DNA from: Argyresthia goedartella
Lineage: Eukaryota; Arthropoda; Insecta; Lepidoptera; Argyresthiidae
Direction of reading: 5' to 3'
DNA: 64,000 nt
Assembly: GCA_949825045.1 (NCBI GenBank)
Contig: OX463808.1
Coordinates: forward strand, 30,069,674-30,133,673
The translations under genes and the position numbers were made by a program. The first letter of the stretch is position 1. The number at the start of each line of letters is the position of its first letter. A model generated the notes under the pieces. It searched no databases. It was given only the letters and a program-made list of their open reading frames with translations, and was not told the origin of the DNA. Shown piece after piece: positions 1-64,000 of the stretch.

Positions 1-811
1 TCTAACGATCAGGCCAAAGCTAAAAAAGCAGCATTAATAAACTTCACTAGACCTGTTCTTAGCAATATAACTTAAGGGGAAAACGTATAATGATTGGCTC
101 CTTTAGAACACTTCTTACTTTGAACGTATGTTGCTCTGAGCATGGGCTAAAAATTTACTAATTAATTATGTAGGACTGTTCCTTAGTATCTTAAGTACCA
201 GTAAATAAACGTTTTTAATCAAAAAATATAATAAAATATATATTTCTCATATTCCATTAAAACTCACCCAAATGCCTTATTGTTGGCCGCCTTGAGCACA
301 ATGATTATCCTAGCTCGTTTTATACGTTGTTATGCCAATGAATGTAGCAGAATGAGCAATAGTGATGTGAAATGACGATAAGTAGGTTTAAATATATACA
401 ACAATAAAGAACGATGGGCAACTTTGCTTGCTCCCTGGTCCCAGAGCGTAGCACTTTCTAAACCAGCTTAAAATGAAGAACCTTAGAATGAAGACTAGTA
501 TCAAAATTTTATTATGAGGAATCTAGACTCTAATTAATCAAAAAAAGTTACAGCCGTTTTAAAAATCCAGTACCCTAATGACATGTCTGTCGATTCCTGT
601 ATAAGTGAGAATGGTGTCAAAGGATAATTAAATAAATGTTTTTGTTATTCCTTAATCGGTCAAGGCCATCTTCTGTTATTCAATATAACGTTTTTTTACC
701 CAGATGCGGGGCAGAGGCACAGGTTAGCCTTAAAAGTCACAATAACCTGTGTTTTCTCAGATGGGGCGGTAGAGGCAGATTTTCACTATAACTTTCATGC
801 CTTCATGAAAC
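1..811. other. AT-rich unassigned sequence
   Basis: I see no convincing reading frame, splice-bounded exon or recognisable repeat here. Near 700-775 two related segments (CAGATGCGGGGCAGAGGCA and CAGATGGGGCGGTAGAGGCA) lie about 55 bp apart, a weak direct repeat. Confidence 0.4.
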
Positions 812-966
812 TTTTGACTGCTGTCACTGATTTTGATAGCTGTCACTATGTTTGACAGCTGTCACTATGTTTGACAGCTGTCACTATGTTTGACAGCTGT
901 CACTATGTTTGACAGCTGTCACTATGTTTGACAGCTGTCACTATGTTTGACAGCTGTCACTATTTT
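812..966. repeat. 19-bp tandem array of TGACAGCTGTCA palindromes
   Basis: About eight head-to-tail copies of a 19-bp unit (TTTGACAGCTGTCACTATG). Six units carry the perfect 12-bp palindrome TGACAGCTGTCA, and the two leftmost carry one-base variants (TGACTGCTGTCA, TGATAGCTGTCA). The outer units differ while the inner units are identical, as expected for a recently expanded array. The palindrome matches the known paired TGACAG core bound by TALE homeodomain proteins (Meis/Homothorax, TGIF/Achintya) and contains a CAGCTG E-box. Regulatory function is inference; it may be only a minisatellite. Confidence 0.9.
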
Positions 967-1599
967 TGAAGTACGCTCCGGGTGAGCTTCTGGACTGTAG
1001 ATTATGAAATTCTCTGATTATTGTGGTGGTGGCTGATTTCCAGATAATACAAGTATCAAGGTCCTCGCTTACCATTGATCCGGACAGGCAGACTCACCAC
1101 CTCAGCCACCAGCGTCAGCTCGGCTCTAGCTCCGTGACCTCCTTAATGTGGCAGCCAGCTGCTCAGACGGCGAGGTGCATTTCCTGGTTAGGCTTGCTGT
1201 GATGTGATGATTGACATCGTTCTTCAAATGTAGTGGTCTACTTCACGGCACGCGATAAAGAAAACGACAGAAACGTCGTGATACCACGGCAGTTTGTTGA
1301 ACACGGGCAGTTTGAGACTGACTTACGGTCAACGCAATTTCAAATTCAAACATAACATAAAACGACGATTATGACGAGTTCTGATGCAGACTACTTTACC
1401 AAGTTTGTTAGTAAGCAGACATATCGTAACTTCACAGTATATGTACTTCTACTTGTATAATGTTCAGTTCCTACGGCATTGACGTTGTCTTAGTATAACT
1501 GCTTTGTGAGCCATATTGATTGAGGTTGGCTCGATCTTAATACCTTCATACTGACGACCTATATCCCCAGTTTATAATACAGGAATTTAACTTCAATAG
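967..1599. other. Unassigned sequence with a weak minus-strand exon-like stretch
   Basis: No firm feature. On the minus strand, about 1140 down to 1070 is relatively GC-rich. It is open in one frame (reading ...ARAELTLVAEVVSLPVRING), is preceded by an AG and followed by GTAAGC. This could be a short exon but is too short to assign. Confidence 0.25.
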
Positions 1600-2093
1600 T
1601 AGTTTATGTGACTGCTGCATAATGGAGGGCATTAAACTCGAGAGTGGGTTTATGAAACGAGCCGAAGGCGAGTTTCATAATAATATCACTCGAGAGTTTT
1701 AATGCCTAATTATGTACAGTTACATACACTAGTTTATCTACACACATATCATAAGCTCTATTTGATGTGTTCAGGAACCGCATGTTTGACCGGCATTGTG
1801 GTTCTGCAATTGTTTAGCTTGTTCTTTAGTACCAACTTCACGCAGGCGGGCGTCGGCGTTCGAAATTTGAATGTCAGTACCTACTTCACAGACAAACTAG
1901 GGACGGCACGCGGGTGGGCGTCGGCGTTCGTAATTTGAAGGTCATTATATGTAGGAAAACTACACATAATGACCATTAAGTGTAGTTTTCCAGATACGAA
2001 ACGAGTTTTTACCAAGTAGTTTAACATAATGCTGATCGTAACGTGCGGTTTTTGAACGCAGTAAAGAGGGTTTATGATACGTGTCTAGATAAA
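1600..2093 (+). mobile_element. Family A compound fold-back element, copy 1
   Basis: First of at least seven copies or fragments in this window. The first 130 bp folds on itself: TAGTTTATGTGACTGCTGCA at the left end is answered by the complement of TGTACAGTTACATACACTAG, with a CTCGAG-containing stem in the middle. The rest forms a second inverted repeat: TTTATCTACACACATATCAT near 1733 is mirrored by ATGATACGTGTCTAGATAAA at the right end. A smaller palindrome lies near 1950-1995. This copy has an internal duplication of the GGGCGTCGGCGTTCG segment. No transposase is present, so it is non-autonomous. Confidence 0.8.
1702..1938 (+). other. Open frame inside family A (78 codons), probably not a gene
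   Basis: Starts MPNYVQLHTLVYLHTYHK. The same frame is open in copies at 16186 and 42436 (minus) but is shifted in the copy near 5594 and stopped at codon 4 in the copy near 22803. Comparing the 16186 and 42436 copies codon by codon gives five amino-acid-changing and three silent differences, which looks neutral. I treat it as a by-product of the repeat, although a conserved hydrophobic stretch (IALQLFSLF) is present. Confidence 0.3.
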
Positions 2094-2651
2094 GTTGATT
2101 AAAGCCTACTTTTTTGTGAAATCAATAAACCTCGCATTTACGAGTACACATATAAATTAATTCTACGCCTCACGCATACTGATATACGGGGTGACTTGTA
2201 GGTGACGCATAAGTGGTGGTGTTATTTACACCCGTGAATATTTCACCTATTTAGGAAATTTTACTGGTATCCGACAACCGTATCATAAAGCTACGGTATT
2301 ATTTTCTTTAGTTATTCTACTCATACAGAGAAAGTTTTCAAACATCAGTAAAAATGGATCGGCTATTGCTAGTTATAAAACATCGGAAAGTTGCAGACCT
2401 TATTTTAAAAAAAATATATGATATCCTAACATTTCCATCATATTCATACTAGAATGTCTATTGTTTATAAAGAAAAATTATAATCGTTTTAGCGAGCGCA
2501 ATTATTCACAAAACTTACGTATTGTGTACACCTAATAATACCATTTCCTATGTACGCACTTTATAGGAATAGCGTATTCTATTTATTATATAGCTATTAA
2601 AATATATAATTCATACCCAACACCAAAACATTAAGACTATACACTTAACAG

Positions 2652-2722
2652 TAGTTTATGTGACTGTTACATAATGAAAGGCATGAAAATAAATGTGTGG
2701 GTTTATGAAACGAGCCGATATG
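2652..2722 (+). mobile_element. Family A fragment, left end only
   Basis: TAGTTTATGTGACTGTTACA followed by ATGAAAGGCATGAAAA and GGTTTATGAAACGAGCCGA matches the left end of family A up to the centre of its first hairpin, where homology stops. A broken copy 560 bp downstream of a full one, in the same orientation. Confidence 0.65.
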
Positions 2723-2837
2723 ATAGTTCCTAAACTGAATCAGCATAACATGTTGAAGTAACTGAACTGGACTAACATATCAAAAATAAATTGTCACTCT
2801 TAATTTACTTAAGTGAAATGCTTTTTTAGTAGCCTTG

Positions 2838-3258
2838 CTTTTTAGGGTTCCGTACTCGAAGGGTGCCAAACTGGACCCTATTACTAAGCCTCCGCTGTCC
2901 GTCCATCCGTCCGTCTGTCACCAGGCTGTATCTCGTGAACCGTGATAGTAAGTCCGATAAAATTTTCACAGATGGTGTATTTCTGTTGCGGCTAATACCC
3001 GTAAATACTAAAAAACAGAATAAAATAAATATTTGAGGGGCTCCCATACAACAATTCTTTCAATACCACATACAAACTTATGAACGCATCTGGGTACGTA
3101 CATGGAGTGTGAAAGTAGCCGCACCAATAACTTTATAAACAACATTTTGCTATGTAAAATGCAAACTATTCACTCCACACCAGCCCAACCATTGTACAGT
3201 GGTACGGAGCCCTTCGTGCTCCTTACGTAAGTTAGACTCGCACTTGACCGGTTTTTTA
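2838..3258 (-). mobile_element. GGTTCCGT lepidopteran repeat (family L), copy 1
   Basis: Begins on the plus strand with TTTTTAGGGTTCCGTACTCG and ends GACTCGCACTTGACCGGTTT, the reverse of the family's GGCCAAGTGCGAGTCGGACT head. It contains the typical run of GTCCGTCCATCCGTCCGTCTG. No coding capacity is visible. The copy at 41142-41713 defines the family's ends. I recognise the type as a very common interspersed repeat of Lepidoptera; the exact library name is not known to me. Confidence 0.75.
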
Positions 3259-3636
3259 TTGTGTCGTTAGCTTCTCCGGGGTAAAGCTGATTTTGTCTTG
3301 GGCGTGCTTGAACCCCTCACTGCATTCAGGACTCAGTTTTAATTATGGGGGACCAACTCATTAAAAGAGAATTTACCTTCAAGGCCCTTCTGATCCTAAA
3401 TCGTTAGCATTACGTGGGACATTACCCTTGACCATAATTCGCCATAAATGGGTCTATAGTACAGTGCACTATAAACCACTATAGGTTGCGCCACAGCCGC
3501 ACATACAGTCCATCGCCAACACAAGGTGCGGATCAATAATAGGAGATCAAATATTTGTTTGGAACCGGTGCGGGCGAGATGTTTGCCAACCACCGATGGC
3601 GCACACAACACTGCTTAACAGATCACTTTGATGCTG
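3259..3636. other. Unassigned sequence
   Basis: Nothing recognisable. A short minus-strand open frame (3396-3611) has no supporting features. Confidence 0.3.
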
Positions 3637-4390
3637 TATATGTTACGGCTAAAGCTAGGTGTGAAACTAAACTTAAGTTTAGCCGGGTAGTGTTGAGATT
3701 AATTTCGAGCCTCGGCTAATATCCGAAATAATGTCCATTGCGATAATTGATTTCAACATTAGTCGGCTAAACTGCAGTTTAGCCTTGACGCTGTTGAGGC
3801 TAAAGATGGGTGAGAAAATATGGTTGACATTAGCCGACTAAACTTAAGTTTATTTTTCAGTATACCTAGGCTAATGTTGAAAAATTACCGTCTTAATCTG
3901 GAATAAGTGATGATAATGATTCGGTAGCCGTCAACACTGCGGTAGCTTAGATGAAGGATAAAGGGGGTGAGCGAAGCGAAGTAAGAACAACAAAAAATAC
4001 TAATACTCGTCTTATTATAGTTTTTGTTGTTCTTACATGTTCAACCTAACACGAAAGATAAAGGTGGCTTCGTTTCTCTCACCCCCTTTACCCTTCACCT
4101 AAGCTACCGCAGTGTTTTGCCCTGATATTAGAAATAGTTTTCTCATCTGAATAAAATTACCCCGCCCCGCTCCCCGCAGTCGCACGAATACTTCGTTTTC
4201 AACATTAGCTAACTAATGTCCAATATCAACCTTAACGCATCGGCTAATGTGCAGTCTAGCCGATTAAAGATGACATCCGTTATCACAAACGAACATGACT
4301 TCGGACATTAGAAGAGGCTCGAAATTAATCTTAAGACTAGCCGGCTCAACTTAAGTTTAGTTTCACACCTAGCCTTAACCGTAACATATA
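3637..4390. mobile_element. MITE family B with about 95-bp terminal inverted repeats
   Basis: The left end TATATGTTACGGCTAAAGCT is answered at the right end by the complement of AGCCTTAACCGTAACATATA. The match continues with scattered mismatches for about 95 bp, including a shared GAGATTAATTTCGAGCCTC-type stretch. The interior is rich in TTAGCC/GGCTAA motifs. Element C (3933-4116) is inserted inside. The right end meets the next element in a perfect palindrome, GTAACATATATATGTTAC. Confidence 0.8.
3933..4116. mobile_element. MITE family C, full fold-back copy nested in B
   Basis: Terminal repeat AACACTGCGGTAGCTTAG is mirrored by CTAAGCTACCGCAGTGTT with one mismatch in 25 bp. Almost the whole 184 bp folds back, with paired AAGGGGGTGAGCGAAGCGAA-type and TTGTTGTTCTTAC segments. 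Half copies occur at 4480-4578 and 35853-35975. Confidence 0.8.
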
Positions 4391-4395
4391 TATGT

Positions 4396-4735
4396 TACCG
4401 TAACATTGTCAAAACCGTTAGTTTGTAAACTATCGACAAATTTTAAACTAGACCGACAGGATTTAGAATTTACGTTTCTTTTGCTCTTACATGTCAACCT
4501 AACATGAAGACTATTCGGGAGCTTCGCTGCGCTCGCCCCCTCTAGTCTTCACCTAAGCTACCGCAGTGTTTGCCCTGCAATTCAAGTTTAAACCAGTTTA
4601 CAATTTAACGGTTTTATTACAAACTAACACGTCACATCGTAAGCAGTACGACCTCTTTACAGTTTATCGATAGTTTGTAAGCTGACGAGAAAAAAAACGT
4701 TTGATTATAAACTAACGGTTTTCACGATCTTACGG
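4396..4735. mobile_element. MITE D with nested half copy of C
   Basis: Left CCGTAACATTGTCAAAACCG and right CGGTTTTCACGATCTTACGG are inverted matches with a few mismatches. The adjacent GTTAGTTTGTAAAC and TTATAAACTAAC extend the pairing. A half copy of family C (about 4480-4578, ending TAAGCTACCGCAGTGTTTGC) interrupts it. The element almost touches B on the left and E on the right. Confidence 0.6.
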
Positions 4736-4744
4736 TTAGACAGG

Positions 4745-5801
4745 TTGATCAATTCAAATGGGTGAGTAGGGAGAAGTCAGAAACTGTAAGAGACAGCGAC
4801 ATCTGTTCTTAGGAACCATGGCTTCGAATTTAGATTTAATTCTTAAATCTCTCACATAACCGGGAATCGAACCTGGTTGAAGTCTCTGTAAATAATGTTA
4901 GGTATAAATTCTTCAAGATTTTTCGTTGTTATTGTTGATGGTGCGAATCATAAGTCACAAGGGACTCATTTTTAATATTGATTAAGTAATTGAAAGAAAA
5001 GCCCAACAATAAGATAATTATTTTATTTCAAAATGTGATTGATCGATATGATTCATAATGATGACCGATTCATATCAATTACGATATTTTGCAAATTATT
5101 TAAATTTTGGGCATTTCATTCTAATGTTTTCACAAGATTTAATAGCAAAATTTGGTCCTAATACTTTCAGGATCAATTATACAAACAAATACTACACGCG
5201 ATTACATAAAGAATATTGACCAGGTTCGATTTCCGGTTATGTATGAGAGTTTTAAAAAAGTTTTATCTACACACGTATCATAAACCCTCTTTACTGCGCA
5301 CAAAAACCGCACGTTACGATCAGCATAATGTTAAACTACTTGGTAAAAAATCATTTCTTATCTGAAAAATTACACATTATGACCATAATGTACACATAAA
5401 TTTCGAACGCCGACGCCCGCCTGCCTGCCACCCCTAGTTTGTCTGTGAAGTTGGTACTAGACAGAACAAGCTAAACAACTGCAGAGCCACAATGCCAATC
5501 AAACATGCGGTTCCTGAACACATCAAAAAGAGCTTATGATATGTGTGTAGATAAACTAGTGTATGCATACTGTACATAATTAGGCATTAAAACTCTCGAG
5601 TGATATTATTATGAAACTCGCCTTCGGCTCGTTTCATAAACCCACTCTCGAGTTTTAATGTCCTCCATTATGTAGCAGTTACATAAACTACTATAATGTC
5701 ATTATTATAAATCTAAAATCAACGCCATGATTCCTAAGGACAGATTTCGCTATCTCTTATAGTTTCTGACTTCTCCATACTGACCCATTTGGATTGATCA
5801 T
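4745..5801. mobile_element. MITE E, long inverted repeats containing a tRNA-like B box
   Basis: The left end TGATCAATTCAAATGGGTGA is matched in reverse at 5801. Both arms then share GGAGAAGTCAGAAACT and the complement of AACCGGGAATCGAACCTGGT (4870) / ACCAGGTTCGATTTCCGGTT (5219). These last segments resemble the T-arm/B box of a tRNA gene, once in each orientation. The right arm is interrupted by a whole family A copy (5262-5691). Removing that insert restores the arm-to-arm alignment. Confidence 0.75.
5262..5691 (-). mobile_element. Family A copy 3, inserted in MITE E
   Basis: Reads TTTATCTACACACGTATCAT at its left and TTATGTAGCAGTTACATAAA at its right, the reverse orientation of copy 1. The family A reading frame is broken here by one extra base (CAGTATGCATACAC instead of CAGTTACATACAC). 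It interrupts the right arm of element E, so it inserted after E was in place. Confidence 0.8.
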
Positions 5802-6047
5802 CCTATATATTGCCTTTATTATACACGCCCAGATTTGATTCCAAACTATATTAACTAAATCAGGCTGATTTGGGTCCGATTCCAGAGGCGTTACAACTAA
5901 ACTACTAAATACCATAAAAACAGCGTAACGGCACAGTTGCGCCCATGTATAGCCAGTTTCATTCAATATTCCATTTAGCGCGCCAGGGGCTAGCTCATCA
6001 CCACAGCTATGGATAATTGAAGCTTTCCTCACGTTGTATTTCATCAT
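5757..6047 (-). other. 96-codon open frame, unrecognised
   Basis: Begins MMKYNVRKASIIHSCGDE and contains a hydrophobic stretch (YAVFMVFSSLVVTP). Its last codons run into the right arm of MITE E, so the 3' end is repeat-derived. No family recognised, no clear splice sites. Probably a chance frame, possibly a remnant of a longer membrane-protein exon. Confidence 0.2.
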
Positions 6048-6108
6048 TCTTAGCTTGTTAATCTATCCGGGAGATGTGTTGGGATGAATCCAGGAGATGT
6101 GTATGGAT

Positions 6109-6580
6109 TTGAGCAATTTATAAACCATGTTAAAGCGACTTTGTCGAAAAAGGGATATTACAATGTTCAAGGTTACTTAACCTCTTGAATACCACCGGCG
6201 TTAGCTAGCGCCGCTTTTCCGTTAAGGGTTTTAAATTTTATTACCATGGTATAAGGTTCAAAATTGCGACCCGTCCCAACTGCCCGCGGTTTTTGAGAGC
6301 TTAAATGATGGGACTGTATGGCTCATATAATCTGGCTCAACACAGATATAGCTGTTTATAATTTTGTAATTATTTATTCCTGCTTATTAATTATGATAAT
6401 GACATAAGTATATATTTTTTGTATTAGTTGAGCATAAGCAATTTTTAAAAGAGATCTAAAAATCAGTCTGTGGGAGTTTCTACGCCCTTCTTCTCCCACG
6501 GTGGTCCAATGTAGAGAAGTAGCAAAAAATTACGATTGTTAAGTATATGTAAATATCTACAGTAATAAAGAGATTTGGAA
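6109..6580 (+). mobile_element. 5'-truncated Jockey/CR1-type LINE, 3' end only
   Basis: Matches the last part of the LINE at 19268-20388: codons for the C-terminal HVKATLSKKGYYNVQ region, then the 3' UTR with CTGTGGGAGTTTCTACGCCC and TAAGTATATGTAAATATCTA. Minisatellite units lie on both sides. TGGAT occurs at both edges and is a possible target duplication, so the LINE jumped into the array. A 120-bp element is nested at 6181-6300. Confidence 0.8.
6181..6300. mobile_element. 120-bp piggyBac-like MITE flanked by TTAA
   Basis: TTAA at 6177-6180 and 6301-6304 flanks the insert. The uninterrupted LINE at 20091 reads ATTACTTAAATGACAGGACT, giving a clean empty site with one TTAA. The ends CTCTTGAATACCACCGGC and, reversed, CTCTCAAAAACCGCGGGC form an imperfect inverted repeat. 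TTAA duplication is the hallmark of the piggyBac superfamily. Interior TTTTATTACCATGGTATAAG is shared with 58137-58190. Confidence 0.75.
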
Positions 6581-7201
6581 TTTTGGATGTATCCAGCAGA
6601 TGTGTTGGGATGTATGCAGGAGATGTGTTGGGATGTATCCAAGAGATGTGTTGGGATGTATCCAGGAGATGTGTTGGGATGTATGCAGGAGATGTATTGG
6701 GATGTATGCAGGTGATGTGTTGGGATGTATCCAGGAGATGTGTTGGGATGTATCCAGGAGATGTGTTGTGATGTATCGAGGAGATGTGTTGGGATGTATG
6801 CAGGAGATGTGTTGGGATGTATCCAGGAGATGTGTTTTGATGTATCCAGGAGATGTGTTGGGATGTATCCAGGAGATGTGTTGGGATGTATCCAGGAGAT
6901 GTGTTGGGATGTATGCAGGAGATGTGTTGGGATGTATCCAGGAGATGTGTTAGGATGTATGCAGGAGATGTGTTGGGATGTATCCAGGAGATGTGTTAGG
7001 ATGTATCCAGGAGATGTGTTGGGATGTATGCAGGAGATGTGTTGGGATGTATGCAGGAGATGTGATGGGATGTATCCAGGAGATGTGTTGGGATGTATGC
7101 AGAAGATGTGTTGGGATGTATCCAGGATATGTGTTGGGATGTATGCAGGAGATGTGTTGGGATGTAACCAGGAGATGTGTTGGGATGTATCCAGGAGGTG
7201 T

Positions 7202-7209
7202 GTTGGGAT
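7202..7209 (+). repeat. Target site duplication, left (GTTGGGAT)
   Basis: Eight bases identical to 12202-12209. They are part of the minisatellite unit, and joining the two flanks restores an uninterrupted 24-bp repeat. P elements make 8-bp duplications. Confidence 0.93.
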
Positions 7210-10200
7210 CACAGATATCGAGAGATAGGCCCTTGGCGCTAAGCTTGTATCGGAACCAGTGTCGCCGAAAACTAAGAACACGCATACATTTACACCACTC
7301 GTACATCAATCCCTCCGCTTTTATTGGTCAGTGCAATGTCATGCACCTATCGTCCGAACACACCCACACTACCGCAGGTATACTAGCTAGTCGAGCTAGT
7401 GTTGGGACAATGCAAGGACAGCGTGTATCATCGATCGATTATAATTTATAGACACTGGTATGGACAGTCGTATACAATGCCGGGTTCTATAAATAAAGGT
7501 GTAACAGATGCGGGGTGACAAGCCGAAAAGAGTTGTTTGCGACATATTTTGAACGATTTTCTCTATGAATCTGATTTGATCAGAGCAACTTTATTTTTTA
7601 CTTCCCCATACAAATCAGCTGACCTGCAGCTCGGCCCAAAATGTACTGAAAAGTGAAGAACAATGCTGATCAAATCAGTTTAATCAAGAAAGATGTTCAG
7701 AATGATGGCCTTAACAACCGTCTTTCGGCATATATACCCTTTCTGTAAAATCCTGTACAGTTAAATACTATCTATTGACCAGAAAAATGTAAATATTTAT
7801 TAAGAACTTGCCGTTTTGACAATTGAGGCGTAGCGTTTTTTGCCAAGTAATGCAGTCTTATATTGGTATATCTTTCCATTACAGCTTTTATCAGTAATAT
7901 TAGATGATTATCCATTGGGTTTTGTTCGAATTGGTGAAAATCTATTTCGTTGAACAGATTCATGCCAATGAATCGGGGTAGTGCTTAAGACATTAATGAT
8001 TGTTTTAAATTTTTAACCCTAACCTTTATTTTGTCTTTGGTAAGCACAGTTGATTTTATGATCACTTCCATGTTTTTGCAACTTACGTGTATCGTCCGGG
8101 CCGCTTGACAGTAGCGCGCTTGTGCATACGTCGCATTTCACAGTTTTAATCAGAGCATGAACGACGAAGCCAGCTACGTAAGTTATGGTTTGTGAGCTGT
8201 ATTGTGTTAGAACATCAACCATTATTTCTACTTCTTCGTCGAATACTGCCATTTCATGTAATATATTTATGTCGTCACACTCTTCATCTCGTAATCGGGG
8301 ATCGATAGTGTGGTTGATGCGAACAGCCGATGAACATGTCAGAACGGAAATCTTTTCGAGTGCTCGGCAGTTCCCACTGTCCACGTCTCGGAGTTCTGAC
8401 TTGACCATCAATTTTTTGTATATTGATTTGAATTGTCGTGCTGTTGGGTTTGTATTACAACCCCCGTGGCTTCGGATTTAGCCAAAAAGCAGCTCAAGAT
8501 GGTCCTGACTAATCTTGTAAACAGGGAAGTAGCTTAGTTTTCGTTCTTTTTCAACTAGCCGAACATACAAATCTTTGAGGCTCTTTATACAGATCAAAAA
8601 TCCGACAAAACCAGTTTTCCTCGATGAGTCAATTACTGCCGTACCATCCACAAGCTTCAATTTTTCAGGTAATTTTCGGCTTTTTCCAGAAAATCAAAGA
8701 TTTCAACCTTATTTTGTTCACAGATTGGCTTTTTGTAATGTAACTGGGCTACATGTCTGGAGTTCAATATATCAAATAGATTGTTGACTATTTTCAGAAA
8801 GTTGACTGTGCCATCGACATTTTGAAAACCTGGTAAATTTAGTTCTGAGCAAAATGTTAATGCGACTGCCACACTGGTGCTGAACAATTGGGATGCCAAT
8901 CTCACTTTCATTTTCTGGTTTTTAAAGAATATGTGGCCTCGATGCAATTTGTTAGCTAAGTGCATCTTTTCTTCTTCTTGGACATCGTTCAATTTTTTTA
9001 AATGTGCCCATTCCACTTCTTTTTGTTTCATCGATAGATTCTTTTTGGGTTTCATCAACAAAGCTTCCTTTGGCTTCAAAAGCATTCCTCAATAACTTCA
9101 ACATATGACATGGATCGGGAAAGATGAAGATCGGTTTCTTTGTAACGGGATGTTCGAAATTTGTTTTTAAGTCTTCTATGTTCAGTGAGCACCCAAGTTC
9201 TTTAGTCATTGTCATATTTGCAGGGCAGCCGTCAAAAGTAAGTGATGTTATTTCGATTCCCGTTTCTTGTAACAGTTCAAGACATTGTGTAACTAGATTC
9301 GCTCGTTGTTCTCCAGTAACACCAGCGACTAGAAAATACCCGACAGGTATCTTCCAAGGGGCATTAATTGCGGTTACTAGAAAAACTAGAGCTTCCTTTG
9401 CCTCGGGCAAAGAATCTGTATCGGCCATTTTGAAATTGCATATATCTACATATCCATGCATATACTCACCGTCCCACTCTACACGACGGCGAATGGCCAT
9501 TTCATCGAGTACAACATTACACACCAGTGTATAATCTGTATTTTCAACTTTCAGCTTGATAGCTTCAAATGACTCCTTTGTAAACCCGGGGTCGGAGTCA
9601 ATCGCCTCGTACCATTTCCTTATGGTGCGAACGTGGGGAAGGCAAGATAGAAACTTTTGTCGCACATATTCGTAGGCCTTAGGCGAATAAAAATGAAGTG
9701 TACAGGCAAAAGTTCTCAATTCTGCTGAGTATTTTTCAGTGGATTTTTTGTCGACAGATTGTTTTTTCTCACATCGTTCAATGAGATCAGCCACTCCTAC
9801 ACCTAAACCTTCTAATTGTGTGACTTGATCAGAATTAACTAATTTTTGATCTTTAAGATCTCTCAGAACATCCTTCATGTTTAAATTTTTTTTGTGGTAG
9901 CGGCTGTTTTGTTTTTGAAGAGTTTTAATTTTCTTATTTTTTTGCTCGAGTACGATTTCCAATTGGTCTATCCGATGGCGCAGCTTCCTCTTGCGTGGGG
10001 TCTCGAAAATGCTGTGATTTTCTTGGTCCTTGTCCTGTAATTTGTATGTTTAATTTAGTTGCTGTTAGTCTTCTTATCACAGGAATATGAATGGGCGATA
10101 GAAGTATGATAAAGAAAGAAAGGTACCTTTAAATTAAGATAAATTGGGATCAAATGTGCCTTTGCCACCCCGCATGGAAAAAGGCGTGACACTGTCTGTA

Positions 10201-10397
10201 TGTTTACTTTTATAAAATTAAATAAAATTACAATTCAAATAATAATTCAAATACATTTCTTACATTTTCATTACCTACTCTGTCCGTGGTCAGCAAAGAC
10301 GGTTCTTCAGACTCAGCTTGTTTTGATGTCTAAAAATAAAGATGTAAATAAGTAACCCGAAGATTTTTATAAATTGTTTTAATTTGACCCGATTTAC

Positions 10398-10609
10398 ATC
10401 ATTGCCGTCATCTCCTTCAGACACGCATTCATTCAAATGTGTTTTCTCTGGTTTTATGGTATCCTGAGACAAAAAGGTGCAAGCAATCAGTATTCAAATA
10501 CGTATCACGCAGTTTTTCATGTTAAAATTTCAAAAAAATACACCTGATCGCTGCTATCTCCTACAGAGACGCATTCATTGATATGGTTTTTCTCTGGATC
10601 TCTGGTACC
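10398..10609 (-). other. Tandemly duplicated 66-bp exons 3 and 4 of the P element gene
   Basis: Exon 3 (10609-10544) and exon 4 (10463-10398) are each exactly 66 bp, phase 0 at both ends, with acceptor AG and donors GTGTAT and GTAAAT. Their products align: DPEKNHINECVSVGDSSD and KPEKTHLNECVSEGDDGN share P-E-K, NECVS and GD. Inclusion of either, both or neither keeps the frame. They lie in an acidic linker between the THAP finger and the coiled coil. Confidence 0.75.
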
Positions 10610-11009
10610 CTAATAAAATAAGATGCATTACTTAAAGTTATATGTAGTTAGTAAAGGAATTTATAATTTCAAGTAGATATTCAATTAATAATCTAGAAAC
10701 AGTCTTTTTATAGTGGTATGGTGTAAGAAATATTTTAAAGCTATCCATTGTATGAAATTAAATATAAATTACTAACATGAGACATCATAACTGGTATTTT
10801 CATCGTCGGCACTGCCCATGGCCACATTCGCCTGTATTTCTTTAATTTTTGAAAACATTTCTCCTCGAAATGAATTGAGCATATTTTACATTGTTTTTGT
10901 GGAAACCAGCGAGGCCCTCGCATCACCGCTTCGATCCATTTTTCTTTTATTTTTGGTTCACTAGGAAAACTGAAACATTGATTAGCGTAATAAAATACAT
11001 AACTTTATC

Positions 11010-11245
11010 ATTGAAGCAAATCGGAACAGTAAATATAAAAATCAAAATGGCGTCCAATATTCAAAATCTGACATCTATATCATAATTGTATTCTAACCGG
11101 GTCCCCAGATATCGATTTTGAAGTAAATCGGACCAGTAACTACGAAGTTCGAAATGTCGGCAACTTTTTCAAAATATGACAGAATCATGATTGGACCTCA
11201 ACCGGATCCCCAGATATAGATTTTGAGTCAAATCGGACTAATAAC
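11010..11245. repeat. About 2.3 copies of a 100-120-bp direct repeat in P element intron 1
   Basis: Segments beginning TTGAAGCAAATCGGAACAGT, TTGAAGTAAATCGGACCAGT and TTGAGTCAAATCGGACTAAT recur. The first two end in GG(G/A)TCCCCAGATAT. Diverged tandem repeat inside the transposon's first intron, with no coding sense. Confidence 0.65.
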
Positions 11246-11295
11246 TATACAACCCCCTTATCCCGACTTTTTTGCGTCGAAATTACCCGTGTATT

Positions 11296-11417
11296 CTCCG
11301 TTCACAGTTGTTCTGCCTCCAGAGACCCCTTTGCCTCTCTTCTTTTTTTCAACAGAATCCTTACAGCTAGAAAGAGAGGCAAAGAGGTTTATGAAGGTAG
11401 AATAACTGTGAACGGAG
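11296..11417. repeat. 122-bp inverted repeat (hairpin) in P element intron 1
   Basis: Left arm starts CTCCGTTCACAGTTGTTCTG and the right arm ends with CAGAATAACTGTGAACGGAG-like sequence (GTAGAATAACTGTGAACGGA). Arms of about 46 bp pair with several mismatches around a 30-bp loop. It may be a small MITE inserted in the element or a structured intron segment. Confidence 0.7.
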
Positions 11418-12201
11418 TTCATTCTGATTCGGACTTAGCCGAGAAATTCTCTTCGGACCTGACTGAAAGCATCGGAATTTCCGATCAATACTTATAACAC
11501 CCCATTATCCTTCGTTATCATTTAAGTTTGTTTAAACAAACTTAAAATCTAAACTGCCTGTTTGGCAATCATTGGAATAACTAACAATAAACTTACGTAT
11601 TATGAGTAATAAAATAACTATATTATTACATTAACTATATTAGTAATTGCGGAATGATAAAATCTATCGATTCAAAAACATAATTCTCCTATCAGTATCC
11701 CCATCACTATATGTCGTCTCTGTTTGCGTGTGACAGTTCGCCTCCGTATCACGATGCATCTTTGCTTTCGTACTTAGATAAGTGTGAAATATTCATTGCG
11801 TGTTAGCTTGGCAATACGAAGTGAAATTAAGGTACAAAACAAGCAATGTAGCAACAAACTTAGCTAGAACAACATGACATTGTCACTTTAATGTCAATTC
11901 GTGACGAATTTTCCGCCAATGATTTATTTTCGTAATAATGTTTATTTCTTGTGTTTTAAGAAGAAATAATAGTTAGAATGAGACTTACAAGTGATATGTG
12001 ACACCGGCGTTCTTGGAGTTCACAATCTCGCTTCTATTTTTGCACGTGAGTATTGCACAGGTCGGCATTTTAGAAAAACAACGGAAATGAATTCATCACT
12101 GCGGTCGCCCGGTGACTACCGAGAATTTTTAATATCGAACCTGTCGGAGCTACATTTGTTCGCACATGCCACGCCCCTCAACCTATCTCTCGATATCTGT
12201 G

Positions 12202-12306
12202 GTTGGGATGTATCCAGGAGATGTGTTGGGATTTATGCAGGAGATGTGTTGGGATTTATCCAGGAGATGTGTTTCGATGTATCCAGGAGATGTGTTGGGA
12301 TGGGTG
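12202..12306. repeat. 24-bp minisatellite, right part, starting with the TSD
   Basis: Begins with the second GTTGGGAT (12202-12209) and continues for about four 24-bp units (GATGTATCCAGGAGATGTGT type, with variants GGGATTTATCC and TTTCGATG). It is the continuation of the array that ends at 7209. Confidence 0.93.
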
Positions 12307-14233
12307 GACAACGCGTTTAACGTCAAAGCGTGTGCGAACCACAACTTAATTGTATGGCGGCGATCAGAGCAACGCTCAGGCTACGCGTATCAAACTCGAG
12401 TAGTCCAAACGCGTATCAAAGTCCCTTGTGCGGAAGGCCCTTAGGATCAAACACGCTCGACAGATTGGCAGGCGATAGATTTAATTTGATCCAGGATGGT
12501 ATCTAGATGACTGCTATTAGATGCCTCGGTGTAAACAAGCCTGGTAAGTCATGGCTTCCAGGGAGAAATATCTCGGTGTAGATAAGCTGCATTTTATGAA
12601 TATTTCTCAAGTGAATGACTTCCTCCCATTTATATAAATAATAACGTTTTGTGTACACGTTAAATTACACGTACAACAGGGTTTAAAGTCGGCAATTACA
12701 AAGCCACCGTGTACTAAAATCAGTACGGAGTCAAAAGGGTGTCTAAAAATCCGGGAGGCAGGCAGTACAATGTAGACTCGATATACTCTGCAAGCAAGCG
12801 TTCCCTTTTTCGTCCGCTCTGCCGCGGACAGCGCTAGGTGTCGTGTAATATTTATGGTCGGCAGGTTGGTACACCTGCCCGTGGACATGCATCTGACTCG
12901 GAAAGTTCGCTCGCTGTCTCTGACACTTTATTATTAACGGCCCACAGCCGACGGTGGCTCTGCCGTATTGTAGATATTTTTGTGGGTCTATTTTGCGGCC
13001 AGGAAGTGTAGATATGTTACTTCATTATTCGTTCGTAAGTTTTTTGACTTGGATTTTTTTCCAGTGTTGGGTTCCAATCCAACAAACGGTGGTAACAAAG
13101 TTAACCTAAACTAAACTAATACATGTAAGTGTAAGGTATCAATACCATTTATTCACACCTTTACACCTACCAGCTACAAAGGTCAGAGCATAATTGAGAT
13201 CCTTGTTAAGCCTAAAGATACTATTCAAATTAATCAAGGATAAGTCATCCGCCTTGTATTACAAATTAATTACGAAAGTGCGAATGTTAAAGGTTTCAGT
13301 TTCAGATACACATCAAATTAACTCCTCACAAGCATTGATCAAGAATTAATCCAGCTTCGCGAAACTTGACCTTACCCAAACTAATTTCGATGAAGATCAC
13401 GGTTCAATAAGTCTGAGTACATATCACTCTGATATTTCCGAGATTACAATGTCACATCATGAAATACGGCAAATTGACAGGAATCAATTATACATGAAAG
13501 CAATTAACTCGTCTTAATTCCGTAGAACAGTCATTGGGATTCCCGCGTAATCATATCAGCGACCAATGAGGGCGGCCCATTTGTCAAGCAAACAGGTGCA
13601 CCAACCTAACAGTAATTAATATGATAAGGATAGCTTGTACAGGTTGAGTGGGATACATAATGCATGTGACGGGATAATATGATAACCGGAATAATATCCG
13701 TAATGGTAATAGGTGCGACTTCATTAGGAAGGCAAGACAAGTCTTTTCATTTAAAACGTCATACATAGGACTTAAGTTGATTCAATAAACTAGTGATAAC
13801 ATCTAGGGCTCACAGGCAACAGATGGAGACTCCGCTTCAAAAATCGGTTCATTTCCTGGCCGTGGAGATAAAAACGCTGAGGTATTTGATGTTCATTCTT
13901 AATGTTTGTGAAGTCGCTGTTTCTGGTTCCAATAGTACAGACAGGATATCCTAGTATGAGTAAAGAGTATTATAGTTGATTTAGTATAAAAATCCGAATT
14001 AGCAGTGTGAACACCTGCTTCTTCTTCTTAGTCGTATATCTCTGAGATTGGTCATGGTCGTAACTAGGTTTGGGTGACCCGCCTCACAATTCGTCGCTAG
14101 TCTTCTCTGAGGGCTTCTTTTCGGGTGCATTTGTAAAGGGAATGGTCCATAGCTGACTTAATTATGACTACATATCTGTTCATACATAATTAGCATGCCC
14201 AAATTAGTAAATTATATAACTACAAAAAAATAA
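12307..14233. other. Unassigned single-copy-like sequence
   Basis: About 1.9 kb without a recognised element or convincing exon. A minus-strand frame of 93 codons at 12607-12888 has no features that support a gene. Confidence 0.35.
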
Positions 14234-14502
14234 CGACCGGTTTAGCCTAGCGGGTAGTGACAATGCCTACGAAGCTGACGGTCCTGGGTTTGAATCCCGG
14301 TAAGGGCAAATATTTGTGTCATGAGCATGAATATTTGTTTCTTAGTCTTGGAAGTTTTCTGTGTATTTATGTATATTTTTATCCCTAATAAATATATCGT
14401 CGTCTAGTACTCATAACACAAGCCTTGTTGAGCTTACTATGGCCCATAGTAAGCTCAACAAGGCTCTAGTTCGATTTGTGTAAGATTGTCCTCTAATATT
14501 TA
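14234..14502 (+). mobile_element. tRNA-derived SINE, copy 1, with inverted duplication
   Basis: Head GACCGGTTTAGCCTAGCGGG (A-box-like) and GGTTTGAATCCCGG (B box), then a body ending TCCTCTAATATTTATTTATT. Same family as 51569-51814. This copy has a perfect 22-bp inverted duplication at 14421-14465 that the other copy lacks. RNA polymerase III promoter boxes are visible. Confidence 0.85.
14421..14465. repeat. Perfect palindrome, 22-bp arms, 1-bp spacer
   Basis: AGCCTTGTTGAGCTTACTAT at the left is mirrored exactly by ATAGTAAGCTCAACAAGGCT at the right. The sister SINE at 51753 carries only the left arm followed directly by CCTAGTTCGATTTGT, so the right arm was added in this copy. Confidence 0.92.
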
Positions 14503-14554
14503 TTTATTATTTAAATTCCGTTTCTTACGGTACCTGTAGATATAATAAATTAAT

Positions 14555-14823
14555 TTAGCCGATTAATGTCCCCACCAAGGGGCACAGACCTTTACCCGGA
14601 TACGAGTAAGATTAAGCCATACTCCACCACGCTGGCTCAGTGCGAGTTGGTGGAGAGATTTTACGACCACTATCACGTAGCGACTGCGATAATAGCCGGG
14701 ACCTACATGTCATCATAATGTACTTAAGATAAATTAATTATCCCATTGGTACATTATCAGGATTCGAACCTGCATCTCATGCGTGAGAAGCAAGCGTGAA
14801 ACCCATCAGACCAAGGAGCTCTT
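14555..14823 (-). mobile_element. tRNA-derived SINE of a second family
   Basis: On the minus strand it starts GAGCTCCTTGGTCTGATGGG (A-box-like), continues with GCAGGTTCGAATCCTGATAA (B box), then a body running to CCCCTTGGTGGGGACATTAA. The tRNA-like head is at 14755-14823. The long non-tRNA body and imperfect stems argue against a working tRNA gene. Confidence 0.7.
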
Positions 14824-15503
14824 TAGCTGTAGATAGTTAATTTTTATGTCGGTTATCGGATTTACAGAAAGCACTGATAGATAATATAGGTTTTTGTCTC
14901 TATTCTCCTTCGTTTTTCGAGGTAATATAAATTATTTCAATTCCACTTGCCGATGGTACTACAGCCTAAATGTTTTAACTCGTTTGAGGTCACTCCAGAG
15001 CCGCGTAGACCCTTAACCTCCCGTTATTGTGGCACGTGTGGGTCTCCGGTTCTATGTTATCACCAATTCAGTCTAGTTCCACATCGCCTACTTACCCCCA
15101 TAATAGTACCCCCATAGTAGCTACTGCAAAGATGTTCATAAAAAATGTGTCATGGCCGTTTGACATTTTTAGATCCACTGGTCCCGGATTTTATTGAAGG
15201 TACCTCCCTAATTTAGTAAATATAAAAACAACAGATTTGCCATTTTTATTCTGTAGTGTAAAATACTTAGTAAACTTTACAGTATTTAGGGCAACTTGTG
15301 CCAGATTTTTGACAGCTGCTACATTTAGTTAAACACAACTTACTCGTAACAACGCGGTAAGATAAGTAGACCGCAACTGTCGGGCAAGTTCGCAACATAC
15401 CGTGATGTATTTCAGTTGAGTAAACTGTATTTAATGACTTTCAACATTCTGGAGCAAGTCAGCTTTAGGTATTAAATATTTTCCATTAGTTCTAAAATTT
15501 CGA
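14824..15503. other. Unassigned sequence between SINEs
   Basis: No supported feature. Confidence 0.3.
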
Positions 15504-15725
15504 CGACCCGAATGGCCGAGTCGGCAGTGACCCTGTCTACGAAGCCAAGGGTCCCGGGTTCGAGTCCCGGTGGGGACAAATATTTGTTTGATGATAACGG
15601 ATGTTTGTACCCCAGTCATGGTTGTTTATCTATCTAAGTATAATATTTATCAATATAAGTATGTGTATTGTTGTCTAGTAACCAAGTTACAGCGAATCCT
15701 AGTTTGGGGCTAGATCAATGTGTAT
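15504..15725 (+). mobile_element. tRNA-derived SINE, third variant
   Basis: CGACCCGAATGGCCGAGTCG then GGGTTCGAGTCCCGGTGGGG, an A-box/B-box pair in tRNA-like spacing, followed by GACAAATATTTGTTTGATGA, which resembles the body of the 14234 family. Ends near GGGGCTAGATCAATGTGT. Confidence 0.75.
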
Positions 15726-16103
15726 ATATGTGTGTCCAAGGTTTTTTTTTTTCTAAAACGTATCGTGGAAGTGTTTAATAACTTGCTTCATCCATCGGCC
15801 CCTAATAAAACGAAATCCACGTAGTCAATAGAACGCCACGCCACAGTGCCCCTTGCTTCAAACGACCCAAAAGGCAATATCGCAACCCATTTCCACCTCC
15901 AGCTGGAATTATACACAATCAATTTGACAAAAGACGCCAACGAACAAACTTATTCCTCCTTCAGCCCCAGATTTATTGACGGGGTCATTTGTACTCCCCC
16001 ACCGCCCGCCATCGCTTATTGTTTTCGATATGATTAAATTGGGGAGACGATAAGTAGCGTTTGTGATAAGGAAATAACTATGTACATACGAAAGCCATAA
16101 TAG
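15726..16103. other. Unassigned sequence
   Basis: No supported feature. A short open frame at 15846-16037 is proline-rich by chance composition. Confidence 0.3.
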
Positions 16104-16541
16104 TAGTTTATGTGACTGCTACATAACGGAGGGCATTAATACTCGAAAGTGGCGAGTTTCATAATAATATCACTCGAGAGTTTTAATGCCTAATTATGTA
16201 CAGTTACATTCACTAGTATATCTACACACATATCATAAGCTCTCTTTGATGTGTTCAGGAACCGTATGTTCGACCGGTATTGTGGCATTGATCATTGCTC
16301 TGCAGTTGTTTAGCTTGTTCAGTAGTACCAACTTCACAGACAAACTAGGGGCGGCACGCAGGTGGGCGTCGGCGTTCGAAATTTGAATGTCATAATTTGA
16401 CAAATTTTGGCACATTATGGTCATAATATATCGATATTCAGATAAGAAATGAGTTTTTACCAAGAAGTTTATCATTATGCTGGTCGTAACGTGTGGTTTT
16501 TGGACGCAGTAAAGAGGGTTTATGATACGTGTCTAGATAAA
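16104..16541 (+). mobile_element. Family A copy 4
   Basis: TAGTTTATGTGACTGCTACA to GATACGTGTCTAGATAAA. The central hairpin is shortened: the GTTTATGAAACGAGCCGAAG part is missing. The internal frame (66 codons from 16186) is open. The internal palindrome near TTATGGTCATAATATATCGA is present. Confidence 0.8.
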
Positions 16542-17222
16542 ATGGTATAAATTTACAGACGACTCAAGATCGGATACACTTTTTAGACAATAGACGGCAT
16601 TATGTGTCATGTTGATGCTGATGACAAACGAAGAAAGGTCAAGTTATGGTTGTCAAACGACAACTTAAAAATACTAAAAAATTATGAAAGTAAACGTGTA
16701 TTAAGTCGCGTAGCATTTGCTACGCCATCCACATGCTACGCCATGCACATGCTACGCGGCTACGCAGATATTGTAAGAACCGAAATTTAGTCTCTATTGG
16801 TCTTTACCGCAAAGCACATATTAAAAGCAATGAAACATTTGTGTATTTTAATTTATCAGTAGTACTCCATACGCCACAAACAAGCGAAATCAAATAATAA
16901 AACGCTCTGTTTAAACGAAAATCAGCGACGGAGTTATTTTGAACAACATATTCATTATTTCGGAACTGAATAATTTGCAGTAAACAAATCAAACCAGCAC
17001 GGCCAGTACAATATTAATTCGTGTACGAGTAGTGTGTGCTTATCTAATTACACCCTAGAATAGCTGCATGAAACCAAATAATTCTTTGCATATAAGCCGT
17101 CGATAAACAAATTATTCCCCATGATTTTCTAAGTAAGTAAAATATGTATTCAATTCAGCGCCCCAAAAAGTTTACAACTGTCGTTACACCAGTCGCCGTT
17201 TCCCAAACCGTGTGGCAAAGGT
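16542..17222. other. Unassigned sequence
   Basis: No supported feature apart from a small direct repeat, ATGCTACGCCATGCACATGC / CATCCACATGCTACGCCATG, near 16725-16760. Confidence 0.3.
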
Positions 17223-17660
17223 ACATATTCAGTTCAGTTCAAAGATTTTATTCATAATAGCACAAAAATTGAGACTTAATGAACGTCATAACATTATGAA
17301 GCAAGCATAATATAACGTTAAGTAGGTGCCTAATTATTACATAGTCCATAATATATAGGGTGCAATGAACTGGTTTAATGCCAGATGTCGGTGTCTTGTA
17401 AAAAGTCATTAATTTTGTAGTAGGCCTTTGTGCACAAATTATATACCTATATTTTTCAAATCGAGCTTCAGTTAAGTTTTGAATTTCGTGCGGAATTTTA
17501 TTGTAGAAGCGTATACAGTGACCCATAAAAGAACTGCTAACTTTTGTGAGTCTGAACATTGGAAAAGAAAGTTTATGTTTATTTCTAGTTTGCACATTGT
17601 GGCGGCTATCAATGGTTTTAAAGCTACTGATATTTTTCCTCACATACATTATTCCTCCCC
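17223..17660 (-). mobile_element. LINE 3' fragment (Jockey/CR1 type), family 2
   Basis: On minus, the C-terminal tail of a LINE protein: MYVRKNISSFKTIDSRHNVQ, then TRNKHKLSFPMFRLTKVSSS and the FMGHCIRFYNKIPHEIQNL motif, which parallels FKGQCILYYNKIPLEILKL of the 19-kb LINE. The 3' end is at 17223 where AATAAAATCTTTGAACTGAA runs out. 5' truncated after about 440 bp. Confidence 0.75.
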
Positions 17661-19267
17661 ATAGCGTTCAGCCAGAAACTCATTTGGAATAAAGAAATTT
17701 TAAAATTGTCTAGCGCAGGTACGTAGCGACTTTCAAACGCGGCAGCACTGTCGATGTCCGGTTGCCCGAATGTGTAACGTTGCAAACACAAAGGCCGGAG
17801 CAAGTCTTTTTGCTCGTGGTCGCGCGGACGAGGTGCTGCTGTGTGGACATGCGCCCGTAGGGAGTTCACACTTGTGTATATAGCTATTGGGATGGCAGAA
17901 GACCGATGAGATATCAAGTACTTGAATATCGGCTGTTGATAATGTTCTACATCATATATAAATAGGATAAGATATCACGAAGCTAACAATTTTCACTTTT
18001 CCATAATCCTCAACGTCATTTGGTTGGGTGCTTTATTGCATGTGTATTAAGGTTCAAACGCTACGATAACCCATTTGTCTCAATAAAACGCGACACTAGG
18101 TATCTCACAAACACCCACTATTCAGCAATATGAATGTGAATCGGTGGATTTGCAAAATATCCGTATCAAGTGCCGCCCTCATCTCGACACCACCTCTCCC
18201 CCCCACCCTGTTCCGCATCCCCACCCCCACCCCCCACCCCGTCCCGCACCCCGCGCCGCGGGCGCCTCGTTTGGTCGTCCTCTCAGTGTATCGAGATATT
18301 CGAGATACAAGCTCCGAAGGCGCCTCGATTGTCCCGAACACAAACGGAAATATTGTCCCCGTGTGAAAAATGAATATTTTCACAGCTGAGCGCGCTGACG
18401 TTAGTTCGCCGACTTTCGACGCCGTAAAAAACGCTTTGTCAATCCATTTTATTGATGTAAGCCCGACGATACGGAGGGGAGTTTTCGGCATTGGCAGACG
18501 AGTTTTAAAACGCTCTGTAAAAACTCAACAATTTAGCCGAGGGTCAATTACTCAAAGTGTGAGTGTGTCCACAGGTTTCAGGCAATAGTGGAATTAAGAA
18601 ATTAAACTGTCGAATATACAAATTGGTCCCGTCACGATCACTATCGTTGAACACAAGGTTATGACTAAATTCAAGTAAAACTAAATAGATGTCGCGACTG
18701 ATGGAGCAATTTAAAATTGGAACGGTTCGCTCGCTGACCATAGACTAGTAATTGTTCAGAGTCGGCACGGGGCTGCTCGCACTCGTGGTTTTATTGCCCG
18801 GTTCGCCGCCGGCTGAATGGAAAGCAAGCAATTTGGCGGTCGGACCGCAAGAGGCGTGCATGTTTATTAGAGACAGCGCCACCCCTCTACCCCGATTTGC
18901 ATAACGGGCTGTGTCGTAATTAGAAACCATCTCGGCCGTCCCTCCTTTGTGCCGTCAAGTCTGCTGGGTCAACGTCAAAATGCCTTCTATTTAGCCCGCT
19001 CACAAGCGTATAATCCGACCGAATTTAAACGGACATGTAGAAGCTGTGAGTAGTCCCTTGGAAGCGAGGCCTCTAAATCTTCTTAATCACAGTCAAACCC
19101 CAGAAATTGTTGTTTTCAACCGTTTAACGATATTCAAAAGTTGGCATTAAATCGATAAGTTACTAACATTTGAATAGATCTTCTTTAGTAAGCGTAAAGG
19201 TTACAGTTGTCGTATTGAACTTGCAAATAGGTTGTTCGTGTAATCCGAGAAATGTGTAAGTATTTAT
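17661..19267. other. Single-copy-like sequence with a C-rich tract
   Basis: No element or exon recognised. Overlapping short frames at 18105-18590 come from the low-complexity C-rich stretch. Confidence 0.35.
18191..18262 (-). other. C-rich tract, potential G-quadruplex on the minus strand
   Basis: Plus strand holds CCTCTCCCCCCCACCCTG, then CATCCCCACCCCCACCCCCC and ACCCCGTCCCGCACCCCGCG. On minus this gives more than four runs of three or more G with 1-4-base loops, the standard pattern for a G-quadruplex. Formation is inference. Confidence 0.6.
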
Positions 19268-20388
19268 CTGCGAATGTGATCTTGACTGGGAATTGTGTGA
19301 AACAGCTTCAAAATTGAAAGACAAAAAGGAGAATTTGATGATGTTAATGGTGTATTGTCTTTAACCTTGAATTGGTTCACAGTTAATAATTTATTGTTAA
19401 ACGCTGGTAAAACCAAGTGTATCAAATTCTCACTTCCAAATGTCAGGCAAGTTGAGACCAGTTTAGTGTTAGACAACAGCACGTTAGAATTAGTAAATGA
19501 TACGAAGTTTCTTGGAATAACCATTGATAGCAAATTGCAGTGGGGACCCCACATAGATAAATTGGCTGGTAAATTAAGTTCTGCGGCTTACGCTGTTAGG
19601 AACATCAGACAAAGCACGGATGTGGCTACATCTAGGCTAGTATATTTTAGTTACTTTCATAGTGTGATGTCCTATGGTATCTTGTTGTGGGGGAAAGCAG
19701 CGGATATTCAAACTATTTTTATTTTACAGAAAAGAGCTATTCGAGCAATTTATAATTTAAAACGAACAGACTCCTTAAGAGAGCTTTTTAAAGAAATTGA
19801 CATACTAACAGTAGCTAGTCAATTTATTTTCGAAAATATAATGTATGAACGCCAGAACCTTACAACATTTTCCAAACTTAGCGATAGCTGTAATGTTTAC
19901 CTAAGAAATAATCACAGACTATGTGCGCCCCGTTTTAGACTCGCGAAGGTTAGCAATTCTTTCAAGGGTCAGTGCATTCTCTACTACAATAAGATACCTC
20001 TGGAGATTTTGAAATTGCCACTTGAGCAATTTAAAAAGCATGTTAAAGCAACTTTGTCGAAAAAGGGATATTACAATGTTCAAGATTACTTAAATGACAG
20101 GACTGTATGGGGTTAATCTGGCTCAACACAGACCTTGCTGTTAATAATTTTGTAATTATTTATTCCTGCTTATTAATCATAACAATTAAATTTTTCATAT
20201 TTGTATTAGTTAAGCACAACCTATTTTTAAAAGAGATCTAAAAATCAATCTGTGGGAGTTTCTACGCCCTTCTTCTCCCACAGTGGTCCAATGTAGAGAA
20301 GAGGCAAAAAATGACGTTTGCTAAGTATATGTAAATATCTACAGTAATAAAGTACTTTGACTATTGACTATTGACTATTGACTATTGA
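19268..20388 (+). mobile_element. Jockey/CR1-type LINE, 3' 1.1 kb, copy 1
   Basis: Reverse transcriptase C-terminal part and tail: LTLNWFTVNNLLLNAGKTKC, FLGITIDSKLQWGPHIDKL, YFHSVMSYGILLWGKA, IQKRAIRAIYNL-like (LQKRAIRAIYNL), APRFRLAKVSNSFKGQCILY. The frame runs 19355-20116. Upstream sequence to 19268 continues it with one frameshift. The YADD-containing part is missing. The 3' UTR ends in four or five TTGACTA repeats (20355-20388). Copies of this family: 6109, 20785, 37173 (minus), 53913. Confidence 0.88.
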
Positions 20389-20784
20389 GTAACATGAGAT
20401 TAACACTATCTTACTTGTAGATTTGTATACAAACTGGTGAACACGTAGTTGAAACAATATTGCTGCAAACCCGTCCTGTTACGAAGTAAAAATTCTTCTG
20501 AGACACAAGTGAAACGTGGTTGTGTGAACCACGCCTTACCGCGCTTGCCAATGAACTAGCATGCACAAAAACACTATATACATAACTAACAAGGATCGTA
20601 TTTAACCAATCTGTAAAATGTTCCCTTAGCGACGAATTATGTGCCAGAGTATTTTGTTTAAAAGTCGTCTGTTTACTATATCCTGAATGAAAATGGACAA
20701 TCGTCACTTACTATTATGAGACTGGCATGGAGGACCTCGCTGTTGATGCAACCAAAGTAAGCCACGTGAGGAGACATAAAAATA
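20389..20784. other. Spacer between two LINE copies
   Basis: No recognised feature. Confidence 0.3.
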
Positions 20785-21571
20785 TATCAGACAAAGCACG
20801 GATGTGGCTACATCTAGGCTAGTATATTTTAGTTACTTTCATAGTGTGATGTCCTATGGTATCTTGTTGTGGGGGAAAGCAGCGGATATTTAAACTATTT
20901 TAATTTTACAGAAAAGAGCTATTCGAGCAATTTATAATTTAAAACGAACAGACTCCTTAAGAGAGCTTTTAAAAGAAATTGACATACTAACAGTAGCTAA
21001 TCAATTTATTTTCGAAAATATAATGTATGTACGCAAGAACCTTTCAACATTTTCCAAACTTAGCGATAGCTGTAATGTTAACCTAAGAAATAATCACAGA
21101 CTGTGTGCGCCCCGTTTTAGACTCGTGAAGGTTAGCAATTCTTTCAAGGGTCAGTGCATTCTCTACTACAATAAGATACCTCTGGAGATTTTGAAATTGC
21201 CATTTGAGCAATTTAAAAAGCATGTTAAAGCGACTTTGTCGAAAAAGGGATATTACAATGTTCAAGATTACTTAAATGACAGGACTGTATGCGGTTAAAC
21301 TGGCTCAACACTAACCTGGCTCAACCTTGCTGTTAATAATTTTGTAATTATTTATTCCTGCTTATTAATCATAACAATTAAATTTTTCATATTTGTATTA
21401 GTTAAGCACAACCTATTTTTAAAAGAGATCTAAAATCAATCTGTGGGAGTTTCTACGCCCTTCTTCTTCCACAGTGGTCCAATCTAGAGAAGAGGCAAAA
21501 AATGACGTTTGCTAAGTATATGTAAATATCTTCAGTAATAAAGTACTTTGACTTTGACTTTGACTTTGACT
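20785..21571 (+). mobile_element. Same LINE, copy 2, more truncated
   Basis: Begins ATCAGACAAAGCACGGATGT, equivalent to 19603, and stays nearly identical to copy 1 to the end. Differences include ATATTCAAACT to ATATTTAAACT, which creates a stop, and ATGTATGTACGCAAGAACCT. The last 91 codons (21023-21298) are open. The tail is (TTTGACT/TTTGAC)n at 21547-21570 instead of TTGACTA, so the two are separate insertions or have diverged tails. Confidence 0.85.
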
Positions 21572-22080
21572 ATGAAATGAAATGTTTATTCGTCAGAGAA
21601 ATTAAATTAAATGAAATGTTTCTTGAAATGAAATGTTTATTCATCAACTTACATCAAAATAAAACTTTGAATTTTTGAATGCCCAAGAGGGTAGCTGTAA
21701 AATTGCTGGGTACATCGTTGGAAACCACGATAGGCGAAAACCTGTGTTGTGATTTCCAGATGTGATTGCTCAACTTGGCAAAGGCACTGCCGAGCACCCA
21801 GATTTTTTAATCCCTATGTTCAAAACGTACATTTATCTTGTTCGATGTCTCATTGTCAATTTTTGTCTCTATGTCCGGTAGTAGCCTCCAAAGATGAAGT
21901 AGCTTTATTCCTTTGTATTTAGTTTTTATCATTCTGCACTGATGACATAGGACAAAAAACTTGATAGTATTATAGTTCAATACATACAGGTCGACTTCGG
22001 TACTTATGGCAGTACTATTAACGTAGTGTAACCCGTTGTTCCGTGGTCGTGTCTGTACAGTCGCGTTGTGACGGCGCATA
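21572..22080 (-). mobile_element. Probable 3' end of another retroelement
   Basis: GAAATGAAATGTTTATTC occurs twice (21585 and 21627), typical of the reverse of a LINE 3' end. Upstream on minus, an open frame (22079-21807) and the sequence GTGCTCGGCAGTGCCTTTGC follow. No diagnostic motif was found, so the class is open. Confidence 0.35.
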
Positions 22081-22432
22081 CCGATATTATTATTTACTGC
22101 AAATTGCCTCGGTCCCCTACGAGTCGCTTAATCCGGTATTTTGAGTCGCCCTCCCTTCATTAGTTTTTTTAAATCCTATTGCGGTGGCGGTTCCGCGACC
22201 TTTGTACCCACTGCGCCCTTACTGTTTGGTCGTCAAGATTCTAGAGGTGCTACGACAAAAAAATAAACAAAAGTATATGATGTATAAGATTTGACGTTTT
22301 ATTTAGGTTAAAAGCTGTTTAATTTAATTTTTTTGTGGTTACACGGAAGCTGTTTTGGATTTGATAAGACCCTTTACCGGAACCCTTCGTGTGTGACAGG
22401 TGCTAATTTTAATATTTCTGACGAATAATAGT
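22081..22432. other. Unassigned sequence
   Basis: No supported feature. Confidence 0.3.
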
Positions 22433-22762
22433 AGTTTATCTACACAATTATCATAAGCCCTCTTTACTGCGTCCATAAACCGCACGTTACGACCAGCATA
22501 ATTCTATACTACTTGGTAAAAACACATTTATTATCTGAATATTGATACATTATGACCATAATGTATCAATTTTCGACAAATTATGATATTCAAATTTCGA
22601 ACGCCGACGTTCGCCTGCGTGCCGCTCCTAGTTTGTCTGTGAAGTTGGTACTACTGAACAAGCTAAACAAATGCAGAGCAATTATCAATGCTGGTCGAAC
22701 ATGCGGTTCCTGAACACATTAAAGAGAGCTAATGATATGTATGTAGATAAAATAGTGTATGT
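22433..22762 (-). mobile_element. Family A copy 5 (minus), lacking its hairpin end
   Basis: GTTTATCTACACAATTATCA, CCGCACGTTACGACCAGCAT, CGAACGCCGACGTTCGCC and CACATTAAAGAGAGCTAATG follow the reverse order of copy 1. It stops at TAGATAAAATAGTGTATGTA, where copy 6 begins in the opposite direction. Confidence 0.75.
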
Positions 22763-23152
22763 AAACGAGCCGAAGGCCAGTTTCACAATAATATCACCCG
22801 AGAGTTTTAATGCCTAATTAGGTACAGTTAAATACACTGCTTTATCTACACACATATTATAAGTTCTGTATAACGTGTTCAGGAACCTCATGATACGACC
22901 GGCATTGCGGCATTGACATTTAATTTCGATAGAACGTCATCTCGACTGATATTAGAATTGAGGTCATATCTGATTGCTGTGTTTTTCAAAGATATTCAAA
23001 ATTTTAATGTAATAATAATATCGAATTTGATGTTATTATGGAGCAATTATCATATATAAGAAATGTGATCTAACAAGACAGTTAACTTGTATCTGCTTTT
23101 AATTTACGGTATTTGAACGCATTCTAAAGGTTTATAATATGTGTGTGGATAA
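22763..23152 (+). mobile_element. Family A copy 6 (plus), diverged
   Basis: Starts inside the hairpin (ACGAGCCGAAGGCCAGTTTC), continues TTTTAATGCCTAATTAGGTA, then TTTATCTACACACATATTAT. After a diverged interior it ends GGTTTATAATATGTGTGTGG ATAAA. The internal frame has a stop at its fourth codon. It shares a junction with copy 5. Confidence 0.65.
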
Positions 23153-23231
23153 ACGGTCTATATAGATGATTTGATTATAAAACTTGTTTGATAAACGTAC
23201 CTACCTAACTTAAATTGTGAATTCTTACCGT

Positions 23232-23336
23232 CGTACTCAGTGTCAGAACGATTCATCCCATTCCAAATTTTAAATTTACATACAAAATCGTTCACTATGT
23301 AATCCTTAATGAATCATTAAACGACTCTGGGTATGG
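23232..23336. mobile_element. Small MITE family F, short copy
   Basis: CGTACTCAGTGTC and AACGATTCAT at the left are matched in reverse by ATGAATCATTAAACGACTCT GGGTATGG at the right. A second copy is at 32293-32534. Confidence 0.5.
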
Positions 23337-26300
23337 CCATAGACGGTATGCGGTTTATTACTAGACGCTAATTAAGTAATATTCTGGAACCTCTGAATTT
23401 CGTTCATTTGTTACCTATTTTACAAAACAGCTTAGAATATTAGATTAAAAAGATTCAAATCCTTTTGTAACACGACAAGTTGAGTTACACAAATATATCC
23501 ACAAAATAAATCAAATTACGGTCCCCGGTGCTAAATGTATCGCTGAAAAGACAGCCTTAGTAGAAGCTTATTTCCTTTCAAACACACTCAATGTAGGTAA
23601 GTGTTGGCCTCGTCCGCACATTATTGCGGAGAGGCGGGCTCGACATAAATCAGCGGCGATGTGCTGGAAACGCGTGAGCGGTACTGCGGACGCTTCTACG
23701 CTAGCACCTTTGCTGAGGTCTACGCAAAATCATATCGAAAGTGCATTCCATAACCAGTTCACTTCGCCGTTAAGTTGGTGGTGATTAAACCAGTGTTGCT
23801 AGCTTTCAAATATGGGTTACCCAAAAAATATCTATCGGTGACTGAAATTGAATACTCCAAACTATCAAGGTATCAAAACTGTCCTGTGTTCCTTATTTTC
23901 GCGCCAATTCTCAGTTAAAATGTGTTAAACTGAATCTCTGTGACTTTATGTTTAAAACTGCCGATTTAAAAAAAAAATACCAGTTACTGTGAAAGTTATA
24001 AAGAACAATTTGTGCGTATGATTATCCCAAAATCAATTTCAGGGAAGCAATAAACAGTGTATGATATTTGTGAATACAACGATCACTCCTTAAGTGTGTG
24101 GAAACGACAACAGTAGGTACTTGTCTCTGAGAGGATAGCGCTGCGATCATTAACTAATGGTAAGATGATGAACTGTGATTTGTGCGCGGGAATCCTTTTC
24201 AACTGTGAATTGCTCAGATGTGATATTTCTAAAGTCACTTGTCACCGTAGTTCTGCCAACATTACCTCGGCTTACTACTTAGGAAATCTAACTAACCTAC
24301 GTTATAAACTTACATGCAAAACTGATGTAGGACAAATTAAAGACGAGGACCTATCCTATATATCCTATCAAATCAAAACTAAGTCCAGCGCGATGAAATT
24401 CCAGTTACTCCATGGGAATATCAGTTCTCCAAATACCACACATAATTATTTCGCAAACATCACTCGCAGGCAGGTTATTTAAAAACAATAGTCAGAAATT
24501 TCACCACTTAAAACAAGCAAAACCACAAACGTGCGGCAAGAGACAGAGCGAATACAGAGATAGGGGTTATTGAACATGGAATATACTGAGCTGAAGAAGG
24601 TTGTCACGGACTACAATAAGAAAATTGACCTACTCGTTTAGAAATATGTTGGAGCCGGTCTGCTTGCTCACGCAGACTACCCGAGAATGACATCCTTAAG
24701 ATTCTCAAAAGCGATCTCAAAGAAGGTTGCTAGGCTAAACTTAAGCCTCAATGCCAGCAACACCCCATCCTCATATACCCAAAGCACGAGTCCACTCCCT
24801 ACGCAACCCGACCAGTTCCCGAGGACGATGGCAGATGCTGGTGCAGATGGTCGAGGTGCAAGAACTCAGCTGTCACATATACGAGGAGTTAAACCTCTCC
24901 TTGTACAACACGAGTCGGCACTCGTCAGCAGCATTCGCCATCATGGTCCGGCGACCATGATGACGAATGCTGCTGCAGATGGAACTTAATATAGATAGAC
25001 ATTTTAATTGGAAAACTCACTCTGGCAGTTTGAAAAGAAATAGATTTAGAAACACAAGAAATACGAATATTTCGGTATACATATAACCACATCGCTATAT
25101 CTAAAAAAATGTTCTGCGATGTGTGTAAAAATATATAAATAATATCAGGATACCTGAACACATAAAACACTTTCCAATAAATATGTTTAAGTCGGAATTG
25201 TTGTAATCGTTAATGGTTAATGCTCAAATGTTTTTACTCAATAAATGAGTTTCTCAATCATACCCAAATGATAGATAATTTAAATTATTTATTTATAAAC
25301 AGATCATTATAATTATTATTTATATACTAAAATTAATAGCTGATAAGGTGTTCATAAACTATTATCCATATACTTGAACCCGTATCTTAGCACATAAAAA
25401 TCTTTAACTTTATTTTATTTGTTTAAAATGGGGAATTGTGATCTGACTCTGGCAACCGGATATTGCTTTTCCCCATATTTTTACAGTTGTGCTCTACATC
25501 CAACTTAACGACGAAGAGAGAGGATATACGGAATGCTCTTTACAGGTGAAATCTTCCGAGTAGAATGTGGTGATAGTTGACCGATAGTTTGATCGAGTTG
25601 TAAATAATGGCGCGAATCGTAATAATTTGAAGTGCATTGATCCCCGCTATTACAATAAAAAGCTTGGATTCCTCAACGCATCCAAAACTCAGAGGCAGGG
25701 CTTAAGAAATTGAATTTTCTTTGATTGTCATCAGTCAGTTCAATACGAAGAAGTGTGTAATGTAATCCCGACATGAAATCCGCAATAACAAAAAAAAACA
25801 TAAATAAACATATTTCAGTGGCATTTGTAATGGCTTTTTGGATGAACATTGAACAATATGTATGTTTCTGGAATAACCCGAAACCAGGGAACAATATTTC
25901 AAGCAAATGCGTGCGGCGCCTTAACCTGCGATCTGTCTTGTTCATATTCTGCCCTCGTAGTGCAAAAGTACTGCAAACTGCGAGTTATTCCTAACTCGAC
26001 CCTTTTGTAATACAACCCCGTTATAAAATTATTATATTTGCCAATGGTGGGGCAACTCACGGGAGACGTAATAAAAGGCTTGTTACTGCATACTCAGTTA
26101 ATGTCTGTCTATTTGATAGGAAACCTAGCTTGTATATTAAGTTGTTGTATGATGACAATTACGGACGTGATATTATAAAATCACACACACCACAAAGGAG
26201 GTATCATTTATAACATCTTTTAGTTCAGATTTAGCCAAAAAAACACTATTAGTAGGATTGGTTCAATTGTTTTTTTAAATAGTTGGTTTGAGTGGGGAAT

Positions 26301-26779
26301 AACCCCAATCCGTACTTCACAATCTCTTTCATTCACACCCCTATGTCGATAAGAATAAGAGCCGTAAAATACTTTCTTTAAGATTGCTGTGTTGCTGTCT
26401 ATGTCCTATTTGTCATGAATATTTTATCTTCAAGTCTCGTGTTGGCGCGGAAAAGTGAGCTACACCAGGCATCACTCAAAAACAAAATACTTGCCTGTTT
26501 TACTCTGACTTAATAAATAAAATAGAACGTCATGTAACAAATACACATCCTGCTCACTGCTATCATTCATCAGTGGATCCTGCCACCAATATCTGTAAAG
26601 GTGAAATTAAACATGCTGGTTGCGCGATTGTATTGAGTTCCGCTGTAGATATAGCTATTCTGAGCAGGTTCAAGCAGAGACTTTCTGCTACCCTATGCCA
26701 TATATGCCTATGCTATACCTATGCCAAGTAAATTTTTCCCACCTTGATTTGTGCTAATTCGATTTTCTGTTGTCTGCAG
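23337..26779. other. Mostly single-copy-like sequence
   Basis: No recognised mobile element. AG|GTAAGT occurs at 23596/23597 (weak recursive-splice pattern). The 24540-24985 stretch looks compositionally coding-like, with several broken frames, and holds a hairpin at 24926. I could not assign a protein. Confidence 0.35.
24926..24975. repeat. Hairpin, 22-bp arms
   Basis: CAGCAGCATTCGCCATCATG at the left is answered by CATGATGACGAATGCTGCTG at the right, one mismatch (a G-U pair in RNA), loop about 6 bases. Confidence 0.85.
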
Positions 26780-26833
26780 GATTCGGAAAAACCCAGAACC
26801 AGTTCAAAAAGATTGTGTCGCAGAAAATTACAG
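26780..26833 (+). other. Candidate 54-bp internal exon
   Basis: Preceded by GATTTTCTGTTGTCTGCAG, a strong pyrimidine-rich acceptor, and followed by GTGAGTCC, a strong donor. Length is a multiple of three and all three frames are open; frame 1 reads DSEKPRTSSKRLCRRKLQ, frame 3 FGKTQNQFKKIVSQKIT. A short frame-preserving exon inside a long intron would fit the absence of other exons nearby. The gene is not identified. Confidence 0.45.
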
Positions 26834-29800
26834 GTGAGTCCAAAGCTTACATCAAAACACCGAGAAGGTATGAAGGTTATGTTTGTGGTGAATAGTGTTC
26901 CGTATAATAGAGGTAACTAAATTTCAAGCTACCCTTATCCGAACTGTGGTCTGGGCGATAATTAAGCCCAACCCTGCACTGCAGCTACAAATCAACGAGC
27001 TGGTCTAGATTACGTAACCCAGGTCCCCGCAGACCCGGTACGATTACTGATTACTCGCACACATACTCACTATACACATTATACACTCGAGTTTGCCGGC
27101 ATGTCTTAAAAGTAATTGACGACGGCACACAAAGCAATAATAGAACTAAATGATACAGCAGAGCCAAGATACTTTGTAATTACACCATGCATGCACATAA
27201 TAATTACCTCTCATGAATAGTAATGCTATGCAGATTCCACTCAACTAATGCGACGCACGTATTTGTCATAAAACTAGCTCGACGAAAGAGCTGCTCTAGA
27301 AGTGATGCTGGAATTGGAATGAGTTTTAAAAAGCGATTTTCAGTTTAATTTTAAAACCTTTGTGTCTACGTATCGAACTCAATCGTGTCGATTGCGCATG
27401 CTAGTGTGATTCCAAAAGACTCTTTGCTCCTATTAGGACCTCTCCTCTTCATTCAGCTGTCCAGTCCAGTGCTCTCCTGTGTAATGAAAATGGAGTTAAA
27501 CGTTTTTCTATTTTCAAATGTTTGAAAAAGTACGATTGTGCGGTCAGTTCGGAAACTTTAGACTCAATACCTGCGCTGGCAAAGGTTTTCATTCGTATTT
27601 GTAAACATGCTTGTAGCCTCCGACATTACAAACACGCTGATGGCGAACTCGACACACCTACAAACTTTCGCAACTCACTTAGAACACGAGGTTTGAAACT
27701 TCGTAAACCTAAAAAGGTTAAAATTACTTCGAGCAGCGGGAAACTTCTACATTTTCCATCTAAATAAGATTCTGGACTAAACATAACGCAGTTTTTACAA
27801 ATCAAGTTAAAACTCGCTGCATTATTACCGAACCGAGGGAAACTCCCGCCAGGCGGGCGGGGAGAAACAACAAGTATTCGTCACTCGAAAATGGAAATCT
27901 GTGAGCCCGCCTAAAACCTTACGGAAAACATTACATTTTCTTAAAACTTCTAAGCTGTAGGAATTGAAGGACGTCTTTATTCTTAAGTTTTCCTCTTGAT
28001 GATTGCATCCCCCCACCATTAGCTTAGTGGGTTTAGGTACACCTGGATGCAGAAAGTAGAAAGGGGGATGAGTCAGGAGGAACGGGAAGTTCGTGACGCG
28101 AATCACGAGAGGGGTAATAAAAACTTCCAAAGGTGAGGCGCACTTTACGCGGGAAATAAGCTGTCACATTATTAACGTTTGATCCAATTCGGCCACTGAC
28201 TAACCGCGCTCAGGGAATTATCGGGTGTGACCGCATTTCGGAACGCAGCCGCTCCCTGTTATTAGCCGTGTCATCATGATAAATAGTTGTTTGTTTATTA
28301 AGTCTTAATCAGACGTCTAATTTATTTCGAAATGGGTTATAAATTAAGTTTCGCTGATGGCGCACGGTTTTATCCAACTTGAGGCAAAACGAACCTTTTC
28401 CGCTGGAGGCTATAAAAAAGCATTAATTAACTTTATTGCGTGGTTAATGACGGACGACACCAAACAAGGCGAGGCTTTAACTTAACGGGGACTAATGCGA
28501 CCCGAAGTTGGATACAAACTGCGGTGGAAAAATCGCCACTTAGCATTCTGTTCTGGATATTCGGGGGCGGGGCACGGTTCGGAACACTAAGTTAGTGGCA
28601 CTTAGAGTGTGGAGCGCTCAGGGGCGCTTATCGGAATCTATTCCCGAACTAATTGGCACTCGAACGCGAGCCTACAAACTCACATTCGAATTCACTTCAT
28701 GATCACTTGATTTTCGATTCCGAATACGAGCATAGTAGTACTATACATTGCCGCCGGGCGTCGTGGTTCCGTGAATATACTCCTAAAAGTGCTTAATAAA
28801 GGACTAAATGTGAAATACACTATATAAACTGTGGTAGCTAGGAATATTAAAGCCACATTTTCAATCGGTAATCCACAAAAGCAAATTTCCAATTCGCTCA
28901 TCAATAACCAGCAGACAGTTCATCCGCCATTTTTCATTCGTCGCGAAAAACGTTAAAAAACCTAACCACATCGGCTCGTATAAATCGCGTTATCAGGCTC
29001 GGAATGCAACAATTAATTCATCGATTACTTTATTTACGATACATGGCCGCTAAAGTTTGATCACAAAAGAATATTTTTAGTGTAGCATCAATCTGTTCCA
29101 TCTACAAAATTAGAATCGTCCAAGTCAGGTTGGAATGCTTCGGGGAAGCAGCAGTATATCTACTTCCGGGCCATTACCCGTATTTGCAAATCGAGTTATT
29201 GCGCCCTAGTCTATCTCCGCACACGTCATTTAGACGAATTACGTGTAGACATCACCGACAGACAGACAGATAATAACTAATCGAAATGGCGAATTTCAAG
29301 AGTAATTGTGTATTTTTAAAAACTGTTTGGTTTTCGACAGAATCCATATCCTGGAACCGAAATCCGTGCAATCTCAAGAAAATAAAAACCTCGTCCACGA
29401 TTTCATTCTTGAAAGCAACGCATTAATTCTACTAGTTTATAGCATCGCGTGGCAAAGATAAATTAGCCGGGATTTATCAGCGCTCGCAGATTTAAGTAAG
29501 TAACCTATTGTACCGTAACACAATTATTCCTTACGTACTGAATTTCCTACTACTTCTGAGCCCTTCAACACACGAGGAGTGGAAACCTTCAGGCTAATCC
29601 CGAAATATTTTTCAAACCACTTCGGCCGGCCCTCGGCGCTGCCTGACAGCCAACACAACTCACGATTAGAAGATTGCATTCCAAACTCTCGGCTCAATTA
29701 ACGAAGAAAGAATTATATCGTGTTCCCGCACGAGGCCCAGTTCCAAGAGAGGTTATAAAAACATTCTGTCCAAGTGACATTTTCAATAGACCATAGACAA

Positions 29801-32292
29801 AAGTGCGTTCCGATTTACACTAGTCGTGACGTCACCGCAAATAGGCCCTTTTGGTTCTAAACACAGTAAAACTCTTCGTTTCCATCGAACCAGCCTCGAA
29901 AAGAATATTGAAACCACAGAGCATATTATTTTTCCGTTGACACATTTTGTGTGTAATGGATAGTGTATTATTTGCCAAATACTTTTGCTCACGATATGGA
30001 ACTCTGCACACAAACAATTCTGACCAGTTTTACATTTTTACTCTTATCCCATTAGTGTCTCTGTTTGTTGAAATTTCACAAAGGCAAATGAAGTTACAAG
30101 TGTAACACGTTTGTATACCCAAACATCGTTATCCGTTTATTTCGGTACAGTTTGCGCATATCGCAAATTAAATAACGTGTTTCGACTGTGAATAATATCG
30201 CTGGCGTTTCGGAACGCTCCGTGAATGAACAGTTTAAAATTTGAATTTCAGAGTACAGCGATAATTTCAAGAGAAAACAGTTAAGGTTCGAATTTCGAAT
30301 TTTGAGACTCGTTAGCGCGCGGGAAAACTGCATGGAGGTTGGTAAAATATTCGCCTACTTTCTTCCCCTCATTAGACGGCTAACGTTTTCGCATCCATCA
30401 ACACTTTCGTGCCGCCATGTTTCGTGCACATTTTCCGTGTTCTATTCGTTATATGGTAGTTGGTACAAAAATGCCTGTGCTTGTGCTATAAGTACTGCAA
30501 TAAAAAACTACCTATTTGATTACTTTTCATTATTTTTATGTAGGCACTCGTACCTATTATCAAAATGTATTTTAATAGTGCCTGCAACATTAGTTTGCTT
30601 TAAGCCAGTATAGGTATATCAAAATGATTAATTAAACTGTTATACTTGCAAAGTTTGCAGAATGTGGCTTTGGGATCAAAATTATTTATTTACCAGAGCA
30701 TTACAATTATAATTTCATTATGCTTATGGTCTCCACAATAGGTAAAACCTGTATATAAATAGCATATAATTACAATAAATAGAAAAACAATAAGTAAATA
30801 AAAAATAAATAAGTAAATAAAAAAAACAACGATCTAGAGGTTTTCAGCCGAGAAGTGCTTCTGTGGAATCCAGAGTTAATAGACATTTTTGGAGTCTGTT
30901 TTTTGGAAGTCTACCGAATGTTGTGTTCATAGTTGGTAACTGGACCCTATAAATTATTTTTATAGAAGATTATTTTGTAACATAAAAGTTCTGGCTTTGC
31001 CAATAAATCAGTGCATGTAGGCTTCTAATGGATCCAGGAAATTATATTTTTAACAATAATTTCTGTAATGTGCAATAAATATGAAAATATAAAGTATAAT
31101 AGACGTGTATTCACAGTCGAAATACTGATTGTTTTCAGCAGTGGCTAGCGCTAGCGTGCCTCGGTCGGCCGTTTCATACAACATCACGAGAGCAAGCGTC
31201 ACCTGCCAGAAGGCGGGGTCGGTCCTAAACAATGTTTCGTGTCTCTCTCTTATTAAAAGAGGTACTTGTTCGTGCACGCAACAGTTCTCTTCGTCCGGAA
31301 TTAATTGTAGGTGCGGTCCAGGTAGGAAGCGTGATGTTGTTGATAGATAATAATATAATGAATCCCAACCACCGTAAGAAGCATCGTCTTTTGGCATTCT
31401 TTTTCCTTAAATAATATTATTATATCAGCTTTTAATATATATAATAAACTATAATAATTAGGCTATTAATATACAGTAGGAACCTACCTAAAATAAAGAA
31501 TTTATAAAAATATGGATAGAGTTGGGCTAACCATATATTTTTTTCTACTTGGTCCTTGCATGTGTAGGTTACAAGTAAAATAATGAAAAAAAATGATTGA
31601 TACATAGATAGATAAATTAATATATTCATTACAACACGGTATACACACAAATACATAATTATAGCTCAAATCTACAAAAAAAAACGCACAGCATTTAAAT
31701 AAAACAATCAATAAATAATAAAATGATACAAGCAAACATTGAGATTCGGTAAGGATCACTATGTTGTATTGTGCTTTATAATGTGATAAAGTATTTCAAA
31801 TGAAATAACACACCTCAAAATATCTGCGTATGCTTCGCACAGCAGTTAACAACGAGCCTACTTTATTAGTCCTATGTTTCTGTGTACCTATATCATACAA
31901 TATGCAGGCGTGTGTGTGTATGTGCACTTTAACAGAATGTGCACTGGGCTTGACGCGAATTCGCGACTCGCTTTTGTTGGTACGCGACGGCCATAATGGC
32001 TTATTAGCCCGTCGTCGCCGCAGCCACTTCGCGACGAATTCTCGCAAAAACAACCCAGAGGTATATGCATCCACTAGCGAGTTAGGTTTATCTGTCCTTC
32101 ATATCTTTGTTCTAATAGGTCACAACACATGATAGACACTTATTTAATTGATGGGTATTTGTGCTTGGTGATGGGAAAATCCATGCTCGCTTGCCAGATC
32201 CAGACCTTGCTCAGAATTATATCTCTAACAGCCCCTTAAAATATGAATACACATGTACATTCTGTTACACGCTGTCTATATGTACTCTAACC
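26834..32292. other. 5.5 kb mostly single-copy-like sequence
   Basis: No recognised mobile element or exon. 27800-29800 is more GC-balanced than the surroundings, with many short unrelated open frames. 30768-30832 is an A-rich low-complexity tract of AATAAATA units. It could be intronic or intergenic regulatory DNA, but nothing in the sequence proves it. Confidence 0.35.
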
Positions 32293-32534
32293 GCCATACC
32301 CAGAGCCGTTTAATGACTCATTAGGATTATTTACAGTATATTTACAGTCTATTCAGCGTTGACTTTTGACAGCTAAAATCTCATATATTTTTGACAAGTA
32401 CATTGAAAATATTGCTTATTAAGGAAATGTCAAAAGTTAAGTAAAACAAGAATGCACAGTACTGCTTAGTGAACGATTTTGTCTGTAATAATTTGAAAAG
32501 GATTAATGGTTCATTAAATGACTCTGTGTACGGA
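32293..32534. mobile_element. MITE family F, second copy
   Basis: CCATACCCAGAGCCGTTTAA / TGACTCATTAGGAT at the left is mirrored by ATTAATGGTTCATTAAATGA / CTCTGTGTACGG at the right, about 35 bp with mismatches. Same ends as 23232-23336. Confidence 0.6.
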
Positions 32535-35500
32535 GCTAAATCAATTTTCCTATTCTTTCTATCCGACACCGTTAATCCTTCTTGGATCCTAAAAGGATTA
32601 ACAGTTTAAAATTAAAAAGATAAAGTATTTCATTTGAGCAGCATTTTTTTAAGGTAAACGTTTTAAATGCCAATTAAATTATTATAATTTATTTTGAATT
32701 ATGGTCTTGGTTATAAATTATAACGACCCGGTTGCGTGATGTCCAGGTCCTATTTTATTTAGGCCTATACTAGTTTTAATACCGATCCGTTGTACCACAC
32801 GCGAGGGTTGGCAGTGGAAATGTTATTTTTTTCTTCTGACAGTTCAGATGGTATCGCTTTTCTTACCTCATTATAATCGAAACTACAGGTTTGAAAGCAT
32901 GGAGTAATTATTACTATTTCTATTTGGCAGCAATTTTTCTTTAATTGCATAGTTGAAACATAACATAGTAAAGAAAATTCAAATAGGGCCCTATACTTTT
33001 ATTTATCTCACACTGCAATCGCTAAATAAGAAACTACAATTAATTTCTCTTTCAATGCTAATTGTATGGAACTGTATACGTAAGCCAATTATTGTTACTA
33101 ACTCGTATTTAAATGGGGCAACAAGGTGGTTTATTTTTTTATCGTCCCAACATTTTTATACTTAATTACTAAGTATTTGTATACTTTTATACACGAACTT
33201 ACTTTTTAAATTGCCTTACGTAGTACTCCGGGTACGATATTTTCCCGCGTACCAATCCGATCAAAGAGAATAATGAAGAATAATATCAACATGAAATATT
33301 TCTTGATAAATCATAAATGACAAAACGCTACCAACAAGGGCTTGTGATATTAGTAAAAGGTCGCCGCGCAATAAACTTGTACAATAATAATTGCTATCAA
33401 TTTATTGTCCTGATCGATCGACCACTATCGAGAAGAAGTCACTGTGCCAAGGCTGCAACAATTATAATAGTAAAATCCATTGTAATTGTGGTTATATATT
33501 TCAATTGTTATATATTATCAGGGCCTGGCTTCTCATTAAATTAGTATCTAGGCCGGCACGTCTAATTCCGTTGCTTACTGTACGTAAACAATACACATTG
33601 TATTCCAATATGGTAAAACCAGTAGTATCTTACGAGGTTCTCGCAACCGCGTTTAGCCGAACTTGCTGAGTCAAGAAAGGAAGATTGGTTTGGAAACTAA
33701 CTGAGTTCCGAAATTCCTTTAGCATCGAAGAATTACTTACTTCCATATTGCACTGCGCAGGTTGATGGCCAAGTCGTCCCTATATCGCAATATATGCCGC
33801 TCGTAAGCGCTGCTTCCGATAATAAACGCAACTTTTATTAGGAATTTTATCGTGCACTGAGCAAAATTTATGGCCACGTAGACTATCTTCGAAGACGTTC
33901 TCACGATTCCTTTTGTTTGCCAGAATCTTTTATGTTCTAATTTAACCAGTAATAATTCACAATTAACATTTCAATTTAGCCATTCGATTTTTAGGTTCAA
34001 GTAAATACATTGCCCGGCAAACAGACTAGTTTCAATTGGCTGTTTCGAGGGGCCGAATTCTTTTAGAGAAAGTAAGGAAATGGTATCATAATGAGAAAAT
34101 AATGAGTAGGTATTCTACGGCTGCCAGGCACATTCGGTAATGGGCGTCTAACGTAAGGGAATAATATAAAACATAACGTAATTTGACGTTTGATTCGCCT
34201 CAGTAACGCTGTGTTTCCGAACGAAGAAAATGCGTTTATAATAGTCATTTCCTCATTGCACGCGCGCCTCGTTAACTTTTTTCTTACTTCTGTTTATTGT
34301 AGGGGTAATTGACCAAATTAAATAGTGTTTATATTAGTTGCAGGCACTATTAATACAAAATAACATTAAAATTTTAAGTTTTAATTAGCATTGTTGTGAC
34401 ACCTTGTCCCCACTTTGGTTAAAATTAATAGCTACTCATCGCTGCACTTTCCACTGTTACATTTGAAAATTTACTTACTGGAAGCGTTCTGTTATGTGTA
34501 ATAATGTTGTTTTCTGCTCTAAGCTATGATTTAATATTAACGTGAGCATACAATGTCGTGTTGCGAATGTCGGAAGTTGCGGCCATTTCGCGCGAATCTT
34601 GTTGAATTATTCCCACAAAATGGCTGCCTCTGGGCTGCGGTCACTTTCCGCTTTGTACAGGAACGTAACATTTTAATTGTTTATAGAAACGGGGAGCACT
34701 ATCCAGAAATGTAAAGAAATCACAAGAAGTAATAAATTAAATCTCTTTCACTATCAACTACACCCAACAATCCTCCACGGACATTCCTATCTAATCTTAT
34801 TTTTGTGGCCTCCTTAGTTGGGCGAGCAAGAAAAAAAAACAAAGCACGCGTCAGAGATAATCCCCAAGACGGGAACGAATTAGCGCGGGTCCTCACCATC
34901 CTCGAACAAGCGCTGATTGCCTCCGTAACAAATATAATAAATTAACCCTATGTAGTGTGGAGGTAATTGATCGTGCGAGGAGCCAAGACATTGACTTTTC
35001 AATTAAGCCGACACACGATCCCGTAGACGGGATGCCGATTAATCAATTGGAGCACGCCTCTACAAGTTAAAGTGTTATTTTGTTTGTAATTCGAGACTAC
35101 CGGGGCTTACTGGCTGGTAAGACTTTTGTTTGAAAACAAAAAAAAGCGCTTGACAGTTCCCAATATTGTTTTTAAACAAGCATTTTTTTTGAACTTCCTG
35201 TTCAAATTCGGAAGCGAGCGGGTGCAGCACGTCCTATGCGATCTCATGTTTAAGGTCTTGTAGTTGATTGTAAGGCAGTTTGCCAAATGCGGCTAACAAT
35301 ATCCACAACTGTGGTCAAACCGCTTGCTCCAAAGGAAATTTGTAAACGATATCCCGTTGTGGAGGCATTTATTGTCGTGCTTGTTAGCATTTTATTTCTT
35401 TGTCAGTATTTATTATCGCTTCCGTGCGATTACAAAATAAAATTATAGGTATCTACATAAGTGTAGGAGTATTAACTATAGTTTCGGAGATACATCTTAC

Positions 35501-35852
35501 CAATACTTGTAGAGCAACACCTACCTATTTCTACCTACCCTCTTGAACAACACAAGCTACAAGTGCCGATGTAGAAGTACCTATGTATGTATGTAGGTAC
35601 ATGAGTACCTACATAAAGGTCAGGAATTCACGATAGATTGCAGCTTGTGGCCTGTGGCTTTCGGCCCAATTAGACACGACCAGCTGCCTTCGCATCGGTA
35701 TTGGATACTAACAGAAATTATGGAACATTTTGTACATTGCTGTTATTATGACGCAAACCGAATCTTGTATTTACTTATGGCAACAAATATAATGATCACC
35801 AAAATATTTTTTTCCTACCCAAAATGGATAAATGAACAGCAAAAGTTGCAAA
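32535..35852. other. Mostly single-copy-like sequence
   Basis: No recognised element or exon. A small GCGGCCATTTCG / AAAATGGCTGCC cluster near 34580-34630 contains two GCCAT cores of the kind bound by YY1/Pho, which is a weak hint only. Confidence 0.35.
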
Positions 35853-35975
35853 AAATATCAGGGCAAAATACTGCGGTAGCTTAGGTGAAGGGTAAAGGGG
35901 GTGAGCGAAGCGAAGCCCCGTTTATCCTTCGTGTTAGGTTGAACATGTGAGAACAACAAAAAATACTTAAAACAT
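35853..35975 (+). mobile_element. MITE family C, half copy
   Basis: GGGCAAAATACTGCGGTAGC, AAGGGGGTGAGCGAAGCGAA, TGTTAGGTTGAACATGTGAG and AACAACAAAAAATACT match one arm of the full element at 3933-4116. The other arm is absent. Confidence 0.75.
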
Positions 35976-36007
35976 AAACATTAAGTACACAAAACATAAA
36001 AAGAAGT

Positions 36008-36110
36008 TTGGTGATCATTTATCCAAACACAATTTGGTGGACATTTATCCATTCTGGCAGTCATTTCGAATTTATTGGTAGTAAAATAGGTGCGATTTTG
36101 GTAATCGTTT
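36008..36110. repeat. Degenerate GGTGATCATTT-type short repeats
   Basis: TTTGGTGATCATTTATCC, TTTGGTGGACATTTATCC, CTGGCAGTCATTTCG and TTTTGGTAATCGTTT recur at 20-50-bp spacing, and an inverted copy (AATGATCACCAAAAT) lies at 35791. This is probably the remnant of one repeat into which the family C half copy inserted. Confidence 0.45.
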
Positions 36111-37172
36111 AAACATAAGCCTTTACTTATCTACCTATTGTCCAAGGCGTTTATCATGAAATCCGAGTACATATCTTATAAACCCGAGAAGTTAATTTGA
36201 GTAAACGAATAAGGGGCCTGTTCATACAAATCAACACAACCTTACTTACAAAAGCTAAAGTGATCGAACCGTGGTTCGCGCGTGACTCATGCATGATTTC
36301 AACACACAACACTTGTGTATGCGATAATGTGCATTCACAAAACTAAAGCCATGTAATCGGATCAAGCTATAAATCTGCGGTTGCGCTCCACACACGATTC
36401 GGAACGTCCCCGCGTTCCGTTCACACGGCGCCTCTCATTAACACGCGTAAGTTGAAATAGAACGACACATTTTGATACATTATACCGTTAGATATGAGCA
36501 TTTGAGCATTCAAACTTTATGTTCTGTGAATTGATACATGGAATAGATTTAATGTGGGTTTTGTGAATGCGACCTCATCTGTTTTGTAGCTGCATTGTTG
36601 AACATAACGACGTAGGTACCTACTAAATGTCACGTACTTGTAATGTATGTGCGTACCCGTACATTGTGATATTTACAGGTTTCCTGTCACAATATTTCCT
36701 CTTAGCCAACTAACTACTAACTAAGTGCTGGCCCTTAGTTAGTTAGTTATCTGGATACTGCTATTGCTAATCGGCCGGAACGTAATCTGGAAATTTGATC
36801 AAACATCTTATGCCATTTTATGCCACATGAAAAATCCAGGTTTCTCAACTGGGGATCCCCAATTAACTAAGTTATGTAATAGTCGCATTAAGTCGAATTT
36901 CCCTGTACGCTGCACGATCGTAACTTTTATGACTGACAAACGAAGTAAATTCGGCACAGAGCATGCAGCAGGGTTAATAGGACATTTTCGCGGCCGTACG
37001 TACGTCCAAACAATCAGAGTGATCTACAGTCAAATGGAGGTTTTATAACGCGAATTTCGGAAACGATTAACCTGCATCAATCAACAGTTTTACGAACGAT
37101 TAAAACTTAACGACTCAATTCATTGGACAATCGTTTGAACCCGAGCGAATAAACAATGGCATTGAATGCTGA
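36111..37172. other. Unassigned sequence
   Basis: No recognised element. TATAAATCTGCGGTTGCGCT at 36369 resembles the promoter candidate at 63838. Confidence 0.3.
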
Positions 37173-37968
37173 CAATCAATCAATCAATCAATCAATCAAA
37201 TCTCTTTATTACTGTAGATATTGGGAGCTTACCTATGAAATTGGAAAAAAAATCTTGCAGATTCAGGAGTTCATAATTCGAGTAATTCAATAGCTATTTC
37301 CAGTTTTTTTTTATTGTTTTAAAATTAATTTCAATATTTTACATCTACTTACTAAATTTTCTTTTAATTTTCAGTTTGATAACTAAAATGTTATCTTCAT
37401 AATCAGTGCCTCCTAAATGTCATCCATTTTCATGATAATATTCGTAATATTTTTTTACAGCTGACACTTCAAAAATTATATAAAATTTTCTGTTAGCTAA
37501 ATGTTGTCTCATTCATACACACAAAGTTTATAAAATTAGGATCATTCCTAAAAAAAATATAAAAATGTTTGTACTGAAAATTGAGTTAACTTCAATTTCT
37601 CCATACAAAACGCCAATTTCATATGTAAGGACCTAATATTTAGCTAAACTAAGCAATCGTCATAATTTGCCACTTCTCTACATTGGACCACTGTGGGAGG
37701 AGAAGGGCGTAGAAAGTCCCACAGATTGACTTTTAGATCTCTTTTTATAAATTGCTTGTGCTTAACTCATACAAATATAAATTATTATAATTAATAAGCA
37801 GCAATAAATAATTACAAAAATATTAACAGCAAGGTCTGTGTTGAGCCAGATTTGCCCCATACAGTCCCGTCATTTAAGTAATCTTGAACATTTTAATACT
37901 CCTTTTTCGACAAAGTCGCTTTAACATGGTTTTCAAATTGCTCAAAAGGCAATTTCAAGATCTCCAGA
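37173..37968 (-). mobile_element. Jockey/CR1-type LINE 3' fragment, interrupted
   Basis: Starts with the reversed tail (TCAA)n at 37173-37199, then ATCTCTTTATTACTGTAGAT. After an insertion it continues CTCTACATTGGACCACTGTG and CCATACAGTCCCGTCATTTA to AATTTCAAGATCTCCAGA. Same family as 19268. An inverted-repeat element (37228-37629) splits the 3' UTR. Confidence 0.85.
37228..37629. mobile_element. MITE inserted in the LINE
   Basis: CTTACCTATGAAATTGG at the left is mirrored by CCAATTTCATATGTAAG at the right. ATATT stands at both edges of the LINE break. The interior has no coding sense. Probably the non-autonomous derivative of a DNA transposon; superfamily not certain. Confidence 0.7.
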
Positions 37969-38051
37969 CATCGTTGGAGTCAGACGGAATTATGTTTAAA
38001 CTAGCACATCGCAAAAGTTTTTTTTTCGTAAAATTATTATAAAAAATAATA

Positions 38052-38152
38052 AACGTTTACATACAGGCACAAACATTGCTCCTGGCCCTACACTAGGATA
38101 TCCTGTGTCGTGGGAACGAGAAACAGCGACGTCACACACATAAACATCCAAG
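38052..38152 (-). mobile_element. SINE fragment
   Basis: Reverse of CTTGGATGTTTATGTGTGTG, TATCCTAGTGTAGGGCCAGG, GCAATGTTTGTGCCTGTATG, matching the body of the SINE at 40370-40560. The tRNA-like head is missing. Confidence 0.7.
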
Positions 38153-39752
38153 ATTATGTAGATTGTTGCATAATTACTGGACAACGATGCTATGATACAC
38201 ATAAACGGTTTGTTCCAATCCGAGAATTGAAATATATTCTAGTCTCTATCTATTTAGCCAGTCCCATTCCTCCCTTTCAAAAAGTCATCAAATATCGATG
38301 CTCATAACCGAGTGGCTATATCGGACATTCCCCGGACATGCAACAGCAACAGATAGGGATCGCCGTTTGACTCACGGGCAATGCAGTACTGTCGCGTTAT
38401 TTGCATAATTATGCAATAAATTCGCTCGGTTTTAATTAAATTCCATAACTCGGGGCTATATCTCCGCTGTGCGCGGGACGCTCCTAAACGGCCGAGATTT
38501 CTCTTGCAGACTCTTTATGCCGCTTTTTACAGTCATTGTAATTTTTCGAGATGGTTATTTTCCGTTTAAAGCGTTGATCGTTACTGTTGTTGATGTTGCT
38601 GTGAGGGTGAGATGTCCACAAGACATAAAGGATACAAGTATGCTACATGTCAATTGATCATTTGTTCTGGTACTAAATTAGAATCCTGCAAAATCCTTTT
38701 TTTATATTTTAAAGTTACTGGCGAAGGAAAAAATGCGTCCAACCCATTTTACGAACCACTGAAAAATTCAAGACACAATCATGCACTTTTCTTCGCCTAC
38801 CTTCCTACAAAACTCCCCTTTGCACGCACATTTAAAATTCATCAAGCGCATTGTCAAGCTGCGCCGTTTGGGAGCAAGCCCCTTGTTCATTTCGCCGCTC
38901 TGCTTAGCATCGTGACGAGGCTTCTTTTGCAGGTTGTTCTGCAAACACGTCCGCTGCAGGCTCTGGCTGAATTTAAACTGGTTTAAATATTTAACCGCAT
39001 TTGACGTGCGCACGCGAGAGGTTACAAGGGTCGGGTTTTGGCCACATGTTGACGTGTTGTGCGGTTTATTGCGTTTGAAGTTGTGTTCTTGTGCAAAAAG
39101 TTTTTCATTAACGAATATCTACGCTACGAGTGCAGTAACTATACTCTGGAAAAGTGTGGTGTATAAATAAGTAAGCTGGATATCCTTATGTATTTCTCCA
39201 TTATGCTTTCTTATACTCTAGGTAATTTAGTAGAAAACGCTAATTTATCTACCAACAAAGTATTCACCCATTTTACTTGTTAACCTTACTAAGACACGAC
39301 ACGGGAGGGCTATAAAAACAGAAGTCCTCAAGCGATCCGTCAACTAATTTCCTTCGTCACGCGAATCATAGTGGTGGGGTAACACAAACACGTCTATGCA
39401 AGTATGTAGGTCAACTGTCACCAAATAACAAATGTGGGGCCAAACGGGCGATTCCAACCCCCAGGAGGGGTTTAGTGTCTTCCCCCATTTTACTGTAACT
39501 GCTGTAATGGGTATATTGGTCCTGTAGTCTATTTATTTCTTGTTACCCATACCATCATATGTTTGCGACTAAAGTATACGCTTGATATTTGCATAAAACT
39601 ATCGATTATTTATATACCTATGAATATCGTTTTCTAAATACTTATAAGGTATGCCTATTTATAAATATGTTTCTTTGTTTACAGGTAAGGCACTGTCTTG
39701 TGTAGAAATCAACAGCTCAGTGTTGACAAAATTGATGAAATAGGGAAAGTGT
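38153..39752. other. Single-copy-like sequence with a possible recursive splice site
   Basis: No mobile element recognised. Several short open frames around 38470-39170 lack support. See 39670-39690. Confidence 0.35.
39670..39690 (+). promoter_or_regulatory. Candidate recursive splice site (zero-length exon)
   Basis: TTTCTTTGTTTACAG directly followed by GTAAGG, an acceptor joined to a donor at 39684/39685. This arrangement marks ratchet points in very long insect introns. It is on the same strand as the candidate exon at 26780. A chance CAGGTAAG is expected about once per strand in a window this long, but the pyrimidine tract makes this one better than random. Confidence 0.3.
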
Positions 39753-40300
39753 AATTCAAAATTCAAAAAGAGTTTATTTCTATAAGAAACACATAGGTTA
39801 CATTTGGAGAATGTCAAATCTTAAACTAACACATATATAAGGTATAGGGAAATATAGAACTCCATTTGAATTCCGTAACCTCAAAGTTTTAGATGCTGGA
39901 GGCAAAGAGGCGACTAGAAACCTCCAGCTTTATACGTTATTTTTTACAGAATTGGAGCAAACACCTTCCCAAGCTTTCTTGTATTCTACATAATCTGATA
40001 TTTTGTGGTAAGCCTTTTTACATATGTGATTTTAAACAACATTTTTAAATTTATTTACAGACAATTCTTGTAACTCAGTTGGGATTTTGTTGTGAAAACG
40101 AATACATTGCCCTTTAAAAGATACATTAACCTTATGGAGCCTAGTAGTAGGTATAGCTAGTTTATTCCTATTTCTAGTGTTGACATTGTGCCTATCGTTA
40201 TTCTTAGGAAATTTATCAATATTTTTGTGGACGTACATATTAGATTTTCATAAATATACTGCCACGGAACTGTCATAATGTTAATTTCTTTAAATTTACA
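39753..40300 (-). mobile_element. LINE 3' fragment, family 3
   Basis: On minus: MYVHKNIDKFPKNNDRHNVN, TRNRNKLAIPTTRLHKVNVS, FKGQCIRFHNKIPTELQEL, the usual C-terminal signature, frame broken at about 40032. 3' end at 39753 (reverse of TTTTTGAATTTTGAATT). A different family from the 19-kb and 17-kb LINEs by sequence. Confidence 0.75.
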
Positions 40301-40369
40301 ACGCAGCGATATATATATATGTATATATAATAACTAATTATTTATATTTTTAAACTTCTTAATTACATT

Positions 40370-40560
40370 GGCTACCTCTGTGGCGCTGCGGTAGTGGCTC
40401 TGCCTGCCCGATACGAGAGGTCCTAGGTTTGATCCCCGGCTAGGGATACAGAAAAAAAAATGTCTTGGATGTTTATATGTGTGTGCCGTCGCTGTTTCTA
40501 GTATCCTAGTGTGGGGCCAGAGGCAATGTATATGCCTGTTTGTAAATGATTATAAGTTTA
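40370..40560 (+). mobile_element. tRNA-derived SINE, fourth type
   Basis: GGCTACCTCTGTGGCGCTGC, GTAGTGG (A-box region) and GAGGTCCTAGGTTTGATCCC (B box), then an A-rich stretch and GTCTTGGATGTTTATATGTG, ending about TGCCTGTTTGTAAATGATTA. Confidence 0.8.
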
Positions 40561-41048
40561 TATTTGCTTACATCGTAGGGTATGCAAATGTGATGGGTGA
40601 GAAATGGGGCATATCCCTACGGAAAGTTGGCACGCTAGTCCCTTAAGGCAGGACAAATGTGCGTGTGTTCAAGGGCACAATGAATTACTAACACAAACTG
40701 TGCGAATAAATCAAGCGATCACATAATGCATCTCTAACATCCATGGAGCCTGCTTTGTTTAAGCTGCTCTTGTATTATATTTATATCTCAATTTCCATAT
40801 TTCGCTCATTTTTTCGCTTACTGTGGTCATATCCATATGTTATCGCATAGCATTTGAATCGTAGTTTTTCGGCGCATTGAGATGGGAATGACTTATCCTG
40901 GATTAAGTTATATGGGGATCGTAAATCAAACCGGATCGAACCGGCTTAGCGGGAATTTCCTCGGTTTTTTGCTTGTTACTTTTAATCGAAATAGGGTGTT
41001 TTATGGTCTTTATTTAATTATTCCTCTAATCTTTGTATCGTTGTTGAT
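40561..41048. other. Unassigned sequence
   Basis: No supported feature. Confidence 0.3.
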
Positions 41049-41895
41049 TCTTTTACTGAGATCTCTTTAAAATATTTCGCCTTAATGAACACGGTTCTTC
41101 CTCATGATGCCGCTATTAAAATGATACATTCGAATAAAATAAAAGTGGCCAAGTGCGAGTTGGACTCGCCCATGAAGGGTTCCGTTGTCTTTGTTTTTCG
41201 TAGTGTTTGCATGAATGTGAAAGTTATCTTTGCGGTTTTTAATATATGTTTTATATCTTAAAAACTACTTATTTTATTTGGTTCAAACCAATTTTCTTTG
41301 AAAGTGTGTATTGAGATACACAGCATACATTTTTTCTAGATTTTTCACTGACTTACTTTAAAAGTTAGAGCGGGGGGGGGGGCACATTTTTCTACTTTGG
41401 AGGGGTCTGTCTCTTTAACGATTTACTTTGAGGAAAAATGGTTACAGAAACCTCAACGCCATTTTTAAAGACCTATCTATAGACACCCCATACATATAGG
41501 TTTGATGAAAAAAATGTTTTTTGTTTCAGTTCCACGCCCCCTTTTTTTTGTTGTATAAAACACTTATAGCGGTTCACAGAAAACATCTACATTCCAAGTT
41601 TCAACTGTGTTGTATTAATAGTTTCTGCATAAAGTTGCTATGACATACCCACGGACGGACGGACGGACAGACAGACTTGACGAAACCTTGTTTCTCCACG
41701 GAACCCTAAAAACGATTAATTAAAAAATCCGTATTGCTGCAGCTATTGATTGATTCATTAACTGATATCTTTTTAAAATACTTCGCCTTAATGTACACGG
41801 TTCTTCCTCATGATGCCGCTATTAAAATGATACATTCCAATAAAATAAATAGATTAATTCGAAAATCCTTATTGCTGCAGCCGTTGATTTCCAGA
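41049..41895. repeat. Local tandem duplication, first copy split by a family L element
   Basis: Block X (41049-41140, TTCGCCTTAATGAACACGGT TCTTCCTCATGATGCCGCT) recurs at 41765-41855, and block Y (from 41714, ATTAATTAAAAAATCC then TATTGCTGCAGC) recurs at 41857-41895. The order is X - L - Y - X - Y. The second X-Y is uninterrupted and serves as the empty site for L. Confidence 0.85.
41142..41713 (+). mobile_element. Family L repeat, complete copy with defined ends
   Basis: AAAGTGGCCAAGTGCGAGTT to ACGGAACCCTAAAAAC, about 570 bp. Contains ACGGACGGACGGACAGACAG and a run of 10 or more G (41372-41382). Comparison with the duplicated, uninterrupted neighbour shows the ends to within a few bases. No clear inverted repeats, no tRNA head and no long target duplication, so the transposition class is open. 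Confidence 0.82.
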
Positions 41896-42191
41896 AATAA
41901 ATACACAAACAAAAACAAGCCGCTTTCAGCCGAAACTAATTAGCGAGAGCACTATCTCATTAACTACGGATATTTTGCGCTATGCCGGTATTCGACAAGT
42001 AGTAACCCTTTTAGGGTAAATAGTTTGGGCGAGATTCAACTGTAATTACTTGTACAGGCGCCCGACCATCGAACTCGCGAATTACTACGAACCCTGCGCT
42101 AAAGGTTCCTAGAAATCAATTCATTGCACTATCTGCAATACTATAACGTCTGAATGTCTGATGAATTATGACGGGAAATCATCTATGATAT
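41896..42191. other. Unassigned sequence
   Basis: No supported feature. Confidence 0.3.
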
Positions 42192-42518
42192 ACTTTATCT
42201 ACACACGTATCATCGACGTCAAATTATGACGTTCAAATTTCGAACGCCGACGCCCGCCTGCGAGCCGCCCCTAGTTTGTCTGTGAGGTTGGTACTACAGA
42301 ACAAGCTAAACAACTGCAGAGCAATGATCAATGCCACAATGCCGGTCGAACATGCGGTTCCTGAACACATCAAAGAGAGCTTATGATATGTGTGTAGATA
42401 AACTAGTGTATGTAACTGTACATAATTAGGCATCAAAACTCTCGAGTGATATTATTATGGAACTCGCCGCACTCTCGAGTATTAATGCCCTCCATTATCT
42501 AGCAGTCACATAAACTAC
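42192..42518 (-). mobile_element. Family A copy 7, internally deleted
   Basis: ACTTTATCTACACACGTATC AT is joined directly to CGACGTCAAATTATGACG, skipping the inner arm present in other copies, and the terminal hairpin centre is also reduced. The 67-codon frame (42436-42233) is open. Ends CAGTCACATAAACTACTA. Confidence 0.8.
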
Positions 42519-43825
42519 TATTGTGATATCATAATGGCCAACTACACCAGCGTAGTTGGCCATTTATCTTTAGTACTTATATGGATATAAGTTGTTTTTC
42601 GTCGAAGTATTGAAGGATACAAGCCAAAAACAAACACAGAAGTATAAGCACCATCACCACCGCGACCTCAGTTTTCAGCGTGCGGCTTAACCCCTTAGCC
42701 GCTGCACTCCGCGCCAGTTTCAACGCTACGTTTCGCATTGTCGTCGTCGTCGCCCCGCATCGCGGCTTATCGCGCGCCGCATGCGGCACTCACTCGGTTC
42801 TACAAGTTTATTTTTCATGGAGCAAACACATGCTGCGGATTAGTAGCCGTTTTCATACGATTTCAGAAGTGAATGACAGTGTCGTGGAAGGTTAATATTT
42901 TGTTAAATATCTGCTTAAATCGCCTTAAAGGTAGCTCAAAGGTAATCATTATGTGTCAAAATGAGATTAGAATCGTGGTATGAAATTTAAATGTATAAAA
43001 ATCGCGTGACGCCGTGCGAACGCCCGCGCGTGTGGCTGTACCGTCGATTCACGAGTTTATTTTTCATATTCCGCCGCTGAGTGGCTGCCGGGATTATTGC
43101 CGTTATCGTCACTCGATAAATTGCTTTATTACTAGGGCCCCTCCGCGCAAGGGTTAAAGCCGCGCGGGTTATTTCGCGCTAAAATGGAAATTGCATAGCG
43201 CGAAGAATTCGCTTTATACGTACCTACCACGAGTTGGGTTAAAACTGTTTTATGACTTGCTCTTTATTTACGGGAGGTGAATATTTCGACGTTAACCAGA
43301 AATAACGCAGCTCGATCTCTACCCCAAAATACCGTCTAAATGTAAAGTTGATAGATTTTGCATCGTCGTTCATTTATACCTCCTTCATTAGTCCAATTAA
43401 GTCAACAAGCATCAAGTGCGCCCCTAAGATAACCAACCCAAGGTAGCTCACGGCAAAGAGTAAAAAACTTGCCAACTACCCAAGTGATTAATTACACACT
43501 GCCTAAAGCAAGCGCGCCTCCGTGAGACAGAATAATTAATGCACTCTATGAACAGGAGTTCGTGCTTGACCCAGTTTGTTTTAAACTGTCGCGAGACGAG
43601 GTAAGTTTTTTCACGCTCTCATGGTTTTAGTTCAAACTTTTTTTTAAACAGGTGAACTCCTTTAGTGCATAGTGCAGTCACCATAGTAGCTGTACATTGT
43701 TGTGGAGGCTAGAAGTGAGCAATAGATGACGAGTGGAGTCAGTTGAGGAACTAAAAGAGTCCATCTAGTAAAAAAAAAATGACAAGTCGGAATTAACAGA
43801 GAATAAATCAGGAGAAACAATTTTA
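42519..43825. other. GC-rich patch and flanking sequence
   Basis: 42660-42800 and 43005-43210 are rich in CG dinucleotides (CGTCGTCGTCGCCCCGCATC, GTGCGAACGCCCGCGCGTGT) in an otherwise AT-rich window, separated by AT-rich sequence. GAG|GTAAGT, a perfect donor, is at 43600/43601, and T8AAACAG|GTGAAC at 43651/43652. A promoter or first exon is possible, but nothing confirms it. Confidence 0.3.
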
Positions 43826-44700
43826 GGCTACCCCAAGGTAGTGTGCTCGGTCCATTGTTTTTCTTATTATACATAAATGACATACCGGAAAGCACGAAAC
43901 ACCGTTGCACCCTATTTGCTGATGACATCTCAATTATAATATAAAGTACAATTTTGAATGAATTTATTAATGACATAAAAAATACAAATGGACATATCAT
44001 TGACTTGTTAGTAGTAAATAATTTATTTGTAAATGTGGATAAGAACATTTTTAATGGAATTTTTCAATCAAGTAAAACCAGAATTAAATTTATCATTTTC
44101 GTATCAAAATCAACAAATATCTGAATCACAGGAAATACTATTTTTAGGAATAACGATGGATCCACAGTTGTCATGGAAAGCCCATGTCGACAAACTATGT
44201 AAAAAGGTAAATAGTTTTACTTATGCTCTGTACCGAACCTTCTAACCAAAGTAGCAGGTAGAGAATCAGCTCTTCTGGCCTACCACGGATACGTAGCATC
44301 AGAATTACGCTATGGAATTGTGACATGGGGTAATTCGGTGGATATCAAGACTGTTCATCATACAGAAACGTTTTATTAGGACCATATGTGGTGTAAGCCC
44401 ATATAGTCATGTAGACCGTTATTTAAACAATTAAATGTACTTACTCTAACTAAATGGTATCTAAATTTTTGAAATAATTATATTTGTAAGACTTAACATA
44501 AATTTGTTCACAAAATTGTCCAGTGTTATTTCATTTAATACTCGATTTCCTAATCAGTTAGTTCTTCCCCGAGCCAATAAAGCCAGCACAAAAAGAACTG
44601 TTACGCAATGGCTGTACAGATATTTAATGGTAATGGTACAGAGTTACAATACCTACTCCTGCTTATTTTTAAAATAAACCTAAGAAAATGTTTAGTACTT
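43826..44700 (+). mobile_element. Degraded LINE including the reverse transcriptase core
   Basis: Translates with several stops and shifts as LPQGSVLGPLFFLLYINDIP, then LFADDISIII (the FADD catalytic motif), FLGITMDPQLSWKAHVDKL, and YHGYVASELRYGIVTWGNS. Order and spacing are those of a Jockey/CR1-clade reverse transcriptase. An untranslated tail may run to about 45090 (AATCTTTGAATCTTTAC). Confidence 0.8.
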
Positions 44701-45968
44701 AATGGGTTCGCTGACATGTCCGAATTTTATTAAATTTCATCTCAATTTAATAATTAATTACTTCTTTAACAATGGTACATGTACATACATACATATACAT
44801 GGATCTAATTGTATATTTTTTGTCAACTGCACTATTCTTTTCTGACTATTTTTTATTGTATTAATTAAGTTACCTATAAATTTAAGTATTTTCAATTTCA
44901 ATTTTGACTTTTACAAACGATTTAAATATTATTATTATTATTTAAAAAAATATATGTCACTCAATTTTAATTTAGGTACAGTAAAATATTATTATGTTAA
45001 TAATTTGCATGCCCAGCGATGGCTTAATGTGTGAAACTGTTAAATATTTTAACAACCATTTAGAGCAAGTAAATTAATCTTTGAATCTTTACATATTGGG
45101 TAATGCCTTCATGAAATAGTGTAAATGTAAATGTAATGTAATTTGCGTTCAATAAATCCGTCTACTGATTACATTCCATACAGATTAAACGAGCCGCCAT
45201 TATGGTATTAAATATGTATATCTCATAAAGCACAATCCATCAGTTGAGTAGTTGAGAACTGATAAACACATACTTTACGCAATTACACACACTCGCATTC
45301 ATCCTTGTTAGGCTTTTGGATCACTTCACTTAGTATAGGCAGCATCTATGGTATAGTGTATTACCATCCCTTAATGGACAGCCATCCATCTAAGTCGTGA
45401 GCACTTCCATACTTCCTTTGCCAGAAGGAATGTCGGCTTACGTCATTAAATGCAAAGCCATATTCCATGTTAGCAGTGATATTTCTTGTCGCTATGATAA
45501 AATTTAGGTAGAGAACCGTACTTCACTTGGTGTATCCACACATGCTGATCCACATTTGAACATCTACTTAATTTATAATTGACAATAATAGAGTAGCTTC
45601 AAATATCGTATTAATCGAATTAGCCACAGACTATGCTAACAACAGAAATATTGATAAGACCACTGGCTGGAATAATCGTAAATGCCTCGACCGGTTCTGA
45701 ATTTAAAAAAAGCAACAGACCGCGATGCATTCCGTTTCAAGAAACGATACAGCAAATGACCTCGAGCGGTTTAGACAAAGATCACTTAAAGCAATTAGAG
45801 TCCACATTGACTTATTTACACGCCCGCATTCGTCGGCTGTATAGGAACGTGAGACTAGAGGCCGACATTCTCATATGCGACGCCCCCTTGGTCAAGCGGG
45901 CGACGGGAAAGGGCGTCTCAGGGGCGAAGAATGACAGGTGGTGGGGGGAGGGAGCGTAGAGTAGAGAC
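44701..45968. other. Unassigned sequence
   Basis: AT-rich, possibly LINE 3' UTR up to about 45090. A 108-codon plus-strand frame (45633-45959) begins MLTTEILIRPLAGIIVNAST. It has no recognised family and ends at the hAT-like MITE. Confidence 0.3.
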
Positions 45969-46380
45969 CAGACCTTCATAACGTTATATTGTTTTATGTA
46001 ACGTTATAATCAATTCGTTTCGTTATTGTAGCGCTATTATACCGTTATGATAATAAAACTGTAGAAGAAACATAACGAAATCAAAATAACTTTATGAATA
46101 AAGTTGTTGCCCTGTTGCCGTACGCTATGCCTGCTGTGTGTTGTGTACCTACACTACTCACGCGCGCAATGCGTAAAAAAGATGGGAATATAACGAAGGA
46201 GTGTGGGTGTGAAAGAGATACCTTATAACTTTATCATAACGTTATTTTGTGCATTGTGCTAGTGAATATAGCGGTTTAAAACTAAGATAATAACGTTATT
46301 GCCGTATATTAGAAAATATAATGTTATAAGACGCTGTGATGCATAACGTTATGAGGATAATAACGTTATATGAACGTCTG
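45969..46380. mobile_element. hAT-like MITE, 412 bp
   Basis: Ends CAGACCTTCATAACGTTAT and, reversed, CAGACGTTCATATAACGTTA. Flanks are GTAGAGAC (45961-45968) and TTAGAGAC (46381-46388), an 8-bp duplication with one mismatch. CAG ends plus 8-bp duplication are typical of hAT elements. The interior carries at least six copies of the palindrome-bearing ATAACGTTAT motif. Confidence 0.8.
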
Positions 46381-46388
46381 TTAGAGAC

Positions 46389-47005
46389 CTTATCCTTGCT
46401 CTCCCGCCTGCGCGAGTAGGACCACTGTCGCGAGAATGTCGGCATCTAGCTATTGACGGACCACCCCAAACGCATTAATTATTTACAACGACAATTTGAC
46501 GCGACGCGATAACTTTATCCTTACTGAATTGAGTGGCACTTAAATAAATAAAGAGCAGTCTCTCCGATATATCGAGCAGCTTAAATTATTGGTATTTATG
46601 TCGCAGACAGGAATAAAATTTGCTCTTTTTTTTAGCGTTGGGTGCCCGCTACCATTTCCTCTGCCCAAAAAAGGTTCGCGATCGGTTCCCGTCTGCGATT
46701 CGGCTCAGTCATCGATCAACTGCGGACGCGGGAACATCCTCTAACTACTGCTTAATGTACTTATTCCACTTGATCGATCACTAGTCGAGATACGAATCCA
46801 ATAAGCCCTGCCTAATTGATCGCTTACCGTATTGAAACTGGCAAAAACGCCAGGGTTTCTTACGAAGGAACAAATTTCGTAAAATTAATGTTCTATGCTT
46901 TCGTCTATTGATGATCTATCGCAATTTGGACCATAGTCTTAGAGCTTATGCTACATTTTGAAATAAATTGTAGACCCTTTTCTAGTTGTGACCATATCTT
47001 ATAAT
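46389..47005. other. Unassigned sequence
   Basis: No supported feature. Confidence 0.3.
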
Positions 47006-47641
47006 AAAACCGGTCAAGTCCGAGTAAAACGACCGTCTTTTGTGCGAGTAGGTATACCTTTTTAATTTTTAATAATAAAATATTAAATTCTAGGTAGGAC
47101 TACATTCAAGGTCTTACATGGAAACAATGAAAAAGAGTCTGTGTATCTAGTATGTAGGTATTGAACTATGTATTCAGGTAAACGAAACTCTTTGCTCTTT
47201 CAAACTGGAAGTGGATAGAAATTTAGTATTTACGAAATAAAATAAAATATGATAAAAACTAAAAAAATGAATAAGCAATCATTAATCGTATAATGACAAA
47301 AAACCACACACAAAACTCAATACCCGCAATAAAACATATTTTCTGATAAGATCGGGATAGCCCAGTTCACTTCACCAATAAACAAATAAAACAAAATGGC
47401 CAAAAAAATGGCCATCCAAATAATCTCTTGTATGCGTATTACTTTTAATTATTAAAAACCGGTATGTTTAATTATTTGTTGTTATAGCGGCAATAGAAAT
47501 ACACCTTCTGTGAAAAATTCAGCTCTCTACATATTTCGGTTGATCCGTTAGAGCCCGGTGATAGACGGACGGACAGACAGACGGCGGAGGCTTAGTGATA
47601 GGGTCCCGTTTGACACCCTTTCGGGTACGGAACCCTAAAAA
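47006..47641 (+). mobile_element. Family L repeat, copy 3
   Basis: AAACCGGTCAAGTCCGAGTA at the left; ACGGACGGACAGACAGACGG, ATAGGGTCCCGTTTGACACC and GGTACGGAACCCTAAAAA at the right. A different subfamily from 41142: the interior differs and is closer to 59626. Confidence 0.78.
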
Positions 47642-48214
47642 TCACACTGTAGGTAGATCACTGGGGAGACAAATCTATGCAAAATAACTCATACATGATA
47701 AATGGAGCAAGCCCCTCACGTGATCACGATCATTGTTCACCATGCAGCAATCGATAACCCCTGAGCAGTCCGCAAGACAAATCGTCCTCAACGGGCCCAG
47801 ATGACCTCCTCAATGGCGCATTACCGGTACTTCTTGGGAGCAATCTTGCTTGCATCTACCGGCATAACGCTATAACAGACGGTGATTTATGCAGGTGCAT
47901 GCCGCAATCACGGGTCCATTGTGTTGCGGCGGAAGGGTTAAAGCGGCGAGATGTGCTCGACCGCAGCGGTTACGCTGCGTTTGCTACGGTTTTTGAAGGG
48001 TTAGATTTGCTATGTAGACACATCGGTATATTTTCAATTACCAAGTTATCTAAAAATCAGTGAAGAATTTCGTTTGTATTATTTTAATAATACAAACGAA
48101 ATTCTTCACTGATTTTAAGTACCAAACGTCCAGCCAGATTGACTGAACATACCCTCGTTCGTCGTATTTTGTTTAGAGCCCGGGTGGTCTCAAAAATCTG
48201 ATGTAAACATGTAT
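47642..48214. other. Unassigned sequence with a perfect hairpin
   Basis: Apart from the hairpin at 48053-48116, no supported feature. Confidence 0.3.
48053..48116. repeat. Perfect inverted repeat, 31-bp arms, 2-bp loop
   Basis: Left arm begins AAAATCAGTGAAGAATTTCG and the right arm ends CGAAATTCTTCACTGATTTT, centred on GTATTATT-TT-AATAATAC. There is no mismatch in 31 pairs. It pairs as RNA in either orientation. Confidence 0.95.
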
Positions 48215-48765
48215 GAAAATGAACATTTTATTTATTTTATTAATTATAAACATACATGCTTGTGACATCACAGTTAAAACCAAATCGACACAAGCGGACA
48301 ATAAATATAAGGGCAAAGAAGCAACAGCTTACAGGATATAAAATGAATCTTATCTATAACACAGGCAATAAGTGGCGACCCTTGAGAATCCCGAAACGAA
48401 CAAAGAACATTGGGACAGGTACACCTCGGTTCTCTCTGATATATCATTAAAGAGAGCGAGAGCCCTCATCACAGGTGCCTCCCGCAGCTTCCCCGTCCTC
48501 GCCAGCGGGATGCAGAACAGCTTGTGGCTCCTCGCACGGAGGTAGTTGTTCGGTACATACAGTCCCAGCCTCGCCAACACCAGAGGGTTTTCGAGCATTC
48601 CACGGAAAACCTTAATACGTAGGTAGATAGTGCGAGGCCCCTCCTCACCCCCAGCACATTGTTACCAACCCTCCTCACCCCCAGCACATTGTTACCAACT
48701 ACGCCCAACACGAGCAGGGTTGAATACATAAGCGGGAAGAAAAGATTATTAGTATCTGTGTAGAT
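48215..48765 (-). mobile_element. LINE 3' fragment, family 4
   Basis: Minus-strand frame 48598-48350 reads NPLVLARLGLYVPNNYLRAR, KLFCIPLARTGKLREAPVMR, ALALFNDISERTEV, the C-terminal pattern of many insect non-LTR elements (arginine/proline-rich, then a leucine-rich end). The AT-rich 3' end is near 48215. A 30-bp tandem duplication lies at 48640-48699. Confidence 0.7.
48640..48699. repeat. 30-bp tandem duplication, two exact copies
   Basis: CCTCCTCACCCCCAGCACAT plus TGTTACCAAC, repeated once without change inside the LINE coding fragment. Ten codons are inserted without breaking the frame. Confidence 0.9.
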
Positions 48766-51568
48766 ATTTAAACAGTACGCCAAATTCTGGGAGATCTACG
48801 AAATATTATGGCACCAGTACTCATATTATCAGATAGAAACTAAAAACGTAGTTGCAATTCGTCGTGTTAATATTAATTGGATTTAGAGACTCAACGTTAT
48901 TTTTAAATTCTATATGAAATCCCCAATCTCCGAGCCAACGACAAAAGATCGCTCGTACGTTATCTCGCGAGTAATAATAATTAGATTTAAGGGTTAAGAG
49001 ATTAATGGGCTCTAGACTCTGGTAGAGCACTAAAAGGCAGTCATTCGGGTCCCAGGCCATTTCTCAAATCTAGACGTGATTAAATATGAGATTAATTATC
49101 AGATAAATCTGGGTCACCCTTCGTCTAGTCTAGCCTAAGGCTTTGTTTATTTAGTACTATAATGGTGTCACTGCGAAACTGCTCTCTATACATTTTTTTC
49201 AAACCAATCCAGAAGAGATTATTCTCGGATTTACCTCCATCACAGTTATCCGACTCCATAGTCTAAATATCCTGTCATAAAAGTAAGCTTTATTGAACGC
49301 AGTTCAGTTTTTTATTATTTTTAGTGAAACAATCCAGTTTCGTACCTGGAACTTTTCAGTTTATGGCAGTTGCGCTGAAGAGTTTTGCAAACTGTCGCAT
49401 GGACCAACTTCGGGCAGATGAAATAGCTTTTCTATAGTAGACCAAGGAAACGAGACATTCGAAAACCGGTGACGATTTAGAAAATAGTTGAGATGGGCCG
49501 AAAAGTTGAAATCATAACAATAACTGATGGAAGTTGACAATATTTTTGTTACCACCTTTAAAGGTTTCGGCACACCACAAGCAGGAGAGGAGTGGGTCGG
49601 TAGTCAAATACACAGCATGCCACACCAAATTCTAATTCGGGCCCGCACTGTTGTTTAAATTTGGCCGCTATTTGACAACATTGACAACCGCCCCGCACCA
49701 CCGCCCCGATCCTATCCCGCCTGCGGTGTGTCGGAGCCGCGTACAGTACGTACGACACGGTCACAGTTTCTGTGAACTGAATTCGTTATCACGACGCTCT
49801 AATGTTATTTCTTTGCAGCGAGGTGCACACATAACCGCTATATGTGATAACATGTTCTTCACAATAACCTTTACATGATGCACATTATCGCAGCACTAAA
49901 GCGCAGGCATGCACTTTACGCGGCGATGTAGGCACGCGAGGCGCGCGGCAATGCCGGCCACAATCCGTGGCATTCCGCCGGTGGCCGCCGTACGGAGGCA
50001 TTCCCGGACGCCGAGTTTTCCCGGACCGAGGTCGCATGCCAATTTTGTGGCGACAGTGAGCGATTTATGAATACAACATTCTCTCGGCGATTTAGTTTTG
50101 GTGCTCGTTTGCTTTCTTCTCATGTGTCCAGCCGTCTGCATATATACCTATACACACTGCTATATTCAATGTGTGGGGTCACAGCCAATTATGGGTAACA
50201 CACCAGAATCCAATCTAGTACAACTGGAAAGCATAGAATTTAGTTAACAAAACTATATATATTTTGTACAATATATGAGTACTTATAGGTAAGCTATATT
50301 TATATGGTAGCACTTTTATCAACAATCTTTCTCATATCCTTCGATCTTTCAACAATATTGATACTCCATGTTATCAAATGACAAAAAGCACAAAAGAGGA
50401 ACCCCATCTTCGAAGATCATTTATCTAACCGAAGCATTAAACTTCCATCGCGTTATCTCCCAGTATTCTATTGAAAACCGCCGAGACCACGTATTGTAAT
50501 TAAACTAGATAGCAAGTGGGTTACTATCGATAGGATCGACATGAAACGCGCCTCACTATCGCTAGTGATGTGCTGGTTATCGATAGAACATGGCGATAGT
50601 GCGTAGCTTCGGACCACCCGCTGAGGAGATTGCGTCGACGCATCTGAGACTAAGGTGTGTGCCGTAACACGGATCGTAAAAAAACTGTGTTGTGTGGCAA
50701 TTAACATATTAAATTATCAACAGGTTGTAAATTAAATTCTTTGATTTTGAATGACCGGTAGACGGTGAAAGCTTATGATGACGACAGAACAAGTTAACCT
50801 TGCAGATTTTCGTGAATTATGTAAAGATTGTGGCATCATTCTACGGACCAAATTTCGTTCATAGTGATCCAAATCCTGAGCCCAATCACTCGATCAATTC
50901 TCAACACCTGTGTAACTAAAGAAACGTTTTACTTATAAGCCACGATACGCATCGTCCAACGCCAATCTCTACCTTGCCTACCTAATTATCGGCTCTAAAG
51001 TGGCCGATTCAATTACGCAGTTACCACTGGATTATACACCCCACCATACTTCTGGTGGAAATAATCTATCGAAAGTATCGGGAAAACTGGTCCGCTGACA
51101 GCGATCGGGATAAGTGAAAAATAGCACTTACGCATTATGTTTCAAGCACCCAGGGCTAGATGGCGTATGGAAACATATCTTGTTGCCTCCGTAGTTGTGA
51201 CTGAAATCAAATAACAGCCGACCTGGCCACTTAGGTACAACATACGAGTATCATCTAGCTTACTAACGATAACGTAGCATTTTCTTAAAATCTAGGCAAG
51301 GATATAGAGTTCGGTAGCCTTAGAGTTTGAATAAAAGACCATATTCTTTAGATTTCTCTAAACTGGAGCAGCGTGGGTTCGTTTCGCTGTACCTCTATAA
51401 CTCAGCTATAAAACAACAGACAGACACAACAAAAGCAAAGCGATCTATCCGCAATTTAAGAGTCCTATTCCGGGCATCAATTTCGATCCCGAGTGAATCC
51501 CCAAAGCGTTTGTACGGCATCTTAATTGTGGCAAATTGGTATAGAATCTTTGCCATTAGATACATTTG
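48766..51568. other. Mostly single-copy-like sequence
   Basis: No recognised mobile element. 49895-50060 is CG-rich (GGCACGCGAGGCGCGCGGCA, CGCCGGTGGCCGCCGTACGG). TTATTTCTTTGCAG at 49806-49819 is a good acceptor, but no donor-bounded exon follows. Confidence 0.3.
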
Positions 51569-51814
51569 GCGACCGGTTTAGCCTATCGGTTAGTGACCCT
51601 GCCTACGAAGCTGACTATCTTGGGTTCGAATCCCGGTCAAGGCAAATATTTGTGTGATGAGCATGAATATTTGTTTCTTAGAGATGATTTTTATGTATTT
51701 ACATATGTATGTATCTCTATTAAATATATCCTCGTCTAGTACCCATAATACACGCCTTATTGAGCTTATTATGGGCCTAGTTCGATTTGTCCTCTAATAT
51801 TTATTATTATTATA
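51569..51814 (+). mobile_element. tRNA-derived SINE, same family as 14234
   Basis: GACCGGTTTAGCCTATCGGT, TTGGGTTCGAATCCCGGTCA, then AAGGCAAATATTTGTGTGAT and TTTGTCCTCTAATATTTATT. Both boxes are intact. It is the reference for the missing inverted duplication. Confidence 0.85.
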
Positions 51815-52515
51815 GCTGGTTAACATAAAGAGTAATTGTATTAGCAGGAATAGTATGACCACCTGATGAGGGTTGTTAGTAATATTGAATGAAACTACGC
51901 ATTTTATAATTATTTGGACAGAATTGTAAGGTCCGTTGTAAAATATGTAAATCAAAACTTTTCAATTCTGTTCATTAATTTATGCTAACGCTAGCGCGAG
52001 ATACCATTGTTTTGAGCAAAATTTTGCACAATAAGTTTCCGCTATAGTAAGTTCTAATGTAATTTCTAATGTTGTTTATTTTAGTTACTCGATCAATAGT
52101 GTTCCGCGCATAATTTACAAATCGTTAAGCATAATTAAAATGCATGTTTAGCATATTCATTAATCATTTGTCATCATCATTAATTCATTAAAAAATCAGC
52201 GCCCGGCCGTAGGTGTATGGAGGAGTGAAAAATCAGCGCCCGGCCGTAGGTGTATGGAGGAGTGAAAAATTTTGTTGCTTTGATGAAAATGGTTTCTTAG
52301 TAAAAGTTGTCCCTAACAGACACTTAAAAATATGACTATACCTTTCTGTTACAACCTGTATAATCGAAACTCTTAGTAGAACTTAGTTTATCCTGCTTTA
52401 AATAACAGTATATTGTAACTCCCGACAAAAAATGAGGAGTTTTATAAGTTTGTCTATCTAACTGTCTGTCTGTGTGTCTGTCTGTAGCGCCAACGGGTGG
52501 ACAGATTTTTATGCC
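51815..52515. other. Unassigned sequence with a 37-bp tandem duplication
   Basis: AAAAATCAGCGCCCGGCCGT AGGTGTATGGAGGAGTG occurs twice without change at 52191-52227 and 52228-52264. Otherwise nothing recognised. Confidence 0.6.
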
Positions 52516-53033
52516 TTTTTAGGGTTCCGTACCTTACAAAGGAAAATGGAACCATTATAGGATCACTCGTGTGTCTGTCCTAGGTGTGTCATAGTAATAT
52601 ATAACGACCGAATGCTGAACCGATGAAGTTGAAATTTGGTACACTTATGTATTTATGTGACGCAGGCACGAACGAGTGAGGTAAGCAAATACATTTTGAA
52701 TTTAGGGGCACAATTGGAGAGCAAACCAGAAATAAAAAATAAAAATCTACTGTCTCTTGTGTGTGATTTGTCCAATGAAAGGAGGCTTGTTGCGAGGATT
52801 TCAAATATGTAAAAGAAATCTGATCCTAAAATTATGAACAAAATACGCGATATATAAATTTGTTAACCTTGGGGGGGCAAATCAGTATATTTTTTTAAAG
52901 CTTTAGATACATTATATTTTCTAAAATAAATTGACTAGTTACAGTTACTATATGATAAAAGGGCTTGTTGCGAGGATCTAATTTTTTTTCATAAACCCCT
53001 TTTTATCTCAGAAACTATTAATTCTTATATAAA

Positions 53034-53738
53034 TAAAAGTGGCCAAGTGCGAGTCGGACTTGCCCATGAAGGGTTCTGTTGTAGCAAGTAATTATGTGAC
53101 TGAATGTTTGTGTTGTAACTTTTTTCATAGTGTTTGTATGAATGACAAAGTTATATTTGTGGTTTTTATAAATGTTTTATATCCTAAAAACAGCTTATTT
53201 TATGTTGTTCAAACCGATTTTCGTTGAAAGTGTGTTTTGAGATACACAGCCTATATTTTAGTTACTCTCTCTTACTTTAAAAGTTAGAGGGGAGGGGCAT
53301 ATTTTTCCACTTTGGAAGGGTCTGTCACCTTAACGATTTACTTTGAGGAATGTTGTATTACTCTTAAGCGAATTTGTAATTCTTAGAGTAATAAAGATTT
53401 TTAAAAACAAAAAAAAAATGTATAATGGTTTCAGAAACCTCAATGTCATTTTTAAAGACCTAACTATAGACACTCCCCACCTCCCACACATATAGGTTTG
53501 ATGAAAAAAAAAAGTTGGTTTCAGTTCCATGTATGGAGCCCCCTTTAATTATTTTTATTTCCAATTTTTATTTAAAAATCGTAAAGCAGTTCACAGAATA
53601 ACATCTACATACCAAATTTCAACTGTGTAGTCCTAATAGTATGTGCATAAAGTTGCTGTGACATACGGACGGACTGACGGACAGACAGACTTGACGAAAC
53701 TATAAGGTTACTTGTTTCTCTACGGAACCCTAAAAACG
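53034..53738 (+). mobile_element. Family L repeat, copy 5, nested in copy 4
   Basis: AAAAGTGGCCAAGTGCGAGT to TCTACGGAACCCTAAAAACG. Same subfamily as 41142-41713 (shared ACTTTAAAAGTTAGAG and CGATTTACTTTGAGGAA), with an AT-rich insert near 53352-53420. Confidence 0.78.
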
Positions 53739-53912
53739 TAATATAGGTATTTACTTAAACATTACAGAAAAAAATTGCAGAAATGTTTTTTAAAACGTCT
53801 TTCAATAACACATACAAGCTTATAAATGCATCTGGTTACATAGATGAACTATGAAGGTCTGGTATCATACACACAGGAAAATTAAAGACAACTAATCCCC
53901 ATGCAAGATACA

Positions 53913-54001
53913 GATACAGTGGTCCAATTTAGAGAAGAAGCAACAAATGACTTTGGCTAAGTATATGTAAATATTTACAGTAATAAATAAATTTGATTTT
54001 G
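53913..54001 (+). mobile_element. LINE 3' terminus, very short copy
   Basis: CAGTGGTCCAATTTAGAGAA, GGCTAAGTATATGTAAATAT and TTACAGTAATAAATAAATTT GATTTTGAT match only the last 90 bp of the 19-kb LINE family, an extreme 5' truncation. Confidence 0.75.
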
Positions 54002-54057
54002 ATACTTTGTGGTATGGAACCCTTCGTGCGTGAGTCCAACTCGTACTTGACCGTTTA

Positions 54058-56389
54058 TTTTTAAGTTGGTAGTAGACTTTACTGCGATGGTCCTGAAATG
54101 CAGACATACGAAATCATTTTTGCCCAGGCTGCACGGGAACGCATAGTCGCTTCGCTTGCTCGGTCAAAAATAATGAAGGTTTCCAGTTTAGACTGGAATA
54201 TTTTTTCTTAAATTGTTGCGCAGCTTTGTCCCATTCTCAGCGGGAGTGTTGCGTTTAGACACTGCTCTGTCGCACGCCCAAAGTGGACCGTTAAACACTC
54301 GTTAATTGACCAACTCATTAGCAGCGGAGGCTGCTACGGAACGCAAGCTTTTCTTCGACGCCAGCCGACATGTTCCGAGTCGTGCGAACTGCGTTTAGTT
54401 TCCGCTCTCGCAAGTTCAATACCACCATTAGTGTTCGCAGGTGCCACAGACTAGAACAGACCATTAGGATAGTTAACTTAATCTGTACGGAGGTTAATAT
54501 GCACACGAGTTTAGAACGCAACGCGTGCCGAACTAATACCAAAGCATTCGCAGTAATTAAACGCACTCGACAGCGACAGAGCAATAACGCACCGGAATCT
54601 ACATAATCCTACTAATATAATTTGCTAAGCTGATACTAATAATAGCGAATACTAATAATGCTGGGAGTGTCGAAACTTCGTCATTGTAAAGGGGAATGTT
54701 ATCGGGCGCCGAAAAGGAAAATGTGACACGCATTCTGCGCACTTTCGCCTTCTAACTTCTGAAAGTGAATTAAACGCGTGAAAATAGGAAAGTTCGTCGC
54801 GATTTTGATGAATTGCCGGTAATGTGAGTTCGCAAGTGTCAACGAGTGGCTGACAGGCCTCGTTAAAAGTTGTGCCGGTTCGGCTTACTTGTTCCAGGAC
54901 AAAGTAACGAGATGTTTAAAAATTCCACCCTTTTTATATTGTGTTGGGGAAGAAAGTGTTTAACAAAGCCACACGGGTCCATTTTCAGCTCCGCGCCGCA
55001 ATGTTTTTATACTTCAGGCGAGAATTTTCGCCGCCTCCTTTGTAGCTTTAAAATGAGAGTTAATACAGCGACGCACACTCGTATAGTTTTCTCCCGAAAT
55101 GGGAATTTTCTCGGCAAAGTTAACCGCGCGCTGCTCACTTGTTCAGCCTCTCGATATTTTAGAACGTATTTTTGGTAACTCGCGCGTAATCGTCCGGAAA
55201 CGAAGTGATTTAGTTCCGAGAAAGTTTTAATTATTCTAGAAGAAAGTCGTCTCCTCACGAGCGCGACTTAGTGTGAGCCTTTATAATGATATCTCGGCTG
55301 ATGCATATGAAAACTTCTTTGTGATTTATGCAAATCGAATTTCCTTTATCTCGTCGCCGTGTTATCTGTCCTTTAATTTGGTCCGCCAAAATAAATATGT
55401 ATGTGGCTAGTAAAATTAGCATTTTATCTCTTAGGCAATTTAATATTCATGTATACGAAGCCAGCGCATGTCGGGAGTTGCATATTGTATTAATTATAAT
55501 CTGTTGTACTCGTACTCGTGTTTATAAAACAAAGTTTCGTTCGGTTCCGTAGTCTATGGCGCTGCCGAACTCTAATTCCTACACAGTTCCCGTTCCGGTA
55601 ACTATTCATTTTGCAGAACATAATGTACTTTGATTAACTTGTTAAATTTATTTAGACACCTTAATAATTGGTCTCGCGGTACCATGGTACGCATTCCTCT
55701 GTTTTATTACAAGAAGGATATGAGCTTCTTGTATATCGTCAGCAAACATTTAAATCTTGCATCGCACTCTCTACACTTAGTAACGCTCTACGTCTAACTA
55801 AGATAAGTACCTACTTCACAGCATGTCCAAACTTAGCTTTGAGATCCGGGCTGCACACAATTAATCACTATGTATTACTAACAAGGGCTTGGCAATCACG
55901 CTATGCATTATAACTCGGTGTGAAACCGTTTGTTTACTCATACATCTTTCCGACGAGCCGACATCTTCCAGAACTTAATTTCCGAGAAATTCACTCCATT
56001 CCGAGAATTTCATCTCAATCTTCACGATTCTTCGTTTTCATGACTATGGTTCCGTTCGTCTATGTGAACTTAGAATATTTTTATACCAAAGAAATATGAT
56101 TATGAACGATTATAAGAACTTTTGGTAAATCCCCTGAGACGTAGATTTCAGAGAGAATCTTTTTCTCAGTTTGTCAGGATCCCGAGAAACCCTCGCCACG
56201 ATGCGACCACTACATATTAAACTCGTGAAACCCTTTCGGAGAAGCCCGGAACCACTCAATGAATTGGGGAGCGCTTTTGTCTTGTAATTTGCATTGATAG
56301 ACAAATACATTTAATATTAATAGCTTATTATGTATTCTATGAATTACCGAGCATCCTGCGATCGTTATTACATGGGATCATTCTCAAAA
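54058..56389. other. Single-copy-like sequence
   Basis: No recognised element or exon. Open frames occur on both strands at 54318-54606 and 54870-55258, which argues for chance rather than coding. Confidence 0.35.
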
Positions 56390-56700
56390 CTAATATTTTG
56401 TCAACTCCCGTTTGGCTATCGACATTTGATAGCCGAATTGTTTTGTACAGTTGAAGCGTAAAAGCATTTGATTGAGTATAATCTTTTCAAACATTTTACT
56501 TAGAGCTGGAAGTACAGATATTGGTCTGAAATTTGAAGGATCACCCTTGTCTCCCGACCTTAACAAAGTTATCAGTTTGAATATATATGCTAAGAGTGGG
56601 CTATAACTAGAATGACTGAACCAATGACATTGACTGATATACCCCACAGGTCTTCATTATTTTTTAAGTTAAGTAATCTAAACGCTCCAAATGCTAAATC
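56390..56700 (-). mobile_element. LINE fragment with the start of the reverse transcriptase domain
   Basis: Minus strand reads ITLLRSGDKGDPSNFRPISV, LPALSKMFEKIILNQMLLRF, the K-G-D-P-x-x-x-x-x-x-R-P-I-S motif that opens the reverse transcriptase domain of non-LTR elements. Upstream (to 56660) EDLWGISVNVIGSV is a weak continuation. Both ends are truncated. Confidence 0.75.
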
Positions 56701-58133
56701 TAAACAATGTCCTGGGGATAAACATTAACTGACGCTATTGCCATTCATAAGGAGATGAGTACGCTCTGTTGTGAGAGTAAGGGTATATTGGTGAAGAATG
56801 TTTCGAAAGCTCGAGCTAGATCAGCGTTAGATTTAATAAAATCATACTTACCTTTAAGATTTTACACTTGTTTTTACTTACCTTTAAATTATTGCCCCAA
56901 GGTATAACCAGTTTCACGGTTTATTATTTGCCAAACCTTATATTTTTTATTAAAGTGTAAAGTTTTTACTTTTCTACAAAAACCAACTTAATATTATCTA
57001 ACATAGTCTTGAAATTTTCTTTTAAAGTTATTGGATTTTGTTTATAAAGGTAACATTCAATATAACTAACTCTACTTTTATTAATTCCAAAAGTTACCTA
57101 GTCATTATAATTTGATTTACCGTTGTTGTCACTTTATTGAATTTTATTTGAAAAATGTTGAAGAAGTCGAATTTTGTTCGGGTTCTGTTCTCAGAAGTCC
57201 GGGACTGGCAAATTCATATCTAGGTTTTTCGTACACGTTTCTAGTCTATGGGATCTAATTGGCCTATAAAATGAATGATCTGATTTAGCCTTACTAGTAC
57301 TTGGGAATGGAACTGTTTGATCGCTGTAATCAGATTGCAAGCTGTTAATCACACTTTTACTTCTGAATTCATACGTACAAATGCGTAATCTAAGCAGGTT
57401 TAGCTGGTAAGTGTAACTCTATAGTAGAATTTTTTCGCCTGTGCGAACTCGGTCATATATAAATCATCGGAACAGATAACAGCTTTAGAGAGGGGCTAAC
57501 GGAAGCGCAGGCGCGTTATCGATAAACAAATGAGTCATCGTCGGTGCACTAACTAAACAAATTACAGACGATCCGAACATAAACACACACACAGTTTCAC
57601 AGTTACTTATTTCGTCAATGTCCACAAAACAGTGCGGGTCGCCATTGCCCGATCTCCACGTCCTTTCATCCGACATACCATACGAAATTTATTTCTACCC
57701 TCTTAATTTTATTTTATGACTGAGTTCAAGATTCGCTTGACTTTGACCCTAAGACGTCCGGAAGGCTAAAGCTTTTAACTCATAACAGTTGTTTCGACTT
57801 CTAAAGTGCCACAATGGAGAGTTTTTACGCAAACAATATTACGCCTGTTGGAGCTAATATTCAAAATCGAGTTGTCATCAACAATGTATTGAAGTTTTTT
57901 ACGGAAATAAGAGAAGGTCCCGGAAAGTGTGAGGCACGCTGAAGATCTCCAAACTGAAGATTTACGAAAATCTTACTTGTGTGAGGAGCTGGTGATTCAC
58001 CTGAAGATAGCGAAGATGAGTCCGACATAGAATAATACCAATAAATATCTCTTATTTATTACCACATACTTTTATTTTATTAAAAATGTATCTATTGTGC
58101 CAAATACGTATATATACGTAGTAGACCGCTTAT
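56701..58133. other. Unassigned sequence with a broken short frame
   Basis: From 57814 a short frame MESFYANNITPVGANIQNRV ends at a stop near 57942. After a gap GDSPEDSEDESDIE and a stop follow (about 57989-58035). With the piggyBac-like end just downstream this may be one decayed element, but no diagnostic motif remains. Confidence 0.3.
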
Positions 58134-58207
58134 AGGTTTTATTACCATGGCATGAGGTTTAAAATCGCGATGCGTCAAAATTATGGGTGGCAGTCAATGT
58201 GTTAATC
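58134..58207. mobile_element. piggyBac-like element end
   Basis: GGTTTTATTACCATGGCATG AGGTTTAAAATCGCGA matches the interior of the 6181-6300 insert. It ends GTGGCAGTCAATGTGTTAA, so a TTAA closes it. The opposite end is not identified. Confidence 0.5.
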
Positions 58208-59625
58208 ACTACGTACATAATGTATAATGGGCTATAGCAAAATTCGTAAGAGAATAAAAAAGGGTTCCCCTAAATCTATCGATACCTCACTTTACGTGTT
58301 CGGCACGGGGCGGGGCGGCGTCTTTGACTCGGATTATCTTTAGTTCGCAGTTCTTTATCGACTACAGTTACGCTCATCCCTACGTGAAAACAATAGACTC
58401 CTATCCTGCGCATGAGTGCGACAAAGAGATAAGATATCACTTTCTCGCTCCTATGATTTATAACCGAGTTCGCACAGACGAAAAAAATCTACTAGTCGGC
58501 TCTAAAAATACATGATTTAGATTCAATTATTTAAATAAAGCTATAAATCGTTGTTTCATTGTTGTATCCACAAGTAAATCTGGTATTACATAGTTTAGTG
58601 AGAGCTTCCGCCATAATTTTCTCATAAGTTTCGATTGCCATGGCCTTTTTCATGCCTGGAGGGGTCTGTTATACAGGATAGCTCTATTTGTCTGTCTGGT
58701 TGAGTTGAGAGTTGAGTTTGTCGTAAGTATATATTTACCAATTGTTCAATTGCGATGCACATTTCACATAATACAGGAAAACTCGTGTATAATCCTGGTG
58801 CCCCGCAACAAGCTAATTGCAAGGCTGTTCGCTTCAATACGTGGCTATTGGAGACAACCCCCATAAAATAAAGAAAATTATTTACGTCGCACGAGCTCTG
58901 CGAAGATTACATCCCGAACGTAAATAAGCATTAGCCCGTTTTTTGTTTCTTTATAAACACATCCCGTTTAGACATTGCGAGAAAGGAATACGTACGTAAT
59001 ATGGGGTGATTCGGAATACGGGGGTTACTCGCGACGGCAGTAATCCCGCGGATTGGGAGCCGCTCGCGACAATACGTTCACCAAAATTGTATAAATGAAG
59101 ACGCTATAATTTAAGAGGCGGGCTTATTGCTCCAAGTTGTATCGTTACAGTAGCAGAGCTTCATTAACTTGTTTGTTGAGTAAATAAAACATGGGCATGC
59201 ATAAATTGCGATCCGGCTTGCGTTATTTGCCGGTTTATGGCGGTGGAAGAAACACGAAATACCAACAAATCTGATAGTCACTACCTCTGATAATTCTGTT
59301 CTGTATTTTTACAGCCAAAGGTGACTTGTTTTCAAATGAGCATTATAGCAAGAGTTGGGTTATAAAAGTGCAAATTATATCACGAGACCTCCGCCGCTGA
59401 TTTCCCAGTGGCCAAGTTTTTAGAACAAACAAAACAGGAAGAATGAAAAGAAAAAATATATTTTAAAGTTGAAATGAAAAACAGCTGTCGGACACAAAAG
59501 TTCGCAGACAGTTTGATACAAACCGTCACCGTATCCCGTTGTTTGTAAGTGATGCTTTGTTTGTCATGATTTTACGGATCGACGTTTTATTTTCGTTACT
59601 GTAACTTTGTGTTGACAACAGCGGT
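58208..59625. other. Unassigned sequence
   Basis: No supported feature. Confidence 0.3.
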
Positions 59626-60020
59626 AAAAAACTCGACCAAGTGCGGGTCGGACTCTCACAAGGGTTCCGTACCGTCATACAAGAAAACAAATAAAAATGT
59701 TCGTACTGGGTATCGTAACCAATCACTAATGATCGCCGATGCGAATAAAAGCTGCGGTTATCATATCATCTCATTAAAATGTTTACCCCCTTTACTTTAT
59801 AAAATTTCGTTATGTCAATATTTGTTGCTGTAGAGGGAACAGAAATGCACTAAGGCTTAAGGTCGTGCAACACGATGCGGTGCGGCGCCGCTGCGGCATG
59901 GGAATAATAAGGGCATAATCCCCCCCTCGGCCCCGCCTCGTCTCGCCTTGTTCCGTGCCTTGTGAGGCGCCGCATCGTGTGGCGCGGGGGTTAGTAATAC
60001 GGTCCCGTTTGGCAGCGTTG
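59626..60020 (+). mobile_element. Family L repeat, copy 6, diverged, with nested insert
   Basis: AAAAACTCGACCAAGTGCGG GTCGGACTCTCACAAGGGTT at the left; TTAGTAATACGGTCCCGTTT GGCAGCG at the right. A GC-rich inverted-repeat element interrupts it at about 59861-59988. The terminal GGAACCCTAAAAA is missing. Confidence 0.65.
59861..59988. mobile_element. GC-rich MITE with CACGATGCGG ends
   Basis: CAACACGATGCGGTGCGGCG CC at the left is mirrored by GGCGCCGCATCGTGTGGCG at the right. The interior contains CCCCGCCTCGTCTCGCC. Its composition contrasts sharply with its surroundings. It sits between GAACAGAAATGCAC and GGTTAGTAATACGG of family L. Confidence 0.65.
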
Positions 60021-60155
60021 TAAGAGTAATTTAAACCAATATTTATTCATAGTATTTCCTGCGATCAGAAAATATCAAAATGGGTTTCCCGTATAGCAGA
60101 ATACTTAGCGCTAAATTTTCATGTAATATGCACAAAAGCAGCGTAGCAGGTAGGC

Positions 60156-60393
60156 AGGTACAGATGTAGTGAATAATCCTTTCCTATCGGCAAAACTCGG
60201 ATCAACGATAACACCCGAATGGTGCCGATGTGTCTATGAATTATTGTATTATTAAATTACGTGTAGGTATCAAATAAATCGCATACTTTATTTATCAATG
60301 TCAAATGTCAAATTGTCCGTTTGAGTAGTAAGACAAAAACGAACATTTCCGAGAAAATACGAAAGGAAAGGATTATTCACTACATCTGTACCT
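60156..60393. mobile_element. MITE, 238 bp, about 30-bp near-perfect inverted repeats
   Basis: AGGTACAGATGTAGTGAATA ATCCTTTCC at the left is mirrored exactly by GGAAAGGATTATTCACTACA TCTGTACCT at the right. No obvious target duplication and no coding sense inside. Confidence 0.8.
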
Positions 60394-60858
60394 AATGTTT
60401 ATAATACTAGCAGTAGTATCTGTGGAAGTGAATTGCAGTTTCCATTTTAACCTTTTTCTGAACTTTGCAATGTTAAATTCAAATGTGTTTATTTTGCTTC
60501 GAATTTTACATTTTAGTGCTTAGACTTTAAACGAATTCGTTAATGATGACACTGGATTATGAAGTAAAGGCAGTCCATTTCAACATTTTGAGTTATGGAT
60601 TTAATTAGCAAAACTAATTGACCATTTCACTACGCTACTTACTTACTTTACCTTTCGACTCTTAATTTGAAGTGAAATATTAAGTTAATTTAACTAAACT
60701 CATCGATTTGATAAAGTTAGTCGTTAGTTTAGTATGAAGAACCTACCAAACCCCTGAAAAATATTTGCAACTTTTTGTTACACCTTCAATAGACGATATT
60801 AGAGCTCACTGATGCTCGGCTCTGGTACGAATATTAAGGCGAAATGGTAATTTACACA
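60394..60858. other. Unassigned sequence
   Basis: No supported feature. Confidence 0.3.
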
Positions 60859-61113
60859 ATAATGGTGAACGCACAGCTATCCGCATTCATTCGCAAAGTT
60901 CGCACCGGGCGGATCGACCGCGCCGAAGGAATCTACCGCGCGGCTCTTGCACGCTGCTCGATCGTTGCTCTGTCGCCCATTTGCGGACGATGCGGACGCG
61001 CCGAATCTGATGACGTCATCAGGATTTCGAAGGTAAGGAAGAATTATACAAATAATTCTAAAATTCGATCCGTTCGGCTCTTCGGTGTGGATAGGTGTGC
61101 GTTCACCATTATA
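60859..61113. mobile_element. MITE, about 255 bp, TA-type flanks
   Basis: ATAATGGTGAACGCACAGCT ATCC at the left is mirrored by GGATAGGTGTGCGTTCACCA TTAT at the right with one mismatch. The interior is CG-rich and includes TGATGACGTCATCA, a perfect CRE-type palindrome. The 116-codon frame through it (60844-61194) is a by-product. TA at both ends suggests a Tc1/mariner-type origin. Confidence 0.75.
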
Positions 61114-63837
61114 GGCATTTCTAACCCAGACCGCGACGAAACTGCTGTGGCAAAATGCTCGCAGGGTAGTAGGAAAACAAATCTACTTATATAAGCGAAA
61201 GAATGTTATTAATTTAAAGCGAAACTTTGAACCTACTATACTGTACATGTAAATAGTACTTTGGGAGTAGATTCTGTACGCGTCAGAAGTAATAATACAA
61301 ATATGTGTATTCTTAATGCTCTTTCTCTCAGTGACGTTCAGTGCCCATGATGCGACTTTACACTTACTATTAATCTTATGGAGTTATGCTAGTGAGGCCC
61401 GACAGAGAACGCGAATTAGCCCTGTTCTTGGATTACCTTTGACAACTGCATACAAATATGGAAATATCAAAGTGAAATATCTAAATGTAGAACCATAGTG
61501 GTAGTTACGTTGACGAAAAGATCGATTGTAATGATGTGATATTTTCTTAGAGAAAAGTGTTGATCCCTCCACGCAAGATATTTTAACTCCCAAAGTTTTA
61601 AAACCCTTTCTCGCACGGGAAAATTGAGAGTCTTCGAAAGGCATGGTCCCTTCAGTAACAAGACAGGGGACGGAAGGGTCTTGTCCTAACAATCTCTTAG
61701 AGTAGAGGGTCACCCTTACACCCTGAGGGCAACACATTCTTAGCTCACAAGTAGCCCTTTTGAATCCCTCCTAAAGTTTTCTCTATGTCTATTGCAAATG
61801 TTTCGCATTGTAGAAAGATGGCTAATGACTTTTGTGATTATTCCTACGTTCGTTTGTGTTCGTTTGAGTGGCCTGGCCACATTACATTTAGATATAAAAT
61901 ATTTACATATAACATAGCGTCACGCCTTTTCCCATACAGCGTGGAGAGGCGCAGTACACGTTTATTAATAACCACATATTTTCTGAGAAAAAGTCAGTTC
62001 ATATTTACCGAAGAGATAGAATAAGTATATGAATGAAAATAATTATAGACTAGTAAATAATTGTGACACAGAATACATCTATTGCGGAAAATGTCTTCCT
62101 AAGGTGCACGCCACTCAATCGAAATCTATCTCTCAAAATTTCTAAAGAATAGTCCACAAATGAGTTGACCTCTTGAACACCGTTCAAGAGGCCCTCGAAC
62201 TGTGTCCGGGCTGAGGGCACTCGACACACTCAAAACTATTTCTAAATGAAATACCGAAAGCGGGACCCTACGGAATATCCTCGTTTAATAACTACGTATT
62301 ATTGGTCACCTTTGATCATGACACGACATACCTATGTATATTATGTAGTTGTTAAACAAATTAAGTAACAAAACATATTTTGCACATTTCTGGAATTGCC
62401 AAGTTCCATTCAGATATATTTATTTTAGTTTTACTTCTGAGGGACTGTGTACACACATGTATTTATTTATCAAAAGAAACTCCTGTCTGTTTCAATAACA
62501 CACCGGCATACCGCTAAAGCCTCGACTCACGATGATGTCGGCTATTGATATCCACCTAATCCGAGCACTTGGCTCCCTCGCGCAATTAAAAAGTCATCCG
62601 AGACATCTACTCCGTACACATACGTCTCGAGTAAATCCTTTGAAGCCATCCAAGGCCTGCGACCTCTTGGCTGGGGCAGTCGGAGCTGGTGACCCGGCGT
62701 TATCGTGGGCTAAATCGCTCGTAAAGGGAACAAACCGCGACGTAATGCGATTCCAGAGCAGCCTGGCAGCTACTAGGCTCGGTGCGTTAGCTGCTGGCCG
62801 GTTGTGATTTTGAATTTGGAAACAGAATCGAGATTACTGGCTGGTTTAAAAATAATTTATTTATTTTTAGCTTTTTTGATTTGACATTTGACTTCTAACA
62901 TTTGCCTACTACACAAAATTCATGTTGCACTAAAGAACACTTCGATCCGTCAGAAAGATAGGACGCAAGTTTTCACACAATCAAAGACACCCACTTTTAT
63001 GTGTAAATAAAAGAAAACGACCGTCCCGGAATACTTTTCTGAATGGAAGAAAATATATTGTGCTTCTAGGAAAAGACGAAATTATTTATCTTTACATTGG
63101 ATACCAACAATTTTATATAAGACACAGGCATCATCTTTCAGGCATTTCATCCACATACGAGAGAATATCGCATCCAAAAGCACATTCGGAGTATCAAAAG
63201 TTTTACTGGGTTGAGAGAGAATGCTTAAAGATGACAGAAATGTTATCCCTTAAGTAGATTATGTGTCTCTTTTATCTCCACAAGTCTTGAGTGAAATGTA
63301 TATTATCATATCTTGTGTGAATAATTCTACGGAATTTGTAAAGAGCGACTTACCCTTTTATACTCACGCAAACCTCTGGGACAATGTGCGTGTAATCAGC
63401 ACGCACAACTCTTAACTATTCTACTGTTGAAAGGCTTTTGTGCTACTAGAAATATTAGGGATATGTATGTATATTGTATGGTTTACCTTAAGAACCCGGC
63501 TGGGGTCTAAAATGGCATATAATGGAGTTTCGAGAACGAGGATCACAGAAACAAACTGGCATTAGTGTTAACGTTAAAGCATTTTGTTACACCTAACCTT
63601 TCAGACCGACTAAAGCTAAATCATTAGGAGTTAGAAAGTCTTTTCACCGCGCGCTATTTGATTACCGAATAAATCAAAACTTTACCGATTTCATTATGAA
63701 ACTGCCAACTTGCTGACAGTGTGATTCGCTCTATAAATTTATTATGAGAATAACTACGCCCATTATTAAAATGGCCTCAACGGTTCGAACTATGTAATGA
63801 AACTAACGACTCCATAAACCCGGTCACCACGGAGGAG
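61114..63837. other. Single-copy-like sequence
   Basis: No recognised mobile element. The stretch 62530-62807 is less AT-rich and open for 91 codons on plus (MMSAIDIHLIRALGSLAQLK), unrecognised. A 10-bp-arm hairpin, CCTCTTGAAC-ACC-GTTCAAGAGG, lies at 62170-62192. Confidence 0.35.
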
Positions 63838-63880
63838 TATAAATCCGCGGAACGCTCCACACGTAGCTCCACATCTCATC
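63838..63880 (+). promoter_or_regulatory. TATA-type promoter candidate
   Basis: TATAAA at 63838-63843 (context GAGTATAAATCCGCGG) is followed 30-40 bases later by CTCCACATCTCATCG, which offers initiator-like TCCACAT or CTCATCG. Downstream, CTAATGTATG|GTGAGC at 63929 could be a first-exon donor. A gene entering from the right edge is possible. Confidence 0.35.
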
Positions 63881-64000
63881 GCTATTCAAAGTGGAACTGA
63901 AACAATGTAACGGCAACTCTAATGTATGGTGAGCGAAGAAAATCCAGCAAGTAAACGAGCGCGCGTCGTAAAGCAAAACTATTTTTCGAAAAAAACGGCG

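What the first reader, a model, noticed from the sequence alone, without database searches (positions are those of the whole stretch)
7202..12209. A structurally complete P element in a probable lepidopteran genome
Perfect 20-bp inverted ends, a perfect 8-bp target duplication (GTTGGGAT) and a six-exon THAP/P-type transposase gene between them. Removing 7210-12201 plus one duplication copy restores an unbroken 24-bp repeat, so both ends are exact. P elements are best known from Diptera, with relatives in chordates and a few other animals. A full-length element with defined ends here would be informative on host range and possible horizontal transfer. The rarity in Lepidoptera is from general knowledge, not from a search.
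Basis: partly seen in the sequence, partly recalled or inferred. Interest (0 to 1): 0.88.

Follow-up and report, generated by a model that had tools for sequence, protein, structure and literature searches.

The report
Young P-element family in a lepidopteran
This is a real P-type jumping gene in a moth or butterfly genome; this copy's own enzyme gene is broken, but it belongs to a young family of near-identical copies, some with an unbroken enzyme gene, that inserts at the same kind of DNA site as the fruit-fly P element.

Summary
The observation mostly holds. Perfect 20-bp inverted ends (7210-7229, 12182-12201) sit between 8-bp direct repeats and enclose a minus-strand, six-exon THAP/P transposase gene. 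"Structurally complete" is only partly right: exon 6 has three frame breaks and two in-frame stops. The unnamed 1.109-Gb host genome settles the ends: 40 left-end places match 191/191 bases at 100% and 40 right-end places at 99-100%, the best-scored of 1360 and 1352 unscored candidates. Of 24 copies with both ends in hand, 20 have identical 8-bp duplications. The window and 8 other long copies differ pairwise by 0.56-1.41%; in another set, 2 of 9 long copies keep the six-exon frame open. Insertions prefer GTnnnnAC (54 of 69 sites begin GT or end AC; background 11.4%), as Drosophila P does. Rarity in Lepidoptera is not supported: relatives occur in eight named lepidopteran species. New member of a known kind.

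The parts
7202..7209 (.). left copy of the 8-bp target site duplication GTTGGGAT
   Evidence: 8-bp duplications of the family
7210..7229 (+). left terminal inverted repeat, 20 bp
   Evidence: same end at 40 genomic places at 100% over 191 bases
12182..12201 (-). right terminal inverted repeat, 20 bp, perfect complement of the left
12202..12209 (.). right copy of the 8-bp target site duplication GTTGGGAT
11989..12068 (-). transposase exon 1 (start Met, N-terminal part of the THAP domain)
   Evidence: tblastn
10777..10969 (-). transposase exon 2 (rest of the THAP domain, PF05485)
10544..10609 (-). exon 3, short linker; its region is 76% identical to that of exon 4 (tandem duplication)
10398..10463 (-). 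exon 4, duplicate of exon 3
10279..10329 (-). exon 5, linker
7772..10034 (-). exon 6 homology: HTH (PF12017), RNase H N-part (PF21787), GTP-binding insertion (PF21788), RNase H C-part (PF21789), C-terminal domain (THAP9_C below cut-off); interrupted by three frame breaks and two stops
8952..10034 (-). part of exon 6 that is still open; with exons 1-5 a 512-residue frame
6585..7209 (.). host 23-bp tandem array (27.2 units), left of the insertion
12202..12302 (.). host 23-bp tandem array (4.4 units), right of the insertion

Best explanation
A cut-and-paste DNA transposon of the P superfamily. A THAP-domain transposase with an RNase H-like DDE core and a GTP-binding insertion binds the ends, excises the element and joins it to a staggered target of the form WnnGTnnnnACnnW, leaving 8-bp duplications. 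The window copy is one insertion, in a 23-bp tandem array, of a young family in a lepidopteran; its own transposase gene is now broken. Shown: ends, duplications, domain order, near-identity of the copies sampled, target motif, open copies in the same genome. Inferred: the mechanism (from Drosophila P), that copies with open frames supplied the transposase, and that the short internally deleted copies were moved in trans.
For: Ends and duplication. THAP, Tnp_P_element, RNase H N-part, GTP-binding insertion and RNase H C-part in order; match to the solved P transposase 6p5a at E 1.2e-7, with both catalytic-Asp motifs aligned. Same ends at 40 left and 40 right best-scored places. Of 24 copies with both ends in hand, duplications are 8/8 in 20, 7/8 in 3 and out of register in 1. 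Target motif at 54 of 69 sites against 11.4% of window 8-mers and 82 of 800 flank controls; A or T at -3 in 40 of 41 and at +3 in 37 of 37. Pairwise divergence 0.56-1.41% in 36 pairs. Open six-exon frame in 2 of 9 long copies.
Against: This copy has no working frame. 7 of the 9 long copies also fail to read open. Beyond the TIRs only one 10-bp subterminal inverted match was found, with 0.25 expected by base shuffling, and none within either end alone. Scored places are the best-matching ones, which biases identity and age towards young copies; 1360 and 1352 are unscored first-look candidates, not a copy number.
Confidence: 0.96

Rival explanations
1. A domesticated THAP9-like host gene that happens to lie between inverted repeats.
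For: Domain order like THAP9.
Against: Near-identical copies with the same ends at unrelated sites with 8-bp duplications, and a broken frame here.
Confidence: 0.01
2. The window copy is an old relic of a family that died long ago.
For: Five coding lesions. Its departures at sites invariant in relatives, 13 of 239, exceed those of its nearest relative P0099, 8 of 242.
Against: Perfect TIRs and duplication; mean divergence 1.0% from 8 sister copies, which have means of 0.79-1.30%; the two stops are absent from the other copies (0 of 14 and 0 of 13 determined) and the short duplication from 14 of 14; two relatives show more departures than the window in total (P0106 21 of 253; P0001 7 of 111).
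Confidence: 0.05
3. The frame breaks are assembly errors and this copy is intact.
For: One break is a one-base difference beside short base runs.
Against: Two stops, a 59-bp loss and a short tandem duplication are not typical read errors; 2 of 9 other copies in the same assembly read open.
Confidence: 0.03
4. Recent arrival by horizontal transfer.
For: Young family.
Against: No close relative in the protein search: 66% over 81% of the query at best; the clade's named members are Lepidoptera; nothing in viral contigs by protein or by exact TIR. Lepidopteran genomes as such could not be searched, so transfer between lepidopterans is not excluded.
Confidence: 0.08

Closest known systems
Drosophila melanogaster P element
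   Same: 8-bp duplications, perfect TIRs, THAP / HTH / split RNase H / GTP-binding insertion / C-terminal domains (passages of PMC7776569); 14-bp palindromic target with core GTCCGGAC (passages of PMC3276498)
   Different: About 5 kb not 2.9 kb, 20-bp not 31-bp TIRs, six exons not four, duplicated linker exons, centre of the target motif weak, no clear 11-bp subterminal repeats
Lepidopteran P-type transposases (Chilo suppressalis P0100, Spodoptera exigua P0050, Euphydryas editha P0001)
   Same: Same 10-row clade (SH-aLRT 100); P0100 matches over the whole length at 50%
   Different: 62-76% identity over the parts compared, so different families; their element ends were not examined
Zebrafish Pdre2 / THAP9
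   Same: 8-bp duplications, THAP9-type transposase (passages of PMC10983969)
   Different: 13-bp TIRs and 12-bp subterminal repeats there
1360 and Galileo
   Same: P superfamily with GT...AC target motifs (passages)
   Different: typically 7-bp duplications; Galileo has long TIRs (abstract listing)

Membership tests
P element superfamily | Transposase with THAP, P-type HTH and RNase H split by a GTP-binding insertion | tested here: met
   THAP 6.7e-11, PF12017 2.5e-23, PF21787 1.3e-45, PF21788 6.2e-39, PF21789 4.6e-9 (its other half 9.3e-5, below cut-off because a stop splits it); C-terminal PF22824 0.041, below cut-off
P element superfamily | Catalytic D, D, E motifs | tested here: met
   both Asp motifs align with 6p5a; the Glu is assigned from the PF21789 match, by inference
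P element superfamily | Short perfect TIRs | tested here: met
P element superfamily | 8-bp target site duplication | tested here: met
   8/8 in 20 of 24, 7/8 in 3 of 24, out of register in 1 of 24
P element superfamily | Palindromic GT....AC target | tested here: met
   54 of 69 sites; palindrome score reached by 2 of 5000 random draws for 39 sites; literature motif
P element superfamily | Subterminal inverted repeats | tested here: inconclusive
   one 10-bp match, 0.25 expected
Autonomous P element (this copy) | Unbroken transposase frame | tested here: not met
Autonomous P element (family) | At least one copy with an open six-exon frame | tested here: met
   2 of 9 long copies
Active transposon | New insertions now | not testable with these tools
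   one assembly only
1360 / Galileo | 7-bp duplication, or long TIRs | tested here: not met
   8-bp duplications and 20-bp TIRs

The most novel reading that the evidence does not exclude
The family is still mobile in this species, with perhaps over a thousand insertions (unscored candidates), and copies such as the window's, which keep an open 512-residue THAP plus dimerisation plus partial RNase H frame while every coding lesion lies downstream, act as repressors like the 66-kDa Drosophila P protein: an independent P-M-like control system in Lepidoptera. Against it: the first stops of the 7 other long copies that do not read open fall at seven different places, codons 30 to 732, so no common truncated product is seen; for that reason I put the odds at 0.07 instead of the 0.1 I first wrote.
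Probability: 0.07. Interest if true: 0.7.

Novelty: new member of a known kind. Interest (0 to 1): 0.42.

Why it matters
P transposition is known in mechanism mainly from Drosophila, with some work on THAP9. A young lepidopteran family with exact ends, open copies, short deleted derivatives and a measured target motif would give a second insect system in which P transposition, self-regulation and host silencing can be tested. The shared target pattern suggests that target recognition is an old property of the superfamily.

Tried and rejected
Rejected: the 24-bp repeat unit (23 bp); rarity in Lepidoptera; recent horizontal transfer as a supported claim; an early idea that another copy (L017) shares the window's loss near 8072 (one search suggested it, one search shows a different size; only the one-base frame break has the same length in both). 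My first check of the second stop in other copies looked two bases off; one search repeats it at the right place. No tRNA or Rfam match was found in the window, and 10 of 58 ORFs of 85 or more residues outside the element were tried against Pfam without a match. A TIR-pattern count, a transposase-core search and one marker-family search (PF01723, chorion by recall) in the host genome got no answer. Paper searches (20 of 40 listed; 10 of 397 listed) showed no study devoted to lepidopteran P elements; that covers the held open-access library and the rows listed only.

Full report
Observation. The 20-bp ends at 7210-7229 and 12182-12201 are perfect complements and are the only 2 matches in the window at up to 3 mismatches, with a mean of 0.00 in 100 shuffles. 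GTTGGGAT flanks both sides. The site is a 23-bp tandem array, 6585-7209 and 12202-12302, and GTTGGGAT is part of the unit, so the flanking repeat alone proves little here; other copies settle it.

Gene. On the minus strand six exons with GT/AG borders and matching phases run from 12068 to the end of the exon 6 homology at 7772. Pfam finds THAP, Tnp_P_element, RNase H N-part, GTP-binding insertion and RNase H C-part in order; THAP9_C is below cut-off. The solved P transposase 6p5a is matched at E 1.2e-7. The regions of exons 3 and 4 are a tandem duplication (76% over 86 bases).

Damage. Homology to Spodoptera exigua P0050 and other relatives changes frame near 9016-9054, 8660-8693 and 8073-8091; in-frame stops lie at 8478-8480 and 7985-7987. 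Exons 1-5 and the first part of exon 6 are open for 512 residues. Compared with 14 other copies that hold these parts: the first stop is absent from 14 of 14, the second from 13 of 13 determined, 1 not determined; the short duplication near the first frame break is absent from 14 of 14; the 59-bp loss is absent from 13 of 14 and the other has a loss of another size; the one-base break is absent from 12 of 14, one copy having the same length as the window there and one a different change; the 65-bp loss outside the gene is absent from 13 of 14, 1 not determined.

Family. In the unnamed host genome (1.109 Gb, 89 contigs) the left 191 bases had 1360 first-look candidates, of which 40 were scored: 40 places match at 100% over 191 bases, the window included, plus one partial match (93% over 150 bases) beside one of them. 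The right 191 bases had 1352 candidates; of 40 scored, 29 match at 100% and 11 at 99%. These are best-first samples; they over-represent young copies and give no copy number. I fetched 20 copies in stretches of about 8 kb, flanks at the 19 other left-end places and flanks at 37 of the 40 right-end places. In 14 of the 20 stretches both ends are present: duplications 8/8 in 10, 7/8 in 3, and 1 out of register. One search paired 9 more copies, two of them among the 20, all 8/8. With the window, 20 of 24 are identical. Sizes of the 14: 5072-5113 bp (6), 1166-1185 bp (3), 406 bp (1), 2614 bp (1), and 5420, 5880 and 7330 bp with inserts (3).

Age. The window and 8 other long copies differ by 0.56-1.41% in 36 pairs, over 2692 to 5087 compared bases. 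With a rate of about 2.9e-9 per site per generation (recalled, from no call) this is roughly one to two and a half million generations. At sites invariant among the other sequences of an 11-relative set, the window departs at 6 of 109 before the first break and 7 of 130 after it. P0099 departs at 3 of 105 and 5 of 137; the highest values are 6 of 58 (P0078, first part) and 12 of 144 (P0106, second part); the lowest are 0 of 103 and 0 of 118 (P0100). So the window lies within the range but on the high side; a recent inactivation fits but is not proved.

Open copies. With P0099 as query, 3 of 13 other long copies give one frame over residues 1-743 without a stop. With exons and splice sites checked, 2 of 9 read open from start to end; the other 7 stop early at different places. 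So the family has recently been, and may still be, autonomous.

Target choice. At 69 insertion sites (41 from left ends, the window included; 28 from right ends not paired with these) 54 begin GT or end AC, against 11.4% of 8-mers in window 12500-63990 (binomial p 1e-37) and 82 of 800 8-mers from the same flanks; the 28 right-end sites alone give 22. Three bases outside the duplication A or T stands in 40 of 41 and 37 of 37. A palindrome score over the first 39 sites was 122 of 312 against a mean of 84, reached by 2 of 5000 random draws. Drosophila P has GTCCGGAC in a 14-bp motif, and 1360 and Galileo have GT...AC motifs (passages of PMC3276498 and PMC4168063). One copy is inserted at GTCCGAAC inside another copy, with an 8/8 duplication.

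Host and relatives. Named relatives of a LINE fragment at 19301-20113 are Plutella, Parnassius, Euphydryas, Chilo, Pararge, Pieris, Manduca, Mythimna and Spodoptera, besides some labelled as bacteria and one psyllid (120 of 140 listed). The transposase finds 98 and 372 proteins (120 of 372 listed), named from eight lepidopteran species and from an aphid, a psyllid, beetles, ants, a mollusc and a fish. A tree of 43 rows (the window and 42 of the 215 proteins held, picked by me: named species and top unnamed hits) puts the window with P0099 (69% identity, SH-aLRT 99) inside a set of 10 (100) with Chilo, Spodoptera and Euphydryas; 13 inner forks are unresolved and some long branches meet. P elements in Lepidoptera are already in print.

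Verdict. A genuine P element with exact ends, broken in this copy, from a young lepidopteran family. New member of a known kind.

Noticed in passing
L013 (G000:C15:12325321-12333321), about 3715-6062 of the locus: A copy of the family carries a nested element of a second P-type family, about 2.3 kb, with its own inverted ends (CATCGATTTAGTATACCCAAGATAC) and 8-bp duplication ATTACTAA; two reading-frame pieces match THAP (9.6e-07) and Tnp_P_element (2e-17) in Pfam.
   Followed up: partly
L033 (G000:C4:9703772-9703992): One copy is inserted into the left end of another copy at GTCCGAAC, close to the Drosophila P target consensus.
   Followed up: partly
L015 (G000:C13:22519306-22527306), about 3678-4485 of the locus: An insert of about 0.8 kb with inverted ends ACTCGGCGCCACGA and an apparent 4-bp duplication GTAT lies in intron 3 of that copy.
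   Followed up: no
window 11296-11417: A 46-nt, 87% inverted repeat with 30 nt between the arms in intron 1, possibly a small hairpin element, beside repeats spaced 105-107 bases at 11011-11252.
   Followed up: no
window 19301-20113, 17251-17667, 20894-21295: LINE-like fragments; the first is 98% identical to an unnamed protein, P0216; the others look related to it by eye.
   Followed up: partly
window 813-969: A 19-bp tandem array, 8.3 units, 95% matches.
   Followed up: no
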